From positions 3,411,081 through 3,475,080 of the forward strand of contig NZ_CP013859.1 of NCBI RefSeq assembly GCF_001513675.1: a stretch of DNA of 64,000 nucleotides, read 5' to 3'. This document shows, in pieces, positions 1 to 64,000 of this stretch (position 1 is the first letter of the stretch; each line of letters starts with the position of its first letter). The position numbers and the translations under genes were made by a program. The DNA is from Microbacterium sp. XT11. GTDB lineage: Bacteria; Actinomycetota; Actinomycetes; Actinomycetales; Microbacteriaceae. Under the pieces are notes generated by a model. The model was not told the origin of the DNA. It ran no database searches and saw only the letters and a list, made by a program, of their open reading frames with translations.

Positions 1-585
1 CTCTGGCGCGGAACGCGCAAGGTCGTCGATCGTCTCGAGCAACTGCTCGCGTGCGGCCACGTCGAGTCCCGTCGTCGGTTCGTCGAGCAGCAGCAGACCC
101 GGGTCGGCCGCAAGGGCGCGCGCGATGAGCGAGCGCCCGCGCTCCCCCTGCGACATCGTGGGCCAGCGCACGTCGAGGCGGTCGCCAAGGCCGACGAGGG
201 TGACGAGCTCGACGGCGCGCGCACGCTGTTCCTCGGTCGGCGCCCATCGCATCATCCGCTCGATCGTCCCCGTGAAGCCCGTGAGCACCACATCGAGTGC
301 CGTGAGATCGGAGCGGATCGGATGCCGCGGGTTCACGTGGCCGATGTGCCGTCGCAGCTCCTGCATGTCGACCCTGCCGAGACGGTGCCCGAGGACGTCG
401 ACCGTGCCGGACGTCGGATGCGCCTGAGCACCGCAGAAGCCGAGGATCGTGCTCTTGCCAGCGCCGTTGGGGCCCAGGAGCGCCCAGTGCTCACCGGCGG
501 CGACCGTCAGATCGATCCCGTGCAGGATCTCCGTGCCGTTGCGGCGGAAGGTGACCGCGTCGAGCCGCAGCACCTCCCCGCTCAC
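1..585 (-). CDS. ABC transporter ATP-binding protein (partial)
   Basis: Energy-coupling ATPase of an ABC system. From a GTG start, 195 codons are visible; the C terminus lies outside the window. Walker A GPNGAGKST is at residues 38-46, the signature MSQGERG at 144-150 and Walker B LLLLDEPT at 164-171, so the nucleotide site is intact. Helical-domain residues such as HVNPRHPI resemble the soluble ModF/YlmA-type ATPases, but the substrate cannot be told. The start overlaps the stop of the GntR gene by 4 nt (GTGA), so the two are translationally coupled. The regulator probably controls this transporter. Confidence 0.85.
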   Translation of the reverse strand, partial: MSGEVLRLDAVTFRRNGTEILHGIDLTVAAGEHWALLGPNGAGKSTILGFCGAQAHPTSGTVDVLGHRLGRVDMQELRRHIGHVNPRHPIRSDLTALDVVLTGFTGTIERMMRWAPTEEQRARAVELVTLVGLGDRLDVRWPTMSQGERGRSLIARALAADPGLLLLDEPTTGLDVAAREQLLETIDDLARSAPE

Positions 586-1250
586 GACAGCGCCTCCTTC
601 AGCTCGCGCAGATGCTCGCGACTCTCGTGCGAGGCCGAGACCGGCTGCCTGTCGATCACCGTGCGTGCGAGGCTCTCGTGCCGCTGCTGATCTGCGGCAC
701 CGCCGTACTGGGAGCGGATCCGCAGCATCTCGACCATGGCCTGGCGCAGTCGCGGCGTGAGTCCGTCGAACAGCTCGAGCAGGACCGGGTTGTGGGCAGC
801 GACGACGATGGCGCGATGGAACGCCGTGTCCGCGTCGACGTGGGTCTCGATGGAGGTCGCCGAGGCTGCTCGCGCCTCGAGCGCCTTGCGGATCGCGCGC
901 ACATCGGATGCGGTGCGACGGTCGGCGGCAAGGGCGGCAGCCTCCGACTCGATGGCGATCCTGGCCTCGATGACGCTGATGATGTCGGCGCGGCGCAGCA
1001 CGGCATCCCAGTCTTCCGGAACGTCCAGGGCCATGACGAAGACGCCGGCCCCCTGCCGGGTGGCGAGCACACCCCGCCCGGCCAGCTGGCGGATGGCCTC
1101 GCGCACGGTGGACCGGCCGACGCCGAGCTGCGGCGCGAGGGTCGTCTCACCCGGGAGCCTCTGGCCGAGCTGCCACTCGCCGGCGCGGATGCGGTCGAGA
1201 AGGAGCTCCGCCGCCTGATCAGCCAGGGGCGTGCGCTGTATCTGTGCCAT
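582..1250 (-). CDS. GntR/FadR-family transcriptional regulator
   Basis: 222-aa repressor-type regulator. An N-terminal winged helix (about residues 8-75, including GETTLAPQLGVGRSTVREAI) is followed by an all-helical FCD effector domain (about 85-215) with the acidic and histidine residues expected for metal/carboxylate binding (ARIAIESEAA, DTAFHRAIV). FCD regulators usually sense organic acids. The gene is divergent from leuA across a 60-bp region containing a palindrome and overlaps the downstream ABC ATPase. This suggests control of itself, the ABC gene and leuA. The ligand is unknown. Confidence 0.88.
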   Translation of the reverse strand: MAQIQRTPLADQAAELLLDRIRAGEWQLGQRLPGETTLAPQLGVGRSTVREAIRQLAGRGVLATRQGAGVFVMALDVPEDWDAVLRRADIISVIEARIAIESEAAALAADRRTASDVRAIRKALEARAASATSIETHVDADTAFHRAIVVAAHNPVLLELFDGLTPRLRQAMVEMLRIRSQYGGAADQQRHESLARTVIDRQPVSASHESREHLRELKEALS

Positions 1251-1267
1251 GCCGAGATCGTAGCAGC

Positions 1268-1302
1268 TTGACTTGTCAACTTGTCTGAGGAGTTGCTACC
1301 GT
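1268..1302 (+). promoter_or_regulatory. leuA promoter overlapped by a probable GntR operator
   Basis: TTGAC-TT-GTCAA at 1268-1279 is a perfect inverted repeat. It overlaps a -35-like TTGTCA (1273-1278), which lies 18 nt before a -10-like TACCGT (1297-1302); the leuA ATG follows 8 nt later. A second ACTTGTC half-site follows at once. A bound GntR protein would cover the leuA promoter and lie just upstream of its own start at 1250. Assigning it to the adjacent regulator is inference. Confidence 0.55.
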
Positions 1303-1310
1303 CTCGTTGC

Positions 1311-3062
1311 ATGACTCCGCCCTCGTTCCCCACTCTCGCGACTCCGGCCGGCACGATCCCCCACGACGCTCCCGCGTGGAACCGACAGCGTCCGTCGCAG
1401 ATGCCCTCGCATCGCTACCGTCCGGTACACGACCGCGTCGACCTCCCGCTCACCGAGCGCACCTGGCCGCAGCAGAGGCTGACCAGAGCCCCGCTCTGGG
1501 TCCCCGTCGACCTCCGCGACGGAAACCAGGCCCTCGCCGAGCCCATGGACCCCGCGCGCAAGCGACGCTTCTTCGAGCTGATGATCGCCATGGGCTACAA
1601 GGAGGTCGAGGTCGGCTACCCCTCGGCGTCGCAGACGGACTACGACTTCGTGCGCCTCATCGCAGAGACCGACCTCGCGCCCGACGACGTCACGATCGTC
1701 GTCTTCACCGCCGCGCGCCGCGACCTCATCGAGCGCACCGTCGCGTCAGTGCGGGGCATCCGCAACCCGGTCGTCATCCACGTGTACACCGCCACCGCCC
1801 CCACCTGGAGGGAGGTCGTGCTCGGGCGGTCGAGAGGAGACCTGGCCGACCTGATCCTCGCCGCGGGCACCGACGTCCTCGAACTCGCCGGACACCTGCC
1901 GCACGTGCGCTTCGAGTTCTCCCCCGAGGTGTTCAACCTCACGGAACCCGACTACGTGCTCGACGTGTGCGACGCCATGACCGCACTGTGGGATGCGTCG
2001 CCCGAGCGTCCCGTCATCCTCAATCTGCCCGCGACGGTCGAGATCGCCACCCCGAACGTGTACGCCGACCAGATCGAGTACATGCACCGCAACCTCGCGC
2101 GCCGCGACGGCGTGATCCTCTCGGTGCATCCGCACAACGACAGGGGCACCGGCATCGCGTGCGCTGAGCTGGCCCTGCTCGCCGGCGCCCAGCGGGTCGA
2201 AGGGTGCATCTTCGGCAACGGCGAGCGCACGGGCAACGTCGACATCGCCACGCTCGCCCTCAACCTGCACGCGCAGGGTGTCGATCCCATGATCGACTTC
2301 TCCGACATCGACGAGATCCGGCGCACGGTCGAGTACTGCAACGGCATCGAGGTGCATCCGCGGCATCCGTACGTCGGAGACCTCGTGCACACGGCGTTCA
2401 GCGGCACACACCAGGATGCGATCCGCAAGGGTATGGCCGAGCACAGAGAACGGGCAGCGGCGACCGGGATCGACGAACGCGACCTCGAGTGGCGCGTGCC
2501 GTACCTGCCAGTGGATCCTGCCGACCTCGGGCGCAGCTACGACGCGGTGATCCGCGTGAACTCGCAGTCGGGCAAGGGCGGCATCGCGTACCTGCTCGAG
2601 ACCGGATTCGGCGTCGAGCTGCCACGGCGGATGCAGATCGATTTCGCGCGCGCAGTGCAGCAGCACGCGGATGCCGAGGGGGCAGAGCTCTCGGCATCCG
2701 ACCTGTGGGCCCTGTTCGCGCAGACGTATCTCGACGCGGGCGACACCGCCCCGGCACTCGTCCACTACAGCGTCGACGACGCGCACACCGAGATCACGGT
2801 GCGCCTCGACGGCGTGGAGCACACGCACCGTGCGGCCGGCCTCGGACCCGTCGAAAGCCTCATCTCGGTGCTCGCAGCCGCGGGGACGGAGATCGAGGTG
2901 CTCTCGCTTCATCAGACGAGCGTCGAGGCCGGTGGGGGCAGCGACGCGCTCACTCTGATCGAATACCGCCGCGGCGCGAACGTCGAGTGGGCGGCGGGGA
3001 GAGCGCGTTCCGTCCTGGAGGCGAGCTTCGCTGCGGTGCTCCGGGCCGCCCGGCGGCACTGA
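1311..3062 (+). CDS. leuA: 2-isopropylmalate synthase
   Basis: Condenses acetyl-CoA with 2-oxoisovalerate, the first committed step of leucine synthesis. The 583-aa protein has the actinobacterial long-form layout. The DRE-TIM barrel begins near residue 65 ([10 protein letters not shown], catalytic Arg-Asp), the metal ligands are in HPHNDRGTG near 273, and FGNGERTGN is near 301. A C-terminal regulatory domain (about 430-583) has short divergent loops. ATG 1311 was chosen over the upstream TTG at 1281 because a -10-like TACCGT ends 8 nt before it. Linkage to a GntR/ABC pair rather than to other leucine genes is unusual and might mean a paralogue. Confidence 0.9.
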
Positions 3063-3203
3063 GGACGGCCGCAGAGCCTGAGTGCCCTCGCGTCCCCACC
3101 GGCCACTCCACGCGCCGCAGATACGAAAGCGGCAATCGGCTAGAACCACGAGCGGCGCGCGGAGCCTCCAGGCCGGCGGGGCCCCACTGCAGAAGAGTCT
3201 GAG

Positions 3204-3244
3204 TCTGGGTGGTGAGCCACCCTCCGGGCGGCGCACCACCCAGA
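3204..3244 (-). terminator. GC-rich hairpin behind tRNA-Arg
   Basis: TCTGGGTGGTG (3204-3214) pairs perfectly with CACCACCCAGA (3234-3244) around a 19-nt loop. It starts 2 nt past the 3' end of the minus-strand tRNA. There is no T tract, so it could end transcription by structure alone or simply bound the precursor. It also lies 141 bp behind the leuA stop. The remaining 3063-3203 shows no gene. Confidence 0.5.
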
Positions 3245-3246
3245 CG

Positions 3247-3320
3247 TGCCCTCGACAGGATTCGAACCTGCGACCTGCCCTTTAGGAGAGGGCTGCTCTA
3301 TCCAGCTGAGCTACGAAGGC
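3247..3320 (-). tRNA. tRNA-Arg (anticodon CCT)
   Basis: Minus-strand cloverleaf starting GCCTTCG at 3320. The acceptor arm pairs with CGAGGGC, the D loop contains AGCTGGATA, the anticodon arm is GCCCT-CTCCTAA-AGGGC giving CCT at 34-36, and the T arm holds GGTTCGAATCC. The discriminator is A. CCA is not fully encoded. Confidence 0.95.
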
Positions 3321-3366
3321 GCGTCCCCAGTCTACGGGACGGCGGCCCGACCCCTTCGACGCGTGG

Positions 3367-3864
3367 TCAGGCCGCAAGGGCGAGGTACGGCTCCCAACGC
3401 GGATCGGTGCGCTCGGACCCGCGCACGGTCCACGCCGTGCCGTGCGGAGGGCGTGGCGTGAACCGCAGCTCCCACCGCATCTCCTGGGGCGTCCGGTCGC
3501 TCTTGAGGTTGTTGCACCGCAGGCAGCATGCGACGAGGTTCTCCCATGAGTCCGCGCCACCGCGGGAACGAGGCAGCACATGGTCGATGGTCGAGGCGGC
3601 CTTGCCGCAGTACCCGCAGCGGTGGTCGTCGCGCCGCAGCACGCCGCGTCGCGTGACGGGGACGCGGCGCCCGGCCGGAATGCGCACATAGCGCGAGAGG
3701 ATGATGACGGCAGGGCGGTCATAGGCCCCGTGAGTCCCCCAGACGGGGTCGTCTTCGACCTTCTCGATCACGGTCGCCTTGTCGTTCATCACGAGCACCA
3801 GGGCTCGCTTGAACGACACGATCGCGAGCGGCTCGTATCCGGCGTTCAGGACCAGTGTGCGCAT
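3367..3864 (-). CDS. HNH endonuclease family protein
   Basis: 165-aa protein of the actinobacterial HNH family. The N-terminal half (LVLNAGYEPL...) is a conserved domain of unknown role. The HNH module follows, with CGYCG, IDHVLPRSRGG as the catalytic His region, NLVACCLRCNN, and two CxxC pairs for structural zinc. It is probably a DNA nuclease, but its target is unknown. The second ATG (3864) is preferred: a GAGAGG Shine-Dalgarno lies 6 nt upstream of it but directly abuts the first ATG at 3870. It stands alone between tRNA-Arg and a strong terminator. Confidence 0.85.
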   Translation of the reverse strand: MRTLVLNAGYEPLAIVSFKRALVLVMNDKATVIEKVEDDPVWGTHGAYDRPAVIILSRYVRIPAGRRVPVTRRGVLRRDDHRCGYCGKAASTIDHVLPRSRGGADSWENLVACCLRCNNLKSDRTPQEMRWELRFTPRPPHGTAWTVRGSERTDPRWEPYLALAA

Positions 3865-3950
3865 CGTCATCCTCTCGATCCGCCGGGACGGCTTCCCGGC
3901 ACTCTCGACTCACACGAGGCCGCGCGGACGACAGAGCGTTCGCAGAGACG

Positions 3951-3979
3951 AAAAAAGGCGCTGTCTACAGACAGCGCCT
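3951..3979 (-). terminator. Rho-independent terminator
   Basis: AGGCGCTGTCT (3956-3966) pairs with AGACAGCGCCT (3969-3979); on the minus strand the stem is followed by a run of six T. It ends minus-strand transcripts from the small gene at 4075 and/or the M23 peptidase gene. The stop codon of the 36-codon reading frame lies inside the hairpin. Confidence 0.85.
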
Positions 3980-4075
3980 CTCACGCACGGACAGACCGTG
4001 CCGTCCCTGCGGCCGATGCTGAAGGACGAGACGACCGAGGGCATCCATGGTGCGGATGCTCGGTAGTCGTTCCAT
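3965..4075 (-). CDS. possible small protein, 36 aa
   Basis: Not a recognised family. A 36-codon frame starts at ATG 4075 behind a good Shine-Dalgarno (GGGAGAGG, 3-6 nt upstream). A -10-like TAGCCT lies about 25 nt further up. The frame ends TAG in the stem of a strong terminator. The peptide is basic and ends in HGLSVRERRCL. Promoter, ribosome site, frame and terminator are tightly packed, as in an independent small gene. A small RNA or the tail of the M23 transcript are alternatives. It is the only likely gene in the 3865-4189 gap. Confidence 0.4.
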   Translation of the reverse strand: MERLPSIRTMDALGRLVLQHRPQGRHGLSVRERRCL

Positions 4076-4189
4076 CAGCCTCTCCCGCCTGTGCGACAAC
4101 GGGATCAGGCTAACCCATCCCCGGCTGCTCGGGGCGAAACTCCCGGTGAACGTGAGGGAGCGTGTCAGGAACGGGCGGGCGGATGCCGG

Positions 4190-5008
4190 TCAGCCGGCGT
4201 TCGCGGCGAGCCAGCCGATGGGCTCCACGAGTCCGCCGTTGACCTTGACCTCGAAGTGCAGGTGGTTGGCCGTGGAACGACCGGTGCTGCCGACGAAGCC
4301 GATGAGCTGACCCGGCGCAACCGTCTGCCCCACCTGCACCTGTCGCGAACCGTAGGTCATGTGACCGTAGGTGGTCTCGACGCGCTGTCCGCCAACGACG
4401 CCGTCGATCACGACGCCGACGCCGTAGCCGTAGTAGCTCTCCGACGAGACCCGGACGACGCCCGCAGTCGCGGCGTAGATCGGTGTGCCCTGCGGCGACA
4501 CCATGTCAGCACCGTTGTGGCCGCTGCCGAGTGTGCGCGAGACCCGGTACGAGCCCAGCGGCAGCGGGTAGCGCACCTCGCCGGAGCCGGGAGACACGAG
4601 GGCGTAGCTGCCGATGTTGAAGCTGCGCGAGGACGCCGACGCAGCCGAGGCCAGGGCAGCAGCTCGGGCCGCCGCGGCCTCTTCGGCCTTCTTCTTCGCG
4701 ATCTCGTCGGGCGTCGTCGCACTGAACGACCCCCTGTCGACCGGCGCCGCGGTGGCCTCGGAGGCCACGACGAGCGACTGGGCGTCGACGGCCGCGAGCT
4801 GCTGCACCGTCATCGGCGCGGCATCCGCGGGCTTCGTGGCGGCGTAGGCCGGAAGGGCCACGGCGGCGACGAGAGCGCCGACCGCGCCGAAGATGGCGAC
4901 GGATCGCAGAGGCTTCACGACCGACCGTGGAGCCGGCCGCGCCCCGCCTCGACGGGCGGGAACTCGATCTTCAGATGTCTTCGCGGTCGGTTCGATGTCT
5001 GCGGCCAA
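4190..5008 (-). CDS. M23 family metallopeptidase (LytM/VanX-type cell-wall hydrolase)
   Basis: Exported zinc endopeptidase that cuts peptidoglycan cross-bridges. About 272 aa from TTG 5008, chosen because AGGAGG lies 8 nt upstream. A cytoplasmic basic N terminus and one hydrophobic segment (SVAIFGAVGALVAAVALPAYA, about 33-53) form a signal/anchor. An Ala/Lys-rich coiled region spans about 95-120. The catalytic domain (about 145-272) has HNGADMVSPQG (first ligands), TTYGHMTYGS and NHLHFEVKVNG. Both HxH-type and GxxxD elements are present, so it should be active. It has a roughly 200-nt structured leader. Actinobacterial relatives are often controlled by leader RNAs. Confidence 0.85.
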   Translation of the reverse strand: MAADIEPTAKTSEDRVPARRGGARPAPRSVVKPLRSVAIFGAVGALVAAVALPAYAATKPADAAPMTVQQLAAVDAQSLVVASEATAAPVDRGSFSATTPDEIAKKKAEEAAAARAAALASAASASSRSFNIGSYALVSPGSGEVRYPLPLGSYRVSRTLGSGHNGADMVSPQGTPIYAATAGVVRVSSESYYGYGVGVVIDGVVGGQRVETTYGHMTYGSRQVQVGQTVAPGQLIGFVGSTGRSTANHLHFEVKVNGGLVEPIGWLAANAG

Positions 5009-5221
5009 AATGTGGTCCTCCTGCGCCTGCACGCTTCGGGTAGCGCTGGCTCGTCGGCACTCTGCTTCTCGTGGCACGAATGTAGCTCGGGGTACTTTGT
5101 GCGTTCCTACCGTGAAGACGACGAGCTTGGAAGGCGATCCCCACGGGTAACCGGCAGCGGGCTTCTTCGCTGACGACCTGACCGAGGTTACCGGAAGATA
5201 ACGATCATGTCACCCCGTCAA
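5009..5221 (-). promoter_or_regulatory. long leader and putative promoter of the M23 peptidase
   Basis: On the minus strand TTGACG (5216-5221) and TATCTT (5195-5200) resemble -35/-10 boxes with a short 15-nt spacer. Downstream, GGTAACC (complement of 5186-5192) can pair with GGTTACC (complement of 5146-5152), enclosing about 33 nt. About 190 nt of untranslated leader precede the TTG start. A regulatory RNA is plausible; no known riboswitch consensus could be matched by eye. Confidence 0.35.
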
Positions 5222-5284
5222 CCTGGCAATCGCCGGGGAGCCGGCTGCCATCCCGCGGCCGAGCCGCGACGCTGACCGTCCGCC

Positions 5285-5986
5285 TCAGGCCGGATCGCCG
5301 ACGAGGAAGATGTGCGAGGCGAGCTCGACCGGCAGCTCGAGGCCTTCGTCGCGGCCCTCCATGCGGATGAGCACGTATCCCTCGTTGAAGCGGTAGTCGC
5401 CCTTCGCGCCTGGTACGACGCCCGCCTCGCGCAACTGCTCCAGCAGCTCGGGGTCGACCTGCGCGGGCTCGGCGAGGCGGCGCACGGTGCCCTCGATCGG
5501 ACCGCCGGCGGCGTTCAGCTTCTGCACGAGGCCGATCACACCCTCGTCGAACGTGCGCGCGGGGAGGTCTCCGAGCTGGTCGAGTCCAGGGATGGGGTTG
5601 CCGTACGGCGACTCGGTGGGGTGCCCGAGCAGTTCGACGAGGCGGCGCTCGACCTGCTCGCTCATCACGTGCTCCCAGCGGCACGCCTCTTCGTGCACGT
5701 ACGCCCAGTCGAGGCCGATGACGTCGGACAGCAGCCGCTCGGCGAGGCGGTGCTTGCGCATGACGTCGACCGCCTTGCGGCGACCGGACTCCGTGAGCTC
5801 GAGCGTACGGTCCTCGGAGACGACGACGAGGCCGTCGCGCTCCATGCGCCCGACCGTCTGCGACACCGTCGGCCCGGAGTGACCCAGACGCTCGGAGATG
5901 CGTGCACGCAGCGGCACGATGTTCTCCTCCTCGAGCTCGAGGATGGTGCGGAGATACATCTCCGTGGTGTCGATCAAGTCCGTCAT
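5285..5986 (-). CDS. ideR: iron-dependent repressor, DtxR/IdeR family
   Basis: Fe(II)-activated repressor of iron uptake and storage genes. 233 aa. The N-terminal winged helix (about 1-65) carries recognition helix HSGPTVSQTVGRMERDGL. The dimerisation domain holds both metal sites exactly at DtxR numbering: Met10, His79, Glu83, His98, Cys102, Glu105 and His106. A linker and an SH3-like domain (about 150-230) follow. GGAGGG precedes ATG 5986. An iron-box-like palindrome lies just upstream, suggesting autoregulation. MntR is excluded by the C-terminal SH3-like domain and the Cys102 ligand. Confidence 0.92.
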   Translation of the reverse strand: MTDLIDTTEMYLRTILELEEENIVPLRARISERLGHSGPTVSQTVGRMERDGLVVVSEDRTLELTESGRRKAVDVMRKHRLAERLLSDVIGLDWAYVHEEACRWEHVMSEQVERRLVELLGHPTESPYGNPIPGLDQLGDLPARTFDEGVIGLVQKLNAAGGPIEGTVRRLAEPAQVDPELLEQLREAGVVPGAKGDYRFNEGYVLIRMEGRDEGLELPVELASHIFLVGDPA

Positions 5987-6004
5987 CTGGCCCTCCGGGT
6001 CTTC

Positions 6005-6018
6005 TTAGGCAAGCCTAC
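6005..6018 (-). promoter_or_regulatory. iron box (IdeR/DtxR operator)
   Basis: TTAGGCAAGCCTA at 6005-6017 contains TAGGC-AA-GCCTA. It matches the left half of the DtxR/IdeR operator closely, while the distal half (CATTCC) is degenerate. It sits about 20 bp upstream of the ideR start, between ideR and serC. Confidence 0.6.
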
Positions 6019-6076
6019 ATTCCCCTGTGCGCCTCGGAGCGTCACGCGACACGGTGGCATGACCCGCTCACCCTAG

Positions 6077-7198
<1,122 letters not shown>

Positions 7199-7205
7199 GG
7201 ACGGG

Positions 7206-7236
7206 CCCGCGCGGCGCCGGACCGGCGCCGCGCGGG
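7206..7236. terminator. convergent GC-rich terminator hairpin
   Basis: CCCGCGCGGCGCCGG (7206-7220) pairs perfectly with CCGGCGCCGCGCGGG (7222-7236): 15 bp with almost no loop. It is placed between the converging serC and DUF3027 genes, and it lacks a T tract on either strand. Confidence 0.6.
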
Positions 7237-7237
7237 G

Positions 7238-7846
7238 TCACTCCTCGTCGTCGGAGTCGACGTCGCCGTCCTCGTCGGACTCGTCGTCGGAGTCGTCGTC
7301 CTCCTGATCGACGTCGTCATCGTCGTCGGAATCGTCAAGCTCGTCGATGTCGACGCCGTCCAGGTCGCCGGCGTGGAGGATGTCGGGCTCGTGGTCGTCG
7401 TCCAGCTCGTCGAGGTCGTCCACGTCCTCCACGAGCACCAGGTCGTCCTCGTCCGCGGCGGCCGTGACGTCGTCGCCCTCGGCATCCGTCTCCGCCGCAG
7501 CGGCCGCCGCCTGCTCGGCGAGCTCCGCCTGATGCGCGCGGTACTCCGCGAGCCGCTCGGCCCACGGCACCCACTCCGGCGCGAGCAGCGCCCCGTCACC
7601 GGGGAGCAGCTCGACCTCGAGCACGGTCGGCTCCTCTTCGGCGACGCGAGCCACCGTCACCGTCCAGTACCACCCGGGATACCCGGGAAGACGGTTCTCG
7701 AAACGCAGCGACACCGACCCGTCCTCCTCCGGCAGGTAGCCGGCGGCCGGACCGATCGTCGAGGCAGGCGTGATCTCCCGCAGAGCGGCGAGCGCGAGGT
7801 CGTGCGCGTCGACGAGACGCTGATCGACCTCAGGCTTCGAGGTCAT
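7238..7846 (-). CDS. DUF3027 family protein
   Basis: 202-aa actinobacterial protein of unknown function. A folded N-terminal part (about 1-110) contains the family signature around RFENRLPGYPGWYWTVTVARV and ALLAPEWVPWAERL. The last ~75 residues are dominated by Asp and Glu with few others, predicted disordered and very acidic. The ATG at 7846 lies inside the cold-shock gene, whose stop is at 7830, giving a 17-nt overlap, so the two are co-translated. The acidic tail may mimic nucleic acid or bind basic proteins; that is inference. Confidence 0.8.
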   Translation of the reverse strand: MTSKPEVDQRLVDAHDLALAALREITPASTIGPAAGYLPEEDGSVSLRFENRLPGYPGWYWTVTVARVAEEEPTVLEVELLPGDGALLAPEWVPWAERLAEYRAHQAELAEQAAAAAAETDAEGDDVTAAADEDDLVLVEDVDDLDELDDDHEPDILHAGDLDGVDIDELDDSDDDDDVDQEDDDSDDESDEDGDVDSDDEE

Positions 7847-8210
7847 CGGCGACCTTGCGCAGAACGGCCGCGATCTTCCGACCGTGGCTCGACGAGGGGT
7901 AACGGCCGCGGCGCAGGTCGCCGCCGATGCCGTCGAGGAGCTTCACGAGGTCCTCGACGATGATGGCCATGTCGTCAGCCGGCTTGCGCTTCGCCTTCGC
8001 GAGGCTCGGCGGCGCCTCGAGCACACGGACGGACAGCGCCTGCAGACCGCGCTTGCCGTCGGCCACGCCGAACTCCACGCGCGTGCCTGCCTTGACCGAC
8101 GTGCCCGCGGGCATCGCGGAGGCGTGCAGGAAGACGTCCTGGCCCTCGTCGCTGGCGATGAAGCCGAAGCCCTTGTCTTCGTCGTAGAACCTGACCTTGC
8201 CGGTGGGCAT
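7830..8210 (-). CDS. cold-shock domain protein with C-terminal extension
   Basis: 126 aa, longer than the usual 65-70-aa Csp. Residues 1-66 form the OB-fold, with RNP1 KGFGFIAS and RNP2 DVFLHAS, so RNA or single-stranded DNA binding is expected. Residues 70-126 are an extra basic-to-helical tail (ADDMAIIVEDLVKLLDG...). This longer form paired with a DUF3027 gene recurs in Actinobacteria. The gene is promoter-proximal in a two-gene overlapping operon, divergent from the small membrane gene at 8306. Confidence 0.88.
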   Translation of the reverse strand: MPTGKVRFYDEDKGFGFIASDEGQDVFLHASAMPAGTSVKAGTRVEFGVADGKRGLQALSVRVLEAPPSLAKAKRKPADDMAIIVEDLVKLLDGIGGDLRRGRYPSSSHGRKIAAVLRKVADDLEA

Positions 8211-8305
8211 GGGAGATACCTCGCTGAGTCACTGTGTGAGAAGAAGGCGCTCGTATGAGCGCCCTCCACAAGCCTACCGGTCGGCGACGCACTAGGCTGA
8301 GACGG

Positions 8306-8575
8306 ATGAACGCCCAGAGTCCGGAACCCGAGGTCCGCCGCATCGACCGAGTCCTGGCCTTCACCGCCCTCGGGCTGGCCGCGGCCTCGATCATCTGCTT
8401 CTTCGCGATCATCATCGGGACCGCCGTCGGGATGGACCAGGCGGACTTCGGCGAAGGAGCCTGGCCGTTCGTCGCGGCGATCCCCTACTGGGGCCTGCCG
8501 ATCGCGTTCGTGCTCATCATCACCCTCCTCGTGATGAGCTTCGTGCGGAAGGGACGCGCGCAGTCGCGCCCTTGA
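8306..8575 (+). CDS. small membrane protein, two predicted TM segments
   Basis: 89-aa protein that I do not recognise beyond actinobacterial small multi-span proteins. A charged N terminus (PEPEVRRIDRV) is followed by hydrophobic stretches at about 18-40 and 55-80 and a basic C terminus (VRKGRAQSRP), which should face the cytoplasm. The start is chosen because TAGGCT (8293-8298) is 7 nt before ATG 8306, implying a leaderless mRNA; the frame is open upstream to 8255. It lies 10 nt ahead of the helicase-associated gene, probably in the same operon. Confidence 0.6.
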   Translation: MNAQSPEPEVRRIDRVLAFTALGLAAASIICFFAIIIGTAVGMDQADFGEGAWPFVAAIPYWGLPIAFVLIITLLVMSFVRKGRAQSRP

Positions 8576-8585
8576 GGTTCGCCGC

Positions 8586-10289
8586 ATGACCACGCACGCG
8601 CGTCCGCTCGCCGAATGGCTGGCCGCGCTGAGCGACGAGCAGCTGTCGGATCTCTTCCGCGCCAGGGATGTGCGCGCGGATGCCGCCTGGCACGACTTCT
8701 TCGATGCCGCGGAGGCCCTGCTCGAGCCGTCCGCGATCGCGAGGGCGCTCCCCGCGCTGACCGACACCGAAGCGAGGGCGCTGATCTCCGCCCGCGACGG
8801 CCGCGGGTCGCGCGACCGCGCTGCCGACCTCAGAGCGTTCGCTCTGCTTCGCCCCGATAACACTCCGTGGCCGGAGGTGACGGCGGCTCTGAGCGATCGC
8901 GATGCACCCCCACCAGCCACCGAGGCCCCGCCGCATCCGTCGGACGAACGCGCGTCGGCTCACGCCGCAGAGCGCGCGTTCACCACCGTGGCGACGGTGG
9001 CCGACCTCCTGCTCCTCGCACGGGACCGACCGTTCGCGCTGCTCACCGGAGGCACGGTCAGCGCTGCAGAGAAGCGACAGCTCGCCGACGCCGGCATCCC
9101 CGCCGACGCCGTCGATCCCCTGCTGGCGATCGCGACGGATGCCGGACTCGCGGTCGCCGACGATCGCAGGCTGCGCACGACAGCCGACGCCGAGCCGTGG
9201 CTGCGCGCTGCGGTCGTCGACCGGTGGGGCGTGCTCGCCCAGGGCTTCCGCGGCGCGCTCCCCCGCGGTGTGCGCACGTCCGAGGGCGGATGGCGGCCAC
9301 CCGCTGCCTGGCCCGACGCCCACCCGTGGGACGTCGCCTGGCACGAGCGCAGCACGGCGCTGATCGAGCGGGCGCGCCTCCTCGGGCTCATCGCCGACGA
9401 CGGGACCGAACCCGAGTGGGCCGCAGTCCTGCGGCGAGGGGAGGTTCCCCGTCCCTCGTCTCTCGCGGCGCTGCTGCCGCCCGAGGTCGACCGCATCTTC
9501 CTGCAGAACGACTTGAGCGCCATCGCCCCCGGTCCTCTCGCGCCGGCACTGGACGTACGACTCCGCACGCTCGCCGGCCGCGAGTCAGCGGCCCAGGCGT
9601 CGTCGTACCGCTTCACCCCGGAGTCGATCGCCCGCGCTCTGGTGCTCGGGGAGACGGAGCAGTCGATCCTGGATTTCCTCGGCGAGATCTCCCTCACCGG
9701 CATTCCGCAGCCGTTGCAGTACCTCATCGGACAGACGGCGCAGCGGCACGGCCTCGTGCGCGTCTCGGCGGACCCTGCCACCGGGCGCACCCGCATCGAG
9801 AGCGCGGACGGCACGCTCATCGACGCCATGAGCGTCGACCAGGCGCTGCGTCCGCTCGGCCTGCGCCGGGACGACGACGCGCTGACGACCAAGGTCGGCT
9901 CAGACACGGCGTACTGGGCCCTCGTGGAGGCGCGCTACCCTGCGACGCTCGTCGACGAACACGGCACGCCGCTCACAAGCGACCGGCATCCGGCTGCCAC
10001 GCCATCCCCTCGCCCCTCCACCGACTACACCGCGCTGATCGCCTCGCTGCGTTCGCACCAGGGGCCGGATGCCGACGCCGCCTGGCTCGACCGCGAGCTC
10101 GAGGCCGCCGTGCGCACGAGGGCGCTGCTGCGCGTGAGCGTCGGGATGCCAGACGGGTCCACGCGCGAGCTGCTGCTGGAGGCGACCGGCCTGGGCGGTG
10201 GACGGCTGCGCGGGCGCGACCGCGCGGCCGACGTGGAGCGCACGCTCCCGGTGTCGAGCATCCGCGCCGCCTCCATCGTCGAGCAGTAG
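8586..10289 (+). CDS. helicase-associated domain protein (XPB partner)
   Basis: 567-aa protein of the actinobacterial helicase-associated family found next to bacterial XPB genes. No Walker motifs are visible, so it is not itself a helicase. An N-terminal helical region begins LAEWLAALSDEQLSDLF. A central segment (about 340-440) with SSYRFTPESIARALVLGETEQSILDFL resembles the XPB N-terminal helicase-interaction domain. The C-terminal part contains VDQALRPLGLRRDDDALTTK. It probably forms a complex with the XPB product. The gene ends 12 nt before the xpb start. Confidence 0.75.
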   Translation: MTTHARPLAEWLAALSDEQLSDLFRARDVRADAAWHDFFDAAEALLEPSAIARALPALTDTEARALISARDGRGSRDRAADLRAFALLRPDNTPWPEVTAALSDRDAPPPATEAPPHPSDERASAHAAERAFTTVATVADLLLLARDRPFALLTGGTVSAAEKRQLADAGIPADAVDPLLAIATDAGLAVADDRRLRTTADAEPWLRAAVVDRWGVLAQGFRGALPRGVRTSEGGWRPPAAWPDAHPWDVAWHERSTALIERARLLGLIADDGTEPEWAAVLRRGEVPRPSSLAALLPPEVDRIFLQNDLSAIAPGPLAPALDVRLRTLAGRESAAQASSYRFTPESIARALVLGETEQSILDFLGEISLTGIPQPLQYLIGQTAQRHGLVRVSADPATGRTRIESADGTLIDAMSVDQALRPLGLRRDDDALTTKVGSDTAYWALVEARYPATLVDEHGTPLTSDRHPAATPSPRPSTDYTALIASLRSHQGPDADAAWLDRELEAAVRTRALLRVSVGMPDGSTRELLLEATGLGGGRLRGRDRAADVERTLPVSSIRAASIVEQ

Positions 10290-10300
10290 ACTGGTCTGCT

Positions 10301-11941
10301 ATGTCTGATGGCCCCCTGATCGTGCAGAGCGACCGCACCGTGCTGCTCGAGGTCGCGCATCCGGATGCCGAGAGCGCCCGCCATGAGCTGGCGATCTTCG
10401 CCGAACTCGAGCGGGCTCCCGAGCACATCCACACGTACCGCATCACGCGCCTGGGCCTCTGGAACGCACGCGCAGCGGGCCACACCGCCGAAGACATGCT
10501 CGAGACGCTCGACCGCTGGTCGCGCTTCCCCGTTCCGCCCTCCGTCGCGGTCGACCTGCGCGAGACGGTGAACCGCTACGGCCGCCTCGTCATCGAGCGC
10601 GACGACGAGGGCACGCTGATCCTGCGCTCCACCGACCCCGCCGTGCTGACCCAGGTCGCCGGGAACAAGCGCATCCAGCCGCTGCTGCTCTCCCACCCCA
10701 CGCCCGAGACGTTCGTCGTCGACGCGTGGGCCCGAGGACAGATCAAGCAGGAGCTGCTGAAGCTCGGCTGGCCCGCGGAGGACCTCGCCGGCTACACGCC
10801 GGGCACGCCGCACGAGATCGACCTGACGGAGGACGGGTGGCAGATCCGTCCCTACCAGCAGGATGCCGTCGACGCGTTCGCGAAGGACGGCTCGGGCGTG
10901 GTGGTCCTCCCCTGTGGCGCCGGGAAGACGATCGTCGGGGCGGGCGCCATGGCGGCGACGAAGACGACGACCTTGATCCTCGTGACGAACACGGTGTCTG
11001 CACGCCAGTGGCGCGACGAGCTGCTGAAGCGCACGACCCTCACGCCGGACGAGATCGGCGAGTACTCGGGTCAGGCGAAGGAGATCAAGCCGGTCACCAT
11101 CGCGACTTATCAGATCCTCACGGCGAAGCGGAAGGGGCAGTACGCCCACCTGGCACTGCTCGATGCCCTCGACTGGGGGCTCATCGTCTACGACGAGGTG
11201 CACCTGCTCCCCGCCCCTGTGTTCAAGCTCACGGCCGACCTGCAGGCACGACGCCGCATCGGCCTCACCGCGACCCTCGTGCGCGAGGACGGACGAGAGG
11301 GCGACGTCTTCAGCCTGATCGGACCCAAGCGCTTCGACGCACCCTGGAAGCAGATCGAGGCCCAGGGATTCATCTCGCCCGCCGTCTGCTACGAGGTCCG
11401 CGTCGACCTGCCACCCGGCGACCGGTTGGAGTACGCCGCGGCCACCGACGACGAACGCTACCGGCTCGCGGCATCGGCGCCCGCGAAGATCGACGCGGTG
11501 CGTGAGCTGATCGCCAAGCATCCCGACGAGCAGATCCTCGTGATCGGGCAGTATCTCGACCAGCTCGACACGCTGTCCGAGGCGTTGGACGCCCCGCAGA
11601 TCACCGGGTCGACGCCGGTCGACGAACGCGAAGAGCTCTACAGGCAGTTCCGCGAGGGCGAGATCCGGCTGCTCGTGGTGTCGAAGGTGGCCAACTTCTC
11701 GATCGATCTGCCCGAGGCATCCGTGGCCATCCAGGTGTCCGGGTCGTTCGGGTCCCGCCAGGAGGAGGCTCAGCGTCTGGGTCGCCTCCTGCGGCCCAAG
11801 CAGTCGGGCCACACGGCGAGCTTCTACACGCTCGTGGCACGCGACACCATCGATCAGGACTACGCGCAGAACCGCCAGCGGTTCCTCGCCGAGCAGGGGT
11901 ACAGCTACACGATCATGGACGCGGACGCCATCGCGGCGTGA
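10301..11941 (+). CDS. DNA repair helicase XPB (SF2)
   Basis: 546-aa bacterial XPB-type 3'-5' DNA helicase for excision repair or transcription-linked repair. The N-terminal damage-recognition-like domain (about 1-160) precedes RecA1 with RPYQQDAVDAF, Walker A LPCGAGKT near 207, DEVH in IVYDEVHLLP near 304, and the GLTATLVREDG motif. RecA2 has VSKVANFSIDLPEA and motif VI EEAQRLGRLLRPK. ATG 10301 is supported by TAGACT (10287-10292) 8 nt upstream; its TAG is the stop of the preceding gene. The protein is full length and should be active. Confidence 0.9.
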   Translation: MSDGPLIVQSDRTVLLEVAHPDAESARHELAIFAELERAPEHIHTYRITRLGLWNARAAGHTAEDMLETLDRWSRFPVPPSVAVDLRETVNRYGRLVIERDDEGTLILRSTDPAVLTQVAGNKRIQPLLLSHPTPETFVVDAWARGQIKQELLKLGWPAEDLAGYTPGTPHEIDLTEDGWQIRPYQQDAVDAFAKDGSGVVVLPCGAGKTIVGAGAMAATKTTTLILVTNTVSARQWRDELLKRTTLTPDEIGEYSGQAKEIKPVTIATYQILTAKRKGQYAHLALLDALDWGLIVYDEVHLLPAPVFKLTADLQARRRIGLTATLVREDGREGDVFSLIGPKRFDAPWKQIEAQGFISPAVCYEVRVDLPPGDRLEYAAATDDERYRLAASAPAKIDAVRELIAKHPDEQILVIGQYLDQLDTLSEALDAPQITGSTPVDEREELYRQFREGEIRLLVVSKVANFSIDLPEASVAIQVSGSFGSRQEEAQRLGRLLRPKQSGHTASFYTLVARDTIDQDYAQNRQRFLAEQGYSYTIMDADAIAA

Positions 11942-12018
11942 ACGCGACCGGAGCGCGAGGAAACGCCATTCCGGCGAATGATCAGCCCGCGCATGGCCCG
12001 AGTCACCATAATGGGGAC

Positions 12019-12705
12019 ATGACTGCTGCGCGCATCCTGGTCGTCGACGACGAGCCGAACATCCGCGACCTGCTTTCAACGGGTCTCAGCTTCGCCGGGT
12101 TCCAGGTGAAGACGGTGGCCAACGGCGCCGCCACCATCTCGGCGGTGCTGGAGGAGGAGCCCGACCTCATCATCCTCGACGTGATGCTCCCCGACATGAA
12201 CGGGTTCAGCGTCACCAAGCGCCTGCGCGGCGCCGGGTTCACCGCGCCCATCCTGTTCCTCACCGCGAAGGACGGCACCGAGGACAAGATCGAGGGACTC
12301 AACGCAGGCGGCGACGACTACGTCACCAAGCCGTTCAGCCTCGACGAGATCGTCGCTCGGGCCCAGGCCATCCTTCGTCGCACCATGCAGGCCGACGAGG
12401 AGTCGATCATCCGCGCGGGCGAGCTGACCATGGATCAGGACACGCACGATGTGCACGTCGGCAAGGAGTCCATCGAGCTCAGCCCCACCGAGTTCAAGCT
12501 GCTGCGCTACCTCATGCTCAACCCCAATCGCGTGCTGTCGAAGGCGCAGATCCTCGACCACGTCTGGGAGTACGACTTCAACGGCGACGCCGGCATCGTG
12601 GAGAGCTACATCTCGTACCTCCGCCGCAAGATCGACCCGCACACCGAGGAGTCGCTCATCCAGACCAAGCGCGGCTTCGGCTACATGCTCAAGGTCGGCA
12701 AGTAG
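12019..12705 (+). CDS. response regulator, OmpR/PhoB family
   Basis: 228 aa. The receiver domain (1-120) has the acidic pair DDE, phospho-acceptor Asp in LIILDVMLPD (about 54), and Lys in DYVTKPFS. The winged-helix DNA-binding domain (about 130-228) ends RRKIDPHTEESLIQTKRGFGYMLK. It is most like the MprA/TcrA-type regulators. The start has CATAAT (12007-12012) exactly 6 nt upstream, so it is leaderless and the longer frame from 11938 is not needed. The cognate kinase gene follows after 33 bp. Confidence 0.9.
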   Translation: MTAARILVVDDEPNIRDLLSTGLSFAGFQVKTVANGAATISAVLEEEPDLIILDVMLPDMNGFSVTKRLRGAGFTAPILFLTAKDGTEDKIEGLNAGGDDYVTKPFSLDEIVARAQAILRRTMQADEESIIRAGELTMDQDTHDVHVGKESIELSPTEFKLLRYLMLNPNRVLSKAQILDHVWEYDFNGDAGIVESYISYLRRKIDPHTEESLIQTKRGFGYMLKVGK

Positions 12706-12738
12706 CACACGATCTCGGCACGACCATGGGAGGGCCGC

Positions 12739-14418
12739 ATGGCGCACAAGCCTGACGCGGTCACCCGCTGGTGGCGGGCGATCAGCCTGCGCGCGAAGGT
12801 GACCGGGGTGACGGTCGCGGTGCTCGCCCTCGGACTCCTCGTCGCGGGCCTCGGCACCGTGCCTATCCTGCGCACGACGCTCGTCGACAACATCGACGCG
12901 CAGTTGCCCGCCCTGGTGTCGTCCGACCTCACCGGGCGGTACTTCGACGTCGACACGTCGAGCGGCGAACCGGTCTACCGACCGAAGGAACCGCCGCGCG
13001 ACTTCTTCTTCGCCATCTATGACGCCGCAGGAGTCCTGCGCGCGACGGCGGGCGGGGGCAACGGCGCGGCCACCCCGCTCTTCCCGTCGACCTACACGCC
13101 GCTGCAAGCGCAGGCGAACGCCGACGCGAAGTTCACGCTCGAGGGCACCAAGGGCGCCACCTTCCGCGCCGCAGTGGCGAGCACCACGGGCGAAGGCGGC
13201 GCATTGCAGGTGCAGCTCGTCGCCATGCCCCTGTCGGCCGCGGACAGGATCATCAGCCAGTACTTCGGCATCTACATCACCGTGGCGCTCATCACCATCG
13301 TGATCGCGGCGCTGCTGATCCGGGGGCTCGTCACTCTCACGTTCCGGCGGCTCGGACAGGTGGAGTCCACGGCCATGGCCATCGCCGCGGGCAACTTCAG
13401 CCAGCGCCTGACCGATCTCGAGCCGACGACCGAGGTCGGGCGCCTCAATGCCGCCATCAACGCCATGCTCGACAGGGCCGACCATTCGCTCGCCCAGCGC
13501 GATCGCACGGTGCAGCAGATGCGACGGTTCATCGGCGATGCGAGCCACGAGCTGCGCACGCCGCTCGTCAGCGTCCGCGGCTACGCCGAGCTCTACCGCA
13601 TGGGCGCGATCAAGGGCGAGGAAGACACCGCGCGGGCCATGGAGCGGATCGAGAAGGAAGCGATCCGCATGGGCGTGCTGGTGGAGGATCTGCTGGCGCT
13701 CGCGCGTCTCGACGAGGAACGCGAGATCGAGATCGAGCCTCTCGACCTCCGCCCGATCGCACGCGACGCGGCCCTCGACGTGCGCGCCGCCGCACCGGGG
13801 CGCACGGTGACCGTGGTCGACCGCACCGTCGACGCCCCGCTCATCGAGGTGACCCCGCGCACCGAGCCGACACCTCAGCCACCGGCGCCACGCGGCCTGT
13901 CGCGCGCCGCGCTCTCGCGGCTCCGCCGCCGCCCGCGCACCCCGCAGGTGCCCGCGATCGACTTCACCGAGGCCACGGACATCCCCGTGCGCACGCCGCC
14001 GATCGTGCTCGGCGAGGAGAACAAGGTGCGGCAGGTCGTCACCAACCTCCTCGGCAACGCCCGTCGGTTCTCGCCCGAGGAGAGTCCGATCGAGATCGTC
14101 GTCGACGCCGACCGTGTCAAGGGCACCGGCAGCATCGCCGTCGTCGACCACGGCGAGGGCATCCCGCCGCAGATCCGCGAGCAGATCTTCGAGCGCTTCT
14201 GGCGCGCCGACACGTCGCGTGCTCGAGAGACGGGAGGCTCCGGTCTGGGTCTCGCCATCGTGGCCTCGATCGTGAAAGCCCTGCACGGCAGCGTCACCGT
14301 CTCGGAGACACCGGGCGGCGGCGCGACGTTCACCGTGACGCTCCCGCTGGCCCCCGCCCGCGCCACGCCGGCGCACCTGCTGCAGGACACGCAGCCGCTG
14401 GACCCGCTGGACCTCTGA
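12739..14418 (+). CDS. sensor histidine kinase (partner of 12019)
   Basis: 559-aa membrane kinase. A TM segment lies at about 22-45, an extracytoplasmic sensor domain at about 46-175, a second TM at about 178-198, then HAMP. HisKA carries DASHELRTPLVSVRGY. HATPase_c has the N box NKVRQVVTNLLGNARRF, G1 DHGEGIPP and G2 GGSGLGLAIV. An unusual Pro/Arg-rich insert of about 50 residues (EPTPQPPAPRGLSRAALSRLRRRP) lies before the N box. It forms a two-gene operon with the regulator. The stimulus is unknown; an envelope-stress role is possible by similarity to MprB. Confidence 0.88.
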   Translation: MAHKPDAVTRWWRAISLRAKVTGVTVAVLALGLLVAGLGTVPILRTTLVDNIDAQLPALVSSDLTGRYFDVDTSSGEPVYRPKEPPRDFFFAIYDAAGVLRATAGGGNGAATPLFPSTYTPLQAQANADAKFTLEGTKGATFRAAVASTTGEGGALQVQLVAMPLSAADRIISQYFGIYITVALITIVIAALLIRGLVTLTFRRLGQVESTAMAIAAGNFSQRLTDLEPTTEVGRLNAAINAMLDRADHSLAQRDRTVQQMRRFIGDASHELRTPLVSVRGYAELYRMGAIKGEEDTARAMERIEKEAIRMGVLVEDLLALARLDEEREIEIEPLDLRPIARDAALDVRAAAPGRTVTVVDRTVDAPLIEVTPRTEPTPQPPAPRGLSRAALSRLRRRPRTPQVPAIDFTEATDIPVRTPPIVLGEENKVRQVVTNLLGNARRFSPEESPIEIVVDADRVKGTGSIAVVDHGEGIPPQIREQIFERFWRADTSRARETGGSGLGLAIVASIVKALHGSVTVSETPGGGATFTVTLPLAPARATPAHLLQDTQPLDPLDL

Positions 14419-14564
14419 GCCCGCGGCGGGCCCGGTCGCTCGACTCCCCCTGCACAGCGAGGCCGCTGCGGTGCTTGTGCACAGCATCCGGCGGATCGGT
14501 GGAATGTTCCCTTCTCGCGGGTCCGCCGGCTCCTATCGTCGGAAGCCCAACGAGAGGAGATCCC

Positions 14565-14852
14565 ATGTCCGTCTTCACCGTCGACACCGATGCGGTCCGA
14601 TCCGCCGAGGCCGCCGCCATCGCCACGATGGAGCGTCTGCGCACGGAATCCACCACGCTGACGGCGCAGCTGACGCAGCTGCAGTCGTCGTGGACGGGGA
14701 CCGCGTCGAGCGCGTTCCAGAGCTGCGTCGAGCAGTGGCGCGGCACGGCGCTGCACGTCGAGCAGTCGCTCGAGTCGATCGGCTCGTCGCTGGGCGGCGC
14801 CGCCACGCAGTACGCGGATGCCGACCTGTACTCGGCGAGCCTCTTCCGCTGA
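14565..14852 (+). CDS. WXG100 family (ESAT-6-like) protein
   Basis: 95-aa helical-hairpin protein. The central turn SSWTGTAS is the WxG motif (about residue 44), flanked by two amphipathic helices rich in Ala, Gln and Glu, with aromatic residues near the C terminus (YADADLYSASLF). These proteins are typically exported by type VII secretion as dimers. GAGAGGAG precedes ATG 14565, which sets the start. No EccC-type ATPase or other ESX gene lies in the window, so it is an orphan substrate here. It stands between the kinase gene and convergent groL. Confidence 0.88.
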   Translation: MSVFTVDTDAVRSAEAAAIATMERLRTESTTLTAQLTQLQSSWTGTASSAFQSCVEQWRGTALHVEQSLESIGSSLGGAATQYADADLYSASLFR

Positions 14853-14869
14853 CCACAGCCGAAGACGCG

Positions 14870-14902
14870 GCAGCGCCCCCGCCGAATCGGCCGGGGCGCT
14901 GC
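14870..14902. terminator. convergent terminator hairpin (WXG100/groL)
   Basis: GCAGCGCCCC (14870-14879) pairs with GGGGCGCTGC (14893-14902); the loop can itself pair as GCCGA/TCGGC. It lies 20 nt behind the groL stop and 17 nt behind the WXG100 stop. There is no clear T tract. Confidence 0.6.
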
Positions 14903-14921
14903 TGTCAGAGGATCGACGGAC

Positions 14922-16577
<1,656 letters not shown>

Positions 16578-16604
16578 TTAGCACTCAGAGTCAGCGAGTG
16601 CTAA
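16578..16604 (-). promoter_or_regulatory. CIRCE operator (HrcA site), perfect
   Basis: TTAGCACTC-N9-GAGTGCTAA, with no mismatch to the CIRCE consensus, 36 bp upstream of the groL start. HrcA binding here represses groL until heat shock. Confidence 0.95.
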
Positions 16605-16611
16605 CGCCATT

Positions 16612-16638
16612 CTGGCACTCGACACCTTCGAGTGCAAG
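16612..16638 (-). promoter_or_regulatory. second, degenerate CIRCE-like element
   Basis: CTGGCACTC-N9-GAGTGCAAG, 7 bp beyond the perfect CIRCE. The inner six bases of each arm (GCACTC/GAGTGC) and the 9-nt spacer are conserved; the outer bases are not. It is likely a weaker second HrcA site. Confidence 0.7.
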
Positions 16639-16656
16639 CCGCCGGGAGGGCGCGGG

Positions 16657-17223
16657 TCAGGGTGCCGGGGTCTCCCCCGCCGCCCCGGCGCGATCGAGGC
16701 CGATGACCACGACGAGCTGCTTGCCGCCGGTGTCGTTCTGCCCCGCATAGAAGTCGCTCTGCTGCACGTCGGCACCTCCGATGAGACCGGCGAGTCCGAT
16801 CGCGGCCGCCTCGTCCTCGTCGGCCACGTAGTACACCGTCGTCGTCTCGAAGTCCTGGCTCGCGCTGTCGCTCGCGAACACCGTGTCGGCGGCCCATCCC
16901 TCGTTGATCAGCTGGTCGCGCAGCTGGGCGTCGAGTCCCTCATCCGGCGAGGCGTTGAGGATCATCACGGAGTAGCTCGTGTCGACGACGCCGGTCTCCT
17001 CGGGCGTCGGAACGGAGGTGGGTGCGGCGTCGGGGAACAGCGAGATGCGTCCCATCACGACGAGGGATCCGAAGATCCCCGCGATGATGAGGACGAGGGC
17101 GGCGACGAACGACCACAGCAGAACGACCCAGCCGTTCATGCCCGGGGCCTCGGCGCGGTGCGCCCCTACGCGCCCGGACGAACGGGGGACGTCATCGAAT
17201 CGGTCTCGGGAGGGCTTGGACAC
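16657..17223 (-). CDS. LytR C-terminal-domain membrane protein
   Basis: 188 aa. A cytoplasmic N terminus is followed by one TM helix (VVLLWSFVAALVLIIAGIFGSLVVM, about 32-56), a Pro/Thr linker and an extracytoplasmic LytR_C domain (about 80-178, beginning YSVMILNASPDEGLDAQLRDQL). The catalytic LCP domain of LytR-CpsA-Psr proteins is absent, so it is a stand-alone accessory domain, perhaps regulating wall-polymer attachment. The start is GTG 17223 with TAGCAT (complement of 17230-17235) 6 nt upstream, giving a leaderless mRNA. Confidence 0.8.
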   Translation of the reverse strand: MSKPSRDRFDDVPRSSGRVGAHRAEAPGMNGWVVLLWSFVAALVLIIAGIFGSLVVMGRISLFPDAAPTSVPTPEETGVVDTSYSVMILNASPDEGLDAQLRDQLINEGWAADTVFASDSASQDFETTTVYYVADEDEAAAIGLAGLIGGADVQQSDFYAGQNDTGGKQLVVVIGLDRAGAAGETPAP

Positions 17224-17328
17224 CCCTCGATGCTAGTGGCACGTGCCTGGGATTCCGCATCGCGACGCCATCCGCGACGGCTCCGTCGCAGCGCCGCGCG
17301 CGGCTGGAGGCCCGGAGCACCCGGTCGC

Positions 17329-17586
17329 TCAGCCGGCGAACCCCGGAGTGCGCGCACGACGTCTCGACGCCCTGGCGTCACGGAGCCGACGGAGCCGTCC
17401 GACCAGCAGGGGGTCGTACTCGAGCGCCGCCTCCGACTCGATGAGGCGGCCCAGCAGCTGGTAGTACCGCGCGGCGCTCATGCCGAGCTGGGCGCGGATG
17501 AGCTCCTCCTTGGTGCCGCTGTGCCGCGGCCATGCCGTCTCGATCGCGAGGATCGCGCGATCGCGGTCGGTGAGCTCTCCCAGCAT
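17329..17586 (-). CDS. DUF3263 family protein
   Basis: 85-aa actinobacterial protein. The helix-rich N-terminal 65 residues (LTDRDRAILAIETAWPRHSGTKEELIR, then LGMSAARYYQLLGRLI) look like a helix-turn-helix, so a DNA-binding role is plausible but unproved. The tail is Arg-rich. TAGCCT (complement of 17593-17598) lies 6 nt before ATG 17586, so it is leaderless. It sits upstream of the LytR_C gene on the same strand with a 105-bp gap. Confidence 0.8.
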   Translation of the reverse strand: MLGELTDRDRAILAIETAWPRHSGTKEELIRAQLGMSAARYYQLLGRLIESEAALEYDPLLVGRLRRLRDARASRRRARTPGFAG

Positions 17587-17595
17587 GGCTCCAGG

Positions 17596-18588
17596 CTACG
17601 TCGCAGAGCGCATCTCACCCGCGCGCCACTCCCATGTCCTCCCGAGCGGATCGGCGGACGCGCGCACGCCACCGTCGAGCGCGACGACGAAGCCGTCCCA
17701 CGACGCGGCATCGACGGCCGGCCGCCACACGTCGAGGAGTGCAGGCGGGTCGATCGTGAGCCAGTGCGCATCCAGCTCCTGGAGACGACGGACCAGAGCG
17801 GCACGCGGCTCTCGCGGGATGTGCACGAGCACGCCGGGAGTGGTGACGACGAGCGTCGCATCCGACGGCGTGGCCGCGACCAGTTCGTCGAGCCTGTCCC
17901 CCGCGTCTCCCGTCAGGAGGAGCGCCGGTTCGGATGCTGCGATGTCGAGGGCCGCGGCCACCCGCTCCGCCCTTCGCGCCTCCCCCGGCCAGACGAGTGC
18001 TTGCAGCCACCGCCGGTCGGCGTCGAGCCTCGCGTCGAGCGGAGCCAGATCGATGCCGGCCCGCCACACGACCTCCGGCATCCGCATCTCGGGGAGCGGG
18101 CCCGTGACCGTGCTCTCCAGCACGACCTTCGACGGGCCGTCGACGGGGTCGACGGCCGCTCGGAGCTCCCCGGAAGCTCCCCGCACACGGTACGAATAGC
18201 GGTCGGGGTAGAGGCACAGCCCGGCCGAGGCGCCGATCTCGAGCAGGGCGAGCGGACCGCAGAGCTCGCTGAGCACGGGCAGAAGCGGCGCGAGCCGCAG
18301 CGGCTCGTTCGTCTGCAGCCGTCGCGACGCGCACTCCTCCACGACGGCGTCGGCGTGCGCGAGCAGGAACGCACGCCAGGTGCCGTAGCCCGCCAGCGGC
18401 GCGCCGAGCATCCGGGTCACGGCGAAGACGAGCGGCGGCTGGCGGCGCGTCTCCGGGATCCGGGCGAGGACATCTCGCACGGCTCGGTCGTCCGCGACGC
18501 CGGCGGCCCATTCCCGGTACAGCTCGCTCCGGCCCGGAGCCTCCTCACGGGCGAAGCGGGCGAAGCGCTGCTGCACGGCATCCGTCAT
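17596..18588 (-). CDS. DUF2332 family protein
   Basis: 330-aa protein of unknown function. It begins with the helical family signature (QQRFARFAREEAPGRSELYREWAAGVADD), then LLEIGASAGLCLYPDRYSY, a glycine-rich stretch reminiscent of SAM-binding loops. A methyltransferase-like fold is possible but not shown. CACAAT (complement of 18595-18600) is 6 nt before ATG, and the GGAGG directly abutting the start is too close for a normal ribosome site, favouring a leaderless mRNA. It is divergent from msrB. Confidence 0.75.
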   Translation of the reverse strand: MTDAVQQRFARFAREEAPGRSELYREWAAGVADDRAVRDVLARIPETRRQPPLVFAVTRMLGAPLAGYGTWRAFLLAHADAVVEECASRRLQTNEPLRLAPLLPVLSELCGPLALLEIGASAGLCLYPDRYSYRVRGASGELRAAVDPVDGPSKVVLESTVTGPLPEMRMPEVVWRAGIDLAPLDARLDADRRWLQALVWPGEARRAERVAAALDIAASEPALLLTGDAGDRLDELVAATPSDATLVVTTPGVLVHIPREPRAALVRRLQELDAHWLTIDPPALLDVWRPAVDAASWDGFVVALDGGVRASADPLGRTWEWRAGEMRSAT

Positions 18589-18644
18589 CCCTCCATTGTG
18601 TCCGCAGGCGCCCGCTCGTCCGCCGGAAGGGGGAGAATGGAGTC

Positions 18645-19049
18645 ATGTCCTACAGCGTGAACAAGAGCGAAGACGAGTGGCGCGAGGAGCTCTCGCCCGA
18701 CCAGTACGCGGTGCTGCGCCAGGCGGCGACCGAACGCGCGTGGACGGGCGAGCTGCTCGACGAGAAGCGCGCGGGACTCTACACCTGCGGCGCGTGCGGC
18801 GCCGAGCTCTTCAAGAGCGGCACGAAGTTCGACTCCGGATGCGGATGGCCGAGCTTCTATGAGTCGATCCGCCCCGACGCTGTGGAGCTGCTCGAGGACA
18901 CGAGCCTCGGCATGGTCCGCACCGAGGTGCGGTGCGCGGCGTGCGGCTCGCATCTGGGGCACGTGTTCCCCGACGGCTTCGGCACGCCGACCGGTGACCG
19001 CTACTGCATGAACTCGATCGCGCTGAACTTCACGCCCGACGCGTCGTGA
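18645..19049 (+). CDS. msrB: peptide-methionine (R)-S-oxide reductase
   Basis: Repairs R-methionine sulfoxide using thioredoxin. 134 aa. Zinc cysteines are Cys48, Cys51, Cys97 and Cys100, the catalytic Cys121 is in RYCMNS, and a possible recycling cysteine is in GCGWPS (Cys66). All expected residues are present. GAGAAT (18633-18638) is 6 nt before the ATG. The nitroreductase-like gene downstream overlaps by 4 nt (GTGA), forming an oxidative-stress or redox pair. Confidence 0.95.
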   Translation: MSYSVNKSEDEWREELSPDQYAVLRQAATERAWTGELLDEKRAGLYTCGACGAELFKSGTKFDSGCGWPSFYESIRPDAVELLEDTSLGMVRTEVRCAACGSHLGHVFPDGFGTPTGDRYCMNSIALNFTPDAS

Positions 19050-19729
19050 GCGCGCTGGAGGCCGTGCGCGCACGGCAGTCCTGGTCGAAGGTGACCGCCG
19101 AGGCCCCGACGCATGAGGAGCTGCTGCCCCTCGTCGCCGCGGCGGGCCGGGTCGCCGATCACTCGTCGCTGCAGCCGTGGCGGCTCATCGAGCTTCGCGG
19201 TGACGACCGCGAACGGCTGGGCGCGGCCATCGCCGTGGCGCAGGGAGACGAGTCGCCGTCGTCGAAGCCGTTGCGCGCGCCTCTCCTCATCGCCGTGGTG
19301 GCCAGCTACCGGCACAGCGAGAAGGTGCCGCGGTGGGAGCAGGAGGCCGTGGCATCCGGCGTCGCGCACATGCTGAGCCTGCTCCTGGACGAGGCCGGCT
19401 GGGGCGTCATCTGGCGCACCGGTCACTACACGAGGGCGAGGGCCGTCGCCGTGGCGCATGGGCTGCGTGAAGACGAGGAGCTGCTCGGCTGGCTTTACGT
19501 GGGCGGCAAGCCCGAGGGCAAGGGTCCCGGTCGCCGGAAGCCCGTCGACGCCGAGGGCCTCCTCACCCGGATGCCGGACACCGCGCAGCGCACGGCCGCA
19601 GCCGCCGCGCCGGTGCCTGCGGACGAGAAGGCCGCCAGGAAGGCCGAGAAGAAGGCGGCCGAGAAAGCCGAGAAGCGGGCGAAGAAGGCGAAGAAGAAGG
19701 CCGCGAAGGCCGCCGCGAAGGACGACTAG
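19046..19729 (+). CDS. nitroreductase family protein with Lys/Ala-rich tail
   Basis: 227 aa; likely FMN-dependent NAD(P)H oxidoreductase. The fold is seen in RQSWSKVTAEAPTHEELLPLV, RVADHSSLQPWRLIEL and LLDEAGWGVIWRTGHYTR. The last ~40 residues are almost only Lys, Ala and Glu (EKKAAEKAEKRAKKAKKK), a low-complexity basic helix unusual for the family that may bind nucleic acid or be unstructured. The GTG start overlaps the msrB stop. Its stop shares 4 nt with that of the convergent transporter gene (19726-19729). Confidence 0.8.
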   Translation: MSALEAVRARQSWSKVTAEAPTHEELLPLVAAAGRVADHSSLQPWRLIELRGDDRERLGAAIAVAQGDESPSSKPLRAPLLIAVVASYRHSEKVPRWEQEAVASGVAHMLSLLLDEAGWGVIWRTGHYTRARAVAVAHGLREDEELLGWLYVGGKPEGKGPGRRKPVDAEGLLTRMPDTAQRTAAAAAPVPADEKAARKAEKKAAEKAEKRAKKAKKKAAKAAAKDD

Positions 19730-20676
19730 CGGCTGGCCCGACGGCGCCGACGAGGAACCGCCACGACTACCGAGGCCACGGCGACGACCACCATCGCCGC
19801 GATCTGCCATGGCGCTGGTCCGGATGCCGCCGGCCACACGAGGTCGATGCCCACGGATGCCGCGAGCTGACCGAGCACCGATCCGAGCCCCATGAGGAGC
19901 ACGCCGGTGTGCGCCACGATGAACGCGCCGAGCAGGATGTAGGCGAAGCCCAGCAGTCCGCCGAGGTAGAGCCACGGCTCCGCGGGAGGCGCCTGGGGCA
20001 CGCCCCGGAAGAGGATGCTGACGCCTGCGGCGAGCGCGAGGGCGACCGTTCCCGCGAGGAAGCTCATCAGGGTGGCCGTGATCGGCGACTGCACGCGCTG
20101 AGCGAGACGCCCGTTCGCCGCAGCCTGCCAGGCTATGCCCACGCCTGCGGCGAAGGGCAGCAGCAGCATCCACAGCGGCGCGGTGGCGAGCACGTCGCCG
20201 CTGAGCGAGATCGCCACGGCCGCGAGCGCCAGCAGCCCTCCGAGCACGCGTCCTGGTGTCACGGCCACGACGCCTGCGGGGCCGAAGCCGATGCGGTCGA
20301 GGACGAGACCGTGCAGCGTCTGCCCCGCGACGACTCCGACGGTGAAGAGCGAGACGCCCAGCACCCCGGCGGTGACGCCCTGGGTCGACACGGTGAGCGC
20401 GCCACATGCACCGCCGAGGAGCATCCAGAACGGCACGTCGCCCGTGCGGATGCCCCGCCACAGCCGGACGACTCCGCTCCGGGCCGACGGCAGCAGCGGG
20501 ATCACGGAGATGAGCACGACCAGGCCGACGGAGAAGGAGATGAAGCCGGCGACGATGCCGTTGTCGACCCGCACCCCGAGCACACCGTTCACGCGTGCCT
20601 GGACAGCGGTCATGACGCCAATGGCGACGGCCCCGCCCAGGGCGACGGGGGCGGGGAGGCGTCGGCTGTCGGTCAC
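19726..20676 (-). CDS. DMT-superfamily transporter (DUF606/YdcZ type)
   Basis: 316-aa integral membrane protein with about ten hydrophobic helices arranged as two DMT_YdcZ repeats (first about 10-150, second about 165-305). The repeat signatures include GVMTAVQARVNGVLG and GIAWQAAANGRLAQ. It likely exports or imports a small metabolite; the substrate is unknown. The C terminus is basic (PRRRRRASR). TAGGGT (complement of 20683-20688) is 6 nt before the GTG start, implying a leaderless mRNA. It converges on the nitroreductase gene. Confidence 0.82.
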   Translation of the reverse strand: MTDSRRLPAPVALGGAVAIGVMTAVQARVNGVLGVRVDNGIVAGFISFSVGLVVLISVIPLLPSARSGVVRLWRGIRTGDVPFWMLLGGACGALTVSTQGVTAGVLGVSLFTVGVVAGQTLHGLVLDRIGFGPAGVVAVTPGRVLGGLLALAAVAISLSGDVLATAPLWMLLLPFAAGVGIAWQAAANGRLAQRVQSPITATLMSFLAGTVALALAAGVSILFRGVPQAPPAEPWLYLGGLLGFAYILLGAFIVAHTGVLLMGLGSVLGQLAASVGIDLVWPAASGPAPWQIAAMVVVAVASVVVAVPRRRRRASR

Positions 20677-20726
20677 CTGTCGACCCTACCCGAGCCGGTG
20701 TCGGCGCCCGGCGCTACGCTGACGGC

Positions 20727-21380
20727 ATGTGCGCGAGTTATGGGCTGGATCCGCGATTCACCGAGACCGAGCTGCTCGACGGTGTCGACGACGCCGTGCT
20801 CGAGGGGCTGCGCTCGTGGGCCGAGGGCAACGCCGGCGAGACGCTGCGACCAACGGGCAAGAACCTCCGCAACCTCAATCCCGTGCTCCGCGAGGTCGAC
20901 GGAGAGACGACGCTCGAGCCGGCCTGGTGGGGGTTCCTCGTCGACGGGCAGCCCGCGCGCTTCCCCTCCATCAACACCCGCTCCGAGCGGCTGCAGGAAC
21001 GCCCGGGGGCGCTCAAGGCGCGTGCGCTCGTGCCAGCCACCGGGTGGTACGAGTTGAAGAAGCCCGAGCGGGTGTGGCACGACTTCGGCCTCGACTCGGG
21101 AGCGCTGTTCGGCATGGCTGCCGTCACGCAGCGCGGACGCACGGCCGACGGCGAGTGGTTCACGTGCTACTCAATCGTCATGCGCCCCGCTCCCGAGCAC
21201 CTCGCCGCCATTCACGACCGGATGCCGGTGCTGATCCCGACGACCTTCGCGCGGGAGTGGCTCGCCGCGCAGGGAGACCGTGAGCTCATCGACGAGGCGC
21301 TGCTGGCCGCGGCGTCGCTCGACGAGAGAGTGGTCGCCGTCCCCCGCTCCGACGACAAGGGCTCCGACCGTCTCTTCTGA
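20727..21380 (+). CDS. SRAP (SOS response-associated peptidase) protein
   Basis: 217-aa YedK/HMCES-type protein that shields abasic sites in single-stranded DNA through a thiazolidine bond at Cys2. MCASYGL at the N terminus gives Cys2 after Met removal. Conserved blocks are NLNPVLR, PAWWGFLVDG, the RF-SINTRSER region, PATGWYEL with the catalytic Glu, and the His in LAAIHDRMPVLI. All key residues are present. TACGCT (20715-20720) exactly 6 nt before ATG fixes the start, and a leaderless start keeps Cys2 in place. Confidence 0.9.
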   Translation: MCASYGLDPRFTETELLDGVDDAVLEGLRSWAEGNAGETLRPTGKNLRNLNPVLREVDGETTLEPAWWGFLVDGQPARFPSINTRSERLQERPGALKARALVPATGWYELKKPERVWHDFGLDSGALFGMAAVTQRGRTADGEWFTCYSIVMRPAPEHLAAIHDRMPVLIPTTFAREWLAAQGDRELIDEALLAAASLDERVVAVPRSDDKGSDRLF

Positions 21381-21399
21381 CGGGGCCGGACCATACGAG

Positions 21400-21777
21400 A
21401 TGGATTCCCACGAGCTGATCGCATGCGCCTCCGCGCGTGCGGAGGAGTTGCCGGGGTCTGCACGGGAGAACCCGTTCGGACCGGAATGGGACGTGTACAA
21501 GGTCCGGGGGCGCGTGTTCCTGCTGATCCCGCTCGACGGAACCGGACGTGTCACGCTCAAGTCCCACCCCGACGATGCCGTCGCGCTGCGCGAGACCTTC
21601 GCCGACATCGTGCCCGGGTACCACATGAACAAGAAGCACTGGATCACGCTGATGCCGGGGCCGAGTCTCGAACCAGATCTCGTCGCCGAGCTCGTCACGG
21701 AGTCCTACCTCCTCGTGGTCGAGAAGCTCCCTCGCGCGCGGCGCCCCGTCGACCCAGCGCTCTTCGGACGCGCCTGA
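21400..21777 (+). CDS. MmcQ/YjbR family protein
   Basis: 125 aa, similar to the CyaY-like DNA-binding YjbR family. Motifs are ELPGSARENPFGPEWDVYKVRGRVF, RVTLKSHPDDAVALRE and PGYHMNKKHWITL. The function is poorly known. It starts 19 nt after the SRAP stop and is probably cotranscribed, which suggests, weakly, a nucleic-acid role. The 144 bp after it show no gene up to the promoter at 21909. Confidence 0.8.
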   Translation: MDSHELIACASARAEELPGSARENPFGPEWDVYKVRGRVFLLIPLDGTGRVTLKSHPDDAVALRETFADIVPGYHMNKKHWITLMPGPSLEPDLVAELVTESYLLVVEKLPRARRPVDPALFGRA

Positions 21778-21921
21778 GCGGAGACGACGCTCTGCGGGGC
21801 GAAGAGCCCGACGAAGGACTCGGCGCGTGGGCGCATCGTCCCCGGGTGCTACGCGTCGTTCGGGCACATCGGTACCTGAGGCGGACGCGGCGGCCGGGGG
21901 CGCGACCGTAGCGTGGACCGC

Positions 21922-22833
21922 ATGATCACAGCAGAGGGCCTCACGAAGAGGTTCGGAGACAAGACCGCCGTCGACGACGTGTCGTTCACCGTGAAGCCGG
22001 GTACCGTCACCGGCTTCCTCGGCCCGAACGGCGCCGGAAAGTCCACCACGATGCGCATGATCGTCGGCCTCGACCGCCCGACGTCCGGACGCGCCACCGT
22101 GGCAGGGAGGGAGTACCGCTCGCTCACCGCTCCGCTCCGTGAGGTGGGCGTTCTGCTCGACGCGAAGGCCGTGCACACCGGCCGCACCGCACGCAACCAC
22201 CTGCGCGCCATGGCCGCGACGCACGGCATCCCGGCGTCGCGGGTCGACGAGGTGATCGATCTCGCCGGCATCGGCGCCGTCGCACGCAAACGTGCGGGCA
22301 AGTTCTCGCTCGGGATGGGCCAGCGGCTCGGCATCGCCTCGGCGCTGCTCGGAGACCCGCACACCCTCATCCTCGATGAACCCGTGAACGGCCTCGACCC
22401 CGAAGGCGTGCGCTGGGTGCGCCAGTTCGTGCGGCACGCGGCATCCGAGGGTCGCACCGTCCTGCTCTCCAGCCACCTGATGAGCGAGATGGCGCAGACC
22501 GCCGATCACGTGATCGTGATGGGCAGAGGGCAGGTCCTGGCGGATGCTCCGCTCGACGAGCTGGTACGCGCCTGGACGAGGAACACCGTGCGGGTGCGCA
22601 CGCCTCGTCCGTCCGAGCTCGCTGCGGCGGTGGCCGGACCCGAGGTCGAGATCGTCAGCGTGCAGCCCGACGTCCTCGACGTGGTGGGCCTCCCCGCCGC
22701 GCGCATCGGCGACCTCGCAGCGGAGCGCGGCATCCCGCTGCACGAGCTGACGCCGACGACCGGCTCCCTCGAAGACGCCTATCTCGCCCTCACGGGCGAT
22801 GCCGTCGAGTACCGCACCAAGGAGATCTCATGA
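21922..22833 (+). CDS. ABC exporter ATP-binding protein
   Basis: 303 aa, DrrA/BcrA-like. Walker A GPNGAGKST (about 38-46), signature FSLGMGQRLGIA, Walker B LILDEPVNGLD and the H-loop LLSSHLMSEM are all intact. A C-terminal extension (about 220-300) is typical of antibiotic or lipid exporters. TAGCGT (21909-21914) 7 nt before ATG 21922 sets the start; the in-frame GTG 9 nt upstream lies inside this -10 box. The gene overlaps its permease by 4 nt (ATGA). It is followed by a two-component system, so induction by its substrate is likely. Confidence 0.9.
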   Translation: MITAEGLTKRFGDKTAVDDVSFTVKPGTVTGFLGPNGAGKSTTMRMIVGLDRPTSGRATVAGREYRSLTAPLREVGVLLDAKAVHTGRTARNHLRAMAATHGIPASRVDEVIDLAGIGAVARKRAGKFSLGMGQRLGIASALLGDPHTLILDEPVNGLDPEGVRWVRQFVRHAASEGRTVLLSSHLMSEMAQTADHVIVMGRGQVLADAPLDELVRAWTRNTVRVRTPRPSELAAAVAGPEVEIVSVQPDVLDVVGLPAARIGDLAAERGIPLHELTPTTGSLEDAYLALTGDAVEYRTKEIS

Positions 22834-23636
22834 CCGTCCAGGCCCCTCCCGCGGCCCCGGCTCGCACAGCGACCGGTCACCGCCTGACCTTTCTTCACGC
22901 AGTGCGAGGCGAGTGGATCAAGCTCACGACCCTGCGCTCGACGTGGTGGTCCATCGGCATCGTCGCGGTGCTGACCGTCGGCATCGCGATGCTCATCGCG
23001 CAGGCCGCCAACGTTCCGGGCTTCACGCCGATCCAGGCCGTCGTGATGCCCATCCAGTTCACCATGCTGCTCGCGGGCATCCTCGGCGCCATCTCCGTCA
23101 CCGGTGAATACTCCACCGGCATGATCCGATCGACGCTCGCGGCCAATCCCGTGCGGGGGTCGGTGCTCCTCGCCAAGGCTCTCACCGTGGCAGTGTTCCT
23201 GTTCGTCTCGTCGCTCGTGATCTTCGGCGTCGCCGCCCTCGCCGTCTCCGGGGTCGTCGCGGGCCGCGACCAGAGCATCGACTGGAGCGATCCATCCGTC
23301 TCCTCCCTTCCCGTCCTCGCCGCATCCGTCGCGATGTCGGCCTTCGCACTGATCGGCATCGCCTTCGGCTTCATGATCCGTTCGGGCGCGGGCGCCATCG
23401 CCGCGACGGTCGGCCTGTTGTTCGTGCTGCCCATCGTGGCGAGCATGTTCGGCATCGCGGGCGAGGCCTGGCAGTGGATCTCGGATGCCGCGCGATACCT
23501 GCCGATGACCGCGGCGCAGAGTGCGATCCTCCCCGGCGCGGGGCTCGAGCAGCCTGTCGCCCTCCTCACGCTCGGCGGCTGGGTGTTCGCCGGCCTGCTC
23601 GGCGCGTGGGCCGTGCTGCGCACCCGTGACGCGTAG
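22830..23636 (+). CDS. ABC-2 type permease
   Basis: 268 aa with about six hydrophobic segments (for example TWWSIGIVAVLTVGIAMLIA and LLFVLPIVASMFGIA), the usual ABC-2 topology. GEYSTGMIRSTLAANPVRG is the conserved cytoplasmic coupling loop. It makes a full exporter with the overlapping ATPase. The substrate is unknown; cell-envelope antibiotics are a typical cargo for exporters linked to NarL-type systems. Confidence 0.88.
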   Translation: MTVQAPPAAPARTATGHRLTFLHAVRGEWIKLTTLRSTWWSIGIVAVLTVGIAMLIAQAANVPGFTPIQAVVMPIQFTMLLAGILGAISVTGEYSTGMIRSTLAANPVRGSVLLAKALTVAVFLFVSSLVIFGVAALAVSGVVAGRDQSIDWSDPSVSSLPVLAASVAMSAFALIGIAFGFMIRSGAGAIAATVGLLFVLPIVASMFGIAGEAWQWISDAARYLPMTAAQSAILPGAGLEQPVALLTLGGWVFAGLLGAWAVLRTRDA

Positions 23637-23645
23637 AGTCGCTCC

Positions 23646-24887
23646 GTGAACACGACGCGCAGCCGCAGCGATGCCGTCCGCGAGGACGACGAGCTGCGGC
23701 TGCCGCATCCCCCCGGAGTGTTCCGGCGCTTCTGGGCACGGCACCCCGTCTTCGCCGACGTGCTCATCGCCCTGATCTGCCTGCTGCTGTCTCTCATCCC
23801 CGCTCGGACCGCGCCCTCGCACCTCCCCGAGCCGCTGGGAGTGCTCTTCACCATCGCGGTGCAGGCCTCGGTGCTCGTCGCGTGCGGCACGCTGCTGCTG
23901 CGGCGACGGCATCCGCTCGTACCTGTGATCGCGGCGTTCGCCGCCGAGATGCTCTTCCTCCTTCTCGGCGCCCCCGGCGGCACGCCGATGGTGATGGTGG
24001 CGTCGTACTCGCTCGCCGTGCACGGGTCGTCGCGCGCAGCGTGGGCGGCCTTCGGCACGGGAATGGGAGCGCTCACGCTCGTGAGCTCGGCACTGACGGC
24101 GAGCGGGGTCCTCACCTTCCAGAGCGCCGCGAACTCGGTGCTTGGCAACCTCGTGGTCGGCCTGATCGGCACGCTCATCGGCGTCAACGTCGGCGGGCGG
24201 GCACGCTATCTGGCTGCGCTCATCGACAGGTCGAGGCAGTTGCTGATCGAACGCGACCAGCAGGCGCAGCTGGCGGCCGCAGCGGAACGCGCGCGCATCG
24301 CGCGGGAGATGCACGACATCGTCTCGCACTCGCTGACGGTCATCGTCGCGCTCTCCGAGGGGGCGGCGGCGACGCCGGATGCCGAGCGTGCCCGTGCGGC
24401 GTCGCGCACGGCCGCGGCGACCGCTCGTTCGGCTCTGGGAGAGATGCGCGCGATGCTCGGCGTGCTGCGCGACGAGGACGCTCCCGCACCGCTCGCACCG
24501 GTCTCGCCGCCGAGTCCGCATGACACCGTGGCGGCGGCGCAGCGCGCCGGCTTCCCCGTGAGCCTGACGGTCGTCGGCGAGGCGGAGCTCGTCTCCGTCG
24601 TCGAGCACGCGGTGTCACGCATCGTGCAGGAGGGCGTGACCAACGCGATGCGGCATGCTCCAGCGGCGACCAAGATCACGGTGCGGCTGGAGGTCGCGTC
24701 CGACGAGGTCGTCATCGAGATCGTCAACGACGGCGTGCGCGCGACTTCCGGAACCTCTGGCTTCGGGTTGCGCGGCCTCGCGGAGCGGGTCGCCCATGTG
24801 AACGGGCGGATCGAGTACGGTCGCCTCGACGGGAGATGGCGGCTGCGCGCGGTCCTGCCGCTGATCGCACGGGAGGAGGCATCGTGA
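23646..24887 (+). CDS. sensor histidine kinase, NarL-type (HisKA_3)
   Basis: 413 aa. An N-terminal membrane domain of four or five TM helices (about 35-190) is followed by a short coiled linker. HisKA_3 carries the phospho-accepting His in REMHDIVSHSLTV, and HATPase_c shows EGVTNAMRHAP and GFGLRGLAERV. There is no extracytoplasmic sensor loop of size, so it may sense within the membrane. TAGAGT (23634-23639) 6 nt before GTG 23646 indicates its own leaderless promoter inside the operon, 9 nt after the permease stop. Confidence 0.88.
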   Translation: MNTTRSRSDAVREDDELRLPHPPGVFRRFWARHPVFADVLIALICLLLSLIPARTAPSHLPEPLGVLFTIAVQASVLVACGTLLLRRRHPLVPVIAAFAAEMLFLLLGAPGGTPMVMVASYSLAVHGSSRAAWAAFGTGMGALTLVSSALTASGVLTFQSAANSVLGNLVVGLIGTLIGVNVGGRARYLAALIDRSRQLLIERDQQAQLAAAAERARIAREMHDIVSHSLTVIVALSEGAAATPDAERARAASRTAAATARSALGEMRAMLGVLRDEDAPAPLAPVSPPSPHDTVAAAQRAGFPVSLTVVGEAELVSVVEHAVSRIVQEGVTNAMRHAPAATKITVRLEVASDEVVIEIVNDGVRATSGTSGFGLRGLAERVAHVNGRIEYGRLDGRWRLRAVLPLIAREEAS

Positions 24888-25555
24888 CGGAACAGATCAG
24901 GGTGCTGCTGGTCGACGACCAGGAGCTGATCCGGCTGGGCTTCCGGATGGTGCTCGAAGCCGAAGACGACCTGGTCGTCGTCGGCGAGGCCGGAGACGGC
25001 CGCACGGCGATCGCTCAGGCCGGCTCGCTGCAGCCCGACGTCGTGCTCATGGACATCCGCATGCCGGGCCTCGACGGCATCGCGGCCACCGAGGCCATCG
25101 TGCGCGAACATCCCACCACGCGCGTGCTCGTGCTGACCACCTTCGATCTCGACGAGTACGCCTTCGGCGCGATCAGGGCCGGCGCGAGCGGGTTCCTGCT
25201 CAAAGACGCGCATCGGCACGAGATGCTCTCCGCCCTGCGCGCCGTGCATCGCGGCGACGCGGCGCTCGCCCCGCGGGTGACCCGGATGCTGCTCGACCAC
25301 GTCGGCCCGGCACTGCACTCGCCGTCGGATGAGGACGAACGGAGCAGGGCCGCGGTGGCAACGCTCACCGAACGCGAACGGGAGGTGTTCCTCGCCGTCG
25401 CCCGAGGCCTCACCAACGCCGAGATCGGCAGCGCCCTCTTCGTCAGCGAGTCGACTGTCAAGACCCATGTCGGGCGGGTGCTCACCAAGCTCGGCGCCAG
25501 GGACCGCATCCACGCGGTGATCCTCGCGCACCGCCTGGGTCTTGCCGATCGGTGA
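24884..25555 (+). CDS. response regulator, NarL/LuxR family
   Basis: 223 aa from GTG 24884, whose GTGA overlaps the kinase stop; GGGAGGAGG upstream is a good ribosome site. The receiver domain has DDQE, phospho-acceptor Asp in VVLMDIRMPG (about 55) and Lys in GFLLKDA. The C-terminal LuxR HTH (about 155-215) begins LTEREREVFLAVARGLTNAEI. It is the partner of the preceding kinase and likely activates the upstream ABC exporter operon. Confidence 0.9.
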   Translation: MTEQIRVLLVDDQELIRLGFRMVLEAEDDLVVVGEAGDGRTAIAQAGSLQPDVVLMDIRMPGLDGIAATEAIVREHPTTRVLVLTTFDLDEYAFGAIRAGASGFLLKDAHRHEMLSALRAVHRGDAALAPRVTRMLLDHVGPALHSPSDEDERSRAAVATLTEREREVFLAVARGLTNAEIGSALFVSESTVKTHVGRVLTKLGARDRIHAVILAHRLGLADR

Positions 25556-25582
25556 GCCGGCAGCGCTCCGATCGGCCCCGGT

Positions 25583-26536
25583 TCAGGCCGTGGTCGGCGT
25601 CCACTCCGAGACGCGGCTGAGGAGCTCGATCTCGTCGGGAGCGAGCTCGAGCCGCGCACCCGCGAGCAGATCGGGGACCTGATCCACGGTGCGCGCGCTG
25701 GCGATGGGAGCGACCACCGTGGGCTGCGCGCGCAGCCACGCCAGCGCGGTCGCGGTGATCGAGGCACCGTGCGCGTCGCCGACCTGCTGCAGGGCGTCGA
25801 TCACGCGCAGCCCGTGATCCGTCGCGTACTTCGCCGCGCCGGCGGCGCGGGGCGACGAGTGCCCGGCGGCATCCGTCGACCGGTACTTGCCGGTGAGGAA
25901 TCCGCTGGCGAGCGAGTAGTACGGCACGAGCCCGAGACCGAATTCCTGCGCCACCGGGATGATCGTCTCTTCCACGTCGTTGCGGTGCACGAGGTTGTAG
26001 TGCGGCTGGATCGCCACGGGCTCGGCGACGCCGAGTCGACGCGCGATGCCGACCCACTCGCGGATGCGGTCGGCGGTGTAGTTCGAGACCGCGACGTGAC
26101 GGACGAGGCCGTCGGAGACGAGCGCGCCGAACGCGGCGACCGTCTCTTCGAGCGGAACGCTCTCGTCGTCGAAATGCGCGTAGTACAGGTCGATCACGTC
26201 GACGCCGAGCCTGCCGAGAGAGGCCTCAGCGGCACGACGGACGTTCGCGGCCGCGAGCCCGCGGAACACCGGATGCTGGCTCACCTTGGTGGCGACCACC
26301 ACGTCGCGCGGCCGGCGCGCGGCCAGCCACTCGCCGATGATCGTCTCGCTCTCGCCACCGGTGTTGCCCGGCACCCAGGCGCTGTACGAGTCGGCCGTGT
26401 CGATGAAGTCGCCCCCTCCGTCGACGAAGGCGTCGAGCACGGCGAAGGAGGTATCGCGGTCGGCCGTCCAGCCGAACACGTTGCCGCCGAGGGAGAGGGG
26501 GAAGACGTCGAGGTCACTGGTTCCGATGCGAGTCAT
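25583..26536 (-). CDS. aldo/keto reductase
   Basis: 317-aa NADPH-dependent oxidoreductase with a TIM barrel. The catalytic tetrad is visible: Asp in DTADSY with Tyr four residues on, Lys in VVATKVSQHP, and His in DLYYAHFDDESVP. The C-terminal NADPH site includes TALAWLRAQPTVVAPIASAR. The substrate cannot be inferred. It is convergent with the NarL regulator gene, with 27 bp between. No clear operon partner exists. Confidence 0.9.
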   Translation of the reverse strand: MTRIGTSDLDVFPLSLGGNVFGWTADRDTSFAVLDAFVDGGGDFIDTADSYSAWVPGNTGGESETIIGEWLAARRPRDVVVATKVSQHPVFRGLAAANVRRAAEASLGRLGVDVIDLYYAHFDDESVPLEETVAAFGALVSDGLVRHVAVSNYTADRIREWVGIARRLGVAEPVAIQPHYNLVHRNDVEETIIPVAQEFGLGLVPYYSLASGFLTGKYRSTDAAGHSSPRAAGAAKYATDHGLRVIDALQQVGDAHGASITATALAWLRAQPTVVAPIASARTVDQVPDLLAGARLELAPDEIELLSRVSEWTPTTA

Positions 26537-26630
26537 GCTCGTTCACAACCCGACAGGCCGACGACGTATTTCCACGATGACGCTCTGTGTCACGACGGCG
26601 GTCCGCCCCCAGGGCGAGACATCCGTTCAG

Positions 26631-26703
26631 AGCCGACTACGGGACTCGAACCCGTAACCCCCGTATTACAAGTACGGTGCGCTACCAATTGCGCCAAGTC
26701 GGC
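26631..26703 (-). tRNA. tRNA-Thr (anticodon TGT)
   Basis: Minus-strand cloverleaf: acceptor GCCGACT/AGTCGGC, D loop AATTGGTA, anticodon arm CCGTA-CTTGTAA-TACGG giving TGT, variable GGGTT, T arm ACGGG-TTCGAGT-CCCGT, discriminator T. CCA is not encoded. A different threonine tRNA is the prophage target near 60971. Confidence 0.95.
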
Positions 26704-26735
26704 GGATGCCACCAGCTTAGCGGTGGCCGCGCGCG

Positions 26736-27704
26736 TTACTGCGCGGGCGTCTCCGTCGGCGCAGGAGCCGGCGACTCGCTCGGGGCGGGCGTCGGCGTGG
26801 CGGTGGCGTAGTAGGCGTCGCTGGCGACCGTGAGCACGAACTGCGAGAACTCGGCCGGGTCGTCGAGGGCGCCGACGTAGGCCTCGCCGTTGACGACGAT
26901 CATCGGAGCCGACGTCAGCACGAGGTCGTCGGAGCCGACCAGCGGCCCCTCGAGCGCACGGGACGTGGCGTCTTTCGCCCACGTGACGTAGTCCTGCTTC
27001 TCGATGCACGAGCGGACCTTCTTGGCGTTGTCGACGCCGACTGCACCGGCGAGGTCGGCGAGCTCGACGTCGGAGAAGCCGTCGCTGTTGACCTCGGGCT
27101 GATCGTCGAGGAGGTCGTGGTTGAACGCGTAGAACTGGTCGGGCGAGTGGGTCGCGACGCAGGCCGCCGCGGCAGCCGCGCGCAGCGAGTACTTCGTACC
27201 GTTGGAGCTCGCGGTGAGGAGCGCGACCGGGTGGTAGGTGAGCGTCGCGGCTCCCTCCGTGACCCAGTTCGCGAGCTGCCGGGCGTTCGCGCGCTCGAAC
27301 GTGCCGGCGTCGGGCGAGAGGTAGTCGACGTAGACGTGGATGTCGACCGTGCCCGCCGTCGTCGGCTCCGGGGTCGGCTCTGCACTCGCGCCGGCATCCG
27401 TCGCATCGGGCGTCGGGGCGGCCGCGCCCTCGTCGGATCCCGCCGTCGCCGTGATGTCGCTCACCAGGACCCCGTCGCCGTCCATGCCGGTCGGCGTCAG
27501 CTGGGGCTTCGACACCTGCGCAGACACGGCCATGGTCACGGCGGTGCCGATGGCGCCGACGGCGACGATCGCGACCGCTCCGATGATGATCCGTCGCATC
27601 AGGCGCGCCCTCGACTGCTGGGCATGCACCTTCTGTGCCTTCTCCCGCACGGCCTCGCGCGAGTTGCGCGGGGTGGGGACGTTCGGCGTCTCGTCGCTCG
27701 ACAT
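26736..27704 (-). CDS. thioredoxin-fold (DsbA-like) membrane-anchored protein lacking CXXC
   Basis: 322 aa, DsbA/thioredoxin_4 type. A basic cytoplasmic N terminus, TM helix (RIIIGAVAIVAVGAIGTAVTMAV, about 37-60) and Thr/Pro/Ala linker lead to an extracytoplasmic thioredoxin fold (about 125-300) with cis-Pro in LTSAPMIVVNG. The first beta strand reads VDIHVYVDYLSPDAGTF: where CPxC normally sits there is Ser-Pro-Asp-Ala. Two other cysteines (AACVATH, VRSCIEK) remain. It is therefore unlikely to be a thiol oxidase and may act as a chaperone or binding protein. AGAGGA precedes ATG 27704. The tail is Pro/Ala/Thr-rich. Confidence 0.85.
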   Translation of the reverse strand: MSSDETPNVPTPRNSREAVREKAQKVHAQQSRARLMRRIIIGAVAIVAVGAIGTAVTMAVSAQVSKPQLTPTGMDGDGVLVSDITATAGSDEGAAAPTPDATDAGASAEPTPEPTTAGTVDIHVYVDYLSPDAGTFERANARQLANWVTEGAATLTYHPVALLTASSNGTKYSLRAAAAAACVATHSPDQFYAFNHDLLDDQPEVNSDGFSDVELADLAGAVGVDNAKKVRSCIEKQDYVTWAKDATSRALEGPLVGSDDLVLTSAPMIVVNGEAYVGALDDPAEFSQFVLTVASDAYYATATPTPAPSESPAPAPTETPAQ

Positions 27705-27935
27705 CGTTCCTCTTGACAGTCTCCTGGGGGGCAGGGTGGCCCCGAACGCCGCTGCCAGCGACGCACGCCGCGAAGCACGGCCGGGTTCGATGTTAACGAG
27801 CCTGGCTGAGAAATACCCAGGTGCGGTTTCTTCTGTCATACTGATCCCGACCCGACGAGGGGTCACGGTGGGTCGAACCGCCGCTCTATCACTACGGATC
27901 GTCCGGCACGTACCTGCCGGTGAAGGAGAAACACA
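27705..27935. other. divergent intergenic region with promoter elements
   Basis: Separates the DsbA-like gene (minus) from the sugar-ABC ATPase (plus). CATACT near 27838 is a candidate -10 for the plus strand. CCGGCA (27903-27908) can pair with TGCCGG (27915-27920), a small hairpin just before the GAAGGAG ribosome site of the ATPase, which could modulate its translation. No other gene is seen. Confidence 0.4.
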
Positions 27936-29039
<1,104 letters not shown>

Positions 29040-29053
29040 TCGGATCCGCAGAG

Positions 29054-29090
29054 GCGGCGCGGGCAGACTTCGGTCGCCCGCGCCGCTTCT
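29054..29090 (+). terminator. terminator behind the sugar ATPase gene
   Basis: GCGGCGCGGGC (29054-29064) pairs with GCCCGCGCCGC (29076-29086), then TTCTGCTTT. It is 14 nt past the stop codon. Confidence 0.75.
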
Positions 29091-29117
29091 GCTTTCCCCG
29101 CACCATTCAGGAGTTCC

Positions 29118-30422
29118 ATGCAGGATGCGCTGAGGATCACCGCCAGCACCGTCGACCCCGGGCTGCTCGCCCTCCCCTGGGGCACGTCCTTGGCCAAGTG
29201 GCCGTCGGAGCACATCGTCTCGCTCCCGAAGGGCCTCTCTCGGCATCTCGTGCGCTTCGCCGATCTCTCCGGCCGGGTCGTCGCGGTCAAGGAGACGACG
29301 GATGAAATGGCCAGGCGCGAGTACGACATGCTCGGCAACCTCGCTCGCCTCGACGTGCCATGCGTCTCACGGGTTGCCGTGATCGCCGGCAGGACGGATG
29401 CCGACGGCACGCCGCTCCCTGCCGCCCTCGTCACCTCACATCTGCGCTTCTCGATGCCGTATCGTGCGCTGTTCACGCGGGTGCTGCGGCCCGACACGGC
29501 CACGCGCCTCGTCGACGCGCTCGCGCTGCTTCTCGTGCGCCTGCACAACGTCGGCTTCTACTGGGGCGACGTGTCGCTGTCGAACACGCTGTTCCGGAGG
29601 GACGCCGGAGCCTTCGCCGCGTACCTCGTCGACGCCGAGACCGGCGAGCTGCACGAAGAGGGTCTCACCGACGGGCAGCGCGCGTACGACCTCGACCTCG
29701 CTCGCACGAACATCGCCGGCGAGATCATGGACCTGGCGGCAGGCGGCCGCCTGGAGCACGGCGTCGACGCGATCGCGGTCGCCGACGGCATCGTGTCGTC
29801 GTATCGGTCGCTGTGGGCCGAGCTGACCGCGCAGGAGTCGTTCGCCGCAGCCGAGACCTGGCGCATCACCGAGCGCGTCGAGCGTCTCAACGCGCTCGGC
29901 TTCGACATCGACGAGATGTCTATGTCGACGACGGCCGACGGCACGGTGGTCGAGATCCAGCCCAAGGTCGTCGACGCCGGCCACCATCAGCGCCGCCTCA
30001 TCCGGCTGACCGGTCTCGACGTCGAGGAGAACCAGGCGAGGCGGCTGCTCAACGACCTCGACGAGTTCCGGGCGCGATCGAACAAGCAGTGGGCCGACGA
30101 GGAGATGTATGCGCACGAATGGCTCACGCGTGTCTTCGAGCCGGTGGTCCGAGCCATCCCCTACGACCTGAGGGCGAAGCTCGAACCGGCCGAGGTCTTC
30201 CACCAGGTGCTCGAGCACCGCTGGTACCTCTCGCAGGCGCAGGGACGATCCGTTCCGCTCGCCGAGGTGCTCACGAGCTACATCAACGAGGTGCTGCGTC
30301 ACCGGCGGGACGAGGCGACCATCATGGGCCCGCCGACCGAGACGATGAGCCTCCCCGTCATCACCGGGGTCACGCCCATCACGGACGACGACGAAGACAT
30401 CGACTGGCGCGACCTCGTCTGA
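29118..30422 (+). CDS. DUF4032 protein with kinase-like fold
   Basis: 434 aa. The first ~230 residues resemble LPS/lipopolysaccharide-type small-molecule kinases: Lys in RVVAVKETTDEMARREYDML, a catalytic-loop-like LHNVGFYWGDVSLSNTLF and a DFG-like YLVDAETGE. The C-terminal ~200 residues are the DUF4032 domain (WITERVERLNALGFDIDEM..., DAGHHQRRLIRLTGLD). The catalytic Asp in GDVSLSN and metal-binding Asp appear kept, so phosphotransfer is plausible, but the substrate is unknown. AGGAG precedes the ATG. It follows the sugar ATPase terminator, so it has its own promoter. Confidence 0.75.
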   Translation: MQDALRITASTVDPGLLALPWGTSLAKWPSEHIVSLPKGLSRHLVRFADLSGRVVAVKETTDEMARREYDMLGNLARLDVPCVSRVAVIAGRTDADGTPLPAALVTSHLRFSMPYRALFTRVLRPDTATRLVDALALLLVRLHNVGFYWGDVSLSNTLFRRDAGAFAAYLVDAETGELHEEGLTDGQRAYDLDLARTNIAGEIMDLAAGGRLEHGVDAIAVADGIVSSYRSLWAELTAQESFAAAETWRITERVERLNALGFDIDEMSMSTTADGTVVEIQPKVVDAGHHQRRLIRLTGLDVEENQARRLLNDLDEFRARSNKQWADEEMYAHEWLTRVFEPVVRAIPYDLRAKLEPAEVFHQVLEHRWYLSQAQGRSVPLAEVLTSYINEVLRHRRDEATIMGPPTETMSLPVITGVTPITDDDEDIDWRDLV

Positions 30423-30426
30423 CGCC

Positions 30427-31068
30427 TCAGTACCCGACCGTGAACCGCTCGCGGTGGTGCCTGCCCTGCTCGATCTCGTCGACCACGGCGACGGCGAAGT
30501 CCGCTCCGGAGATGTAGGACTTCCCGTCGGCGTCCCGCACGAGCACGTCTCCGCCGTCGCGGTAGTGCCCGGTGCGCTCGCCCTCCGCCCAGGGTCCGAA
30601 GACCTCAGCCGGATGCACGAAGAACCAGTCGAGGGCGGCATCCGTCTTCTCCAGCAGAGCCAGCGAGTCGATGCCGACCTGCGCCTCGTGCTTGTACTCC
30701 TCGGGGAAGTCGAGGTCGAACAGCCGCGGTCCTCCGGGAGCCACCAGGCTGCCCCCGGCTCCGCCCACCACCCCGAGCCGCGTCGACGTCCCGGTGAGCC
30801 TCTCCGCCACGTCGGCCAGCACCCCGAGGACCGCGTTCTCCATGTCGCCGCGCGGGGAGAGCGCCGAGACGACGGCATCCGCACCCTCGAAGACACCGCC
30901 GAGAGCGGGGATGTCGAGCACCGATCCCTGGACGTACTCCGCGCCGTCGACGGGATCGGCGGGTGCGGAGCGCGAGACCGCGACCACCTGGTGCCCGCGG
31001 CTCACCGCCTCCGCGACGATGTGGCGGCCTGCGTAGCCGGTTCCTCCGAGGACGACGATGCGTGCCAT
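30427..31068 (-). CDS. NAD(P)-binding atypical short-chain dehydrogenase
   Basis: 213 aa, NmrA/SDR-a type. A Rossmann fingerprint GGTGYAGRHI is at residues 8-17, followed by DGAEYVQGSVLD and ADAVVSAL. The C-terminal EQGRHHRERFTVGY is typical of the family. There is no obvious YxxxK catalytic pair, so it may be a sensor or isomerase. AGGAAGGC upstream fixes ATG 31068; the longer frame upstream is not supported. It converges with the DUF4032 gene with a 4-nt gap and lies downstream of rlmB. Confidence 0.82.
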   Translation of the reverse strand: MARIVVLGGTGYAGRHIVAEAVSRGHQVVAVSRSAPADPVDGAEYVQGSVLDIPALGGVFEGADAVVSALSPRGDMENAVLGVLADVAERLTGTSTRLGVVGGAGGSLVAPGGPRLFDLDFPEEYKHEAQVGIDSLALLEKTDAALDWFFVHPAEVFGPWAEGERTGHYRDGGDVLVRDADGKSYISGADFAVAVVDEIEQGRHHRERFTVGY

Positions 31069-31118
31069 GGCGATGCCTTCCTGTTCCTGGGTCGTGCGGG
31101 GACCGTGCCGTCTGCGCG

Positions 31119-32126
31119 CTACTGCTGCGCGTTGCGGATGGTGGACACCTGGTAGAGCGCGACGGAGGTCGCGATGCCGGCGTTGAGCGATTCGGTGGCG
31201 GCCGAGATCGGGATCGAGACGATCTGGTCGCACGTCTCGGCCACGAGGCGCGAGAGACCCTTGCCCTCGGAGCCGACGACGATCACCACCGGACGGTCGG
31301 CGAGCTCGAGCTGGGGCAGGGCGACGTCTCCCCCGCCGTCGAGGCCGAGCACGAACACGCCCTGCTTCTTGAACTCCTTGAGCTGCGTGGTGAGGTTGCT
31401 CGCGAGCGCCACGGGGATGCGCGCAGCCGCCCCGGCGCTCGTCTTCCACGCCGCCGAGTTCACGCCCGCGGACCGGCGCTGCGGCAGGATGAGCCCGTGA
31501 CCGCCGAACGCCGCGGTCGACCGGATGATGGCGCCGAGGTTCCGCGGATCGGTGATGCCGTCGAGCGCCACGAACAACGGCACCTCACCCTTGTCGATGA
31601 CCTGCTCCAGCACGTCCTGCGGGTGCGCGTACTCGTACGGAGGCACCTTGAGCGCGACGCCCTGGTGCACGCCGTCGAATCCGGCCATGCGGTCGAGCTC
31701 CTGCCGAGTCACCTCGAGCACGGGGATGTCACGGTGCGTCGCGATCGACAGCATCTCCTTGACGCGGTCGTCCATCTCCACGCGCTGCGCGATGTAGAGC
31801 GCCGTGGCCGGGATCTTCGTGCGCAGCGCCTCGAGCACCGAGTTGCGGCCGGTGACCGTCTCGGTGTCGCTGGTGTTGTCCTTGGCGCGCGCGGTGCGGT
31901 TGGGATTGCCGCCGGTCGCCTGGCGCTGACCCGGCTTGCCCTTGCCGCCGGCTGCGGCGTAGCGCTCCGCCGCGGCCTTGCGCTTGCCTGCGACGTGCCA
32001 GGCGCGGTCTTCGGCCTTGGGCGTGGGCCCGCGTCCCTCGAGAGCCTTGCGCCCGAGTCCGCCCGACCCCTTGGTCGGGCCCTTCTTCTTGCCGCGGCTG
32101 GCGCCGGGGCGGCCTGGCTTCGTCAT
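31119..32126 (-). CDS. rlmB: 23S rRNA (guanosine-2'-O-)-methyltransferase
   Basis: 335-aa SpoU/TrmD-fold RNA methyltransferase expected to modify 23S rRNA G2251 (E. coli number). About 95 N-terminal residues are a basic Gly/Lys/Arg tail ([19 protein letters not shown]). A substrate-binding domain precedes the knotted SpoU domain, with [34 protein letters not shown] and [21 protein letters not shown] 32126 overlaps the cysS stop (ATGA) and has GGAG 6 nt upstream. It belongs to the carD-ispDF-cysS-rlmB cluster conserved in Actinobacteria. Confidence 0.92.
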
Positions 32127-33583
32127 TCGATACTCCAATGCGTTCCGGCCGGAGTGTCCTCCAGCGTGATTCCTGCGGAGGCGATCGCGTCGCGGATGCG
32201 GTCGGCGGTCGCCCAGTCCTTGTCGGCACGCGCCTGCGCGCGCTGCGAGATCATCGTCTGCACCAGGGCGTCGAGAGCGGATGCCGTCGCGGCGTCACGC
32301 CCCGCCGCCGGTGCGTCATCGAGCCCGAGCACGCCGACCATCGCGCGCACTTCGATCAGCGCACGCTCGGCAGCGGCGTCATCGCCTTCGTCGAGCGCCT
32401 GGTTGCCGCTCCGCACGCGCTCGTGCAGCACGGCGAGCGCCTGGGGCACGCCGAGATCGTCGTCCATCGCGTCGGCGAACGCCTCGGGGATGAGCGGGAT
32501 GTACTCGATCGTGTCGTCGGTCGAGACGCCGCTGTCCGAGGCTCCTGCGCTGGTGCGCTCGGCTCGGCGCACCGCGTTCCGCTCCGCTGCGCGCTCCGCC
32601 CGCTGCAGGAACGAACGGATGCGTCCGAGCGCGGCTTCCGCCTCGGCGTACGACGAATCGCTGAGGTCGAGGCTCGAGCGGTAGTGCGCTGCGGCAAGCG
32701 CATACCGGACGACGACGGGATCGTGCACCGCGAGAACCGCTGACGCGAGCGTGAAGTTGCCGAGAGACTTCGACATCTTCTGCCCGTTGACCGTGATGAG
32801 CCCGTTGTGCAGCCAGTACTGCGCGAAGCCGTCGCCGGCGGCCGTCGACTGGGCGAGCTCGTTCTCGTGGTGCGGGAAGCGCAGGTCGAGCCCGCCGCCG
32901 TGGATGTCGAATGCCGAACCGAGGTACCGCTTCGCCATGGCGGAGCACTCGATGTGCCACCCGGGCCGACCCGGCCCCCAGGGCGACTGCCACGTGGCGT
33001 CGTCCGGCTCCCCGGCCTTCGCGCCCTTCCACAGGGCGAAGTCCTGAGGGGCGCGCTTGCCCCGAGGGTCGGCGTCGACTGCCGCCTCCATGGCGTCGAC
33101 CGACTGGTTCGTCAGCGAGCCGTACGAGGGCCACGAATGCACGTCGAAGTAGACGTCGCCCGAGCCGTCGGGCGCCGGGTAGGCGTGCCCGCGCTCGATC
33201 AGCCGGGCGATGAGCTCCTGCATCTGCGGGATGGATGCCGTCGCACGCGGCTCGTACGTCGGCGGAAGGATGCCGACCGCGGCATATGCCGCCGTGAACT
33301 CCTGCTCCATGCGGTACGCCAAGGCCCACCACGGCTCGGCATCCGTCGCGTTCTGGAGCACCTTGTCGTCGATGTCGGTGACGTTGCGCACGAACGTCAC
33401 GCGTCCGTAGCGGTAGGTGAGCCACCGCCGCAGCAGGTCGAAGCTCAGCGCAGCACGCACGTGGCCGATGTGAGGCCCGGACTGCACGGTGGGTCCGCAC
33501 ACGTACATCGTGATGTTCTCGGGGTCGAGAGGCACGAAGTCGCGCAGCTGAGCGGCGCGGGTGTCGTAGAGGCGGAGAGTCAC
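32123..33583 (-). CDS. cysS: cysteinyl-tRNA synthetase
   Basis: 486-aa class I synthetase charging tRNA-Cys. HIGH is seen in [16 protein letters not shown] in [11 protein letters not shown], and zinc ligands in [15 protein letters not shown] and HHENE. A low-complexity Ser/Thr/Asp insert ([17 protein letters not shown]) lies before the anticodon-binding helices. The start is GTG 33583, with TAGGCT (complement of 33590-33595) exactly 6 nt upstream, so the mRNA is leaderless. It overlaps rlmB. Confidence 0.96.
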
Positions 33584-33597
33584 CGCTCAAGCCTACC

Positions 33598-33637
33598 GGG
33601 CGCTCCCGCGAGAAGACCGGACGTCGCGGGGCGCCCG
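33598..33637 (-). terminator. bulged hairpin between SDR gene and cysS
   Basis: GGGCGCTCCCGCGA pairs with TCGCGGGGCGCCC (one bulged base). It sits behind the stop of the minus-strand gene at 33651 and before the cysS promoter, so it may end that transcript. There is no T tract. Confidence 0.4.
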
Positions 33638-33650
33638 ACGCCGCTCGCGG

Positions 33651-34241
33651 TCAGTCGACGCGCAGGACCTGTCCGTTCAGCACGCCCAGCACGCTCTTGG
33701 CGTACGCCTGACCCACGCGGTGCGACGACACGGGGATGAAACCGGGGAACGCCGAGTGGTACGACGGCGCGTCCTCGAGGACGGACGGGCTCACGACGTT
33801 GATCCGGATGCCCCGGGGAAGCTCGGTCGCCGCGGCCATCACGAACGACTCGAGCGCGCCGTTGACGAGCGACGCGGCTGCTCCCGTCGCGATCGGCTCG
33901 CGCGCGAGGATGCCGGAGGTCAGCGTGAACGACCCGCCGTCCCGCACGAACGGGGTGCCGAGACGCACGACGTCGACCTGGGCCAGCACCTTGTCGCGGA
34001 ACGCGGACTCGTAGTCGTCGCGGGCGAGGTCGGACAGCGGAGCGAACGGCACACTCCCCACTGCGGCGATCACGGCGTCGACCGGCCCGACGGCGTCGAA
34101 GAGCGCCGCGACGGATGCCGGGTCCGACGCGTCGACCGAGGGCTGTGTCCGGCGTGACGCCGCCACCACCTCGTGCCCGTCGAAGGCCTCGGCCGCCGCG
34201 CGGCCGACGTGCCCCGAGCCGCCGATGATCAGGATCTTCAT
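33651..34241 (-). CDS. short-chain dehydrogenase
   Basis: 196 aa. The N-terminal GGSGHVGRAAAEAF is the cofactor loop; the active site is modified: SLVNGALESFVMAAATELP matches the helix that normally carries YxxxK but has no Tyr. Ser is in FTLTSGI. It belongs to the small SDR group annotated as short-chain dehydrogenase without the full tetrad. GGAGGAG precedes ATG 34241. It is inserted between ispDF and cysS on the same strand; its role is unknown. Confidence 0.8.
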   Translation of the reverse strand: MKILIIGGSGHVGRAAAEAFDGHEVVAASRRTQPSVDASDPASVAALFDAVGPVDAVIAAVGSVPFAPLSDLARDDYESAFRDKVLAQVDVVRLGTPFVRDGGSFTLTSGILAREPIATGAAASLVNGALESFVMAAATELPRGIRINVVSPSVLEDAPSYHSAFPGFIPVSSHRVGQAYAKSVLGVLNGQVLRVD

Positions 34242-34340
34242 GTGTGCTCCTCCTGCCGTGTCACCATGCGGGACAACCCTATGCGCACGGCGCACATTCC
34301 CGGCGCCACGCGGGCCCGTCGCCCGCGATGGCGATGCGCG

Positions 34341-35516
34341 TCAGCGCGGGAACACGAGTGCGACGGCCGTGACCGCGACGCCCTCCCCTCGGCCGGGGAA
34401 GCCGAGCCCGTCCGTCGTCGTCGCGGTCACCGACACAGGAGCGCCCAGGAGCGCCGACAGCACCTGCTCGGCCTCCGCTCGGCGCGCGGCGAAACGCGGC
34501 CGGTTCGCCTGGAACTGCACCGAGACGTTGCCGATCGTGAACCCCGCGTCTGCGACGAGCTCGCGGGTGCGGCCGAGGAACACGTCCGCGTGCGCTCCCG
34601 CGTACTCGGGGTGCGCGGTGCCGAAGTGCTGACCGATGTCGCCGAGGCCCGCGGCGCCGAGCAACGCGTCGACGATCGCGTGCGCGACCGCATCACCGTC
34701 GGAGTGGCCCGACAGCGCCTGTTCGCCCGGCCAGTGCAGCCCCGCCAGCCAGAGGTCGCCCTCTCCCCCGAAGGCGTGGACGTCGGTGCCTATCCCGACG
34801 CGGGGCGCACGGGGAGCGGATGCTCCGAGCAGGTGGCGGGCGCGCTCGAGGTCTGCCTGCGTGGTGATCTTGAAGGCGCGCTCAGAGCCGGGGATGCGGC
34901 GCACCTCATGACCGGCCGCGGCGAACAGCGCTGCGTCGTCGGTGTACTCGGCGCCCTGTTCCCGCGCGGCGGCGTAGGACGCTTCGAGGAGGGCTCGGGG
35001 GAAGCCCTGAGGCGTCTGCGCCGCCGCGAGCGCAGCGCGGTCGACGGCCGCCACGACGCGGTCGTCGTCGACCCGCTTCAGGGTGTCGACGACGGGCAGC
35101 GCGGGGATGACGCCGGCTTCGTGCGTCACGGCGCGCGCAACGGCGTCGATCTGCTCGGGCGGCGTGAGCGCGCGCGCCGCGTCGTGCACGAGCACGGTCG
35201 TGACGTCGCCCCACAGCGCCGAGAGTCCGGCAGCCACCGACTCCTGACGCGTGGCTCCGCCGGTCACGACGACGCCCAGTTCAGCGCGCTCTCCTGCCGC
35301 TGCACGCATCTCCGTCTCGGCATCCCCTTCGAACCCGGCCGGAGCGACGACGACGACCTGAGCCGGAGCTGCGGCGAACACGCGGTCCAGCGCGTGCCGG
35401 AGGATCGGCCGGGCGTCGATGCCGACGAAGGCCTTGGGCGCTCCGCCGTCGAGTCGCGTGCCGGAGCCGGCTGCGACGACGATGATCGCGGTGTCGGGGA
35501 CGGGGAGGATGCTCAC
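34341..35516 (-). CDS. ispDF: bifunctional IspD-IspF (MEP pathway)
   Basis: 391-aa fusion catalysing two non-consecutive isoprenoid steps. The IspD cytidylyltransferase (about 1-230) has AAGSGTRLDGGAPKAF, VLVHDAARAL and TPQGFPRALL. The IspF cyclase (about 235-391) has IGTDVHAF with metal Asp/His, LSGHSDGDAVAHAIVDALLGAA and TTTDGLGFPGRGEGV. Both active sites look intact. The GTG start has TAACGT (complement of 35523-35528) 6 nt upstream, so it has its own leaderless promoter despite following carD closely; a terminator separates the two. Confidence 0.95.
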   Translation of the reverse strand: MSILPVPDTAIIVVAAGSGTRLDGGAPKAFVGIDARPILRHALDRVFAAAPAQVVVVAPAGFEGDAETEMRAAAGERAELGVVVTGGATRQESVAAGLSALWGDVTTVLVHDAARALTPPEQIDAVARAVTHEAGVIPALPVVDTLKRVDDDRVVAAVDRAALAAAQTPQGFPRALLEASYAAAREQGAEYTDDAALFAAAGHEVRRIPGSERAFKITTQADLERARHLLGASAPRAPRVGIGTDVHAFGGEGDLWLAGLHWPGEQALSGHSDGDAVAHAIVDALLGAAGLGDIGQHFGTAHPEYAGAHADVFLGRTRELVADAGFTIGNVSVQFQANRPRFAARRAEAEQVLSALLGAPVSVTATTTDGLGFPGRGEGVAVTAVALVFPR

Positions 35517-35538
35517 GCTCTCACGTTACCCGGCGCAC

Positions 35539-35568
35539 GAAAAAGGCGGATGCCGCAGCATCCGCCTT
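35539..35568 (-). terminator. Rho-independent terminator of carD
   Basis: AAGGCGGATGC (35543-35553) pairs with GCATCCGCCTT (35558-35568) with loop CGCA; on the minus strand a T run follows. It lies 18 nt behind the carD stop and 23 nt before ispDF. Confidence 0.85.
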
Positions 35569-35585
35569 CTCGTGTGCGAGGAAGC

Positions 35586-36068
35586 TCAGGAGGCGAGGAC
35601 CTCGTCGAGCAGAGAGCCCGCCTTGTCCTCGTCGATCTTCTCGGCCAGCGCCAGCTCGGAGATGAGGATCTGGCGAGCCTTCGCCAGCATCCGCTTCTCG
35701 CCCGCCGACAGCCCGCGGTCCTGATCGCGGCGCCACAGGTCGCGCACGACCTCGCTCACCTTGATGACATCGCCGGAGGCGAGCTTCTCGAGATTCGCCT
35801 TGTACCGGCGCGACCAGTTCGTCGGCTCCTCGGTGAACGGCGCGCGCAGCACCTCGAACACGTGGTCGAGGCCCTCCTTGCCGATCACATCGCGGACGCC
35901 GACGAGGTCGACGTTCTCGGCCGGAACCTCGATGATCAGATCGCCCTGGGTGACGTTGAGCTTCAGATACTTCTTCGTCTCACCCTTGATGATGCGCTCC
36001 TTGACCTCGATGATGGTCGCAGCGCCATGGTGCGGATAGACGACGGTCTCGCCAACCTCAAAAAGCAT
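35586..36068 (-). CDS. carD: CarD-family RNA polymerase-binding transcription factor
   Basis: 160 aa. The N-terminal RNAP-beta-interacting domain ([18 protein letters not shown]..., about 1-65) is followed by a helical DNA-binding domain (about 70-160) with the promoter wedge region [17 protein letters not shown]. It stabilises open complexes at rRNA and many other promoters. ATG 36068 was chosen: AAAGGA lies 9 nt upstream and the N terminus then matches the family ([12 protein letters not shown]). It is the first gene of the conserved carD-ispDF-cysS-rlmB neighbourhood. Confidence 0.95.
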
Positions 36069-36202
36069 AAAAACATGTCCTTTCGGCAACCTCAAGGATA
36101 CCACAGGCGATATGCGCTAAGGTTCGCGCACCGGGGTCCCGGGTGCGGCCGCGGTTACCCATAGAATGGACGCGGAAGACCCGCCGGACCTCAGGAGGAC
36201 CC

Positions 36203-36736
36203 GTGAAATCGCGCCTTGTCGCGTCTGCCGCCATCAGCGCCCTCGTAGTTCTCGGAGCGACCGGCTGCACGTTCATCTCGCCGCAGTCGACGACGATCTC
36301 GTACTCGCCGTCCGACGGCGTGAACGTGTCCGACGACGGCGGACCGCTCGACGTGCGCAACGTCTTCATCGTGGCGACCGAGGACGGCTCGGTGGGAAAC
36401 CTCGTCGCCGCGATCGTCAACCCCACCGACGAGAAGTCGACCCTGACGATCACCCTCGCCGACATCGACCCCTTCACCGTCACGGTCCCCGCCAACGGCA
36501 GCGTCAGCCTCGGTGCCGACGAGGAGCCGCTGCGCATCGTCGATCTCGACACCAAGCCCGGTGCGACCGTCGAGGTGCACTTCCAGTCCGGCGACGGCGT
36601 CGGCACGAAGACGCAGGTGCCCGTGCTCGACGGCACCCTCCCGTACTACGCAGACCTCGTGCCCAGCGAGAAGGCGAGCGCCCCGACGCCCACCCCGACG
36701 CCCACCGACACGGCTGCTCCCGCACCCACGAACTGA
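36203..36736 (+). CDS. lipoprotein of unknown function
   Basis: 177 aa. The signal peptide ends in lipobox VLGATGC (Cys at about 21), giving a lipid-anchored exported protein. The mature part is a beta-rich domain (VRNVFIVATEDGSVGNLVAAIVNPTDEKSTLTI..., about 45-150) like immunoglobulin-fold copper-chaperone-like domains; no catalytic residues stand out. The Pro/Thr tail is PTPTPTPTD. GTG 36203 has AGGAGG upstream. A -10-like TAGAAT is near 36164. It is divergent from carD and convergent with regX3. Confidence 0.75.
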   Translation: MKSRLVASAAISALVVLGATGCTFISPQSTTISYSPSDGVNVSDDGGPLDVRNVFIVATEDGSVGNLVAAIVNPTDEKSTLTITLADIDPFTVTVPANGSVSLGADEEPLRIVDLDTKPGATVEVHFQSGDGVGTKTQVPVLDGTLPYYADLVPSEKASAPTPTPTPTDTAAPAPTN

Positions 36737-36768
36737 GCGCGCCAGCCGACACGGCGTCCTCCGGCATC

Positions 36769-36804
36769 GACGAGGCCGGCACCCCGCAGGGTGCCGGCCT
36801 CGTC
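36769..36804. terminator. convergent terminator hairpin (lipoprotein/regX3)
   Basis: GACGAGGCCGGCACCC (36769-36784) pairs perfectly with GGGTGCCGGCCTCGTC (36789-36804), a 16-bp stem with loop CGCA. It stands between two converging genes; no T tract is seen. Confidence 0.75.
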
Positions 36805-36841
36805 CGTTCGCGGCGGGCTGCGACGCAGCGGCCGCCCCGGC

Positions 36842-37525
36842 TCAGCCCTCGAAGCGGTAACCCAGCCCCCGGACCGTGACGAGCATGACGGGCTCCCCCG
36901 GGTTCTCCTCGATGCGAGAGCGGATGCGCTTGATGTGCACGTCCAGGGTCTTCGTGTCGCCGAAGTAGTCGCTGCCCCACACGCGGTCGATGAGCTGACC
37001 GCGCGTCAGGACGCGACCGGAGTTGCGCATGAGCACCTCGAGCAGCTCGAACTCCTTCAGCGGCATGTTGATCTGCTCCCCCGCCACCGTGACGGTGTGC
37101 CGGTCGATGTCCAACGACACCCGGCCGCCCTCGAGAACCCGCTCATCGAGCTCGCTGTCAGCCTGCGCGACACGACGGAGCACGGCCCGCATGCGAGCCA
37201 GCAGCTCGCGCGAAGAATAGGGCTTGGTGACGTAGTCGTCGGCGCCGAGCTCCAGCCCCACGACGATGTCGACCTCGGAGTCCTTCGCCGTGAGCATGAT
37301 GATCGGGACCGCCGAGGTCGACCGGATCTGCCGGCACACCTCGGTCCCCGGCATCCCCGGCAGCATGAGGTCGAGCAGCACGATGTCGGCCCCGCGCTCG
37401 CGGAAGGCCGCCAGCGCACCTGGTCCGTCCTCCGCGATCTCGACCTCGTAGCCCTCGCGGCGCAGCAGGTACGCGAGCGGGTCGGCGAGGTCGGGCTCGT
37501 CTTCGACGAGAAGGATGCGGGTCAT
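36842..37525 (-). CDS. regX3: response regulator RegX3 (phosphate)
   Basis: 227-aa OmpR-family regulator of the phosphate-starvation response. The receiver (1-118) has DEPD, phospho-acceptor Asp in IVLLDLMLPG (about 52) and Lys in DDYVTKPYSS. The winged helix (about 130-227) has the recognition region GDTKTLDVHIKRIRSRIEE. Adjacent senX3 overlaps by 4 nt, and phoU lies beyond, as in other Actinobacteria. It is expected to bind PHO-box repeats such as those at 38821 and 47635. Confidence 0.93.
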   Translation of the reverse strand: MTRILLVEDEPDLADPLAYLLRREGYEVEIAEDGPGALAAFRERGADIVLLDLMLPGMPGTEVCRQIRSTSAVPIIMLTAKDSEVDIVVGLELGADDYVTKPYSSRELLARMRAVLRRVAQADSELDERVLEGGRVSLDIDRHTVTVAGEQINMPLKEFELLEVLMRNSGRVLTRGQLIDRVWGSDYFGDTKTLDVHIKRIRSRIEENPGEPVMLVTVRGLGYRFEG

Positions 37526-38748
37526 GCGTCATCTCCGTTCCGAACGCGGACCGCCGCGGGCTTCGCCGCCTTGCGCTCGCGCTTCTTCTTGCTCTTCTTG
37601 CCCTTCTTCGACGAGCCGGCGACCGGGGACTCGATGCGAGGAAGGCGGATCGTGAAGGTCGAGCCCCGTCCGGGACGCGACCACAGCAGCACCTCTCCGC
37701 CGTGACGCTGCGTCGCGTGCTTGACGATGGAGAGACCGAGGCCGGTGCCGCCCGTACGCCGGGAACGTGCCTCGTCGGCCCGGTAGAAGCGTTCGAAGAT
37801 CCGCTCGCGATCGGCCTCGGCGATGCCGATGCCCTGGTCGGACACGGCGATCTCGACCACGGCGCCGTCTGCCCGCACGCCGATGCCCACCCTCGATCCG
37901 CGGGGCGAGTACACGATCGCGTTGGCGATGAGGTTGCCGAACGCCTCGATGAGGATCTGCGCATCGCCTCGCACCCACACGCCGCGGTCCCCGCCGCGCG
38001 TGAGCTCGACGCCCGCCGAATCCGCCTGCACGGCATGGGCCTCGATCGACGCGGCCAGCACCTCATCGATCGACACGGGCCTGACCTCGGAGAGGCCGTC
38101 GTCGGCTTGCAGGCGCGAGAGGCTCATGATGCGGCCGGTGAGCTGGCTGAGCCGCGCGGCCTCCGCCGAGATCCGCGCGGCGAACACGCGCACCTGGGCT
38201 GCGTCGTCGGCGGCCGACTCGATCGCCTCGGCGAGCAGGGTCACAGCTCCCACCGGCGTCTTGAGCTCATGGCTGGTGTTGGCGACGAAGTCTCGCCGCA
38301 TCTGATCCAGGCGCTCCTGCTCGGTCACGTCTCGGATGATGAGCAGCGCCATGCGCGGGCTGATGACGCTCGCTCTCGCCGAGACGAGGCGCGGGTCGAG
38401 AGTCAGGCCGCCTCGCGTGATGCGCAGCGACTCCGTCGCGGTGCCGCCTGTGCCGCGCACGCGGCGGACGAGCTGACGCAGCTCGGGGTTGTCCAGCGTG
38501 GCGCCGACCTCGATGCCGAAGCGCGCAGCGGCGTTCGACGCCGCCAGCACGAGCCCGGAGGTGTCGACGACGCACGCGGCGTCGTCCATGCTGCCGAGCA
38601 CGGCGGTCACCCCGTCGGGCACGACGGTCGACGTCTCCTCGACGACGCGGGCCCGCGCACGGTACGCCCACACGACGAGCAGCGACAGGCCTACGCCGAT
38701 CAGCAGCCCGACGGCGAGCGCGAGCAGCGCGATCTGCGGCAGGGTCAT
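37522..38748 (-). CDS. senX3: sensor histidine kinase SenX3
   Basis: 408 aa. One or two short N-terminal TM helices (IALLALAVGLLIGVGLSLLVVWAY), a PAS-like domain (about 45-150), HisKA with NTSHELKTPVGAVTLLAEAI and HATPase_c with FGNLIANAIVYSP and GTGLGLSIVKHATQRHGG. It phosphorylates RegX3 when phosphate is low, under PhoU/Pst control. The C terminus is very basic (KKGKKSKKKRERKAAK). TACGCT (complement of 38755-38760) is 6 nt before ATG 38748, so it is leaderless; the upstream ATG at 38772 is not used. Confidence 0.92.
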   Translation of the reverse strand: MTLPQIALLALAVGLLIGVGLSLLVVWAYRARARVVEETSTVVPDGVTAVLGSMDDAACVVDTSGLVLAASNAAARFGIEVGATLDNPELRQLVRRVRGTGGTATESLRITRGGLTLDPRLVSARASVISPRMALLIIRDVTEQERLDQMRRDFVANTSHELKTPVGAVTLLAEAIESAADDAAQVRVFAARISAEAARLSQLTGRIMSLSRLQADDGLSEVRPVSIDEVLAASIEAHAVQADSAGVELTRGGDRGVWVRGDAQILIEAFGNLIANAIVYSPRGSRVGIGVRADGAVVEIAVSDQGIGIAEADRERIFERFYRADEARSRRTGGTGLGLSIVKHATQRHGGEVLLWSRPGRGSTFTIRLPRIESPVAGSSKKGKKSKKKRERKAAKPAAVRVRNGDDA

Positions 38749-38820
38749 GGTCCCAGCGTAGAGTGCGTTCACCGCGTTTCCGGCGGGTTTCCGGGCCCCT
38801 CAGGAAAGCCGAGAAGTACT

Positions 38821-38860
38821 ATTCACGTACTGGGCACCGTTCGTTAACCTTCGGGGCACA
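38821..38860 (+). promoter_or_regulatory. PHO-box-like array of four 11-nt direct repeats
   Basis: ATTCACG (38821), GGGCACC (38832), GTTAACC (38843) and GGGCACA (38854) recur exactly every 11 nt and resemble the PHO-box unit GTTCACC. The array lies between senX3 and phoU, where RegX3 or a PhoP-like regulator would be expected to bind. Confidence 0.55.
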
Positions 38861-38963
38861 CAATCGCTTCGGGCCCGTGCGGGAGCGCGCTCGTGCCCGC
38901 CGTGCGGACGAACCGCCGTCTCGCGCCGACCGCCGAGATCCGAATGAAAGGGTGCGCCCCACA

Positions 38964-39674
38964 ATGCGCGAAGTCTTCCACCAGTCCCTCGAGGACCTGC
39001 AGTCCCGCCTCGTCGAGATCGCCGATCTGGTTACCGTGTCGATCGACAAGGCGACGCGCGCCTTCGCCACGAGCGACGTCGCACTGGCCGAGGAGGTCAT
39101 CGCGGACGACGCCAAGATCGACGAGCTCGCCGTGGCCCTCGACGAGCAGGCCATCGAGATCCTCGCGCGGCAGCAGCCGGTCGCCCGCGACCTGCGCATC
39201 GTCGTCACGGCTCTGCGGGTCAGCGCGTCGCTCGAGCGCATGGGCGACATGTCCGAGCACATCGCGCAGCTCGCGCGCCTGCGTTTCCCCGAGCGCGCCA
39301 TCCCGAAGGGGCTCAAGGGCACCTTCACGAAGATGGGCGAGCTCGACGTGGAGATCGCCCGCACGCTCTCGGAGCTGCTGCGCACGCAGGACCTGCGCCT
39401 CGCGGACACCATCCGCAACACCGACGACGACATCGACGAGCTGCACGCGAGCGTGTTCGAGAAGGTGCTCAGCGACAACTGGAAGGGCGAGGCCGTCGCC
39501 ACGGTCGACGCGACCCTGGCCAGCCGCTACCACGAGCGCTTCGCCGACCACGCGGTGGCCGTGGCGAAGAAGGTCGTCTACCTCGCGACGGGCGACTGGC
39601 ACGTCGAGGAGGAGGACATCGCCCTCGCGATCGAGCAGCAGGAGCTCGAGCAGCACGAGCACGGCCACGCCTGA
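38964..39674 (+). CDS. phoU: phosphate signalling protein PhoU
   Basis: 236-aa all-helical protein with two PhoU repeats (about 10-105 and 115-215); metal-binding E/DxxxD motifs include DDAKIDELAVALDEQAI and DDDIDELHASVFEKVL. It links PstSCAB activity to the SenX3 kinase and restrains phosphate uptake. The C terminus is His/Glu-rich (ELEQHEHGHA). GAAAGG is about 14 nt from ATG 38964. It is divergent from senX3 across the repeat array. Confidence 0.93.
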   Translation: MREVFHQSLEDLQSRLVEIADLVTVSIDKATRAFATSDVALAEEVIADDAKIDELAVALDEQAIEILARQQPVARDLRIVVTALRVSASLERMGDMSEHIAQLARLRFPERAIPKGLKGTFTKMGELDVEIARTLSELLRTQDLRLADTIRNTDDDIDELHASVFEKVLSDNWKGEAVATVDATLASRYHERFADHAVAVAKKVVYLATGDWHVEEEDIALAIEQQELEQHEHGHA

Positions 39675-39708
39675 CGGGGCGCCGGTTCACCGGCACCCGC
39701 TGCACGAG

Positions 39709-39744
39709 GACGCCCCTCCTGATCCCGGGATCAGGAGGGGCGTC
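39709..39744. terminator. perfect palindromic bidirectional terminator (phoU/gpmA)
   Basis: 36-bp perfect palindrome: GACGCCCCTCCTGATCCC (39709-39726) followed by its exact complement. It forms a stem on either strand between the converging phoU and gpmA genes. Confidence 0.8.
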
Positions 39745-39787
39745 GTCGCTGTGAGGGGGTGCCGCGCTCGCACGACACCCCCTCAGC

Positions 39788-40537
39788 TCACTTCTTGCCC
39801 TGGGCGGCGACCGCGGCAGCTCCCGCGGCTGCGGCCTCGGGGTCGAGGTAGCGCCCTGGTCCGGTCGGCACGTTGTTCTCGTCGAGCTCGTACACCAGCG
39901 GGATGCCGGTGGGGATGTTGAGCTCAGCGATGTCGGCGTCGCTGATGCCCTCGAGGTGCTTCACGAGACCGCGCAGCGAGTTGCCGTGGGCCGTGACGAG
40001 CACGGTCTTGCCCGCCTCGAGGTCGGGGATGATCGCGCTCTCCCAGTACGGGAGCAGGCGGTCGATCACGAGCTTGAGCGACTCGGTGCGCGGCACCTCG
40101 CCGTCGATGCCGGTGTAGCGCGGGTCGTTCACCTGGCTGAACTCGCTGTCGTCGTCGAGCGGGGGCGGCGGCACGTCGAACGAGCGACGCCAGAGCTGGA
40201 ACTGCTCGGGACCGAACTGCTCGAGCGTCTCGGCCTTGTCCTTGCCCTGGAGCGCACCGTAGTGGCGCTCGTTGAGGCGCCAGGAGCGTGCCACCGGGAT
40301 CCACAGCCGGTCTGCCGCGTCGAGCGCGATGTTCGCTGTCTGGATCGCGCGGCTCAGCAGCGACGTGTGCAGCACGTCGGGGAGGATGCCGGCCTCGGCC
40401 AGCAGCTCGCCGCCGCGCCGCGCCTCGGCCTTGCCCTGCTCGTTCAGGCGGACGTCCACCCATCCGGTGAACAGGTTCAGTTCGTTCCACTCGCTCCGGC
40501 CGTGGCGGAGCAGGATCAGGGTGCGCTTCGCAGTCAT
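39788..40537 (-). CDS. gpmA: 2,3-bisphosphoglycerate-dependent phosphoglycerate mutase
   Basis: 249-aa glycolytic/gluconeogenic enzyme interconverting 3- and 2-phosphoglycerate. The phosphohistidine motif [10 protein letters not shown] is near residue 10, the long-form insert [18 protein letters not shown] is present, and the second His is in [16 protein letters not shown] (complement of 40544-40549) 6 nt before ATG indicates a leaderless mRNA. Its linkage to senX3-regX3 is shared with mycobacteria. The C terminus is Ala-rich. Confidence 0.95.
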
Positions 40538-40574
40538 GCAGCCAGTTTATCGGCGGGTTTGAGAGGATCGACTC

Positions 40575-41435
40575 ATGGCGTCATCTCCCGTCGGCAGGCC
40601 GACACGCGGCACGACGGGAACCAACCGGCTGCGCCGCAACGACCGCTGGATCGCCGCGAGCGAGGCCTTCCGCCGAGCGTCCGACCCGCTCGTCGTGGAT
40701 CTCGGTTTCGGTGCGAGCGGCGTGACGGCCTTCGAGCTCGCCGCGCGCCTTCGGCGGGTGCGTGCGGATGCCGAGGTGCACGGCCTCGAGATCGACCCGG
40801 CGCGCGTCGCGCTGGCGCAGGAGCAGCTCTCCGCCGTCAGAGCCGGCACGACGTCCTTCCCCCGCGACCTGCGGGTGTCCTTCGCACGGGGAGGCTTCGA
40901 GGTGCCGCTGCCTGCCGGTCGAGCCGCCGCGGTGATCCGCGCGATGAACGTGCTGCGTCAGTACGACGAGGGTGACGTCGGTGAGGCGTGGCGCGCCATG
41001 GCGGCACGGCTGGCTCCGGGCGGACTGCTCGTGGAGGGCACGTGCGATGAGATCGGCCGCGTCGCGAGCTGGGTGGACGTCGCCCCTGACGGAATTCCGG
41101 TGCGATTCACGCTCTCGCTGCGCCTCTCCGGACTCGAGCGCCCCGGCATCGTCGCAGAGCGGCTGCCCAAGGCGCTGATCCACCGCAACGTCCCCGGTGA
41201 GCGCGTGCACGCCCTTCTCACGGATCTCGACAGGGAGTGGGAGCGGGCGGCGCCGCTGTCGACCTTCGGGGCTACGCAGCGCTTCCTCGCCGCGGTCGCC
41301 GCCCTCAAGGCCCAGGGCTGGCCCGTCCAGGGCGGCAAGGCGCGGTGGCGTCTCGGCGAGCTCACGGTGCCGTGGAGTGCGGTGGCGCCCCGCGACGACG
41401 GCGCGGAAGCGCTCGAGCAGCCCGCCCGGCGATAG
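40575..41435 (+). CDS. class I SAM-dependent methyltransferase
   Basis: 286 aa. Motif I VVDLGFGASGVTAFELA (about 43-59) and an acidic motif HGLEIDPARVALAQEQL (about 75-91) form a SAM site. The C-terminal half (RFTLSLRLSGLERPGIVAERLPKALI...) is specific to an actinobacterial subgroup. The substrate is unknown. A weak -10-like GAGGAT (40563-40568) is 6 nt before the ATG. It is convergent with ygfZ with a 1-bp gap; the promoter is shared back-to-back with gpmA. Confidence 0.8.
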   Translation: MASSPVGRPTRGTTGTNRLRRNDRWIAASEAFRRASDPLVVDLGFGASGVTAFELAARLRRVRADAEVHGLEIDPARVALAQEQLSAVRAGTTSFPRDLRVSFARGGFEVPLPAGRAAAVIRAMNVLRQYDEGDVGEAWRAMAARLAPGGLLVEGTCDEIGRVASWVDVAPDGIPVRFTLSLRLSGLERPGIVAERLPKALIHRNVPGERVHALLTDLDREWERAAPLSTFGATQRFLAAVAALKAQGWPVQGGKARWRLGELTVPWSAVAPRDDGAEALEQPARR

Positions 41436-41436
41436 C

Positions 41437-42555
41437 TCAGGCGCCGCGCGGGTCGGGTGCGGTGGGGCGGCGCGAGAGCCGGGTGAGGCGCGGCACGTCG
41501 GCTGTGGCTCCGGCATCCGCCGGCACGATGACCTGCTGCGCCGCCGCGATGTGCCCGCCCTCGGAACGCACCACGAGATCGCCCGTCGGTGCGCGGCGGG
41601 AGAGGATCGCGAGTGCGATCGGCCCGTCTTCGAAATGGCGTGCGACGGAGGTGATGCGCCCGACCTCGTCGTCCCCCGCGAAGACGGGGTCGCCAGGTGC
41701 AGGGAGCACCGCGTCGCTGCCGTCGAGATGCAGCGCGGCGAGTCGGCGAGGAGGGTGCCCGAGGTTGTGCACCTTGGCGACCGTCTCCTGTCCGCGGTAG
41801 CAGCCCTTGTTCAGATGCACGGCGCTGCGGATCCAGTCAGACTCATGCGGGATCGAGCGCTCATCGACCTCAGCCGACCAGCGGGGACGCCAGGCTGCGA
41901 CCCGCAGCGCCTCCGCCGCGAGCAGGCCGGCGAGGGCGTCGGCGCCGAGTCTCTCCGCGAGGGCGCCGGCGGCGTCGGGGGCGGTGATCGCGACACGCCA
42001 GGCGAGGGCTGCGCCGGGGTGCTCCGCGACCTCGGCGTACTGATGCCCTCCGGCGCTGACGCGCTGCCATGGGTCGGCCCACACGAGCCCGACCGAGTGC
42101 GGCGCCGCCGCAGCCGCGCGCACGGCCTGCGCGGCCGGTCCGCCGTCGACGAAGCCGAGCGCGACGAGGTCGTCGCGCACCGCGACCGTCGCCTGGGTGC
42201 GGAACTTCATGCGCGTGAGCCATGCGGCGAGGGGCTCGGCATCCGCCCGATCGGCGAGGAGCCAGGTCGACTCGCCGTCGTCGAAGACCCCGGCGGCGTG
42301 CTCGACATGCCCATGCGGATCGAGGATGAGCAGCTCCGTGCTCTCCCCCGCCGCGAGCCGTCCGACGGCCTGCGACGTGATGGAGTCGAGCCAGCCGAGA
42401 CGCTCCGGCCCTGAGACCTCGACCACGGCCCGATCGCCGAGCGGCACGAAGGCCTCGCCCGCCGCAAGCCGGCGCTGCTCGCGGAAGGCGTCACCGAAGT
42501 GGGCGATGCCCGACGGCCCGGACACGGCCCCGGCGATGTCGTCGAAGATCGCCAC
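41437..42555 (-). CDS. ygfZ: folate-binding Fe-S maturation protein YgfZ
   Basis: 372-aa GcvT-like tetrahydrofolate-binding protein that aids iron-sulfur cluster repair. The diagnostic NKGCYRGQETVAKVHNLG (about 265) contains the conserved Cys. The N-terminal FVPLGDRAVVEVSGPERLGWLDSITSQ matches the folate-binding fold. The GTG start at 42555 leaves 1 nt after the stop of the upstream gene; the longer frame upstream overlaps that gene and is rejected. It is operonic with the nitrobindin-like gene and the 37-aa peptide. Confidence 0.9.
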   Translation of the reverse strand: MAIFDDIAGAVSGPSGIAHFGDAFREQRRLAAGEAFVPLGDRAVVEVSGPERLGWLDSITSQAVGRLAAGESTELLILDPHGHVEHAAGVFDDGESTWLLADRADAEPLAAWLTRMKFRTQATVAVRDDLVALGFVDGGPAAQAVRAAAAAPHSVGLVWADPWQRVSAGGHQYAEVAEHPGAALAWRVAITAPDAAGALAERLGADALAGLLAAEALRVAAWRPRWSAEVDERSIPHESDWIRSAVHLNKGCYRGQETVAKVHNLGHPPRRLAALHLDGSDAVLPAPGDPVFAGDDEVGRITSVARHFEDGPIALAILSRRAPTGDLVVRSEGGHIAAAQQVIVPADAGATADVPRLTRLSRRPTAPDPRGA

Positions 42556-42556
42556 G

Positions 42557-43159
42557 TCAGACCCTGGCCAGACGTGCTGACGCGTGCGAACGCAGCGGCG
42601 TCCCGAGTGCGGCGATGTCCCATGCCCACAGCAGATGGGAGTCGACGAGCCCGTACATGCGCGACGCGGCGCCGTACTGCTTCCCCCCTGCTCCGCGGAC
42701 GATGGCATCCGACGCGATGTCGATGCGCGGACCCGTGACCTCGCCGAGATAGAGCTCCAGGGTGCCGTCGGAGTGCGCGATCGAGACCTCGAGAGGGAAG
42801 CCGCCGGATGCCTGGCGCAGCTCCTCGACGTCGTCGACGCCGCGCGTCACAGGGTCGGCGGTCGGCGGAAGCAGAGCCGGGCCGGCGTCGGACTCCGTCG
42901 CAGGCCGCGAGAGGCGCCAGAAGCCGGCCTCGGCGACGAGCGGGATGCGCCGGCCGCCGTCGTCGCCGGTGAAGGTCGCCGTCGCGGCGTAGTTGAGGAA
43001 GGGTCCGCCGTCGTGGCTGAAGCTCACGCGATGCGTGAACTCGCCCTGCAGCCGGTCATCGCCCAGCGGATAGTCGATGACGCCGGTGCCCTCCCAGACG
43101 CCGATCAGCCACGCGAGAGGGGCGAGATCGGCGGGAAGGTCTGTGGGCAGTTCGAGCAT
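42557..43159 (-). CDS. nitrobindin / FABP-family heme-binding protein
   Basis: 200-aa beta-barrel of the THAP4-like heme family (DUF1794). LAWLIGVWEGTGVIDYP is the signature GxWxGxG. The C-terminal RMYGLVDSHLLWAWDIAA holds a His in the proximal-ligand region. It is likely a ferric-heme protein that interacts with NO or peroxynitrite; this comes from family knowledge. ATG 43159 is 4 nt behind the stop of a 37-aa membrane peptide gene, and the next gene is ygfZ, so a small redox/Fe-S operon is formed. Confidence 0.88.
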   Translation of the reverse strand: MLELPTDLPADLAPLAWLIGVWEGTGVIDYPLGDDRLQGEFTHRVSFSHDGGPFLNYAATATFTGDDGGRRIPLVAEAGFWRLSRPATESDAGPALLPPTADPVTRGVDDVEELRQASGGFPLEVSIAHSDGTLELYLGEVTGPRIDIASDAIVRGAGGKQYGAASRMYGLVDSHLLWAWDIAALGTPLRSHASARLARV

Positions 43160-43163
43160 GCGC

Positions 43164-43277
43164 TCAGCGCTGGCCGCGGAAGAGGTTGCGCAGCACCACG
43201 ACCGAGACGAACGCGATCGCAAGGCTCGCAAGACCGAGAAGGCCGATGAAGAAGAATTCGAGCGCGACGAGATCCAT
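43164..43277 (-). CDS. 37-aa single-TM membrane peptide
   Basis: Short gene with one hydrophobic helix ([22 protein letters not shown]) and a basic end RNLFRGQR, so the C terminus should be cytoplasmic. A GTGGAGG ribosome site precedes ATG 43277. It lies 4 nt before the nitrobindin-like gene in the same direction. It is not a recognised family. Such micro-membrane proteins often regulate a larger partner; that is inference. Confidence 0.55.
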
Positions 43278-43321
43278 GGCCTCCACCTTACCCCTCTCGT
43301 CGCGCGCCAGGTCGCGGCGCG

Positions 43322-43615
43322 TCAGGCCGAGGGGACGAGGGCGGCGAGTCCGAACCCCACCGAGATCAGCCCCGTGAGGAGCAGCGCGCCGGTGACGCTG
43401 CAGGCGACCCGGAAGATGAACCCCTGCGTGACGCCGTACCAGAGCTGCACGGCGAACGACAGCAGCACGACCGCACCGAACACGACGAGGAGCCACGACA
43501 CCCGCCACTCCTCGGGAGCGAACACGCCGACCGCGATCGATGCGAGGAAGGCGACGCCCCACACGACGAAGACGCCGACGAAGGCGTTCCGCGGAGCGAG
43601 TGCTGGCTGCGACAT
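43322..43615 (-). CDS. small integral membrane protein (three TM)
   Basis: 97 aa with three hydrophobic segments ([43 protein letters not shown] and [21 protein letters not shown]). No family or active residues are recognised. GACAAT (complement of 43622-43627) is 6 nt before ATG 43615, compatible with a leaderless mRNA. It stands upstream of the 37-aa peptide gene with a 44-nt gap, probably the first gene of that operon, and is divergent from glnR. Confidence 0.7.
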
Positions 43616-43687
43616 GTCTCCATTGTCCCCCATCGGCTGCCGGTATCATGGCGGCACGTCGATCATCGACGCCCGGAAGGAGAGCGC

Positions 43688-44371
43688 GTGGCCCAGGTCC
43701 TGGTGTTGACCAACGCTCCCGCGCCCGAGCAGGTCCTCCCCGCCTTGGAGCTCCTCAGCCATCGCGTGCGGCAGATCCCGGCCGAACCGGCACAGCTCGT
43801 GAACGCCCCCGAGTACGACGTCGTGATCGTCGACGGCCGCGTCGACCTCGTCGGGGCGAAGTCGCTGTGCAGGCTGTTGCGCGCCGCCGGCCAGGAGGCG
43901 CCGCTGCTGCTCGTCGTCACAGAGGGCGGCATGAGCGCCGTCTCCGGCGACTGGGGCATCGACGACGTGATGCTCTCGACCGCGGGCCCGGCCGAGGCCG
44001 ACGCGCGGCTGCGCCTCGCGCTCGCGCGCCGCGACGAGGTCGCCGAGCCCACGCGCGTGCAGGCCTCCGGCGTCACGATCGACGAGCAGTCGTACTCCGC
44101 CAAGCTGCACGGCAAACCGCTCGACCTGACCTACAAGGAGTTCCAGCTCCTGCACTTCCTGGCGACGCACCCGTCGCGCGTCTTCACCAGAGAGCAGCTG
44201 CTCAGCGAGGTGTGGGGATACGACTACTTCGGCGGAACGCGCACGGTCGACGTGCACGTGCGGCGCCTGCGCGCCAAGCTCGGCGACCAGGAGCAGATCA
44301 TCGGCACCGTCCGCAACGTGGGCTATCGCTTCAACGTGTACGAGGACGACCCGCAGGTGGCGTCGCGGTAA
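43688..44371 (+). CDS. glnR: nitrogen regulator GlnR (atypical OmpR-type)
   Basis: 227 aa. The receiver-like domain (about 1-115) has the GlnR signature [22 protein letters not shown] and [21 protein letters not shown], but lacks the usual phosphorylation pocket pair; it is an orphan regulator thought to work as a constitutive dimer. The winged helix (about 130-222) has [41 protein letters not shown]. It controls ammonium and nitrate assimilation in Actinobacteria. GGAAGGAG precedes the GTG start. Closeness to ppk and pst genes is also seen in mycobacteria. Confidence 0.88.
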
Positions 44372-44422
44372 CAGAGGCATCCGTTCACACACCCGACACC
44401 TCTCGGTGCTTAGATGTACCCC

Positions 44423-46588
44423 ATGATCGATCCCGCACTCGCCGATGCCGGTCTCGGCGACTCCGAAGACGATGACTTCGACGCCGTCGAGTCGCCCGAC
44501 GCGCTGCTCCCCGACCACCGCTACCTCGACCGCGAGCTGAGCTGGCTCGCGTTCAACCAGCGCGTGCTGGAGCTCGCCGAAGACCCGAGCCTCCCCGAGC
44601 TCGAGCGGGCCAACTTCCTCGCCATCTTCGCCAGCAACCTCGACGAGTTCTTCATGGTCCGCGTCGCCGGGCTCAAACGGCGCATCGTCACCGGCCTCGC
44701 GGTGCCCACCAACATCGGCCGCTCGCCCGTCGACGCCCTCGCCGACATCTCACGAGAGGCGCACGCGCTGCAGCTGCGACACTCCGACGCCTGGACGTCT
44801 CTCGTGCGCCCCGCCCTCGCCGACTCCGGCATCGAGATCGCCGACTGGGCGGACCTCTCCGACGCCGAACGGGACGCGCTCACCGAGTACTTCCAGGCGC
44901 AGGTCTTCCCCGTGCTCATGCCGCTCGCGGTCGACCCCGCGCACCCCTTCCCGTACATCTCCGGTCTCTCGCTCAACCTCGCGATCCGCATCCGCAACGC
45001 CCGCACGGGCCGGCAGGAGTTCGCCCGCCTCAAGGTGCCGCCGATGCTGCCTCGATTCGTCGAGGTGCCAGGAGGCGGGGAGATCCTCCGCTTCATCCGC
45101 CTCGAGGAACTCATCGCCAACCACCTCGACGACCTCTTCCCCGGCATGGAGGTGCTCGACCACCATGCGTTCCGCCTCACGCGCAACGAGGACATGGTCA
45201 TCGAGGAGGACGAGAGCGAGAACCTCATCCAGGCGCTCGAGGCCGAGCTCATGCGGCGCCGGTTCGGGCCGCCCATCCGCCTCGAGATCACCGACGACAT
45301 GGACGACGTGACGCTCGACCTGCTCGTGAGGGAGCTCGACATCACCGACCAGGAGGTCTACCGGCTCCCCGGGCCCCTCGACCTTCGCGGGCTCTTCGAC
45401 CTGACGCGCATCGACCGCCCCGATCTGCGCTACCCGCCGCACCTGCCGACGACCGCGGTGGCGTTCCAGCCCGGCGACAGCAACGAGCGGGCCGACGTGT
45501 TCAAGGCGATCCGCAAGGCCGATGTGCTCGTGCACCACCCGTACGAGTCGTTCACGACGAGCGTCGTGGCCTTCCTCGAGCAGGCTGCGCGCGACCCGCA
45601 CGTGCTGGCCATCAAGCAGACGCTCTACCGCACCTCGGGCGACAGCCCCATCGTGGAGGCGCTGATCGACGCCGCGGAAGCCGGCAAGCAGGTGCTCGCG
45701 CTGGTGGAGGTCAAGGCCCGCTTCGACGAGGCCAACAACATCGTCTGGGCCCGCAAGCTCGAGAAGGCAGGAGTGCACGTCGTGTACGGCCTCGTCGGGC
45801 TCAAGACGCACGCCAAGCTGGCGCTCGTCATCCGCGAGGAAGACGGGATGCTGCGCCACTACTCGCACGTCGGCACCGGCAACTACAACCCGAAGACGAG
45901 CCGCCTCTACGAGGACTTCGGCCTGTTCACCGCCGACGCACAGGTGGGCAAGGACCTCACGCGCCTGTTCAACGAACTCAGCGGCTACGCGATCGAGAAG
46001 AAGTTCAAGAGGCTCCTCGTCGCACCCCTGCACCTGCGCAAGGGGCTGCTGCGCCTTATCGACGCGGAGCGCGACAACGCCGTGGCCGGCAAGCCGGCGC
46101 GCATCCGGATCAAGGTCAACTCGATGGTCGACGAGGAGATCATCGACGCCCTCTACCGGGCGAGCGCGGCCGGAGTGAAGGTCGAGGTCTGGGTGCGCGG
46201 CATCTGCAGCCTCCGGACCGACCTCGACGGCATCAGCGACAACATCACGGTGCGCAGCATCCTCGGCCGCTACCTGGAGCACTCGCGCATCTTCGCGTTC
46301 GAGAACGACGGCGACCCGCAGGTGTACATCGGCAGCGCAGACATGATGCACCGCAACCTCGACCGTCGCGTCGAGGCGCTCGTGCGCGTGACCGACCCTC
46401 ACCACATGAAGGAGCTGCTCGAGTTCTTCGATCTCGCGATGGACCCCGGCACCAGCTCGTGGCACCTCGGAGCCGACGGCGTGTGGCAGCGCCACGCCGA
46501 AGCCGCCGACGGCACCCCGCTTGTCGACCTGCAGGATAGGACCATGGGATCGATCCAGCGGCGTCGCCGCGCTCGGGCGGTGCGATGA
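44423..46588 (+). CDS. ppk: polyphosphate kinase 1
   Basis: 721-aa reversible enzyme making polyphosphate from ATP. The N-terminal domain begins [20 protein letters not shown]. The two phospholipase D-like modules carry the phospho-His in [14 protein letters not shown] and the ATP-site [17 protein letters not shown]. The second module has GICSLRTDL and [22 protein letters not shown] (44410-44415) 7 nt before ATG 44423 favours this start over ATG 44414, which lies inside the -10. It overlaps mutT1 (ATGA). Confidence 0.95.
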
Positions 46589-47565
46589 CCGTCGGGCAGA
46601 CCCAGCCCGCCAAGACCAGGGCGAAGTGGACCGACAAGGCCGTATACGCGGCGGGAGCCGTCGTGTGGCGCCTGGTCGACGGAAAGCTGCGCGTGCTGCT
46701 CATCCACCGCACGAAGTACCGCGACGTCACGCTGCCCAAGGGCAAGGTGGACCCCGGTGAGATGCTCGCCGAGACCGCGGTGAGAGAGGTGCAGGAGGAG
46801 ACCGGCATCCGCGTCTCGCTGGGCGTGCCCGTCGGCGTCAGCCGGTACCACCTGCCGTCGAACAAGCAGAAGGTCGTGCACTACTGGGCGGCGGAGGCCA
46901 CAGACGACGCGATCCGCGCCTCGACGTTCGTGCCCAACCGCGAGATCGCCGCGCTCGAATGGGTGAGCATCAAGAAGGCCCGCCGCCGGCTGAGCTACCC
47001 GGTCGACCTCGAGGTGCTGGACTTCTTCGCGCAGCTCGTGGACGACGGCGCGCTGCGCACCTTTCCGGTGATCGCACTGCGCCACGCCAAGGCGCTCCCC
47101 CGCTCGGAATGGGACGGAGCGGATGCCGCGCGACCGCTCACCGGTCGCGGCAGACGACAGGCCGCATCCATCGTCGGGCCGCTGCGGGCCTTCGGCGTGC
47201 GCAAGATCGTCACGAGCGATGCCGTGCGGTGCGTGCAGACGGTGACACCGCTCGCGAAGGCGCTCGGACGCAAGCCGGTGGAGACGTCGCGCATCAGCCA
47301 GGATGCGTGGGAAGACGGCACCGCCGACCTGCGCAAGGTCGTCGGAAGGCGGGTCGCATCAGGCAAGCCCGCCGTGCTCTGCAGCCACGGGCCCGTGCTC
47401 CCCGGGCTCCTGTCGGAGATCGCGCTCGCCACCGGGACCATCCACGGATCGTACGTCGACAGCGCAGCCGACCTAGAGCCCGGTGCCTTCTCCGTCGTGC
47501 ATCTCTCCTCGTCTCACCCGGGCTCGGGCATCATCGCGATCGAGACGCACGTCCCCAAGGTCTGA
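46585..47565 (+). CDS. mutT1: NUDIX hydrolase fused to histidine phosphatase (MutT1 type)
   Basis: 326 aa. The N-terminal NUDIX domain (about 15-150) contains [20 protein letters not shown], the start of a complete GX5EX7REUXEE box. The C-terminal SixA-like histidine phosphatase (about 160-325) has [25 protein letters not shown] and HGPVLPGLL. Mycobacterial MutT1 removes 8-oxo-dGTP, 8-oxo-GTP and diadenosine polyphosphates, which the fusion would support. Linkage to ppk, with overlapping ATGA, matches mycobacteria and suggests a role with polyphosphate-derived nucleotides. Confidence 0.9.
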
Positions 47566-47634
47566 TCGCCGCGACCCACGCGATCCCCCGCGATCCCAGC
47601 ATCCGCCTGCCGGGAATCCAGAGCGTCGACGGTC

Positions 47635-47689
47635 GTTCACCTTCCGTTCACCTGGGCGGGAGAATCTCGTTAACCGCCGCACTTAGCGT
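47635..47689 (+). promoter_or_regulatory. PHO box and promoter of pstS
   Basis: Two perfect GTTCACC units at 47635 and 47646 are spaced 11 nt, with a further GTTAACC at 47669. A -10-like TAGCGT is at 47684-47689. This is a classic PHO-box layout for RegX3/PhoP-type activation of phosphate uptake under starvation. Confidence 0.85.
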
Positions 47690-47742
47690 CACTGTGTGCC
47701 CTGCACCGGGCCCATTCCCATTCCCGATCGAACGGATCCACA

Positions 47743-48849
47743 GTGAAGATCTCCCGCATCGCCCGAATCGGCGCCATCGGCGCCGTCGCTGCCCTCACTC
47801 TCGCCGGCTGCGCCGCGAACGAAGGCGGCACCGGCGGTTCCACCGACGCTCCCGCATCCGACTCCGCCCTCTCGGGTTCGCTGGTCGGCTCCGGCTCGTC
47901 GGCGCAGCAGGTCGCCATCCAGGCATGGACCGCCGAGTTCCAGAAGACCAACCCCGACGCGGTCGTCGAGTACGACCCCGCAGGTTCGGGCGCCGGCCGC
48001 GAGTCCTTCCAGCAGGGCGCCGTGAACTTCGCCGGCTCCGACCGCGCGTTCAAGACCGACGAGATCTCCGCCGGCGGCTTCGGCGCCTGCGTCGACGGCT
48101 CGGACATCGTCGAGATCCCGGCGTACGTGTCGCCGATCGCGATCGTCTTCACCCTCGACGGCATCGACTCGCTCGACCTCGACCCCGCCACCATCGCCGG
48201 CATCTTCGCAGGCAAGATCACCAAGTGGAACGACCCGGCGATCGCCGCCACGAACGAGGGCGTCGAGCTGCCCGACATGGCGATCTCGCCCGTGCACCGC
48301 TCCGACAAGTCCGGCACCACGGCCAACTTCACCGACTACCTCTCGCAGACCGCTCCCGACGTGTGGAGCTGGGGCAGCGTCGAGGAGTGGCCGACCGAGC
48401 TCGGCGGCGAGTCCGCCGAGAAGACCTCGGGCGTCGCCAACGCCGTCAAGGGCGGCCAGGGTCTCATCGGCTACATCGACTCCTCGCAGGCTACGGACTT
48501 CGCATCCGTCGCCGTCAAGGTGGGCGACGAGTTCGTCGAGCACTCCGCCGAGGGCGCCGCTGCGACGCTCGATGCCTCGTCCGTCGAGGACGGCCGCACC
48601 GAGGGCGACCTCGCCATCGCGATCGACCGCACGACCGACGCCAAGGGCGCCTACCCGGTCCTGCTCGTGAGCTACCTCATCGCGTGCACCGAGTACGAGG
48701 ACGAGAACGTCGCCGCGCTGACGAAGGCGTTCTTCACCAGCGCGATCAGCGCCGAGGGCCAGGATGCTGCGGCCGCCAACGCCGGCAGCGCCCCGATCTC
48801 GGACGACCTGCGCAGCAAGGCGCAGGCCGCGATCGACCTCATCAAGTGA
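47743..48849 (+). CDS. pstS: phosphate-binding lipoprotein PstS
   Basis: 368-aa solute-binding lipoprotein. The signal peptide ends LTLAGC (lipobox, Cys near 22), then a Gly/Ser/Thr linker. Phosphate loop motifs GSGSSAQQVAIQAW, YDPAGSGAGRESF, NFAGSDRAF and HRSDKSGTTANFTDYL are intact. GTG 47743 was chosen; the region upstream holds the PHO box. It is followed, after a long palindrome, by pstC, pstA and pstB. The protein captures phosphate outside the membrane for the PstCAB importer. Confidence 0.95.
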   Translation: MKISRIARIGAIGAVAALTLAGCAANEGGTGGSTDAPASDSALSGSLVGSGSSAQQVAIQAWTAEFQKTNPDAVVEYDPAGSGAGRESFQQGAVNFAGSDRAFKTDEISAGGFGACVDGSDIVEIPAYVSPIAIVFTLDGIDSLDLDPATIAGIFAGKITKWNDPAIAATNEGVELPDMAISPVHRSDKSGTTANFTDYLSQTAPDVWSWGSVEEWPTELGGESAEKTSGVANAVKGGQGLIGYIDSSQATDFASVAVKVGDEFVEHSAEGAAATLDASSVEDGRTEGDLAIAIDRTTDAKGAYPVLLVSYLIACTEYEDENVAALTKAFFTSAISAEGQDAAAANAGSAPISDDLRSKAQAAIDLIK

Positions 48850-48855
48850 ACATCT

Positions 48856-48893
48856 GACGGTCTCCGGGATGCCGCGGCATCCCGGAGACCGTC
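48856..48893 (+). terminator. perfect 18-bp hairpin between pstS and pstC
   Basis: GACGGTCTCCGGGATGCC, a 2-nt centre, and its exact complement, starting 7 nt after the pstS stop. There is no T tract. It may partly end or protect the pstS transcript so that the binding protein is made in excess of PstCAB, a common arrangement for solute-binding genes. Confidence 0.6.
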
Positions 48894-48938
48894 TGCACGC
48901 TTTCCACACCCGAAGCCACCGAGCAGGAAGCAGCTCCC

Positions 48939-49889
48939 ATGACAGCCACGACAGCGGAGGCCATGCCGCCCATCGTCGCGAAGAAGCGCGCCGGCGACAT
49001 CTGGTTCTCCGGCACGGCGGTCGCCGCCGGCTCCATGATCATGATCACGCTCGCCGCGGTCGCGATCTTCCTCATCGTGCAGTCCTTCCCGGCTTTCACC
49101 GCATCGCCCGACGACGCCTCGCTCCTGCAGTCGAACTTCTGGGAGTATGTCGGCCCGCTGCTGTTCGGCACCCTGTGGGCGGCGCTCCTCGCTCTGCTCA
49201 TCGCCGTTCCGCTCTCGCTCGGCGTCGCCCTCTTCATCACCCACTACGCACCGCGCCGCCTCGCGCAGACCATCGGCTACATCGTCGACCTGCTGGCCGC
49301 GGTGCCTTCTGTCGTCTTCGGCCTCTGGGGCATCTTCGTGCTCGCCCCGGCTGTGCAGCCCGCGTACGCCTGGCTCAACGAGCACGTCGGCTGGATCCCG
49401 TTCTTCGGCGGCGTCGTCTCCCCCACGGGGCGCACGATCCTCACGGCCGCGATCGTGCTCGCCGTCATGGTGGTGCCGATCATCACCGCGATCTGCCGCG
49501 AGATCTTCCTGCAGACGCCGCGGCTGCACGAAGAGGCTGCGCTCGCGCTCGGCGCCACACGCTGGGAGATGATCCGCATGGCCGTGCTCCCCTTCGGCCG
49601 CTCGGGCATCGTCTCGGGCTCCATGCTCGGACTCGGCCGCGCTCTCGGCGAGACCATGGCCGTGGCCATGGTGCTCTCGGTGAGCAAGGCCGTCACGATC
49701 GAACTGCTCACCTCGACGAACCCCTCGACGATCGCCGCGAACATCGCGCTGACGTTCGCCGAGGCCTACAAGACCAACATCAACGTCCTCATCGCGACCG
49801 GTCTCATCCTCTTCCTCGTGACGTTCGCGGTCAACGCCGTCGCGCGGTGGTTCGTGAACCGCCGCAAGGACTTCTCGGGAGCGAACTGA
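48939..49889 (+). CDS. pstC: phosphate ABC permease PstC
   Basis: 316-aa inner-membrane subunit with six TM helices. The EAA coupling loop is EEAALALGATRWEMIRMAVLP, and the second conserved region is GSMLGLGRALGETMAVAMVL. The cytoplasmic N terminus is short. It heterodimerises with PstA and is driven by PstB. It ends 1 nt before pstA, so translation is coupled. Confidence 0.95.
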   Translation: MTATTAEAMPPIVAKKRAGDIWFSGTAVAAGSMIMITLAAVAIFLIVQSFPAFTASPDDASLLQSNFWEYVGPLLFGTLWAALLALLIAVPLSLGVALFITHYAPRRLAQTIGYIVDLLAAVPSVVFGLWGIFVLAPAVQPAYAWLNEHVGWIPFFGGVVSPTGRTILTAAIVLAVMVVPIITAICREIFLQTPRLHEEAALALGATRWEMIRMAVLPFGRSGIVSGSMLGLGRALGETMAVAMVLSVSKAVTIELLTSTNPSTIAANIALTFAEAYKTNINVLIATGLILFLVTFAVNAVARWFVNRRKDFSGAN

Positions 49890-49890
49890 C

Positions 49891-50991
49891 ATGACCGTGA
49901 TCGCCCCTCAGTCCCCGCGGGTCGCCGTGCAGACCTCGCGTGCCACGCTGTCGTCCGGCCACCTGCCTCGCTGGGCCCCGTGGGCTCTGCTCGGCATCGC
50001 ACTGCTCGTCGGCGCCGCTCCGTTCGCGATGACCGCGGTGGCGTCCGGTTCGGAGTTCAACATCGCCGGCTCGCTCATCGTCGGCGCCCTCCTCTACCTC
50101 GTCATCGTCTACGTCACCTCGCGCATCGTCGAGGGGTCGCGCAAGGCCCTCGACCGCTTCGTCACCGGCATCGTCACCACCGCGTTCCTCATCGCGATGG
50201 TGCCGCTGGTGTCCGTGGGCTGGACGGTGGTCGCGAACGGCATCGCCCGTCTCGATCCGATGTTCTTCAACTCCTCGATGCGCGGGGTGCTCGGCGAGGG
50301 CGGCGGCGCCCTGCACGCGATCATGGGCACCCTCCTCGTCACGCTCGCGGCGACGCTCATCTCGGTGCCCATCGGCCTGATGACGGCCATCTACCTCGTC
50401 GAGTACGGACGGGGAACGCGCATGTCGCGCATCATCACGTTCCTCGTCGACGTCATGACCGGCATCCCGTCGATCGTCGCGGGACTGTTCGCCTACGCGG
50501 TCTTCGCGCTGATCTTCGGCCCCGGCGTGCGCATGGGCATCATGGGGTCCGTCGCCCTCTCCGTGCTGATGATCCCCGTCGTCGTCCGCTCCACCGAGGA
50601 GATGCTGCGGCTGGTGCCGAACGACCTCCGGGAGGCGTCGTACGCGCTCGGAGTGCCGAAGTGGCTCACCATCGTCAAAGTCGTGCTGCCAACGTCGATC
50701 GCCGGCATCACCACCGGCGTGATGCTCGCCATCTCGCGCGTGATCGGCGAGACCGCGCCGCTGCTGCTCACCGCAGGCTTCACCGACGCGATGAACTACA
50801 ACCTCTTCAGCGGCCGCATGCAGACCCTGCCGGTCTTCATCTACTCGCAGTACGCCTACCAGGGCATCCCCGCCGAGGCGTACGTCGACCGCGCCTGGGC
50901 CGCCGCCCTCACCCTCATCGTCATCGTCATGGTGCTGAACCTGGTCGCGCGCATCGTCGCGAAGGTGTTCGCGCCCCAGACCGGCCGCTGA
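49891..50991 (+). CDS. pstA: phosphate ABC permease PstA
   Basis: 366 aa, longer at the N terminus than E. coli PstA, with two extra hydrophobic segments ([23 protein letters not shown] and [17 protein letters not shown]) before the six-helix permease core. The EAA loop is [38 protein letters not shown] is the conserved helix. It is part of PstCAB, with pstB 29 nt downstream. Confidence 0.95.
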
Positions 50992-51020
50992 GCACCCAGC
51001 CCCTCAGAATAGGAATCCAC

Positions 51021-51800
51021 GTGTCCAAGAGCATCGAAGTCAACGACCTCAACGTCTACTACGGCGACTTCCTCGCCGTCGAGGGTGTCTCGCTCGACAT
51101 CGAGCCGCGCAGCGTCACCGCATTCATCGGCCCGTCGGGCTGCGGCAAGTCGACCTTCCTCCGCACGCTGAACCGCATGCACGAGGTGATCCCCGGCGCC
51201 CGCGTCGAGGGCCAGGTGCTGCTCGACGGCGACGACCTCTACGGGCCGACCGTCGACCCCGTGACCGTGCGCCGCCAGGTCGGCATGGTGTTCCAGCGTC
51301 CGAACCCCTTCCCGACCATGTCGATCCGTGAGAACGTGCTCGCCGGCGTGCGCCTGAACAACAAGCGCATCGCGAAGTCCGACGCCGACGCGCTCGTGGA
51401 GAAGTCCCTGCGGGGCGCGAACCTGTGGAACGAGGTCAAGGACCGCCTCGACAAGCCCGGCTCCGGCCTCTCGGGCGGACAGCAGCAGCGACTGTGCATC
51501 GCACGCGCCATCGCCGTGTCGCCCGACGTGCTGCTCATGGACGAGCCGTGCTCGGCCCTCGACCCGATCTCGACCTACGCGATCGAGGAGCTGATCGGCG
51601 AACTCAAGCAGGAGTACACGATCGTCATCGTCACCCACAACATGCAGCAGGCGAGCCGCGTGTCGGACAAGACCGCGTTCTTCAACATCGCCGGCACCGG
51701 AAAGCCCGGCAAGCTCATCGAGTACGACGACACCACGACGATCTTCACCACCCCTTCGGTGCAGGCCACCGAGGATTACGTCTCCGGACGCTTCGGGTAG
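51021..51800 (+). CDS. pstB: phosphate ABC ATPase PstB
   Basis: 259 aa. Walker [10 protein letters not shown] (about 34-42), signature [14 protein letters not shown], Walker [13 protein letters not shown] and H-loop VTHNMQQA. It powers the PstCA channel. GTG 51021 has AGGAA upstream; it is the last gene of pstSCAB. A G-rich tandem repeat starts directly after the stop codon. Confidence 0.95.
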
Positions 51801-51838
51801 GCCGGGCGGGGCGGCCGGGCGGGGCGGCCGGCGGGGCG
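51801..51838 (+). repeat. G-rich 13-bp tandem repeat after pstB
   Basis: GCCGGGCGGGGCG occurs at 51801 and 51814, with a shortened third copy at 51827. The G runs satisfy a simple G-quadruplex pattern on the plus strand. The rest of 51839-52169 holds only palindrome A and no gene that I can support. Confidence 0.7.
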
Positions 51839-51857
51839 GCCCGGGCGCGCCGGCCCC

Positions 51858-51945
51858 GTGCGAAAAGTCGGAGTTTCGTCGCGACACGCCGACGCCGGAT
51901 GCCGCGTCGCGGCGTGTCGACGCGAGACTCCGACCTTTCGCGCAC
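51858..51945. repeat. 79-bp palindromic element, copy A
   Basis: Core 51862-51940. Outer arms are GTCGGAGT / ACTCCGAC, inner arms CGACACGCCG / CGGCGTGTCG, flanked by A- and T-runs and by GTGCG...CGCAC. Copy B at 53033 has the same length and orientation, with both arms kept. The two copies bracket the DUF559 gene. Confidence 0.85.
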
Positions 51946-52169
51946 GCGGACACCGGCCGCGCGCACACCTGGCACCCCGGGGTGCGCACGCGGACGGAGC
52001 CCGTGCGCTCGCGGCCGGACCCCGCGCGCGCCAGGACCGGTCCGGTTCGCGGCCGGCCGGCGAGCGACTCGTCCTGCACAAACGCGCGGGCGGGCGAGTT
52101 CTCCCCCGCAGCCGTGGTTGAGTGCCTGCACGAGCACGAACGGATGCGGCGACCCGCCAGACTCCTGGC

Positions 52170-53015
52170 ATGTCTTTCCGTTCCGCCGCCGTCGCCCTGA
52201 GCCACATGGGCGGCATGGCCAGGACCAGGGAGCTTCTCACGCTCGGTGTGACCGCGAGAGAACTGCGTCGCGCCGTGCGCGCGGGCGAGATCGTGCGACC
52301 GCGCCAGGGGCTGTACGCGTTGCCCGATACGGCACTCGATCACCTCCACGCAGCCGAGCACGGGGGCGTGCCGGCCGCGGCATCCGCTGCTCGTCTCCAC
52401 GGGCTCTGGGTGCTCGACGACGAGACCGTCCACGTGTGGATGGGGCCGGGAGGGCGGCGGTTGAGTGACTGTCGCTCCTGTTGCGTCCACTGGTCGGAGG
52501 GGACCGTATCCGCCGGTCGGTTGCCATCGGTGCCGCGAGCCCTGCTGCAGCTCGCGCAGTGCGCCGGCGAGGAGCCGTTCTTCGCGGCGCTCGAGTCCGC
52601 GCTACGCCAAGGTCTGATCGATGCCGCTGGACTCCGCTGGCTGCGCGACGCGCTCCCCCGCCGGTGGCAGTGGCTCGTGGACTTCGCGAGATCTGATGCG
52701 GACAGCGGGCTGGAGTCGCTGGTGCGGCTCCGGCTGCACCGCCGCGGCATCGCGGTTGCGACGCAGGTGGTCGTATGCGGCACAGGCAGAGTCGATCTGC
52801 TCATCGGCGACCGTCTGCTCATCGAGATCGACGGCAAGGAGAATCACGCCGGACCGATGCATCGCCACAAAGACCTGGTGCGCGACGCCATGTCGGCCAT
52901 CTGGGGCTACGAGACGCTCCGGTTCGACTTCGCGATGGTGATCCATGAGTGGGACCTCGTGGAAGACGCGATCATCGCGAAGATCACGGCAGGAGCGCAC
53001 CTGTGGCCGCGATGA
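52170..53015 (+). CDS. DUF559 nuclease-like protein with AbiEi-type N terminus
   Basis: About 281 aa. The N-terminal winged-helix-like domain (GGMARTRELLTLGVTARELRRAVRAGEIVRPRQGLYAL) matches AbiEi-type antitoxin/regulator domains. The C-terminal DUF559 domain (about 195-280) resembles Vsr/PD-(D/E)XK nucleases, with VDLLIGDRLLIEIDGKENH giving Asp, Glu and the DGxxxH tail. No AbiEii toxin is adjacent. The start is uncertain (ATG 52170, or ATG 52206). The gene is exactly framed by two copies of a palindromic repeat, so a mobile or repeat-associated role is possible. Confidence 0.75.
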   Translation: MSFRSAAVALSHMGGMARTRELLTLGVTARELRRAVRAGEIVRPRQGLYALPDTALDHLHAAEHGGVPAAASAARLHGLWVLDDETVHVWMGPGGRRLSDCRSCCVHWSEGTVSAGRLPSVPRALLQLAQCAGEEPFFAALESALRQGLIDAAGLRWLRDALPRRWQWLVDFARSDADSGLESLVRLRLHRRGIAVATQVVVCGTGRVDLLIGDRLLIEIDGKENHAGPMHRHKDLVRDAMSAIWGYETLRFDFAMVIHEWDLVEDAIIAKITAGAHLWPR

Positions 53016-53032
53016 CTCCTTCCCGGCGGAAC

Positions 53033-53111
53033 GAAAGGTCGGACTTCCCGCGCGACACGCCGGCGTCTGACGCCGTTCGCCGGCGTGTCGCTTCGAGACT
53101 CCGACGTTTGG
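53033..53111. repeat. 79-bp palindromic element, copy B
   Basis: Same length and direction as copy A, roughly three-quarters identical by eye. Inner arms CGACACGCCG / CGGCGTGTCG are unchanged; the left outer arm has GTCGGACT where copy A has GTCGGAGT. It lies 18 nt behind the DUF559 stop and could also act as its terminator. Confidence 0.85.
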
Positions 53112-53127
53112 TGCGCGTACCCCGAGC

Positions 53128-53251
53128 GAGGGAACCGCCCGCGAACGTGGCCCGCGCGAGGGAACCGCCCGCGAGGGAACCGCCCGCGAACGTGGCGCGC
53201 GCCACGGAATCACCCGCGAACGCGGCGCCCGCCCGAACGCGGCGCCCGCGC
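53128..53251. repeat. 30-bp tandem repeat
   Basis: A unit starting GAGGGAACCGCCCGCGAACG recurs at 53128, 53158 (half unit), 53173, 53203 (diverged) and 53233 (partial). It lies between palindrome B and the 3' end of the pabC-like gene, with no reading frame I can support. All units are contiguous with no spacers. Confidence 0.8.
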
Positions 53252-53264
53252 GAGGGCGCCGGCC

Positions 53265-54149
53265 CTAGTCTCGCGGCGAGAGCAGGTATCGGTTCAGGTC
53301 TGCGGTGAGCTCCGCGTCGACCGGCAGCGGCGTGCCGTCGATGGCCGTGATGGGAGCGGCGAGACGCACGCTCGACACCAGCCATGCGGCATCCGCCCGC
53401 GCCAGATCGGATGCCGGAATCGTCTCGTACCCTGCGTCGAAACCACGGCCGGAGAGGTGCTCATAGACGCTCAGCTGCGTCGTGCCGTGCAGGATGCCGC
53501 CGTTGGGCGCCGGGGTGACGAATCGCCCGTCCAGCCGGAGGATGAGCGACGCTGTCGGCGCTTCGAGCACGAAACCGTCGGTCGTGACGAACACGGCGTC
53601 GTCCGCGCCGCGGCGGTGGGCCTCTCGGATCGCCGCCATGTTCACGGCGTACGACAGCGTCTTGGCGCCCAGCAGGAGCCAGGGAGCGCGCTCGGCCGCG
53701 CCGAGGTCGTACCCCCGGTCGAGCGTGACGACGCTGACCCCGCGCGTCCGTGCTGCAGAGAAGTCGGCCGCCGGAGCGGTCGTCACCCACGCGGTCGGTG
53801 TAGGACCGTGCTCGACCCCACGGCTGAGGATCAGCTTGATGACAGCCTCTCCCTCGCCGCACAGCGCTGCCGCCGCCTGCACGGCCTGCCGCCACTGCTC
53901 CAGGTTGGGCTGCGGGAGGTCGCACAGTCGTGCCGAGTGGGCTAGCCGCTCCAGATGCGGCACGACCTCCTGCGCATGGCCGTCGATCACGCCGATGGAC
54001 TCGAACACGCCGTCGCCGCGCTGTGTGCTCAGCTCACCGACACTCAACGCCGGGGCGGTGGCGTCCACCTCGGTGAAGGTGTCGGCGAAGTCGTCGCGCG
54101 TCTCGTCGGCGGGCACGGGATCGATCATCAGAGCGGAGCGCCTGGTCAT
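53265..54149 (-). CDS. aminotransferase class IV (aminodeoxychorismate lyase-like)
   Basis: 294-aa PLP enzyme of fold type IV, closest to PabC (4-amino-4-deoxychorismate to p-aminobenzoate plus pyruvate, for folate). It has RGDGVFESIGVIDG, the Schiff-base lysine in LLLGAKTLSYAVNMAA, and TTDGFVLEAPTASLILRL. D-amino-acid or branched-chain transaminase functions cannot be excluded. TAGGCT (complement of 54156-54161) 6 nt before ATG makes it leaderless. Mycobacteria also keep a pabC-like gene near ygfZ/FABP/glnR. Confidence 0.82.
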   Translation of the reverse strand: MTRRSALMIDPVPADETRDDFADTFTEVDATAPALSVGELSTQRGDGVFESIGVIDGHAQEVVPHLERLAHSARLCDLPQPNLEQWRQAVQAAAALCGEGEAVIKLILSRGVEHGPTPTAWVTTAPAADFSAARTRGVSVVTLDRGYDLGAAERAPWLLLGAKTLSYAVNMAAIREAHRRGADDAVFVTTDGFVLEAPTASLILRLDGRFVTPAPNGGILHGTTQLSVYEHLSGRGFDAGYETIPASDLARADAAWLVSSVRLAAPITAIDGTPLPVDAELTADLNRYLLSPRD

Positions 54150-54204
54150 GAGTTGAGCCTAGACGCCGGGGAATAGCCAGGGCGGTATCGCGTTACACTG
54201 GAGT

Positions 54205-54284
54205 GGCCGGGCCGCATAACCCCGGGCTCCAACTTCTGCCGCTGCGAGCGGCCTTCCGCCGAGAGGCGTTCTTGCGGCCCGGTC
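54205..54284 (+). ncRNA. candidate structured RNA with three-way junction
   Basis: P1 pairs GGCCGGGCCGCA (54205-54216) with TGCGGCCCGGTC (54273-54284), 12 bp with one G-U. P2 is GCCGCT-GCG-AGCGGC (54238-54252). P3 is CGCC-GAGA-GGCG (54257-54268) with a GNRA loop. A -10-like TACACT (54194-54199) ends 5 nt before P1, so transcription should begin at its foot. No protein gene follows on this strand, so it would be a free RNA. It lacks the GGAAG/AGCAG core of SRP RNA. No class is recognised. Confidence 0.5.
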
Positions 54285-54365
54285 TTCTCGTACCCGGGCG
54301 TCCACGACGGTGCACAACGGCTCGGCGCACCGCTCCACCCCGCCGAACCCGGCAGCGCCCCGGAC

Positions 54366-54998
54366 TCAGGCCAGCGCATCCATGCGCCACAGCGCTGCGG
54401 CGGCTGTGAGGTCCTGCGCGTAGCTGCTGAGGCGCAGAGCACGGGTGGTGAGGTCGCTCGCGCGGGAGGGCTCCGTCGCCTCGTAATCGTCGGCGGTGTG
54501 CGTGGCGCCCGACGACTGCACGCGGCAGAACGCGGCGGCGCGGTCGAGGGCGACGGCGAAGTCTCCACGGAACGCTCCGCGCAGGATCGTGTCGATCAAG
54601 TCAACGATCTCGTCGGGATTCGCCGGCACCGGCGCACCTGCGATCAGCGCATCCGCCGAGCTCAATTCGACCCGTCCGCGCTCGTAGAGCAGCGCGGCCG
54701 TGTGGGGATCGGCATGGATGGCCAGCTGCAGCAGGTACAGCCGCCACAGCGCCCCCGGCAGCGTGCGCGACGGCGCCTTCGACCACAGCTCCGCGATCTC
54801 GTCGATGCCGTGCTCTGCCGTGTACGCCACAAGCCGGTCCGCGCTCACGCCGCTCTCGTCCGCGCGCACCCGAGTGAGCAGAGCGGATGCTGTGGCATGC
54901 GCGATGCGCGTCTCCTCGGCGGGGTCATGGCTGCCGACGATGTTGTCGAAGGCGCTGGTGGGACGACGCACGGGCCGATGATGATGCTGCTCGGGCAT
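54366..54998 (-). CDS. conserved actinobacterial protein of unknown function
   Basis: 210-aa mostly helical protein. A basic start (MPEQHHHRPVRRPTSAFDNIVG) is followed by helices such as TASALLTRVRADESGVSADRLVAYTAEHGIDEIAELWSKAP and ALWRLYLLQLAIHADPHTAALLYERGR. No catalytic motif or TM segment is visible. TACCCT (complement of 55005-55010) exactly 6 nt before ATG 54998 sets the start and predicts a leaderless mRNA. It is divergent from tRNA-Lys. Confidence 0.7.
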   Translation of the reverse strand: MPEQHHHRPVRRPTSAFDNIVGSHDPAEETRIAHATASALLTRVRADESGVSADRLVAYTAEHGIDEIAELWSKAPSRTLPGALWRLYLLQLAIHADPHTAALLYERGRVELSSADALIAGAPVPANPDEIVDLIDTILRGAFRGDFAVALDRAAAFCRVQSSGATHTADDYEATEPSRASDLTTRALRLSSYAQDLTAAAALWRMDALA

Positions 54999-55106
54999 CA
55001 CACCAGGGTACGCGCGTTCGGCCGAGGCGGATCGCTGCCGCCGGTTCATCCGCCGGCGATGCGATGTCATCTCCGCCCCTCCGTCGCGCCGTAGACTGGA
55101 AGGCAC

Positions 55107-55179
55107 GGGCCTCTAGCTCAGTTGGCAGAGCATCGGACTTTTAATCCGCGGGTCGTGGGTTCGAGCCCCACGGGGCCCA
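55107..55179 (+). tRNA. tRNA-Lys (anticodon TTT)
   Basis: Acceptor GGGCCTC/GGGGCCC, D loop AGTTGGCA, anticodon loop CTTTTAA giving TTT, T arm GTGGG-TTCGAGC-CCCAC, discriminator A. TAGACT at 55092-55097 is a good -10. CCA is not encoded. Confidence 0.95.
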
Positions 55180-55280
55180 CCGTATCGCGCTGTGCCGCGC
55201 GTCTTCTCGCATGAGCTCCGCCCCTCTCACGGCACGAGACGCCTCGCCGCAGCCCCTGGACTCCGGACCCGGATGTCGAG

Positions 55281-55328
55281 GACGGGTGGTGCCGACGTCC
55301 TCCGACGGCGTCGGCACCACGTCCCGTC
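55281..55328. terminator. hairpin between tRNA-Lys and the epimerase gene
   Basis: GTGGTGCCGACG (55286-55297) pairs with CGTCGGCACCAC (55309-55320), and GACGGG/CCCGTC extends it with a bulge. It could serve the tRNA or the minus-strand gene ending at 55338. The remaining 55180-55280 shows nothing. Confidence 0.5.
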
Positions 55329-55337
55329 GAGGTGCGA

Positions 55338-56234
55338 TCAATCGATGGTGTAGGCGCCCGCGAGGATGTCTTCGATGAGACCCGGCCCCACGGGTTCCCA
55401 GCCGAGACGCTCCCGAGTGAGCGCGCTCGAGCCGGTCATGGTCTGCCCGAAGAAGTGACCGACCACGCCGAAGTGCTCCGCCGCATCGTCCGGATCGATC
55501 GCGGTGACCGGCAGGCCGAGCGCTTCACCGAGTGCTTCCGCGATGCCCTTGGTGGCGATGGCCTGTTCGGCGACCGCGTGCAAGCGAGCGCCTGCGGGAG
55601 CGCCTTCGAGCCCGAGCCGGATGAGGCGCGCGGCATCGGTCACATGCACGGCCGACCACGCGGCCGAGCCGTCGCCGATGTATCCCGAGACCCCGGACCG
55701 ACGCGCTGCCGCAGCAAGCCAGTTCACGAACCCCCAGTCGCCCCGTCCGTGCACGCTCGGAGCGAACCGGACGGCGATCGAGCGGATGCCTCGAGGTACG
55801 GCGTCGAGCGCGAGGTTCTCCGTCCCTGCGCGGTCCGAGCGGGGCCCCACCGCCGGAGACGCGTCCGTTTCGAGCGCCGCACGGCCCTCGACGATGCCGG
55901 AGAGACCGTTGGCGATGACGAGGGGCTTCGCCGTGCCTGCCAGCGCGTCCAGCATGGCCTCCACGGCACCCAGTTGAACGCGGTCGTTGCCATCCGGATC
56001 GGCCCAATCATGCTTGTTCGCCAGGTGCACGACCGCGTCAGCCTCGCTCGCTCCGGCGTGGAATGTCTCCGGCCGGTCGAGATCGCCGCGCAACGCCGTT
56101 GCGCCCTTGGCGGTGAGCTTCGCCTCCGACCGCTCCGAGCGCACCAGCCCGAGAACCTCGTGGCCGTTCGCCAGCAGCTCATCCACGGTCGCCGAGCCGA
56201 TCCATCCTGTGGAACCTGTCACGAAGACGCGCAT
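55338..56234 (-). CDS. NAD-dependent epimerase/dehydratase family (extended SDR)
   Basis: 298 aa. Rossmann loop TGSTGWIGSATVDELL (residues 6-21), DLDRPETFHAGASEADAVVHLA and VRFAPSVHGRGDWGFVNWL are typical. The canonical YxxxK is replaced in the region RSDRAGTENLAL, so this is the atypical subgroup. The substrate is unknown. GGGAGG precedes ATG. It is divergent from a TetR gene with shared direct repeats at 56299, so it is the likely regulated target. Confidence 0.85.
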   Translation of the reverse strand: MRVFVTGSTGWIGSATVDELLANGHEVLGLVRSERSEAKLTAKGATALRGDLDRPETFHAGASEADAVVHLANKHDWADPDGNDRVQLGAVEAMLDALAGTAKPLVIANGLSGIVEGRAALETDASPAVGPRSDRAGTENLALDAVPRGIRSIAVRFAPSVHGRGDWGFVNWLAAAARRSGVSGYIGDGSAAWSAVHVTDAARLIRLGLEGAPAGARLHAVAEQAIATKGIAEALGEALGLPVTAIDPDDAAEHFGVVGHFFGQTMTGSSALTRERLGWEPVGPGLIEDILAGAYTID

Positions 56235-56298
56235 CGCACGTCCTCCCTTCTGCCCTCATGGGCACGGTGCCGGTCGAACCGGCAATTACGAGTCATGA

Positions 56299-56344
56299 TG
56301 TCCAGAAACAATATCAAATAAACGGTACATGGTGTCTAGAAATA
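56299..56344. promoter_or_regulatory. direct repeats, probable TetR operators
   Basis: TGTCCAGAAACA (56299-56310) and TGTCTAGAAATA (56333-56344) differ at two positions. They lie in an AT-rich patch between the epimerase and TetR genes, 34 nt apart start to start. Confidence 0.5.
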
Positions 56345-56391
56345 CGACGCGCATGGGATGATCGAGGCGGAGTCCGTCGGAGGGAGCTGAC

Positions 56392-56979
56392 ATGGTCGCG
56401 GAACACGGGAAGGTCGGTCGACCGCGAAGCGAGCAGGCCCGCGCCGCGATCCTGCATGCCGTCGACGATCTCGTGACCGAGCTCGGCTACGGTGCGGTCA
56501 CGCTCAAGGGCATCGCGGAACGGGCTGGCGTGTCGCGCCAGACCATTTACCGCTGGTGGTCGACCAAGGCCGAGATCCTCCTCGAAGCGAGTGCGATCGA
56601 CGCACGGCAGGAGCTCGACGTTGCCAGCCGGAACGATCCGGTCGACGACCTCGCCTGTTACCTCGACGCGCTGATCGCCTTCCTGACCACCTCCGATGCC
56701 GGCAGGGCGTATCGAGCGCTCGTCGGCGAGGCGCAGCACGATGCATCCGTGCGAGACCTCCTGCGCGGCACCGACCCGATCGGAGAAAGCGCTGCGGTCG
56801 TCATCGCACGCGCCATCCCCGACGCGGACGACTCCAGCCGTATGCCGCAGGCGACCGCTGCTCTGGTCGGCCCGATCTTCTTCTGGGTTCTCAGCGGGCG
56901 CAACCCTGACGACCTCGATTCCCGCCGTCTCGCGGCTGAGTTCATCCGCGCGGCGACGGCACCTGCGACCGGGTCGTAG
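56392..56979 (+). CDS. TetR/AcrR-family regulator
   Basis: 195 aa. HTH at about 15-60 (AILHAVDDLVTELGYGAVTLKGIAERAGVSRQTIYRWWSTKAE). The C-terminal ligand domain (about 75-190) is of the TetR_C type with FLTTSDAGRAYRALVGEAQHD. It is probably a repressor of the divergent SDR gene. A GGAGG site is 6 nt before the ATG at 56392. Confidence 0.9.
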   Translation: MVAEHGKVGRPRSEQARAAILHAVDDLVTELGYGAVTLKGIAERAGVSRQTIYRWWSTKAEILLEASAIDARQELDVASRNDPVDDLACYLDALIAFLTTSDAGRAYRALVGEAQHDASVRDLLRGTDPIGESAAVVIARAIPDADDSSRMPQATAALVGPIFFWVLSGRNPDDLDSRRLAAEFIRAATAPATGS

Positions 56980-57184
56980 TCCGCGAGAGCGCCTCCCCCG
57001 CGTCGGCCCGGGTGCTCCCCGCATCGGCCCGGGTGCTCGCCGAGACACATGTCGCACCGCCGCAGGGCATGTCACCCACAGCGGATGCCCCTACCAGGCC
57101 GCTCCCCATCCGACCACCCCCTTTCCTCGGAGCACCGCGACGCGCACCCTGGATGCATCCCAGACAACGACGAAAGGACGGATC

Positions 57185-57733
57185 ATGGCGACTCTGACAG
57201 GAAAGCGCGTGGCATTCCTGGCGACGGACGGGTTCGAGGACAGTGAGCTCACGAGCCCCTGGGAGGCCGTGCAGGGGGCCGGCGCCGCGACGACCCTCGT
57301 CGCTCCGAACGAAGGGGCGATCACCGGCAAGAACGGGCATGAGCAGCGGGTCGACCTCACTGCCTCGTCAGCATCCGCCGACGACTACGACGCCCTCGTG
57401 CTCCCCGGCGGCGTGGTGAACGCCGATCACCTGCGTCTCGACCAGCCGTCGATCGACCTCGCACGGTCGTTCTTCACCCAGCACAAGCCCGTCGGCGTGA
57501 TCTGCCATGGCGCATGGATCCTCATCGAGGCGGGTGTCGTCGACGGCCGCACCCTCACCAGCTACCCCAGCCTGAGGACCGATCTCACGAACGCGGGAGC
57601 GACCTGGGTCGACGAGGAGGTCGTCGTCGACGACGGGCTGGTCTCGAGCCGCACACCCGACGACCTGCCGGCGTTCAACGCCAAGGTCGTCGAGGAGATC
57701 GCCGAAGGCCCGCACGCAGGACAGACGGCCTGA
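57185..57733 (+). CDS. DJ-1/PfpI family protein
   Basis: 182 aa. The nucleophile elbow is PVGVICHGAW (Cys about 102), with the Glu of DGFEDSELTSPWEAV near residue 18 and a His next to the Cys. The YhbO/PfpI subgroup acts as a stress-related deglycase or glyoxalase III, but the exact activity is debated. AAAGGA precedes ATG 57185. 56980-57184 contains repeated CGTCGGCCCGGGTGCTC-like units but no gene. Confidence 0.88.
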   Translation: MATLTGKRVAFLATDGFEDSELTSPWEAVQGAGAATTLVAPNEGAITGKNGHEQRVDLTASSASADDYDALVLPGGVVNADHLRLDQPSIDLARSFFTQHKPVGVICHGAWILIEAGVVDGRTLTSYPSLRTDLTNAGATWVDEEVVVDDGLVSSRTPDDLPAFNAKVVEEIAEGPHAGQTA

Positions 57734-57750
57734 CGCGGACCGCACTCCCC

Positions 57751-58266
57751 CTATCGCCGCGCGCGATGGCGACGGACGGCGGCGCGGTTGGCGCATCGCA
57801 CCGAACAGAAGCGCTGCCGTCCGTTGCGCGTGACGTCCACCACGACGTTGGTGCACGGCTCGGCCTGGCATCGGCCGAGTCGGCTCATGCCGCGCGTGGT
57901 GAGATGCAGCGCCGTCCCGACACTGAACAGCGCACGCAGCACGAACGGGAGCCGCTGACCGTCGTCGCGGTAGTGCAGGTGCCAGCCCTCGCCGGCGTGA
58001 TCGGTCAACCGCGGGTAGGCGGCTGCTGCGGCCAGCTGGTCGTTGAGGATCTCGGCGCGTGCGCGACCGGGCTCCGCATCCACGACGCGCAGCCACTCAT
58101 CGATGACCTCGCGCGTACAGACGACGTCATCCTCCGCCTCGACGAACTCCATGGTCACACCGAACTCGCGCGTGCGCCGCTCGATGGCCGCGCGATCATC
58201 CGGCCAGTCGTTCGCAAGGGATGCCGCGAGCAGGACCGCGTACTCCCCGTAAGGGTTGAGATGCAT
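57751..58266 (-). CDS. CGNR zinc-finger / ABATE-domain regulator
   Basis: 171 aa. The N-terminal ABATE-like domain (about 1-125) is followed by the CGNR zinc finger (about 128-171): GRCQAEPCTNVVVDVTRNGRQRFCSVRCANRAAVRRHR, with four cysteines. A DNA-binding stress regulator is likely. TGTAAT (complement of 58273-58278) 6 nt before ATG suggests a leaderless mRNA. It converges with the DJ-1 gene. Confidence 0.85.
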   Translation of the reverse strand: MHLNPYGEYAVLLAASLANDWPDDRAAIERRTREFGVTMEFVEAEDDVVCTREVIDEWLRVVDAEPGRARAEILNDQLAAAAAYPRLTDHAGEGWHLHYRDDGQRLPFVLRALFSVGTALHLTTRGMSRLGRCQAEPCTNVVVDVTRNGRQRFCSVRCANRAAVRRHRARR

Positions 58267-58291
58267 AAGGTCATTACATCACGCTGGAGCC

Positions 58292-58513
58292 ATGACCTCA
58301 CCCCGCACCCTCCCGATCCCCCGGCCGACGCTCCCGGCGCATGAGCACGCGTGGCTGGTCGAATCCCGACACGCGACGAGCGACGGCGTTGTGCTCTATG
58401 TGCGCTGCGCGGCCTGCGGAACTCGCCGCGTCGACATCCAGGCGCATCCGCTCGCCCCGCCCGCAGCGCTGAGCCGCACGGTGGCCGACGAGTCCGACGG
58501 GAGGCGGCCCTGA
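58292..58513 (+). CDS. small protein with CxxC knuckle
   Basis: 73 aa, no known family. HEHAWLVESRHATSDGVVLYVRCAACGTRRVDIQ looks like a short beta-sheet with one CxxC and nearby His residues, enough for a partial zinc site or a dimeric one. GGAG is 5 nt before ATG. It is divergent from the CGNR gene; function unknown. Confidence 0.55.
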   Translation: MTSPRTLPIPRPTLPAHEHAWLVESRHATSDGVVLYVRCAACGTRRVDIQAHPLAPPAALSRTVADESDGRRP

Positions 58514-58571
58514 CCCCGCACCGGGCAGGCCACGGCTGCGCCGGACGGCACAGCGCCGTGCCACCGGTCGA

Positions 58572-59165
58572 TCAGCGCCCCTCATGCGCAGGGAGCCATG
58601 CGAGCTCACCCGACTCGAGCCGGCGCACGAGCTGCTCGAACCACTCCCGCTCCGCGCGCAGCTGATCGAGCTCGAACTGCCCTTCGATGAGGAGGATCTC
58701 GGGCACCCCGGCCGCCGCCTCGAGGTCGTCGGCCAGAGCCGCGATCGCGGCATCCGTCGCCGCCAGACGGGCGCGCAGCGCCGCGATCCCGGCATCCCGA
58801 CCGAGGATGCCGAGGTACGACAGCGCCGCGACCGTCTCGGTGCGGTCGGCCAGCGGCGCCGACAGCAGCATCGACACCCGCCGACGGGCCTCCGAGCGCC
58901 CGGCTTCGGTGAGACCGTAGACGGTGCGCTCCGGACGCCCGCCTTCCTGCTCGGAACCTACCGGCTCGATCAGATGGGCCTTCGCCAGCCGCTCGACCGC
59001 GTGATAGATGCTGCGCGGTACACCGCGGACGAAATCCTTGCGCGTCTCGACGACGAAACGGTGGATGTCATACGGATGCCGCGGGCCCGCGGTGAGCAGC
59101 GCGAGCACGGTCAGGGCCGCGAGGTCGCGCTCCGCGCGGCCGGGCTCTCGATTCGGCGTGCTCAT
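58572..59165 (-). CDS. PadR-family transcriptional regulator
   Basis: 197 aa. N-terminal winged helix (about 12-90) with ALTVLALLTAGPRHPYDIHRFV and GRPERTVYGLTEAGR. The C-terminal dimerisation region is helical (about 95-190). TAGACT (complement of 59173-59178) 7 nt before ATG 59165 fixes the start; the upstream ATG at 59189 is not used. A perfect 18-bp inverted repeat lies just upstream, so it probably represses itself and the divergent SnoaL-like gene. Confidence 0.9.
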   Translation of the reverse strand: MSTPNREPGRAERDLAALTVLALLTAGPRHPYDIHRFVVETRKDFVRGVPRSIYHAVERLAKAHLIEPVGSEQEGGRPERTVYGLTEAGRSEARRRVSMLLSAPLADRTETVAALSYLGILGRDAGIAALRARLAATDAAIAALADDLEAAAGVPEILLIEGQFELDQLRAEREWFEQLVRRLESGELAWLPAHEGR

Positions 59166-59193
59166 CGCATCGAGTCTAGGGCTTGACAACCGT

Positions 59194-59235
59194 TTAGTGC
59201 AGATTGCATTATCGCTTTAATGCAATCTGCACTAA
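59194..59235. promoter_or_regulatory. perfect inverted repeat, probable PadR operator
   Basis: TTAGTGCAGATTGCATTA (59194-59211), 6-nt spacer, and the exact complement (59218-59235). It is AT-rich in a GC-rich surrounding and centred between the two divergent starts (59165 and 59262). Confidence 0.85.
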
Positions 59236-59261
59236 GAGACACGACCTCCCCAGGAGCTGAG

Positions 59262-59696
59262 ATGGACCTCGAAACCCTCCCCGCCGGCCTCGCTGACGCG
59301 CTCGATCGCATCCGCGACGCCTGGAACGCCGGCGACGCCGACGCATACGCCGAGCAGTTCACAGACGACGCGACCTACGTGATCTTCGCCGGCCTCGTGA
59401 GCCATGGGCGCACAGAGATCCGCGACGATCACGTTCCCGTGTTCGAGAAGTGGCAGCGCGGCTCGCGCATGTCGATGCGGATCATCGACGTGCGGATGCT
59501 CGGTGCCGACGCCGCCGTCGTGGTGACGGAGGGCGGAGTCGGCAAGCGCGAACCGGTCGCCCACGACAAGGTGCAGACCTTCGTCTTCGTGCGCGACGGC
59601 GAGCGGTGGCGGTGCGCAGCCTTCCAGAACACGAAGCGCAACCGCCTCCTCGCGGCGATGAACGTACGGGAGAAGAAGCGTCTCGCCGCCGCGTGA
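59262..59696 (+). CDS. SnoaL-like / SgcJ-EcaC family protein
   Basis: 144-aa cystatin-like alpha+beta barrel (ALDRIRDAWNAGDADAYAEQFTDDATYVIFAG..., YTH-type pocket). Members include small-molecule isomerases, oxygenases and ligand-binding proteins. No catalytic residue can be named with confidence. CAGGAG is 7 nt before ATG. It is the likely target of PadR, being divergent from it across the palindrome. Confidence 0.82.
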   Translation: MDLETLPAGLADALDRIRDAWNAGDADAYAEQFTDDATYVIFAGLVSHGRTEIRDDHVPVFEKWQRGSRMSMRIIDVRMLGADAAVVVTEGGVGKREPVAHDKVQTFVFVRDGERWRCAAFQNTKRNRLLAAMNVREKKRLAAA

Positions 59697-59798
59697 GCTG
59701 CACCGGGGTCCGCGACGGTGTGCGCGCCGTTCGCGGCCTCTTCCGCGCACGGATGCCGCAACCACCCGCGAATCAGACGGTGAGGTGCGCTTCTCGGC

Positions 59799-60326
59799 TC
59801 ACGCGGTGAGCTCGATCAGGCGCCGCACGGTGCGCAGATTACGGGCCGTGCCGGAGACGCCCAGCGCCCGGTCGAGCACGGGCGTGGTGAGCTTCGTCCC
59901 GTGTACGCCGTCGGCCGCGTAGTCGATCCACAGATCCTTCCCCACGAGGGCGATGCGCTCGCCCGGCACGAGCCGTTCGCGCAGGCCGTCGACGACACCG
60001 GCCGGGGGTTGGCGCTCGAGGAACATCGCGTGCAACAGCTTTTCGACCTCCCCTTCGAACGGCTGCGCGGCGATCGACGAGACGAGCTCGCCGTGCGTGC
60101 GGTGGATCACCGGAGTGTCCACACCGAACTCGGCGGCGATGAGCGCCCTGACCTCCGCGCACGTGGTGTCCGGGTCGTCCGGATCGGCGCAGATGATGTT
60201 CCCGCTGGCGATGTAGGTCGAGACCTCACCCAGCCGGGGTTCGAGCAGCACGCACAGCCTGGCCATGGGCACACTGTTGCGTCCGTTGACGGCGACCGCA
60301 CGCAGGAGCAGGACGCTGCGGGTCAT
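59799..60326 (-). CDS. DUF1697 family protein
   Basis: 175 aa. The conserved SVLLLRAVAVNGRNSVPMARL and STYIASGNIICAD identify the DUF1697 fold (two ferredoxin-like units). Function is unknown. It overlaps the upstream nicotinamidase-like gene by 4 nt (ATGA), so the two are cotranslated. A redox/NAD role is only a guess from context. Confidence 0.85.
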   Translation of the reverse strand: MTRSVLLLRAVAVNGRNSVPMARLCVLLEPRLGEVSTYIASGNIICADPDDPDTTCAEVRALIAAEFGVDTPVIHRTHGELVSSIAAQPFEGEVEKLLHAMFLERQPPAGVVDGLRERLVPGERIALVGKDLWIDYAADGVHGTKLTTPVLDRALGVSGTARNLRTVRRLIELTA

Positions 60327-60904
60327 GCGGAGCGAGACTCGGCCAGCTCCGCGCCCGCGTGCGCGAGCTCCGCGAGAGCGGCAGCGCTCGATTCCGCGCC
60401 GACACCGGCAACGAGATCGGTGAAGACGTGCACCTGCACACCGTGCGCGATCGCGTCGAGCGCGGATGCCCGAACGCAGTGATCCGTCGCGATGCCGACA
60501 ACGTCGGCGGAGAGGATCCCCGCATCTGCGAGCACCTCCCCGACCGCCCGCCCCTCGTCGGTCACGCCCTCGAACATCGAGTAGGCGGGGCGGCCCTGGC
60601 CCTTGCGCACGTGATGCGTGACGGCATCCGTCACCAGGAGCGGATCGTAGTCGGCACCAGAAGTACCCGCCACGCAGTGCACAGGCCAGGTGTCGACGAA
60701 GTCGGGGGTGTCCGAGAAATGGCCGCCGTTGTCCCCCTCGGCATCATGCCAGTCGCGCGATGCGACGATCACGCGGTAGTCCGCGGCATGCTCGGAGAGG
60801 TACGCGGAGATGGCCGAAGCCACGGCATCGCCGCCTGCCACGGCAAGGGCGCCGTCCTCGGTGAAGTCGTTCTGGACGTCGACGATGAGAAGAGCTCTGC
60901 TCAT
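60323..60904 (-). CDS. pncA: nicotinamidase / isochorismatase-family hydrolase
   Basis: 193 aa. The catalytic triad Asp in VDVQNDF (about 9), Lys in HHVRKGQG and Cys in ATDHCVRAS (about 150) is visible. DWHDAEGDNGGHFS holds the Asp/His metal ligands characteristic of nicotinamidase (NAD salvage). Isochorismatases lack this metal site, so PncA is favoured. TACTCT (complement of 60911-60916) 6 nt before ATG 60904 sets a leaderless start. It is the last chromosomal gene before the prophage. Confidence 0.8.
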   Translation of the reverse strand: MSRALLIVDVQNDFTEDGALAVAGGDAVASAISAYLSEHAADYRVIVASRDWHDAEGDNGGHFSDTPDFVDTWPVHCVAGTSGADYDPLLVTDAVTHHVRKGQGRPAYSMFEGVTDEGRAVGEVLADAGILSADVVGIATDHCVRASALDAIAHGVQVHVFTDLVAGVGAESSAAALAELAHAGAELAESRSA

Positions 60905-60970
60905 GATTCGAGAGTACGCGCCCGGAAACCGGAAGACCCCGTGATGCTCTCGCACCACGGGGTCTGACGG

Positions 60971-61012
60971 AGCCCCGAGTCAGGATCGAACTGACGGCCT
61001 TCTCATTACAAT
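60971..61012 (-). other. displaced tRNA-Thr 3' half (prophage attL)
   Basis: Reading the minus strand, TTGTAATGAGAAGGCC and then GTCAG-TTCGATC-CTGAC and TCGGGGC-T form the anticodon-loop 3' part, variable loop, T arm and acceptor 3' strand of a threonine tRNA. The 5' half is missing: upstream sequence does not pair with TGAGA or the acceptor. The fragment is followed within about 80 bp by an integrase gene. The intact tRNA should be at the far prophage end, outside the window. Confidence 0.8.
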
Positions 61013-61093
61013 GCCGAGAGTCCCCCGTCCGGTCGCTCATATTCGCCCCGCGGCATGAGCAGAATGCGGCCCTCCGACGGAGCCGATATATCA

Positions 61094-61939
61094 ATGAGCA
61101 TGGAAACGATGCTTGACGCCTGGACAGTCTGGATGCGCGCTCAGGGACTATCGGAGCGCACAATCGGGGAGCGACTCAACACAGCCCGACACCTGTTTGA
61201 GTACACGTCGAGCGGATGCCTGTCTCTCACTCCCGAGGACATTCAGAGTTACCTTTCACGCACGATGTCACCCGCGACCCGCGCGACATACCACGCGAGC
61301 ATTCGCGCCTTGTGCGCGTGGATGCGGCGCACCGGCGTGCGGCCAGACAATCCCGCCGACCAGACGCCTCGCCCCAAGCGACCTAAGTCGACTCCGCGGC
61401 CCGTCGAGGCGGTGCAACTTGCCGCACTCTTGAAGGCCGCGAACCGCCGTCGCACACGCACCTACATCCTGCTTGGGGCGCTCGCTGGGCTGCGCGTGCA
61501 CGAGATAGCCAAGGTACGGGGCGAAGACATCGACCCGTACACCCACGTGTTGACGGTGGTCGGCAAGGGCGGGAAGATCGCTCAGATTCCGATGCACGAC
61601 GAACTCGTGCAGGAAGCGGCTCGCTATCCGTCGAAAGGCTATTGGTTCCCGGCGTACCGAAATCGGTTCGAATCGACCGCCGAGCACGTCTCGGCTGGAG
61701 CAGTCTCGGCCGCGATCGCTGGCGCGATGACGCGCGCCGGCTTCCAGGGACAACCACACCAGTTGCGGCACTTCTATGGCACGGAGCTCGTGCGCGCGGG
61801 AGTGAACTTGCGCGTGGTGCAAACGCTCATGCGGCATGAGTCCCCGGCAACCACAGCGATCTACACTCGGGTCGACGTCGACCAGCTGCGCGCCGGAATC
61901 TCGAAGCTCAGCCTGCCCAGCGATATGCTCGCGGCATGA
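61094..61939 (+). CDS. int: tyrosine recombinase (prophage integrase)
   Basis: 281 aa, short integrase. The N-terminal SAM-like core-binding domain (about 1-95) has LSERTIGERLNTARHLFEY. The catalytic domain (about 115-281) holds Arg in LAGLRVHEIAKVRG, Lys in VVGKGGK, HQLRHFYGTEL (HxxR), His in LMRHESPATT and the nucleophile Tyr in AIYTRVDV. All catalytic residues are present. ATG 61094 or 61100 is the start; TATATC lies just upstream. It catalyses integration at tRNA-Thr. Confidence 0.93.
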   Translation: MSMETMLDAWTVWMRAQGLSERTIGERLNTARHLFEYTSSGCLSLTPEDIQSYLSRTMSPATRATYHASIRALCAWMRRTGVRPDNPADQTPRPKRPKSTPRPVEAVQLAALLKAANRRRTRTYILLGALAGLRVHEIAKVRGEDIDPYTHVLTVVGKGGKIAQIPMHDELVQEAARYPSKGYWFPAYRNRFESTAEHVSAGAVSAAIAGAMTRAGFQGQPHQLRHFYGTELVRAGVNLRVVQTLMRHESPATTAIYTRVDVDQLRAGISKLSLPSDMLAA

Positions 61940-62301
61940 CCCAGACAGGCAAGGTACCCGCGACGGCCGCGGAGAATGCAGCGTGGGCGATGTTCGTGCT
62001 CGCGACCATCGTGAGCATCATCGCCTTCATCAACTTCATCGCGGCATCGGCAGACTATGCCGGGAACACCGAAGGCCCGCTCGCGGTGCTGACTATCGCT
62101 CTACCGCTGGCGGGCCTCGGTCTGGTCCCTGCTCTGCTGCTCGCTGGTATCCGGGGAATGCTCCCCGCCCTAGCGGCTCGCGCTGGGGCGGTACACGACG
62201 CCGACGCCGCCACCGATGATGCCCATGACGGTCGTGGCGACTCCGCCCGTGGCGAGCACCTGCGGGGCGATGTCCGGGAACCAGATACCCGCGACGCCTG
62301 A
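61936..62301 (+). CDS. small membrane protein next to integrase
   Basis: 121 aa. Two hydrophobic helices (AMFVLATIVSIIAFINFIAA, VLTIALPLAGLGLVPALLLAGI) and an acidic/His-rich tail. The start overlaps the integrase stop (ATGA). The family is not recognised; superinfection exclusion or lysogeny functions are possible for genes in this position. Its last 130 nt overlap the convergent holin-like gene, so the true C terminus is uncertain. Confidence 0.6.
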   Translation: MTQTGKVPATAAENAAWAMFVLATIVSIIAFINFIAASADYAGNTEGPLAVLTIALPLAGLGLVPALLLAGIRGMLPALAARAGAVHDADAATDDAHDGRGDSARGEHLRGDVREPDTRDA

Positions 62302-62463
62302 CGCGAGCGCGGATGCCGCGGCCGTGGCGAGCGTCGTCCAGTAGACGGCATCACGCACGCGCACTGGCACGTTCGGACGGTAGACGTCTTCGGTCGACGC
62401 CGGGGCGTCACCGTCACGCTGGTTGAGGTCTGCGCGGAGCAGATGGGAACGGGGGCTAGTCAT
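62170..62463 (-). CDS. phage holin-like protein
   Basis: 97 aa. Two hydrophobic segments (AVYWTTLATAAASALASGVAGIWF and VLATGGVATTVMGIIGGGVGVVY) and a charged N terminus (SHLLRADLNQRDGDAP) fit a class II-type holin. Position next to the DUF2746 gene and endolysin gene supports a lysis role. It overlaps the DUF2746 gene by 8 nt and the convergent plus-strand gene by 132 nt. Confidence 0.65.
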   Translation of the reverse strand: MTSPRSHLLRADLNQRDGDAPASTEDVYRPNVPVRVRDAVYWTTLATAAASALASGVAGIWFPDIAPQVLATGGVATTVMGIIGGGVGVVYRPSASR

Positions 62464-62755
62464 GGTCGACTTCTCTCTGTTCGATGCGGTGCACGCGCTC
62501 AGCGAGCGCGCTGTGGTCTTGGCGGACTCCGCGGAGGTCTTGGCGGAGTCCGCCGATGTCGCGCCGTAGCTCGCGAAACCACTCACGGGTTTCGTCGTGC
62601 CGGTCGTCGAGTTCTTCTCGGAGGTTCGTCGGGTGGTCGTTCTGTACCTGGCCTTGGATCGCCTTGACGCGACGGCGGATGCCGGTCGTGATGAGCGCGA
62701 CGAGAGCAGGCCCGAGTAGGCCGGTGATGAGCGCCACGAGAACGGCGTCGCTCAT
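62456..62755 (-). CDS. DUF2746 phage protein
   Basis: 99 aa. One N-terminal TM helix (VLVALITGLLGPALVALITTGI) is followed by a highly charged coiled coil (REELDDRHDETREWFRELRRDIGGLRQDL...). This architecture is common in actinophage lysis cassettes and is proposed to be a holin partner or spanin-like protein. The start meets the endolysin stop (position 62755). Confidence 0.8.
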   Translation of the reverse strand: MSDAVLVALITGLLGPALVALITTGIRRRVKAIQGQVQNDHPTNLREELDDRHDETREWFRELRRDIGGLRQDLRGVRQDHSALAERVHRIEQREVDHD

Positions 62756-63324
62756 CAGAACTGGACGGCCGCGTTGAGCATCCTCATGCTGCCCTCGCTA
62801 CGGAACTTCAGGCGCGGGATGCCGGCGCGCTCGGCGCCGGAGTCGCCGTCGAGGACGACGGCTCGGGGCTTGCCGTTGCCCTGGGGGACGACGAGGAACG
62901 ACCCGTTGGGGCAGTCTGCGATGAACATGTCTTCTCCGATCTCGGTTGGGGGTGTTGCGGCCGACTGGGTGCTGGCCGGAGTGGGGTCGTTACGGTGACG
63001 GTCCTGCGAGGCGCGGTAGAGGAAGTGCCACCGCTCCGACGGAAGGGGGCGATACCATCCGTGCTCGGCGAGCAGAGCGACGTGACGCTGCGCCTCATCG
63101 GAGTCGAACGCGTCGCCGCGCTCGTGCGGGCTCTCTCCGCGCGGTGCGGCGTAGTTGCCCTTCCCGGCCAGGTACAGGTCGCGTAGTTCCTGCTGTCGCT
63201 CGCCGGTCCGGCCAGCCTCGGTGATCTGCAGCGGGTGGCCGAGAGCGCGGTCAATGCGCGCGATGGATGCGGCCGGTTCGGCCGCGAGCCAGCCTCGGCC
63301 GTGGCCAATGTCAACTTTCTGCAT
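62755..63324 (-). CDS. endolysin, M15/VanY-type peptidase
   Basis: 189 aa. The zinc D,D/L,D-peptidase motif is SPHERGDAFDSD (His and Asp ligands), with the third His in PLPSERWHFLY; TEAGRTGERQQEL holds the Arg of the family. A C-terminal ~60-residue domain (MFIADCPNGSFLVVPQG...) may bind the wall. No signal peptide, so release should need the holin. The start is 14 nt inside the tail-fibre gene end, showing tight packing. Confidence 0.85.
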   Translation of the reverse strand: MQKVDIGHGRGWLAAEPAASIARIDRALGHPLQITEAGRTGERQQELRDLYLAGKGNYAAPRGESPHERGDAFDSDEAQRHVALLAEHGWYRPLPSERWHFLYRASQDRHRNDPTPASTQSAATPPTEIGEDMFIADCPNGSFLVVPQGNGKPRAVVLDGDSGAERAGIPRLKFRSEGSMRMLNAAVQF

Positions 63325-64000
63325 GGTGTTCCTCCAGGGCGTCGAGGCGGTGACGGATGAGGTCGAGTTGTGCGGCGGTGTCGCGGAGTGCGCCGAGGGC
63401 GACGAGCGCGAGCCGCTCGTAATGCACGGAGAGCGGCTCGCCGTGCTCGTCGAAGGCGACGAACTCGGACAGGCCGGCGTCGATCAGTTCTTCGGCGATG
63501 ACGCCGACCTCGACGGGGGCGTCGTTGGAGCCGAACACGCTCGCCCGGAGCCGGTAGTCGCGCACCTGGATCGCGAGGGCGTCGTCGAGCGTGTAGGCGC
63601 GGTCGCGGATGTCCTTCTTGAACCGGCGCGCCGATGGGCTGATGCCAACGCGGCCGTCGCCGTTCTTGTACATGGCGACGTAGCCGCTGGTCACGGCCGA
63701 GAGGTTCGGCATGTCCACACGTCCGGTGGCGGCGAAGTTCCCATAGACGCCCACGGCGTTGTTCGTCCACCACTCCCCTGCGCCACCGATGCCCCAGCGG
63801 GAGCTACCGGAGACGAGCTGGTCGTGGTTGTGCGCGGACGGCGGGAACGATGTGGGCTTGCCGGTGATCGCGTTCCAGGTGAGGCTGATCGCGGCGAACT
63901 TCTGATCGGTATAGGCCTTGGCCTGCGCGACGGCGCTTGAGATCGCGGCGTTCATCTTCGTCACGATGTAGTCGCGGGTCTTGTTGATCGCGAGCCACCC
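63311..64000 (-). CDS. tail spike/fibre with C-terminal S74 autoprotease (partial)
   Basis: The frame is open to the window edge (230 codons), so the N terminus is missing. A coiled stem begins MNAAISSAVAQAKAYTDQKF, then a Gly-rich region, then the peptidase_S74 intramolecular chaperone: SARRFKKDIRDRAYTLDDALAIQVRDYRLR with the Ser/Lys catalytic pair, VEVGVIAEELIDAGL and a final helix. The domain trimerises the fibre and cuts itself off. It is the receptor-binding protein candidate of the prophage. Confidence 0.85.
   Translation of the reverse strand, partial: GWLAINKTRDYIVTKMNAAISSAVAQAKAYTDQKFAAISLTWNAITGKPTSFPPSAHNHDQLVSGSSRWGIGGAGEWWTNNAVGVYGNFAATGRVDMPNLSAVTSGYVAMYKNGDGRVGISPSARRFKKDIRDRAYTLDDALAIQVRDYRLRASVFGSNDAPVEVGVIAEELIDAGLSEFVAFDEHGEPLSVHYERLALVALGALRDTAAQLDLIRHRLDALEEHHAES

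Follow-up and report, generated by a model that had tools for sequence, protein, structure and literature searches.

Between two copies of an 80-nt palindrome, the genome of Microbacterium sp. XT11 carries a gene for a protein that is predicted to join an AbiEi antitoxin fold to a nuclease fold of the I-Bth0305I/Vsr type. We consider it probable, if well short of certain, that this cassette represents a single unit of a REP/RAYT-like system whose enzyme is of another kind, consisting of an AbiEi-type module and a Vsr/EDxHD nuclease. Many homologous genes are bracketed by palindromes whose arms match the protein, repeat and cognate gene co-occur, empty sites exist, and cassettes have been exchanged at one locus; with the predicted folds, the whole looks like an undescribed self-spreading DNA system. 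We infer that the protein binds and cuts the palindrome and drives its spread.

A gene between two palindromes

The window (the entire stretch of 64,000 nt that was analysed) lies at the end of the host genome, which is a single contig of 3,475,315 bases. The features of the locus are as follows.

51021..51800, + strand: left neighbour, ABC transporter ATPase (Pfam ABC_tran); left edge of the cassette locus; same neighbour in other genomes
51861..51940, no strand: palindrome copy A (family 1), 80 nt; outer arms CGAAAAGTCGGA/TCCGACCTTTCG, inner arms CGACACGCCG/CGGCGTGTCG
52170..53015, + strand: gene for the AbiEi-like and Vsr/EDxHD-like (predicted) nuclease, 281 aa; alternative GTG start at 52122
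53032..53111, no strand: palindrome copy B (family 1), 80 nt; begins 17 nt past the stop codon of the nuclease gene
53265..54149, − strand: right neighbour, aminotransferase class IV (Pfam Aminotran_4); right edge of the cassette locus; same neighbour in other genomes

We take the left-neighbour ATPase to be PstB, and the right-neighbour aminotransferase is presumably ADCL. Each palindrome consists of two arm pairs, two 9-nt spacers and an 18-nt loop. As reported in a preliminary description of this DNA, the inner arms (CGACACGCCG/CGGCGTGTCG) are the same in A and B, and the outer arms, CGAAAnGTCGGA/TCCGACnTTTCG in both (the end of B reads TTTGG), are near-identical between the copies. The repeats that it had seen as a pair around one gene stand out from the rest of the window, with A and B identical at 61/80 positions (76%) in direct comparison versus 41/80 for the next-best ungapped 80-mer. 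It had placed 79-bp copies at 51862-51940 and 53033-53111; both are present, but they measured 80 nt, from 51861 and 53032. Their equal length stands, whereas their same orientation is a weak statement, because each copy is nearly palindromic (self-complementarity, 56/80; inverted comparison of A with B, 55/80). No Rfam match at the gathering threshold was obtained for window positions 50000-55000. Immediately past copy B, at 53119-53257, GGGAACCGCCCGCG-type repeats were observed at 15- and 30-nt spacing.

The encoded protein

Pfam analysis of the 281-aa protein gave matches to AbiEi_4 (9.4e-11) and DUF559 (7e-5), both over the cut-off, in agreement with the earlier assignment of a single DUF559 gene between the copies; a match to MTES_1575 (5.5e-5) was under its cut-off. 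PADLOC also returned an AbiEi match, NCBIfam contained no family for the protein, and PHROGs gave weak matches alone, of unknown function. Among 126 homologues, DUF559 was detected in 121 and AbiEi_4 in 98 (E<=0.001). In an AlphaFold2 model (mean pLDDT 96), residues 1-174 resembled the AbiEi antitoxin 6y8q (Foldseek E 2.8e-6; VIA Z 7.8, rmsd 4.3, 173 aligned), and residues 179-278 of the same predicted model resembled the catalytic domain of I-Bth0305I, 3r3p (Z 9.8, rmsd 2.5, 96 aligned), as well as 3hrl (Z 9.2) and Vsr, 1vsr (Z 7.9). The remaining structure matches were mostly winged helices covering residues 1-54. The protein is accordingly modelled as a predicted AbiEi antitoxin fold (1-174) joined to a predicted I-Bth0305I/Vsr nuclease fold (178-278). 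Residues E182, D209, D221 and H226, which are invariant in the 126 homologues, are assumed to be catalytic.

The closest named homologue, among the best 80 of 225 loci, was 70% identical and belonged to M. hydrocarbonoxydans SA35. A phage or plasmid origin was rejected: no relative was found in IMG/VR, and matches at E<=1e-5, all with identity below 60%, were limited to two among 50,697 phage records and four among 72,556 plasmids.

Family-1 copies throughout the host genome

A search of the host genome with copy A gave at least 60 matches (E<=1; both orientations and short partial matches, with 40 of 136 candidates scored), and a fuzzy scan of the retrieved stretches identified 24 full elements, A and B among them, distributed over 15 sites. 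The element is thus not confined to this locus, and the nuclease gene occupies 1 of the 15 host sites; both counts had been proposed as checks in the preliminary description. A pattern for the conserved half-element matched the whole host genome 24 times on the + strand and 21 times on the − strand; the reversed pattern gave no match in the same genome.

An alignment of 22 of the 24 copies (the near-duplicates L012:4650 and L020:4175 were excluded) showed that 93.9% of outer-arm cells and 96.8% of inner-arm cells are paired, against 53.5% of spacer cells. Arms were constant and spacers variable also at sites common to the host and the congeneric genome G187. In this alignment, whole-structure pairing and covariation were not above shuffles, because the arms are nearly invariant, and an RNA-structure reading was rejected on this result. 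Four half-sites of fixed sequence are conserved, so DNA recognition is a better fit to the element than is folding as RNA.

Some of the copies have arisen by local duplication, 137-267 nt from start to start, partly with their flanks included. According to a crude gene caller, the 22 copies other than A and B, which are solo copies, lie between convergent genes in 13 cases, between co-directional genes in nine and between divergent genes in none, and one overlaps a predicted ORF. When 0.04-2.05 Mb and 2.05-3.46 Mb of the host genome were compared, the solo family-1 copies all fell in one part, which also held most family-2 matches; the listed G187 copies were similarly skewed, and the skew perhaps reflects one replichore. 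Next to the solo copy found in the host alone (L021, ~4140-4260), a ~28-nt unit (TTTCAGACGTCGCGGCGCGGGTAGGCCC) is arranged in tandem, starting inside the right arm of the palindrome.

Bracketing of homologous genes

Using an alignment of 29 homologues as query, we assembled the best 80 of 225 named stretches encoding relatives, from Microbacterium, Agromyces and a few unclassified relatives, plus the window (81 in all); L068, L085 and L125 were dropped for short flanks, leaving 78 loci. An exact-word bracket test passed 31/78 loci and missed the window itself. Mismatches were therefore allowed, the tolerant test being chosen after that result, and controls were run under identical settings. 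A locus was scored as bracketed when 11-nt outer arms matched on both sides with <=4 or <=6 mismatches over the four arms. Among the 78 loci, which are not independent because close strains are included, 44 were bracketed at <=4 and 57 at <=6 mismatches. The corresponding values were 16/766 and 43/766 for swapped upstream/downstream pairs, and 0/448 and 2/448 for shifted windows in the same loci; of the remaining genes that a crude caller placed in these loci at lengths of 450-1800 nt, 7/526 passed. Three of these seven genes (in L100, L114 and L134) passed with arms of the locus's own class, because a further palindrome of that class sits beyond the next gene, here the aminotransferase gene. 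The other 21 of the 78 loci failed the test; the distance it permits between arms, 38-66 nt, is that of family 1, and other subtypes may escape it.

Many genes of this family in Microbacterium and related bacteria thus lie between two copies of a type-specific palindrome. The prospect raised in the preliminary description, that the element might be an independent terminator without any link to DUF559 genes, is contradicted by these frequencies (57/78 versus 2/448 and 7/526). The upstream palindrome starts 139-215 nt ahead of the start codon in 46/57 bracketed loci (306 nt in the window), and the downstream one is <=80 nt from the stop codon in 43/57. The inner-arm word (<=1 mismatch) occurs in both elements of 37/57 loci, in one element of 3/57 and in neither of 17/57, and is reversed in one group of bracketed loci. 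In wider samples, from which ORFs <240 aa were excluded, bracketing was found at 17/30 and 26/37 loci with genes of >=42% identity (partly overlapping the named set), at 6/8 paralogues of 32-41% identity, and at 10/25 loci of a class-wide sample, including 6/18 outside the own family. Bracketing was seen in five or more families within a single class.

Outer arms and the AbiEi-like part

Single linkage grouped the 57 bracketed loci into 20 arm classes. The outer arm varies by protein lineage and the inner arm is common to most classes. The host genome itself provides an example in a second gene, C1:3296590, 51% identical to the first: the palindromes on its two sides have an outer arm of their own (TTTGTCGGGAGG), and each contains the inner-arm word on a single side. 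Across the 57 loci, whose relatedness is incompletely removed in these tests, arm similarity correlated with identity in residues 1-174 (Mantel 0.34) and with identity in the nuclease (0.17). The partial Mantel value for the N-terminal part given the nuclease was 0.30 (p 0.002, 499 permutations), versus 0.04 (p 0.24) for the nuclease given the N-terminal part. This sequence comparison points to the AbiEi-like part as the one that reads the outer arm.

Co-occurrence of repeat and cognate gene

The family-1 half-element was found in 8 of 366 congeneric genomes, host included, with the following numbers of matches on the two strands.

Host: 24+21
G163: 7+8
G187: 6+8
G186: 6+4
G117: 4+4
G014: 0+3
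G234: 1
G325: 1

A gene >=70% identical to that of the window was found in at least three of the 366 genomes (host; G187, 72%; G163, 70%; <=6 candidates scored per genome), and these three are the highest in repeat matches. The copies in G117 read AAATGTCGGA, which is the arm that brackets the genome's own 52% identical gene (L047). G234 has one half-element match and a 64% identical gene with another arm (AAACACGGACG); in G325, with one match, no gene of >50% identity was found. Repeat and cognate gene therefore co-occur in family 1, to which this comparison applies, with exceptions: besides G234 and G325, G186 holds copies and no gene of >=70% identity was found in it, and G014 has three near-full solo copies and no cognate gene was found. 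A MerR-family gene (MerR_1, 3.6e-17) also lies between family-1 palindromes, with an extra half copy adjoining one of them, at ~73.0-74.2 kb of G163:C7 (L293, 2527-3680); it is possibly non-cognate cargo or a chance pair.

Empty sites and exchange of cassettes

Empty sites, the comparison of which had been suggested in the preliminary description, were found at three places. Where G187 and G186 could be aligned, their identity is mostly 98-99%. Between the two neighbours, G187 has palindrome, gene and palindrome (the copies differ at 2/81 positions); G186 has at the same locus a single palindrome carrying the outer flank of each G187 copy, and the gene is absent. Because the host and G163 also have the gene there, the simplest interpretation is that the two copies recombined in G186 and the gene was lost. 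The solo copy at 1,739,617 is present in the host and G187. In eight relatives of similar or greater divergence it is absent, and the intergenic stretch is ~290-320 nt shorter than in the host; the 29 relatives examined at this site comprised these eight with a clean short gap, seven with a longer gap and 14 in which the left neighbour was not found. The insert is GC-rich and exceeds the palindrome in length, and no clear target duplication was seen at it. For the solo copy at 2,047,172, a pattern search with <=3 substitutions gave no counterpart in any of 11 relatives, among them G187, G186 and G163, so that at least one copy was apparently gained in the host lineage. Mapped solo sites are common to G186 and G187 in six cases and to the host and G187 in four. 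Solo copies appear to spread slowly and to be stably inherited. At L011, the gene was present in 2/11 genomes and no usable orthologous site was available.

The same two neighbours enclose the gene in 30 loci, the window included, and their identity weakly predicts that of the gene (Spearman 0.19, 435 pairs). In L100 and L096 the neighbours are 97.6% identical, the genes 57%, and the palindromes are different; upstream in L096, an apparent half of an L100-type palindrome was seen by eye at the end of the homology. Between L093 and the host, neighbour identity is 92% and gene identity 48%; L093 belongs to another arm class, and strong homology stops ahead of the upstream palindromes and returns past the downstream ones. 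Gene and both palindromes are thus replaced jointly at this locus, between close relatives, and ordinary homologous recombination between relatives could account for the swapping. In L076, L119 and L130 the gene lies beyond the aminotransferase gene, on its opposite side, and the usual neighbours are then 18-138 nt apart.

Proposed mechanism and alternative explanations

Since the outer arm is lineage-specific and the inner arm common to most classes, we consider it most likely that the conserved half-sites of each palindrome are bound by the AbiEi part of the cognate protein, probably in dimeric form. The nuclease would then nick or cut at the palindrome, in duplex or extruded hairpin DNA. 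Repair off the bracketed cassette could copy the gene into palindromes and could also spread gene-free palindromes, giving solo copies in intergenic DNA, and recombination of the two flanking copies would delete the gene and leave a solo palindrome. Cells could hardly tolerate duplex cuts at two dozen places in the chromosome, and the likely solution is a nick, a hairpin substrate or tight control. Some results run against this scheme: free homing would be expected to place the gene at more than 1/15 host sites; mapped solo copies are mostly stable; G186 and G014 hold copies without the cognate gene; 21/78 loci failed the bracket test; and 17/57 bracketed loci lack the inner-arm word in both elements. 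A more far-reaching version is that AbiEi-Vsr nucleases are a new class of selfish DNA that homes cassette-wise into its own bipartite palindromes and leaves solo copies, with dozens of mutually orthogonal pairs across the high-GC class, the REP/RAYT lifestyle having been invented independently by an enzyme of the homing-endonuclease type; we put this forward tentatively, at slightly below even chances.

The protein might instead be an AbiEi-like repressor engaged in autoregulation only, with the palindromes as operators; the downstream and dispersed copies would be surplus operators or would define a regulon, and the nuclease would act elsewhere. Inverted repeats of 23 bp in their own promoters are the binding sites of AbiEi and its homologue Rv2827c (PMC7319586, available text), and the regular position of the upstream palindrome (139-215 nt before the start codon in 46/57; 306 nt in the window) would suit an operator. 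A matching palindrome, however, is also present downstream of the gene, none of the 22 host solo copies lies between divergent genes by the crude gene call, and insertions found in the host or one clade alone require a spreading process; we regard pure autoregulation as unlikely. A housekeeping role, in which the nuclease processes cruciforms or mismatches at palindromes, or performs VSP-like repair, and the host retains both, would be in keeping with the predicted Vsr-like fold and with the fixed arms and varying spacers, also between host and G187 at common sites; a Caulobacter DUF559 protein, VsrA, moreover accounts for the SOS response of cells that lack a solitary cytosine methylase, which shows that such a protein can provoke this response in vivo (PMC12907096, available text). 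Patchy presence (the class gene in at least 3/366 genomes, <=6 candidates scored per genome), clean gene loss in G186, the many arm classes and replacement at one locus make such a role rather improbable.

That another transposase or recombinase moves the palindromes passively, with the nuclease gene as cargo, would fit the MerR-family gene in G163, which likewise lies between family-1 palindromes, but arm class tracks the AbiEi half of the nuclease protein and the PF01797 search found no Y1 transposase in the host genome, so that we hold it very unlikely. Least credible of all, and highly improbable in our judgement, is that the palindromes are transcription terminators with a gene between them by accident. 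They are strong dyads and frequently lie 3' of genes, yet a scan for a GC stem plus T run found no site at A or B; the preliminary description had remarked that plain terminators would have no sequence in common. Their arms are fixed in sequence (93.9% and 96.8% paired) while the spacers pair poorly (53.5%), and they agree across each gene and vary between lineages; at the 2,047,172 site, at least four element-free relatives show by eye an ordinary hairpin-plus-T terminator. For A and B themselves, the terminator reading was rejected on the missing site and the sequence-fixed arms.

Relation to known systems

In REP/RAYT, a TnpA_REP gene is flanked by two cognate palindromes with dispersed extragenic copies in several classes, protein and palindrome correspond, copies are abundant mainly where the cognate gene is present, and a RAYT gene at a fixed position diverges faster than its neighbours (PMC2817692, available text). 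All of these traits have counterparts in the AbiEi-Vsr system. It differs in its enzyme, which is predicted to be AbiEi plus a Vsr/EDxHD-like nuclease and not a Y1 transposase, in its palindrome, which is ~80 nt with mostly two arm pairs, and in its 24 copies, REPs usually exceeding 100 per genome (PMC2817692, available text). The Y1 transposase profile PF01797 had no match in the host genome at E<=1, whereas 10/14 control genomes matched; REP/RAYT membership was rejected on this result, and the system lies outside REP/RAYT because the Y1 transposase is absent. The likeness to REP/RAYT with another nuclease class, drawn in the preliminary description, holds in architecture and co-occurrence. 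Dispersed palindromic repeats without a RAYT are a known puzzle: CGTC-tagged REPs 'apparently lack a dedicated transposase' and are similar in this respect, but they measure 20-40 bp and are reported from other phyla, and the available text of the source mentions no gene association (PMC3733652). A second, unrelated enzyme family is now tied to palindromic repeats, a link between AbiEi/DUF559 proteins and such repeats for which no report was found in the full-text literature searched, which contains few subscription papers. It suggests a role for proteins named just AbiEi-family antitoxin or DUF559, and puts ~20 natural protein-DNA pairs on offer, with the DNA target readable off the gene flanks.

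The AbiE type IV toxin-antitoxin system is similar in that residues 1-174 match the AbiEi fold (6y8q, predicted model) and AbiEi binds inverted repeats (PMC7319586, available text). Unlike in AbiE, the AbiEi part is fused to a nuclease, and the repeats not only flank the gene but are also found at other genomic sites. No adjacent AbiEii (DUF1814) gene is present in the window, where the neighbours are ABC_tran and Aminotran_4 genes, as in all 30 loci; the AAA_21 match of the left gene, whose description mentions AbiEii, was taken as a generic ATPase domain. With I-Bth0305I (3r3p) and Vsr (1vsr) the protein shares its predicted nuclease fold (Z 9.8 and 7.9), but the gene is not intronic, its presumed target flanks it on both sides and it has an AbiEi DNA-binding half. 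I-Bth0305I is reported to dimerise on a target that is almost 60 bp long (PMC3943268, available text), and, as for this homing endonuclease, gene-plus and gene-minus alleles of one site were found here.
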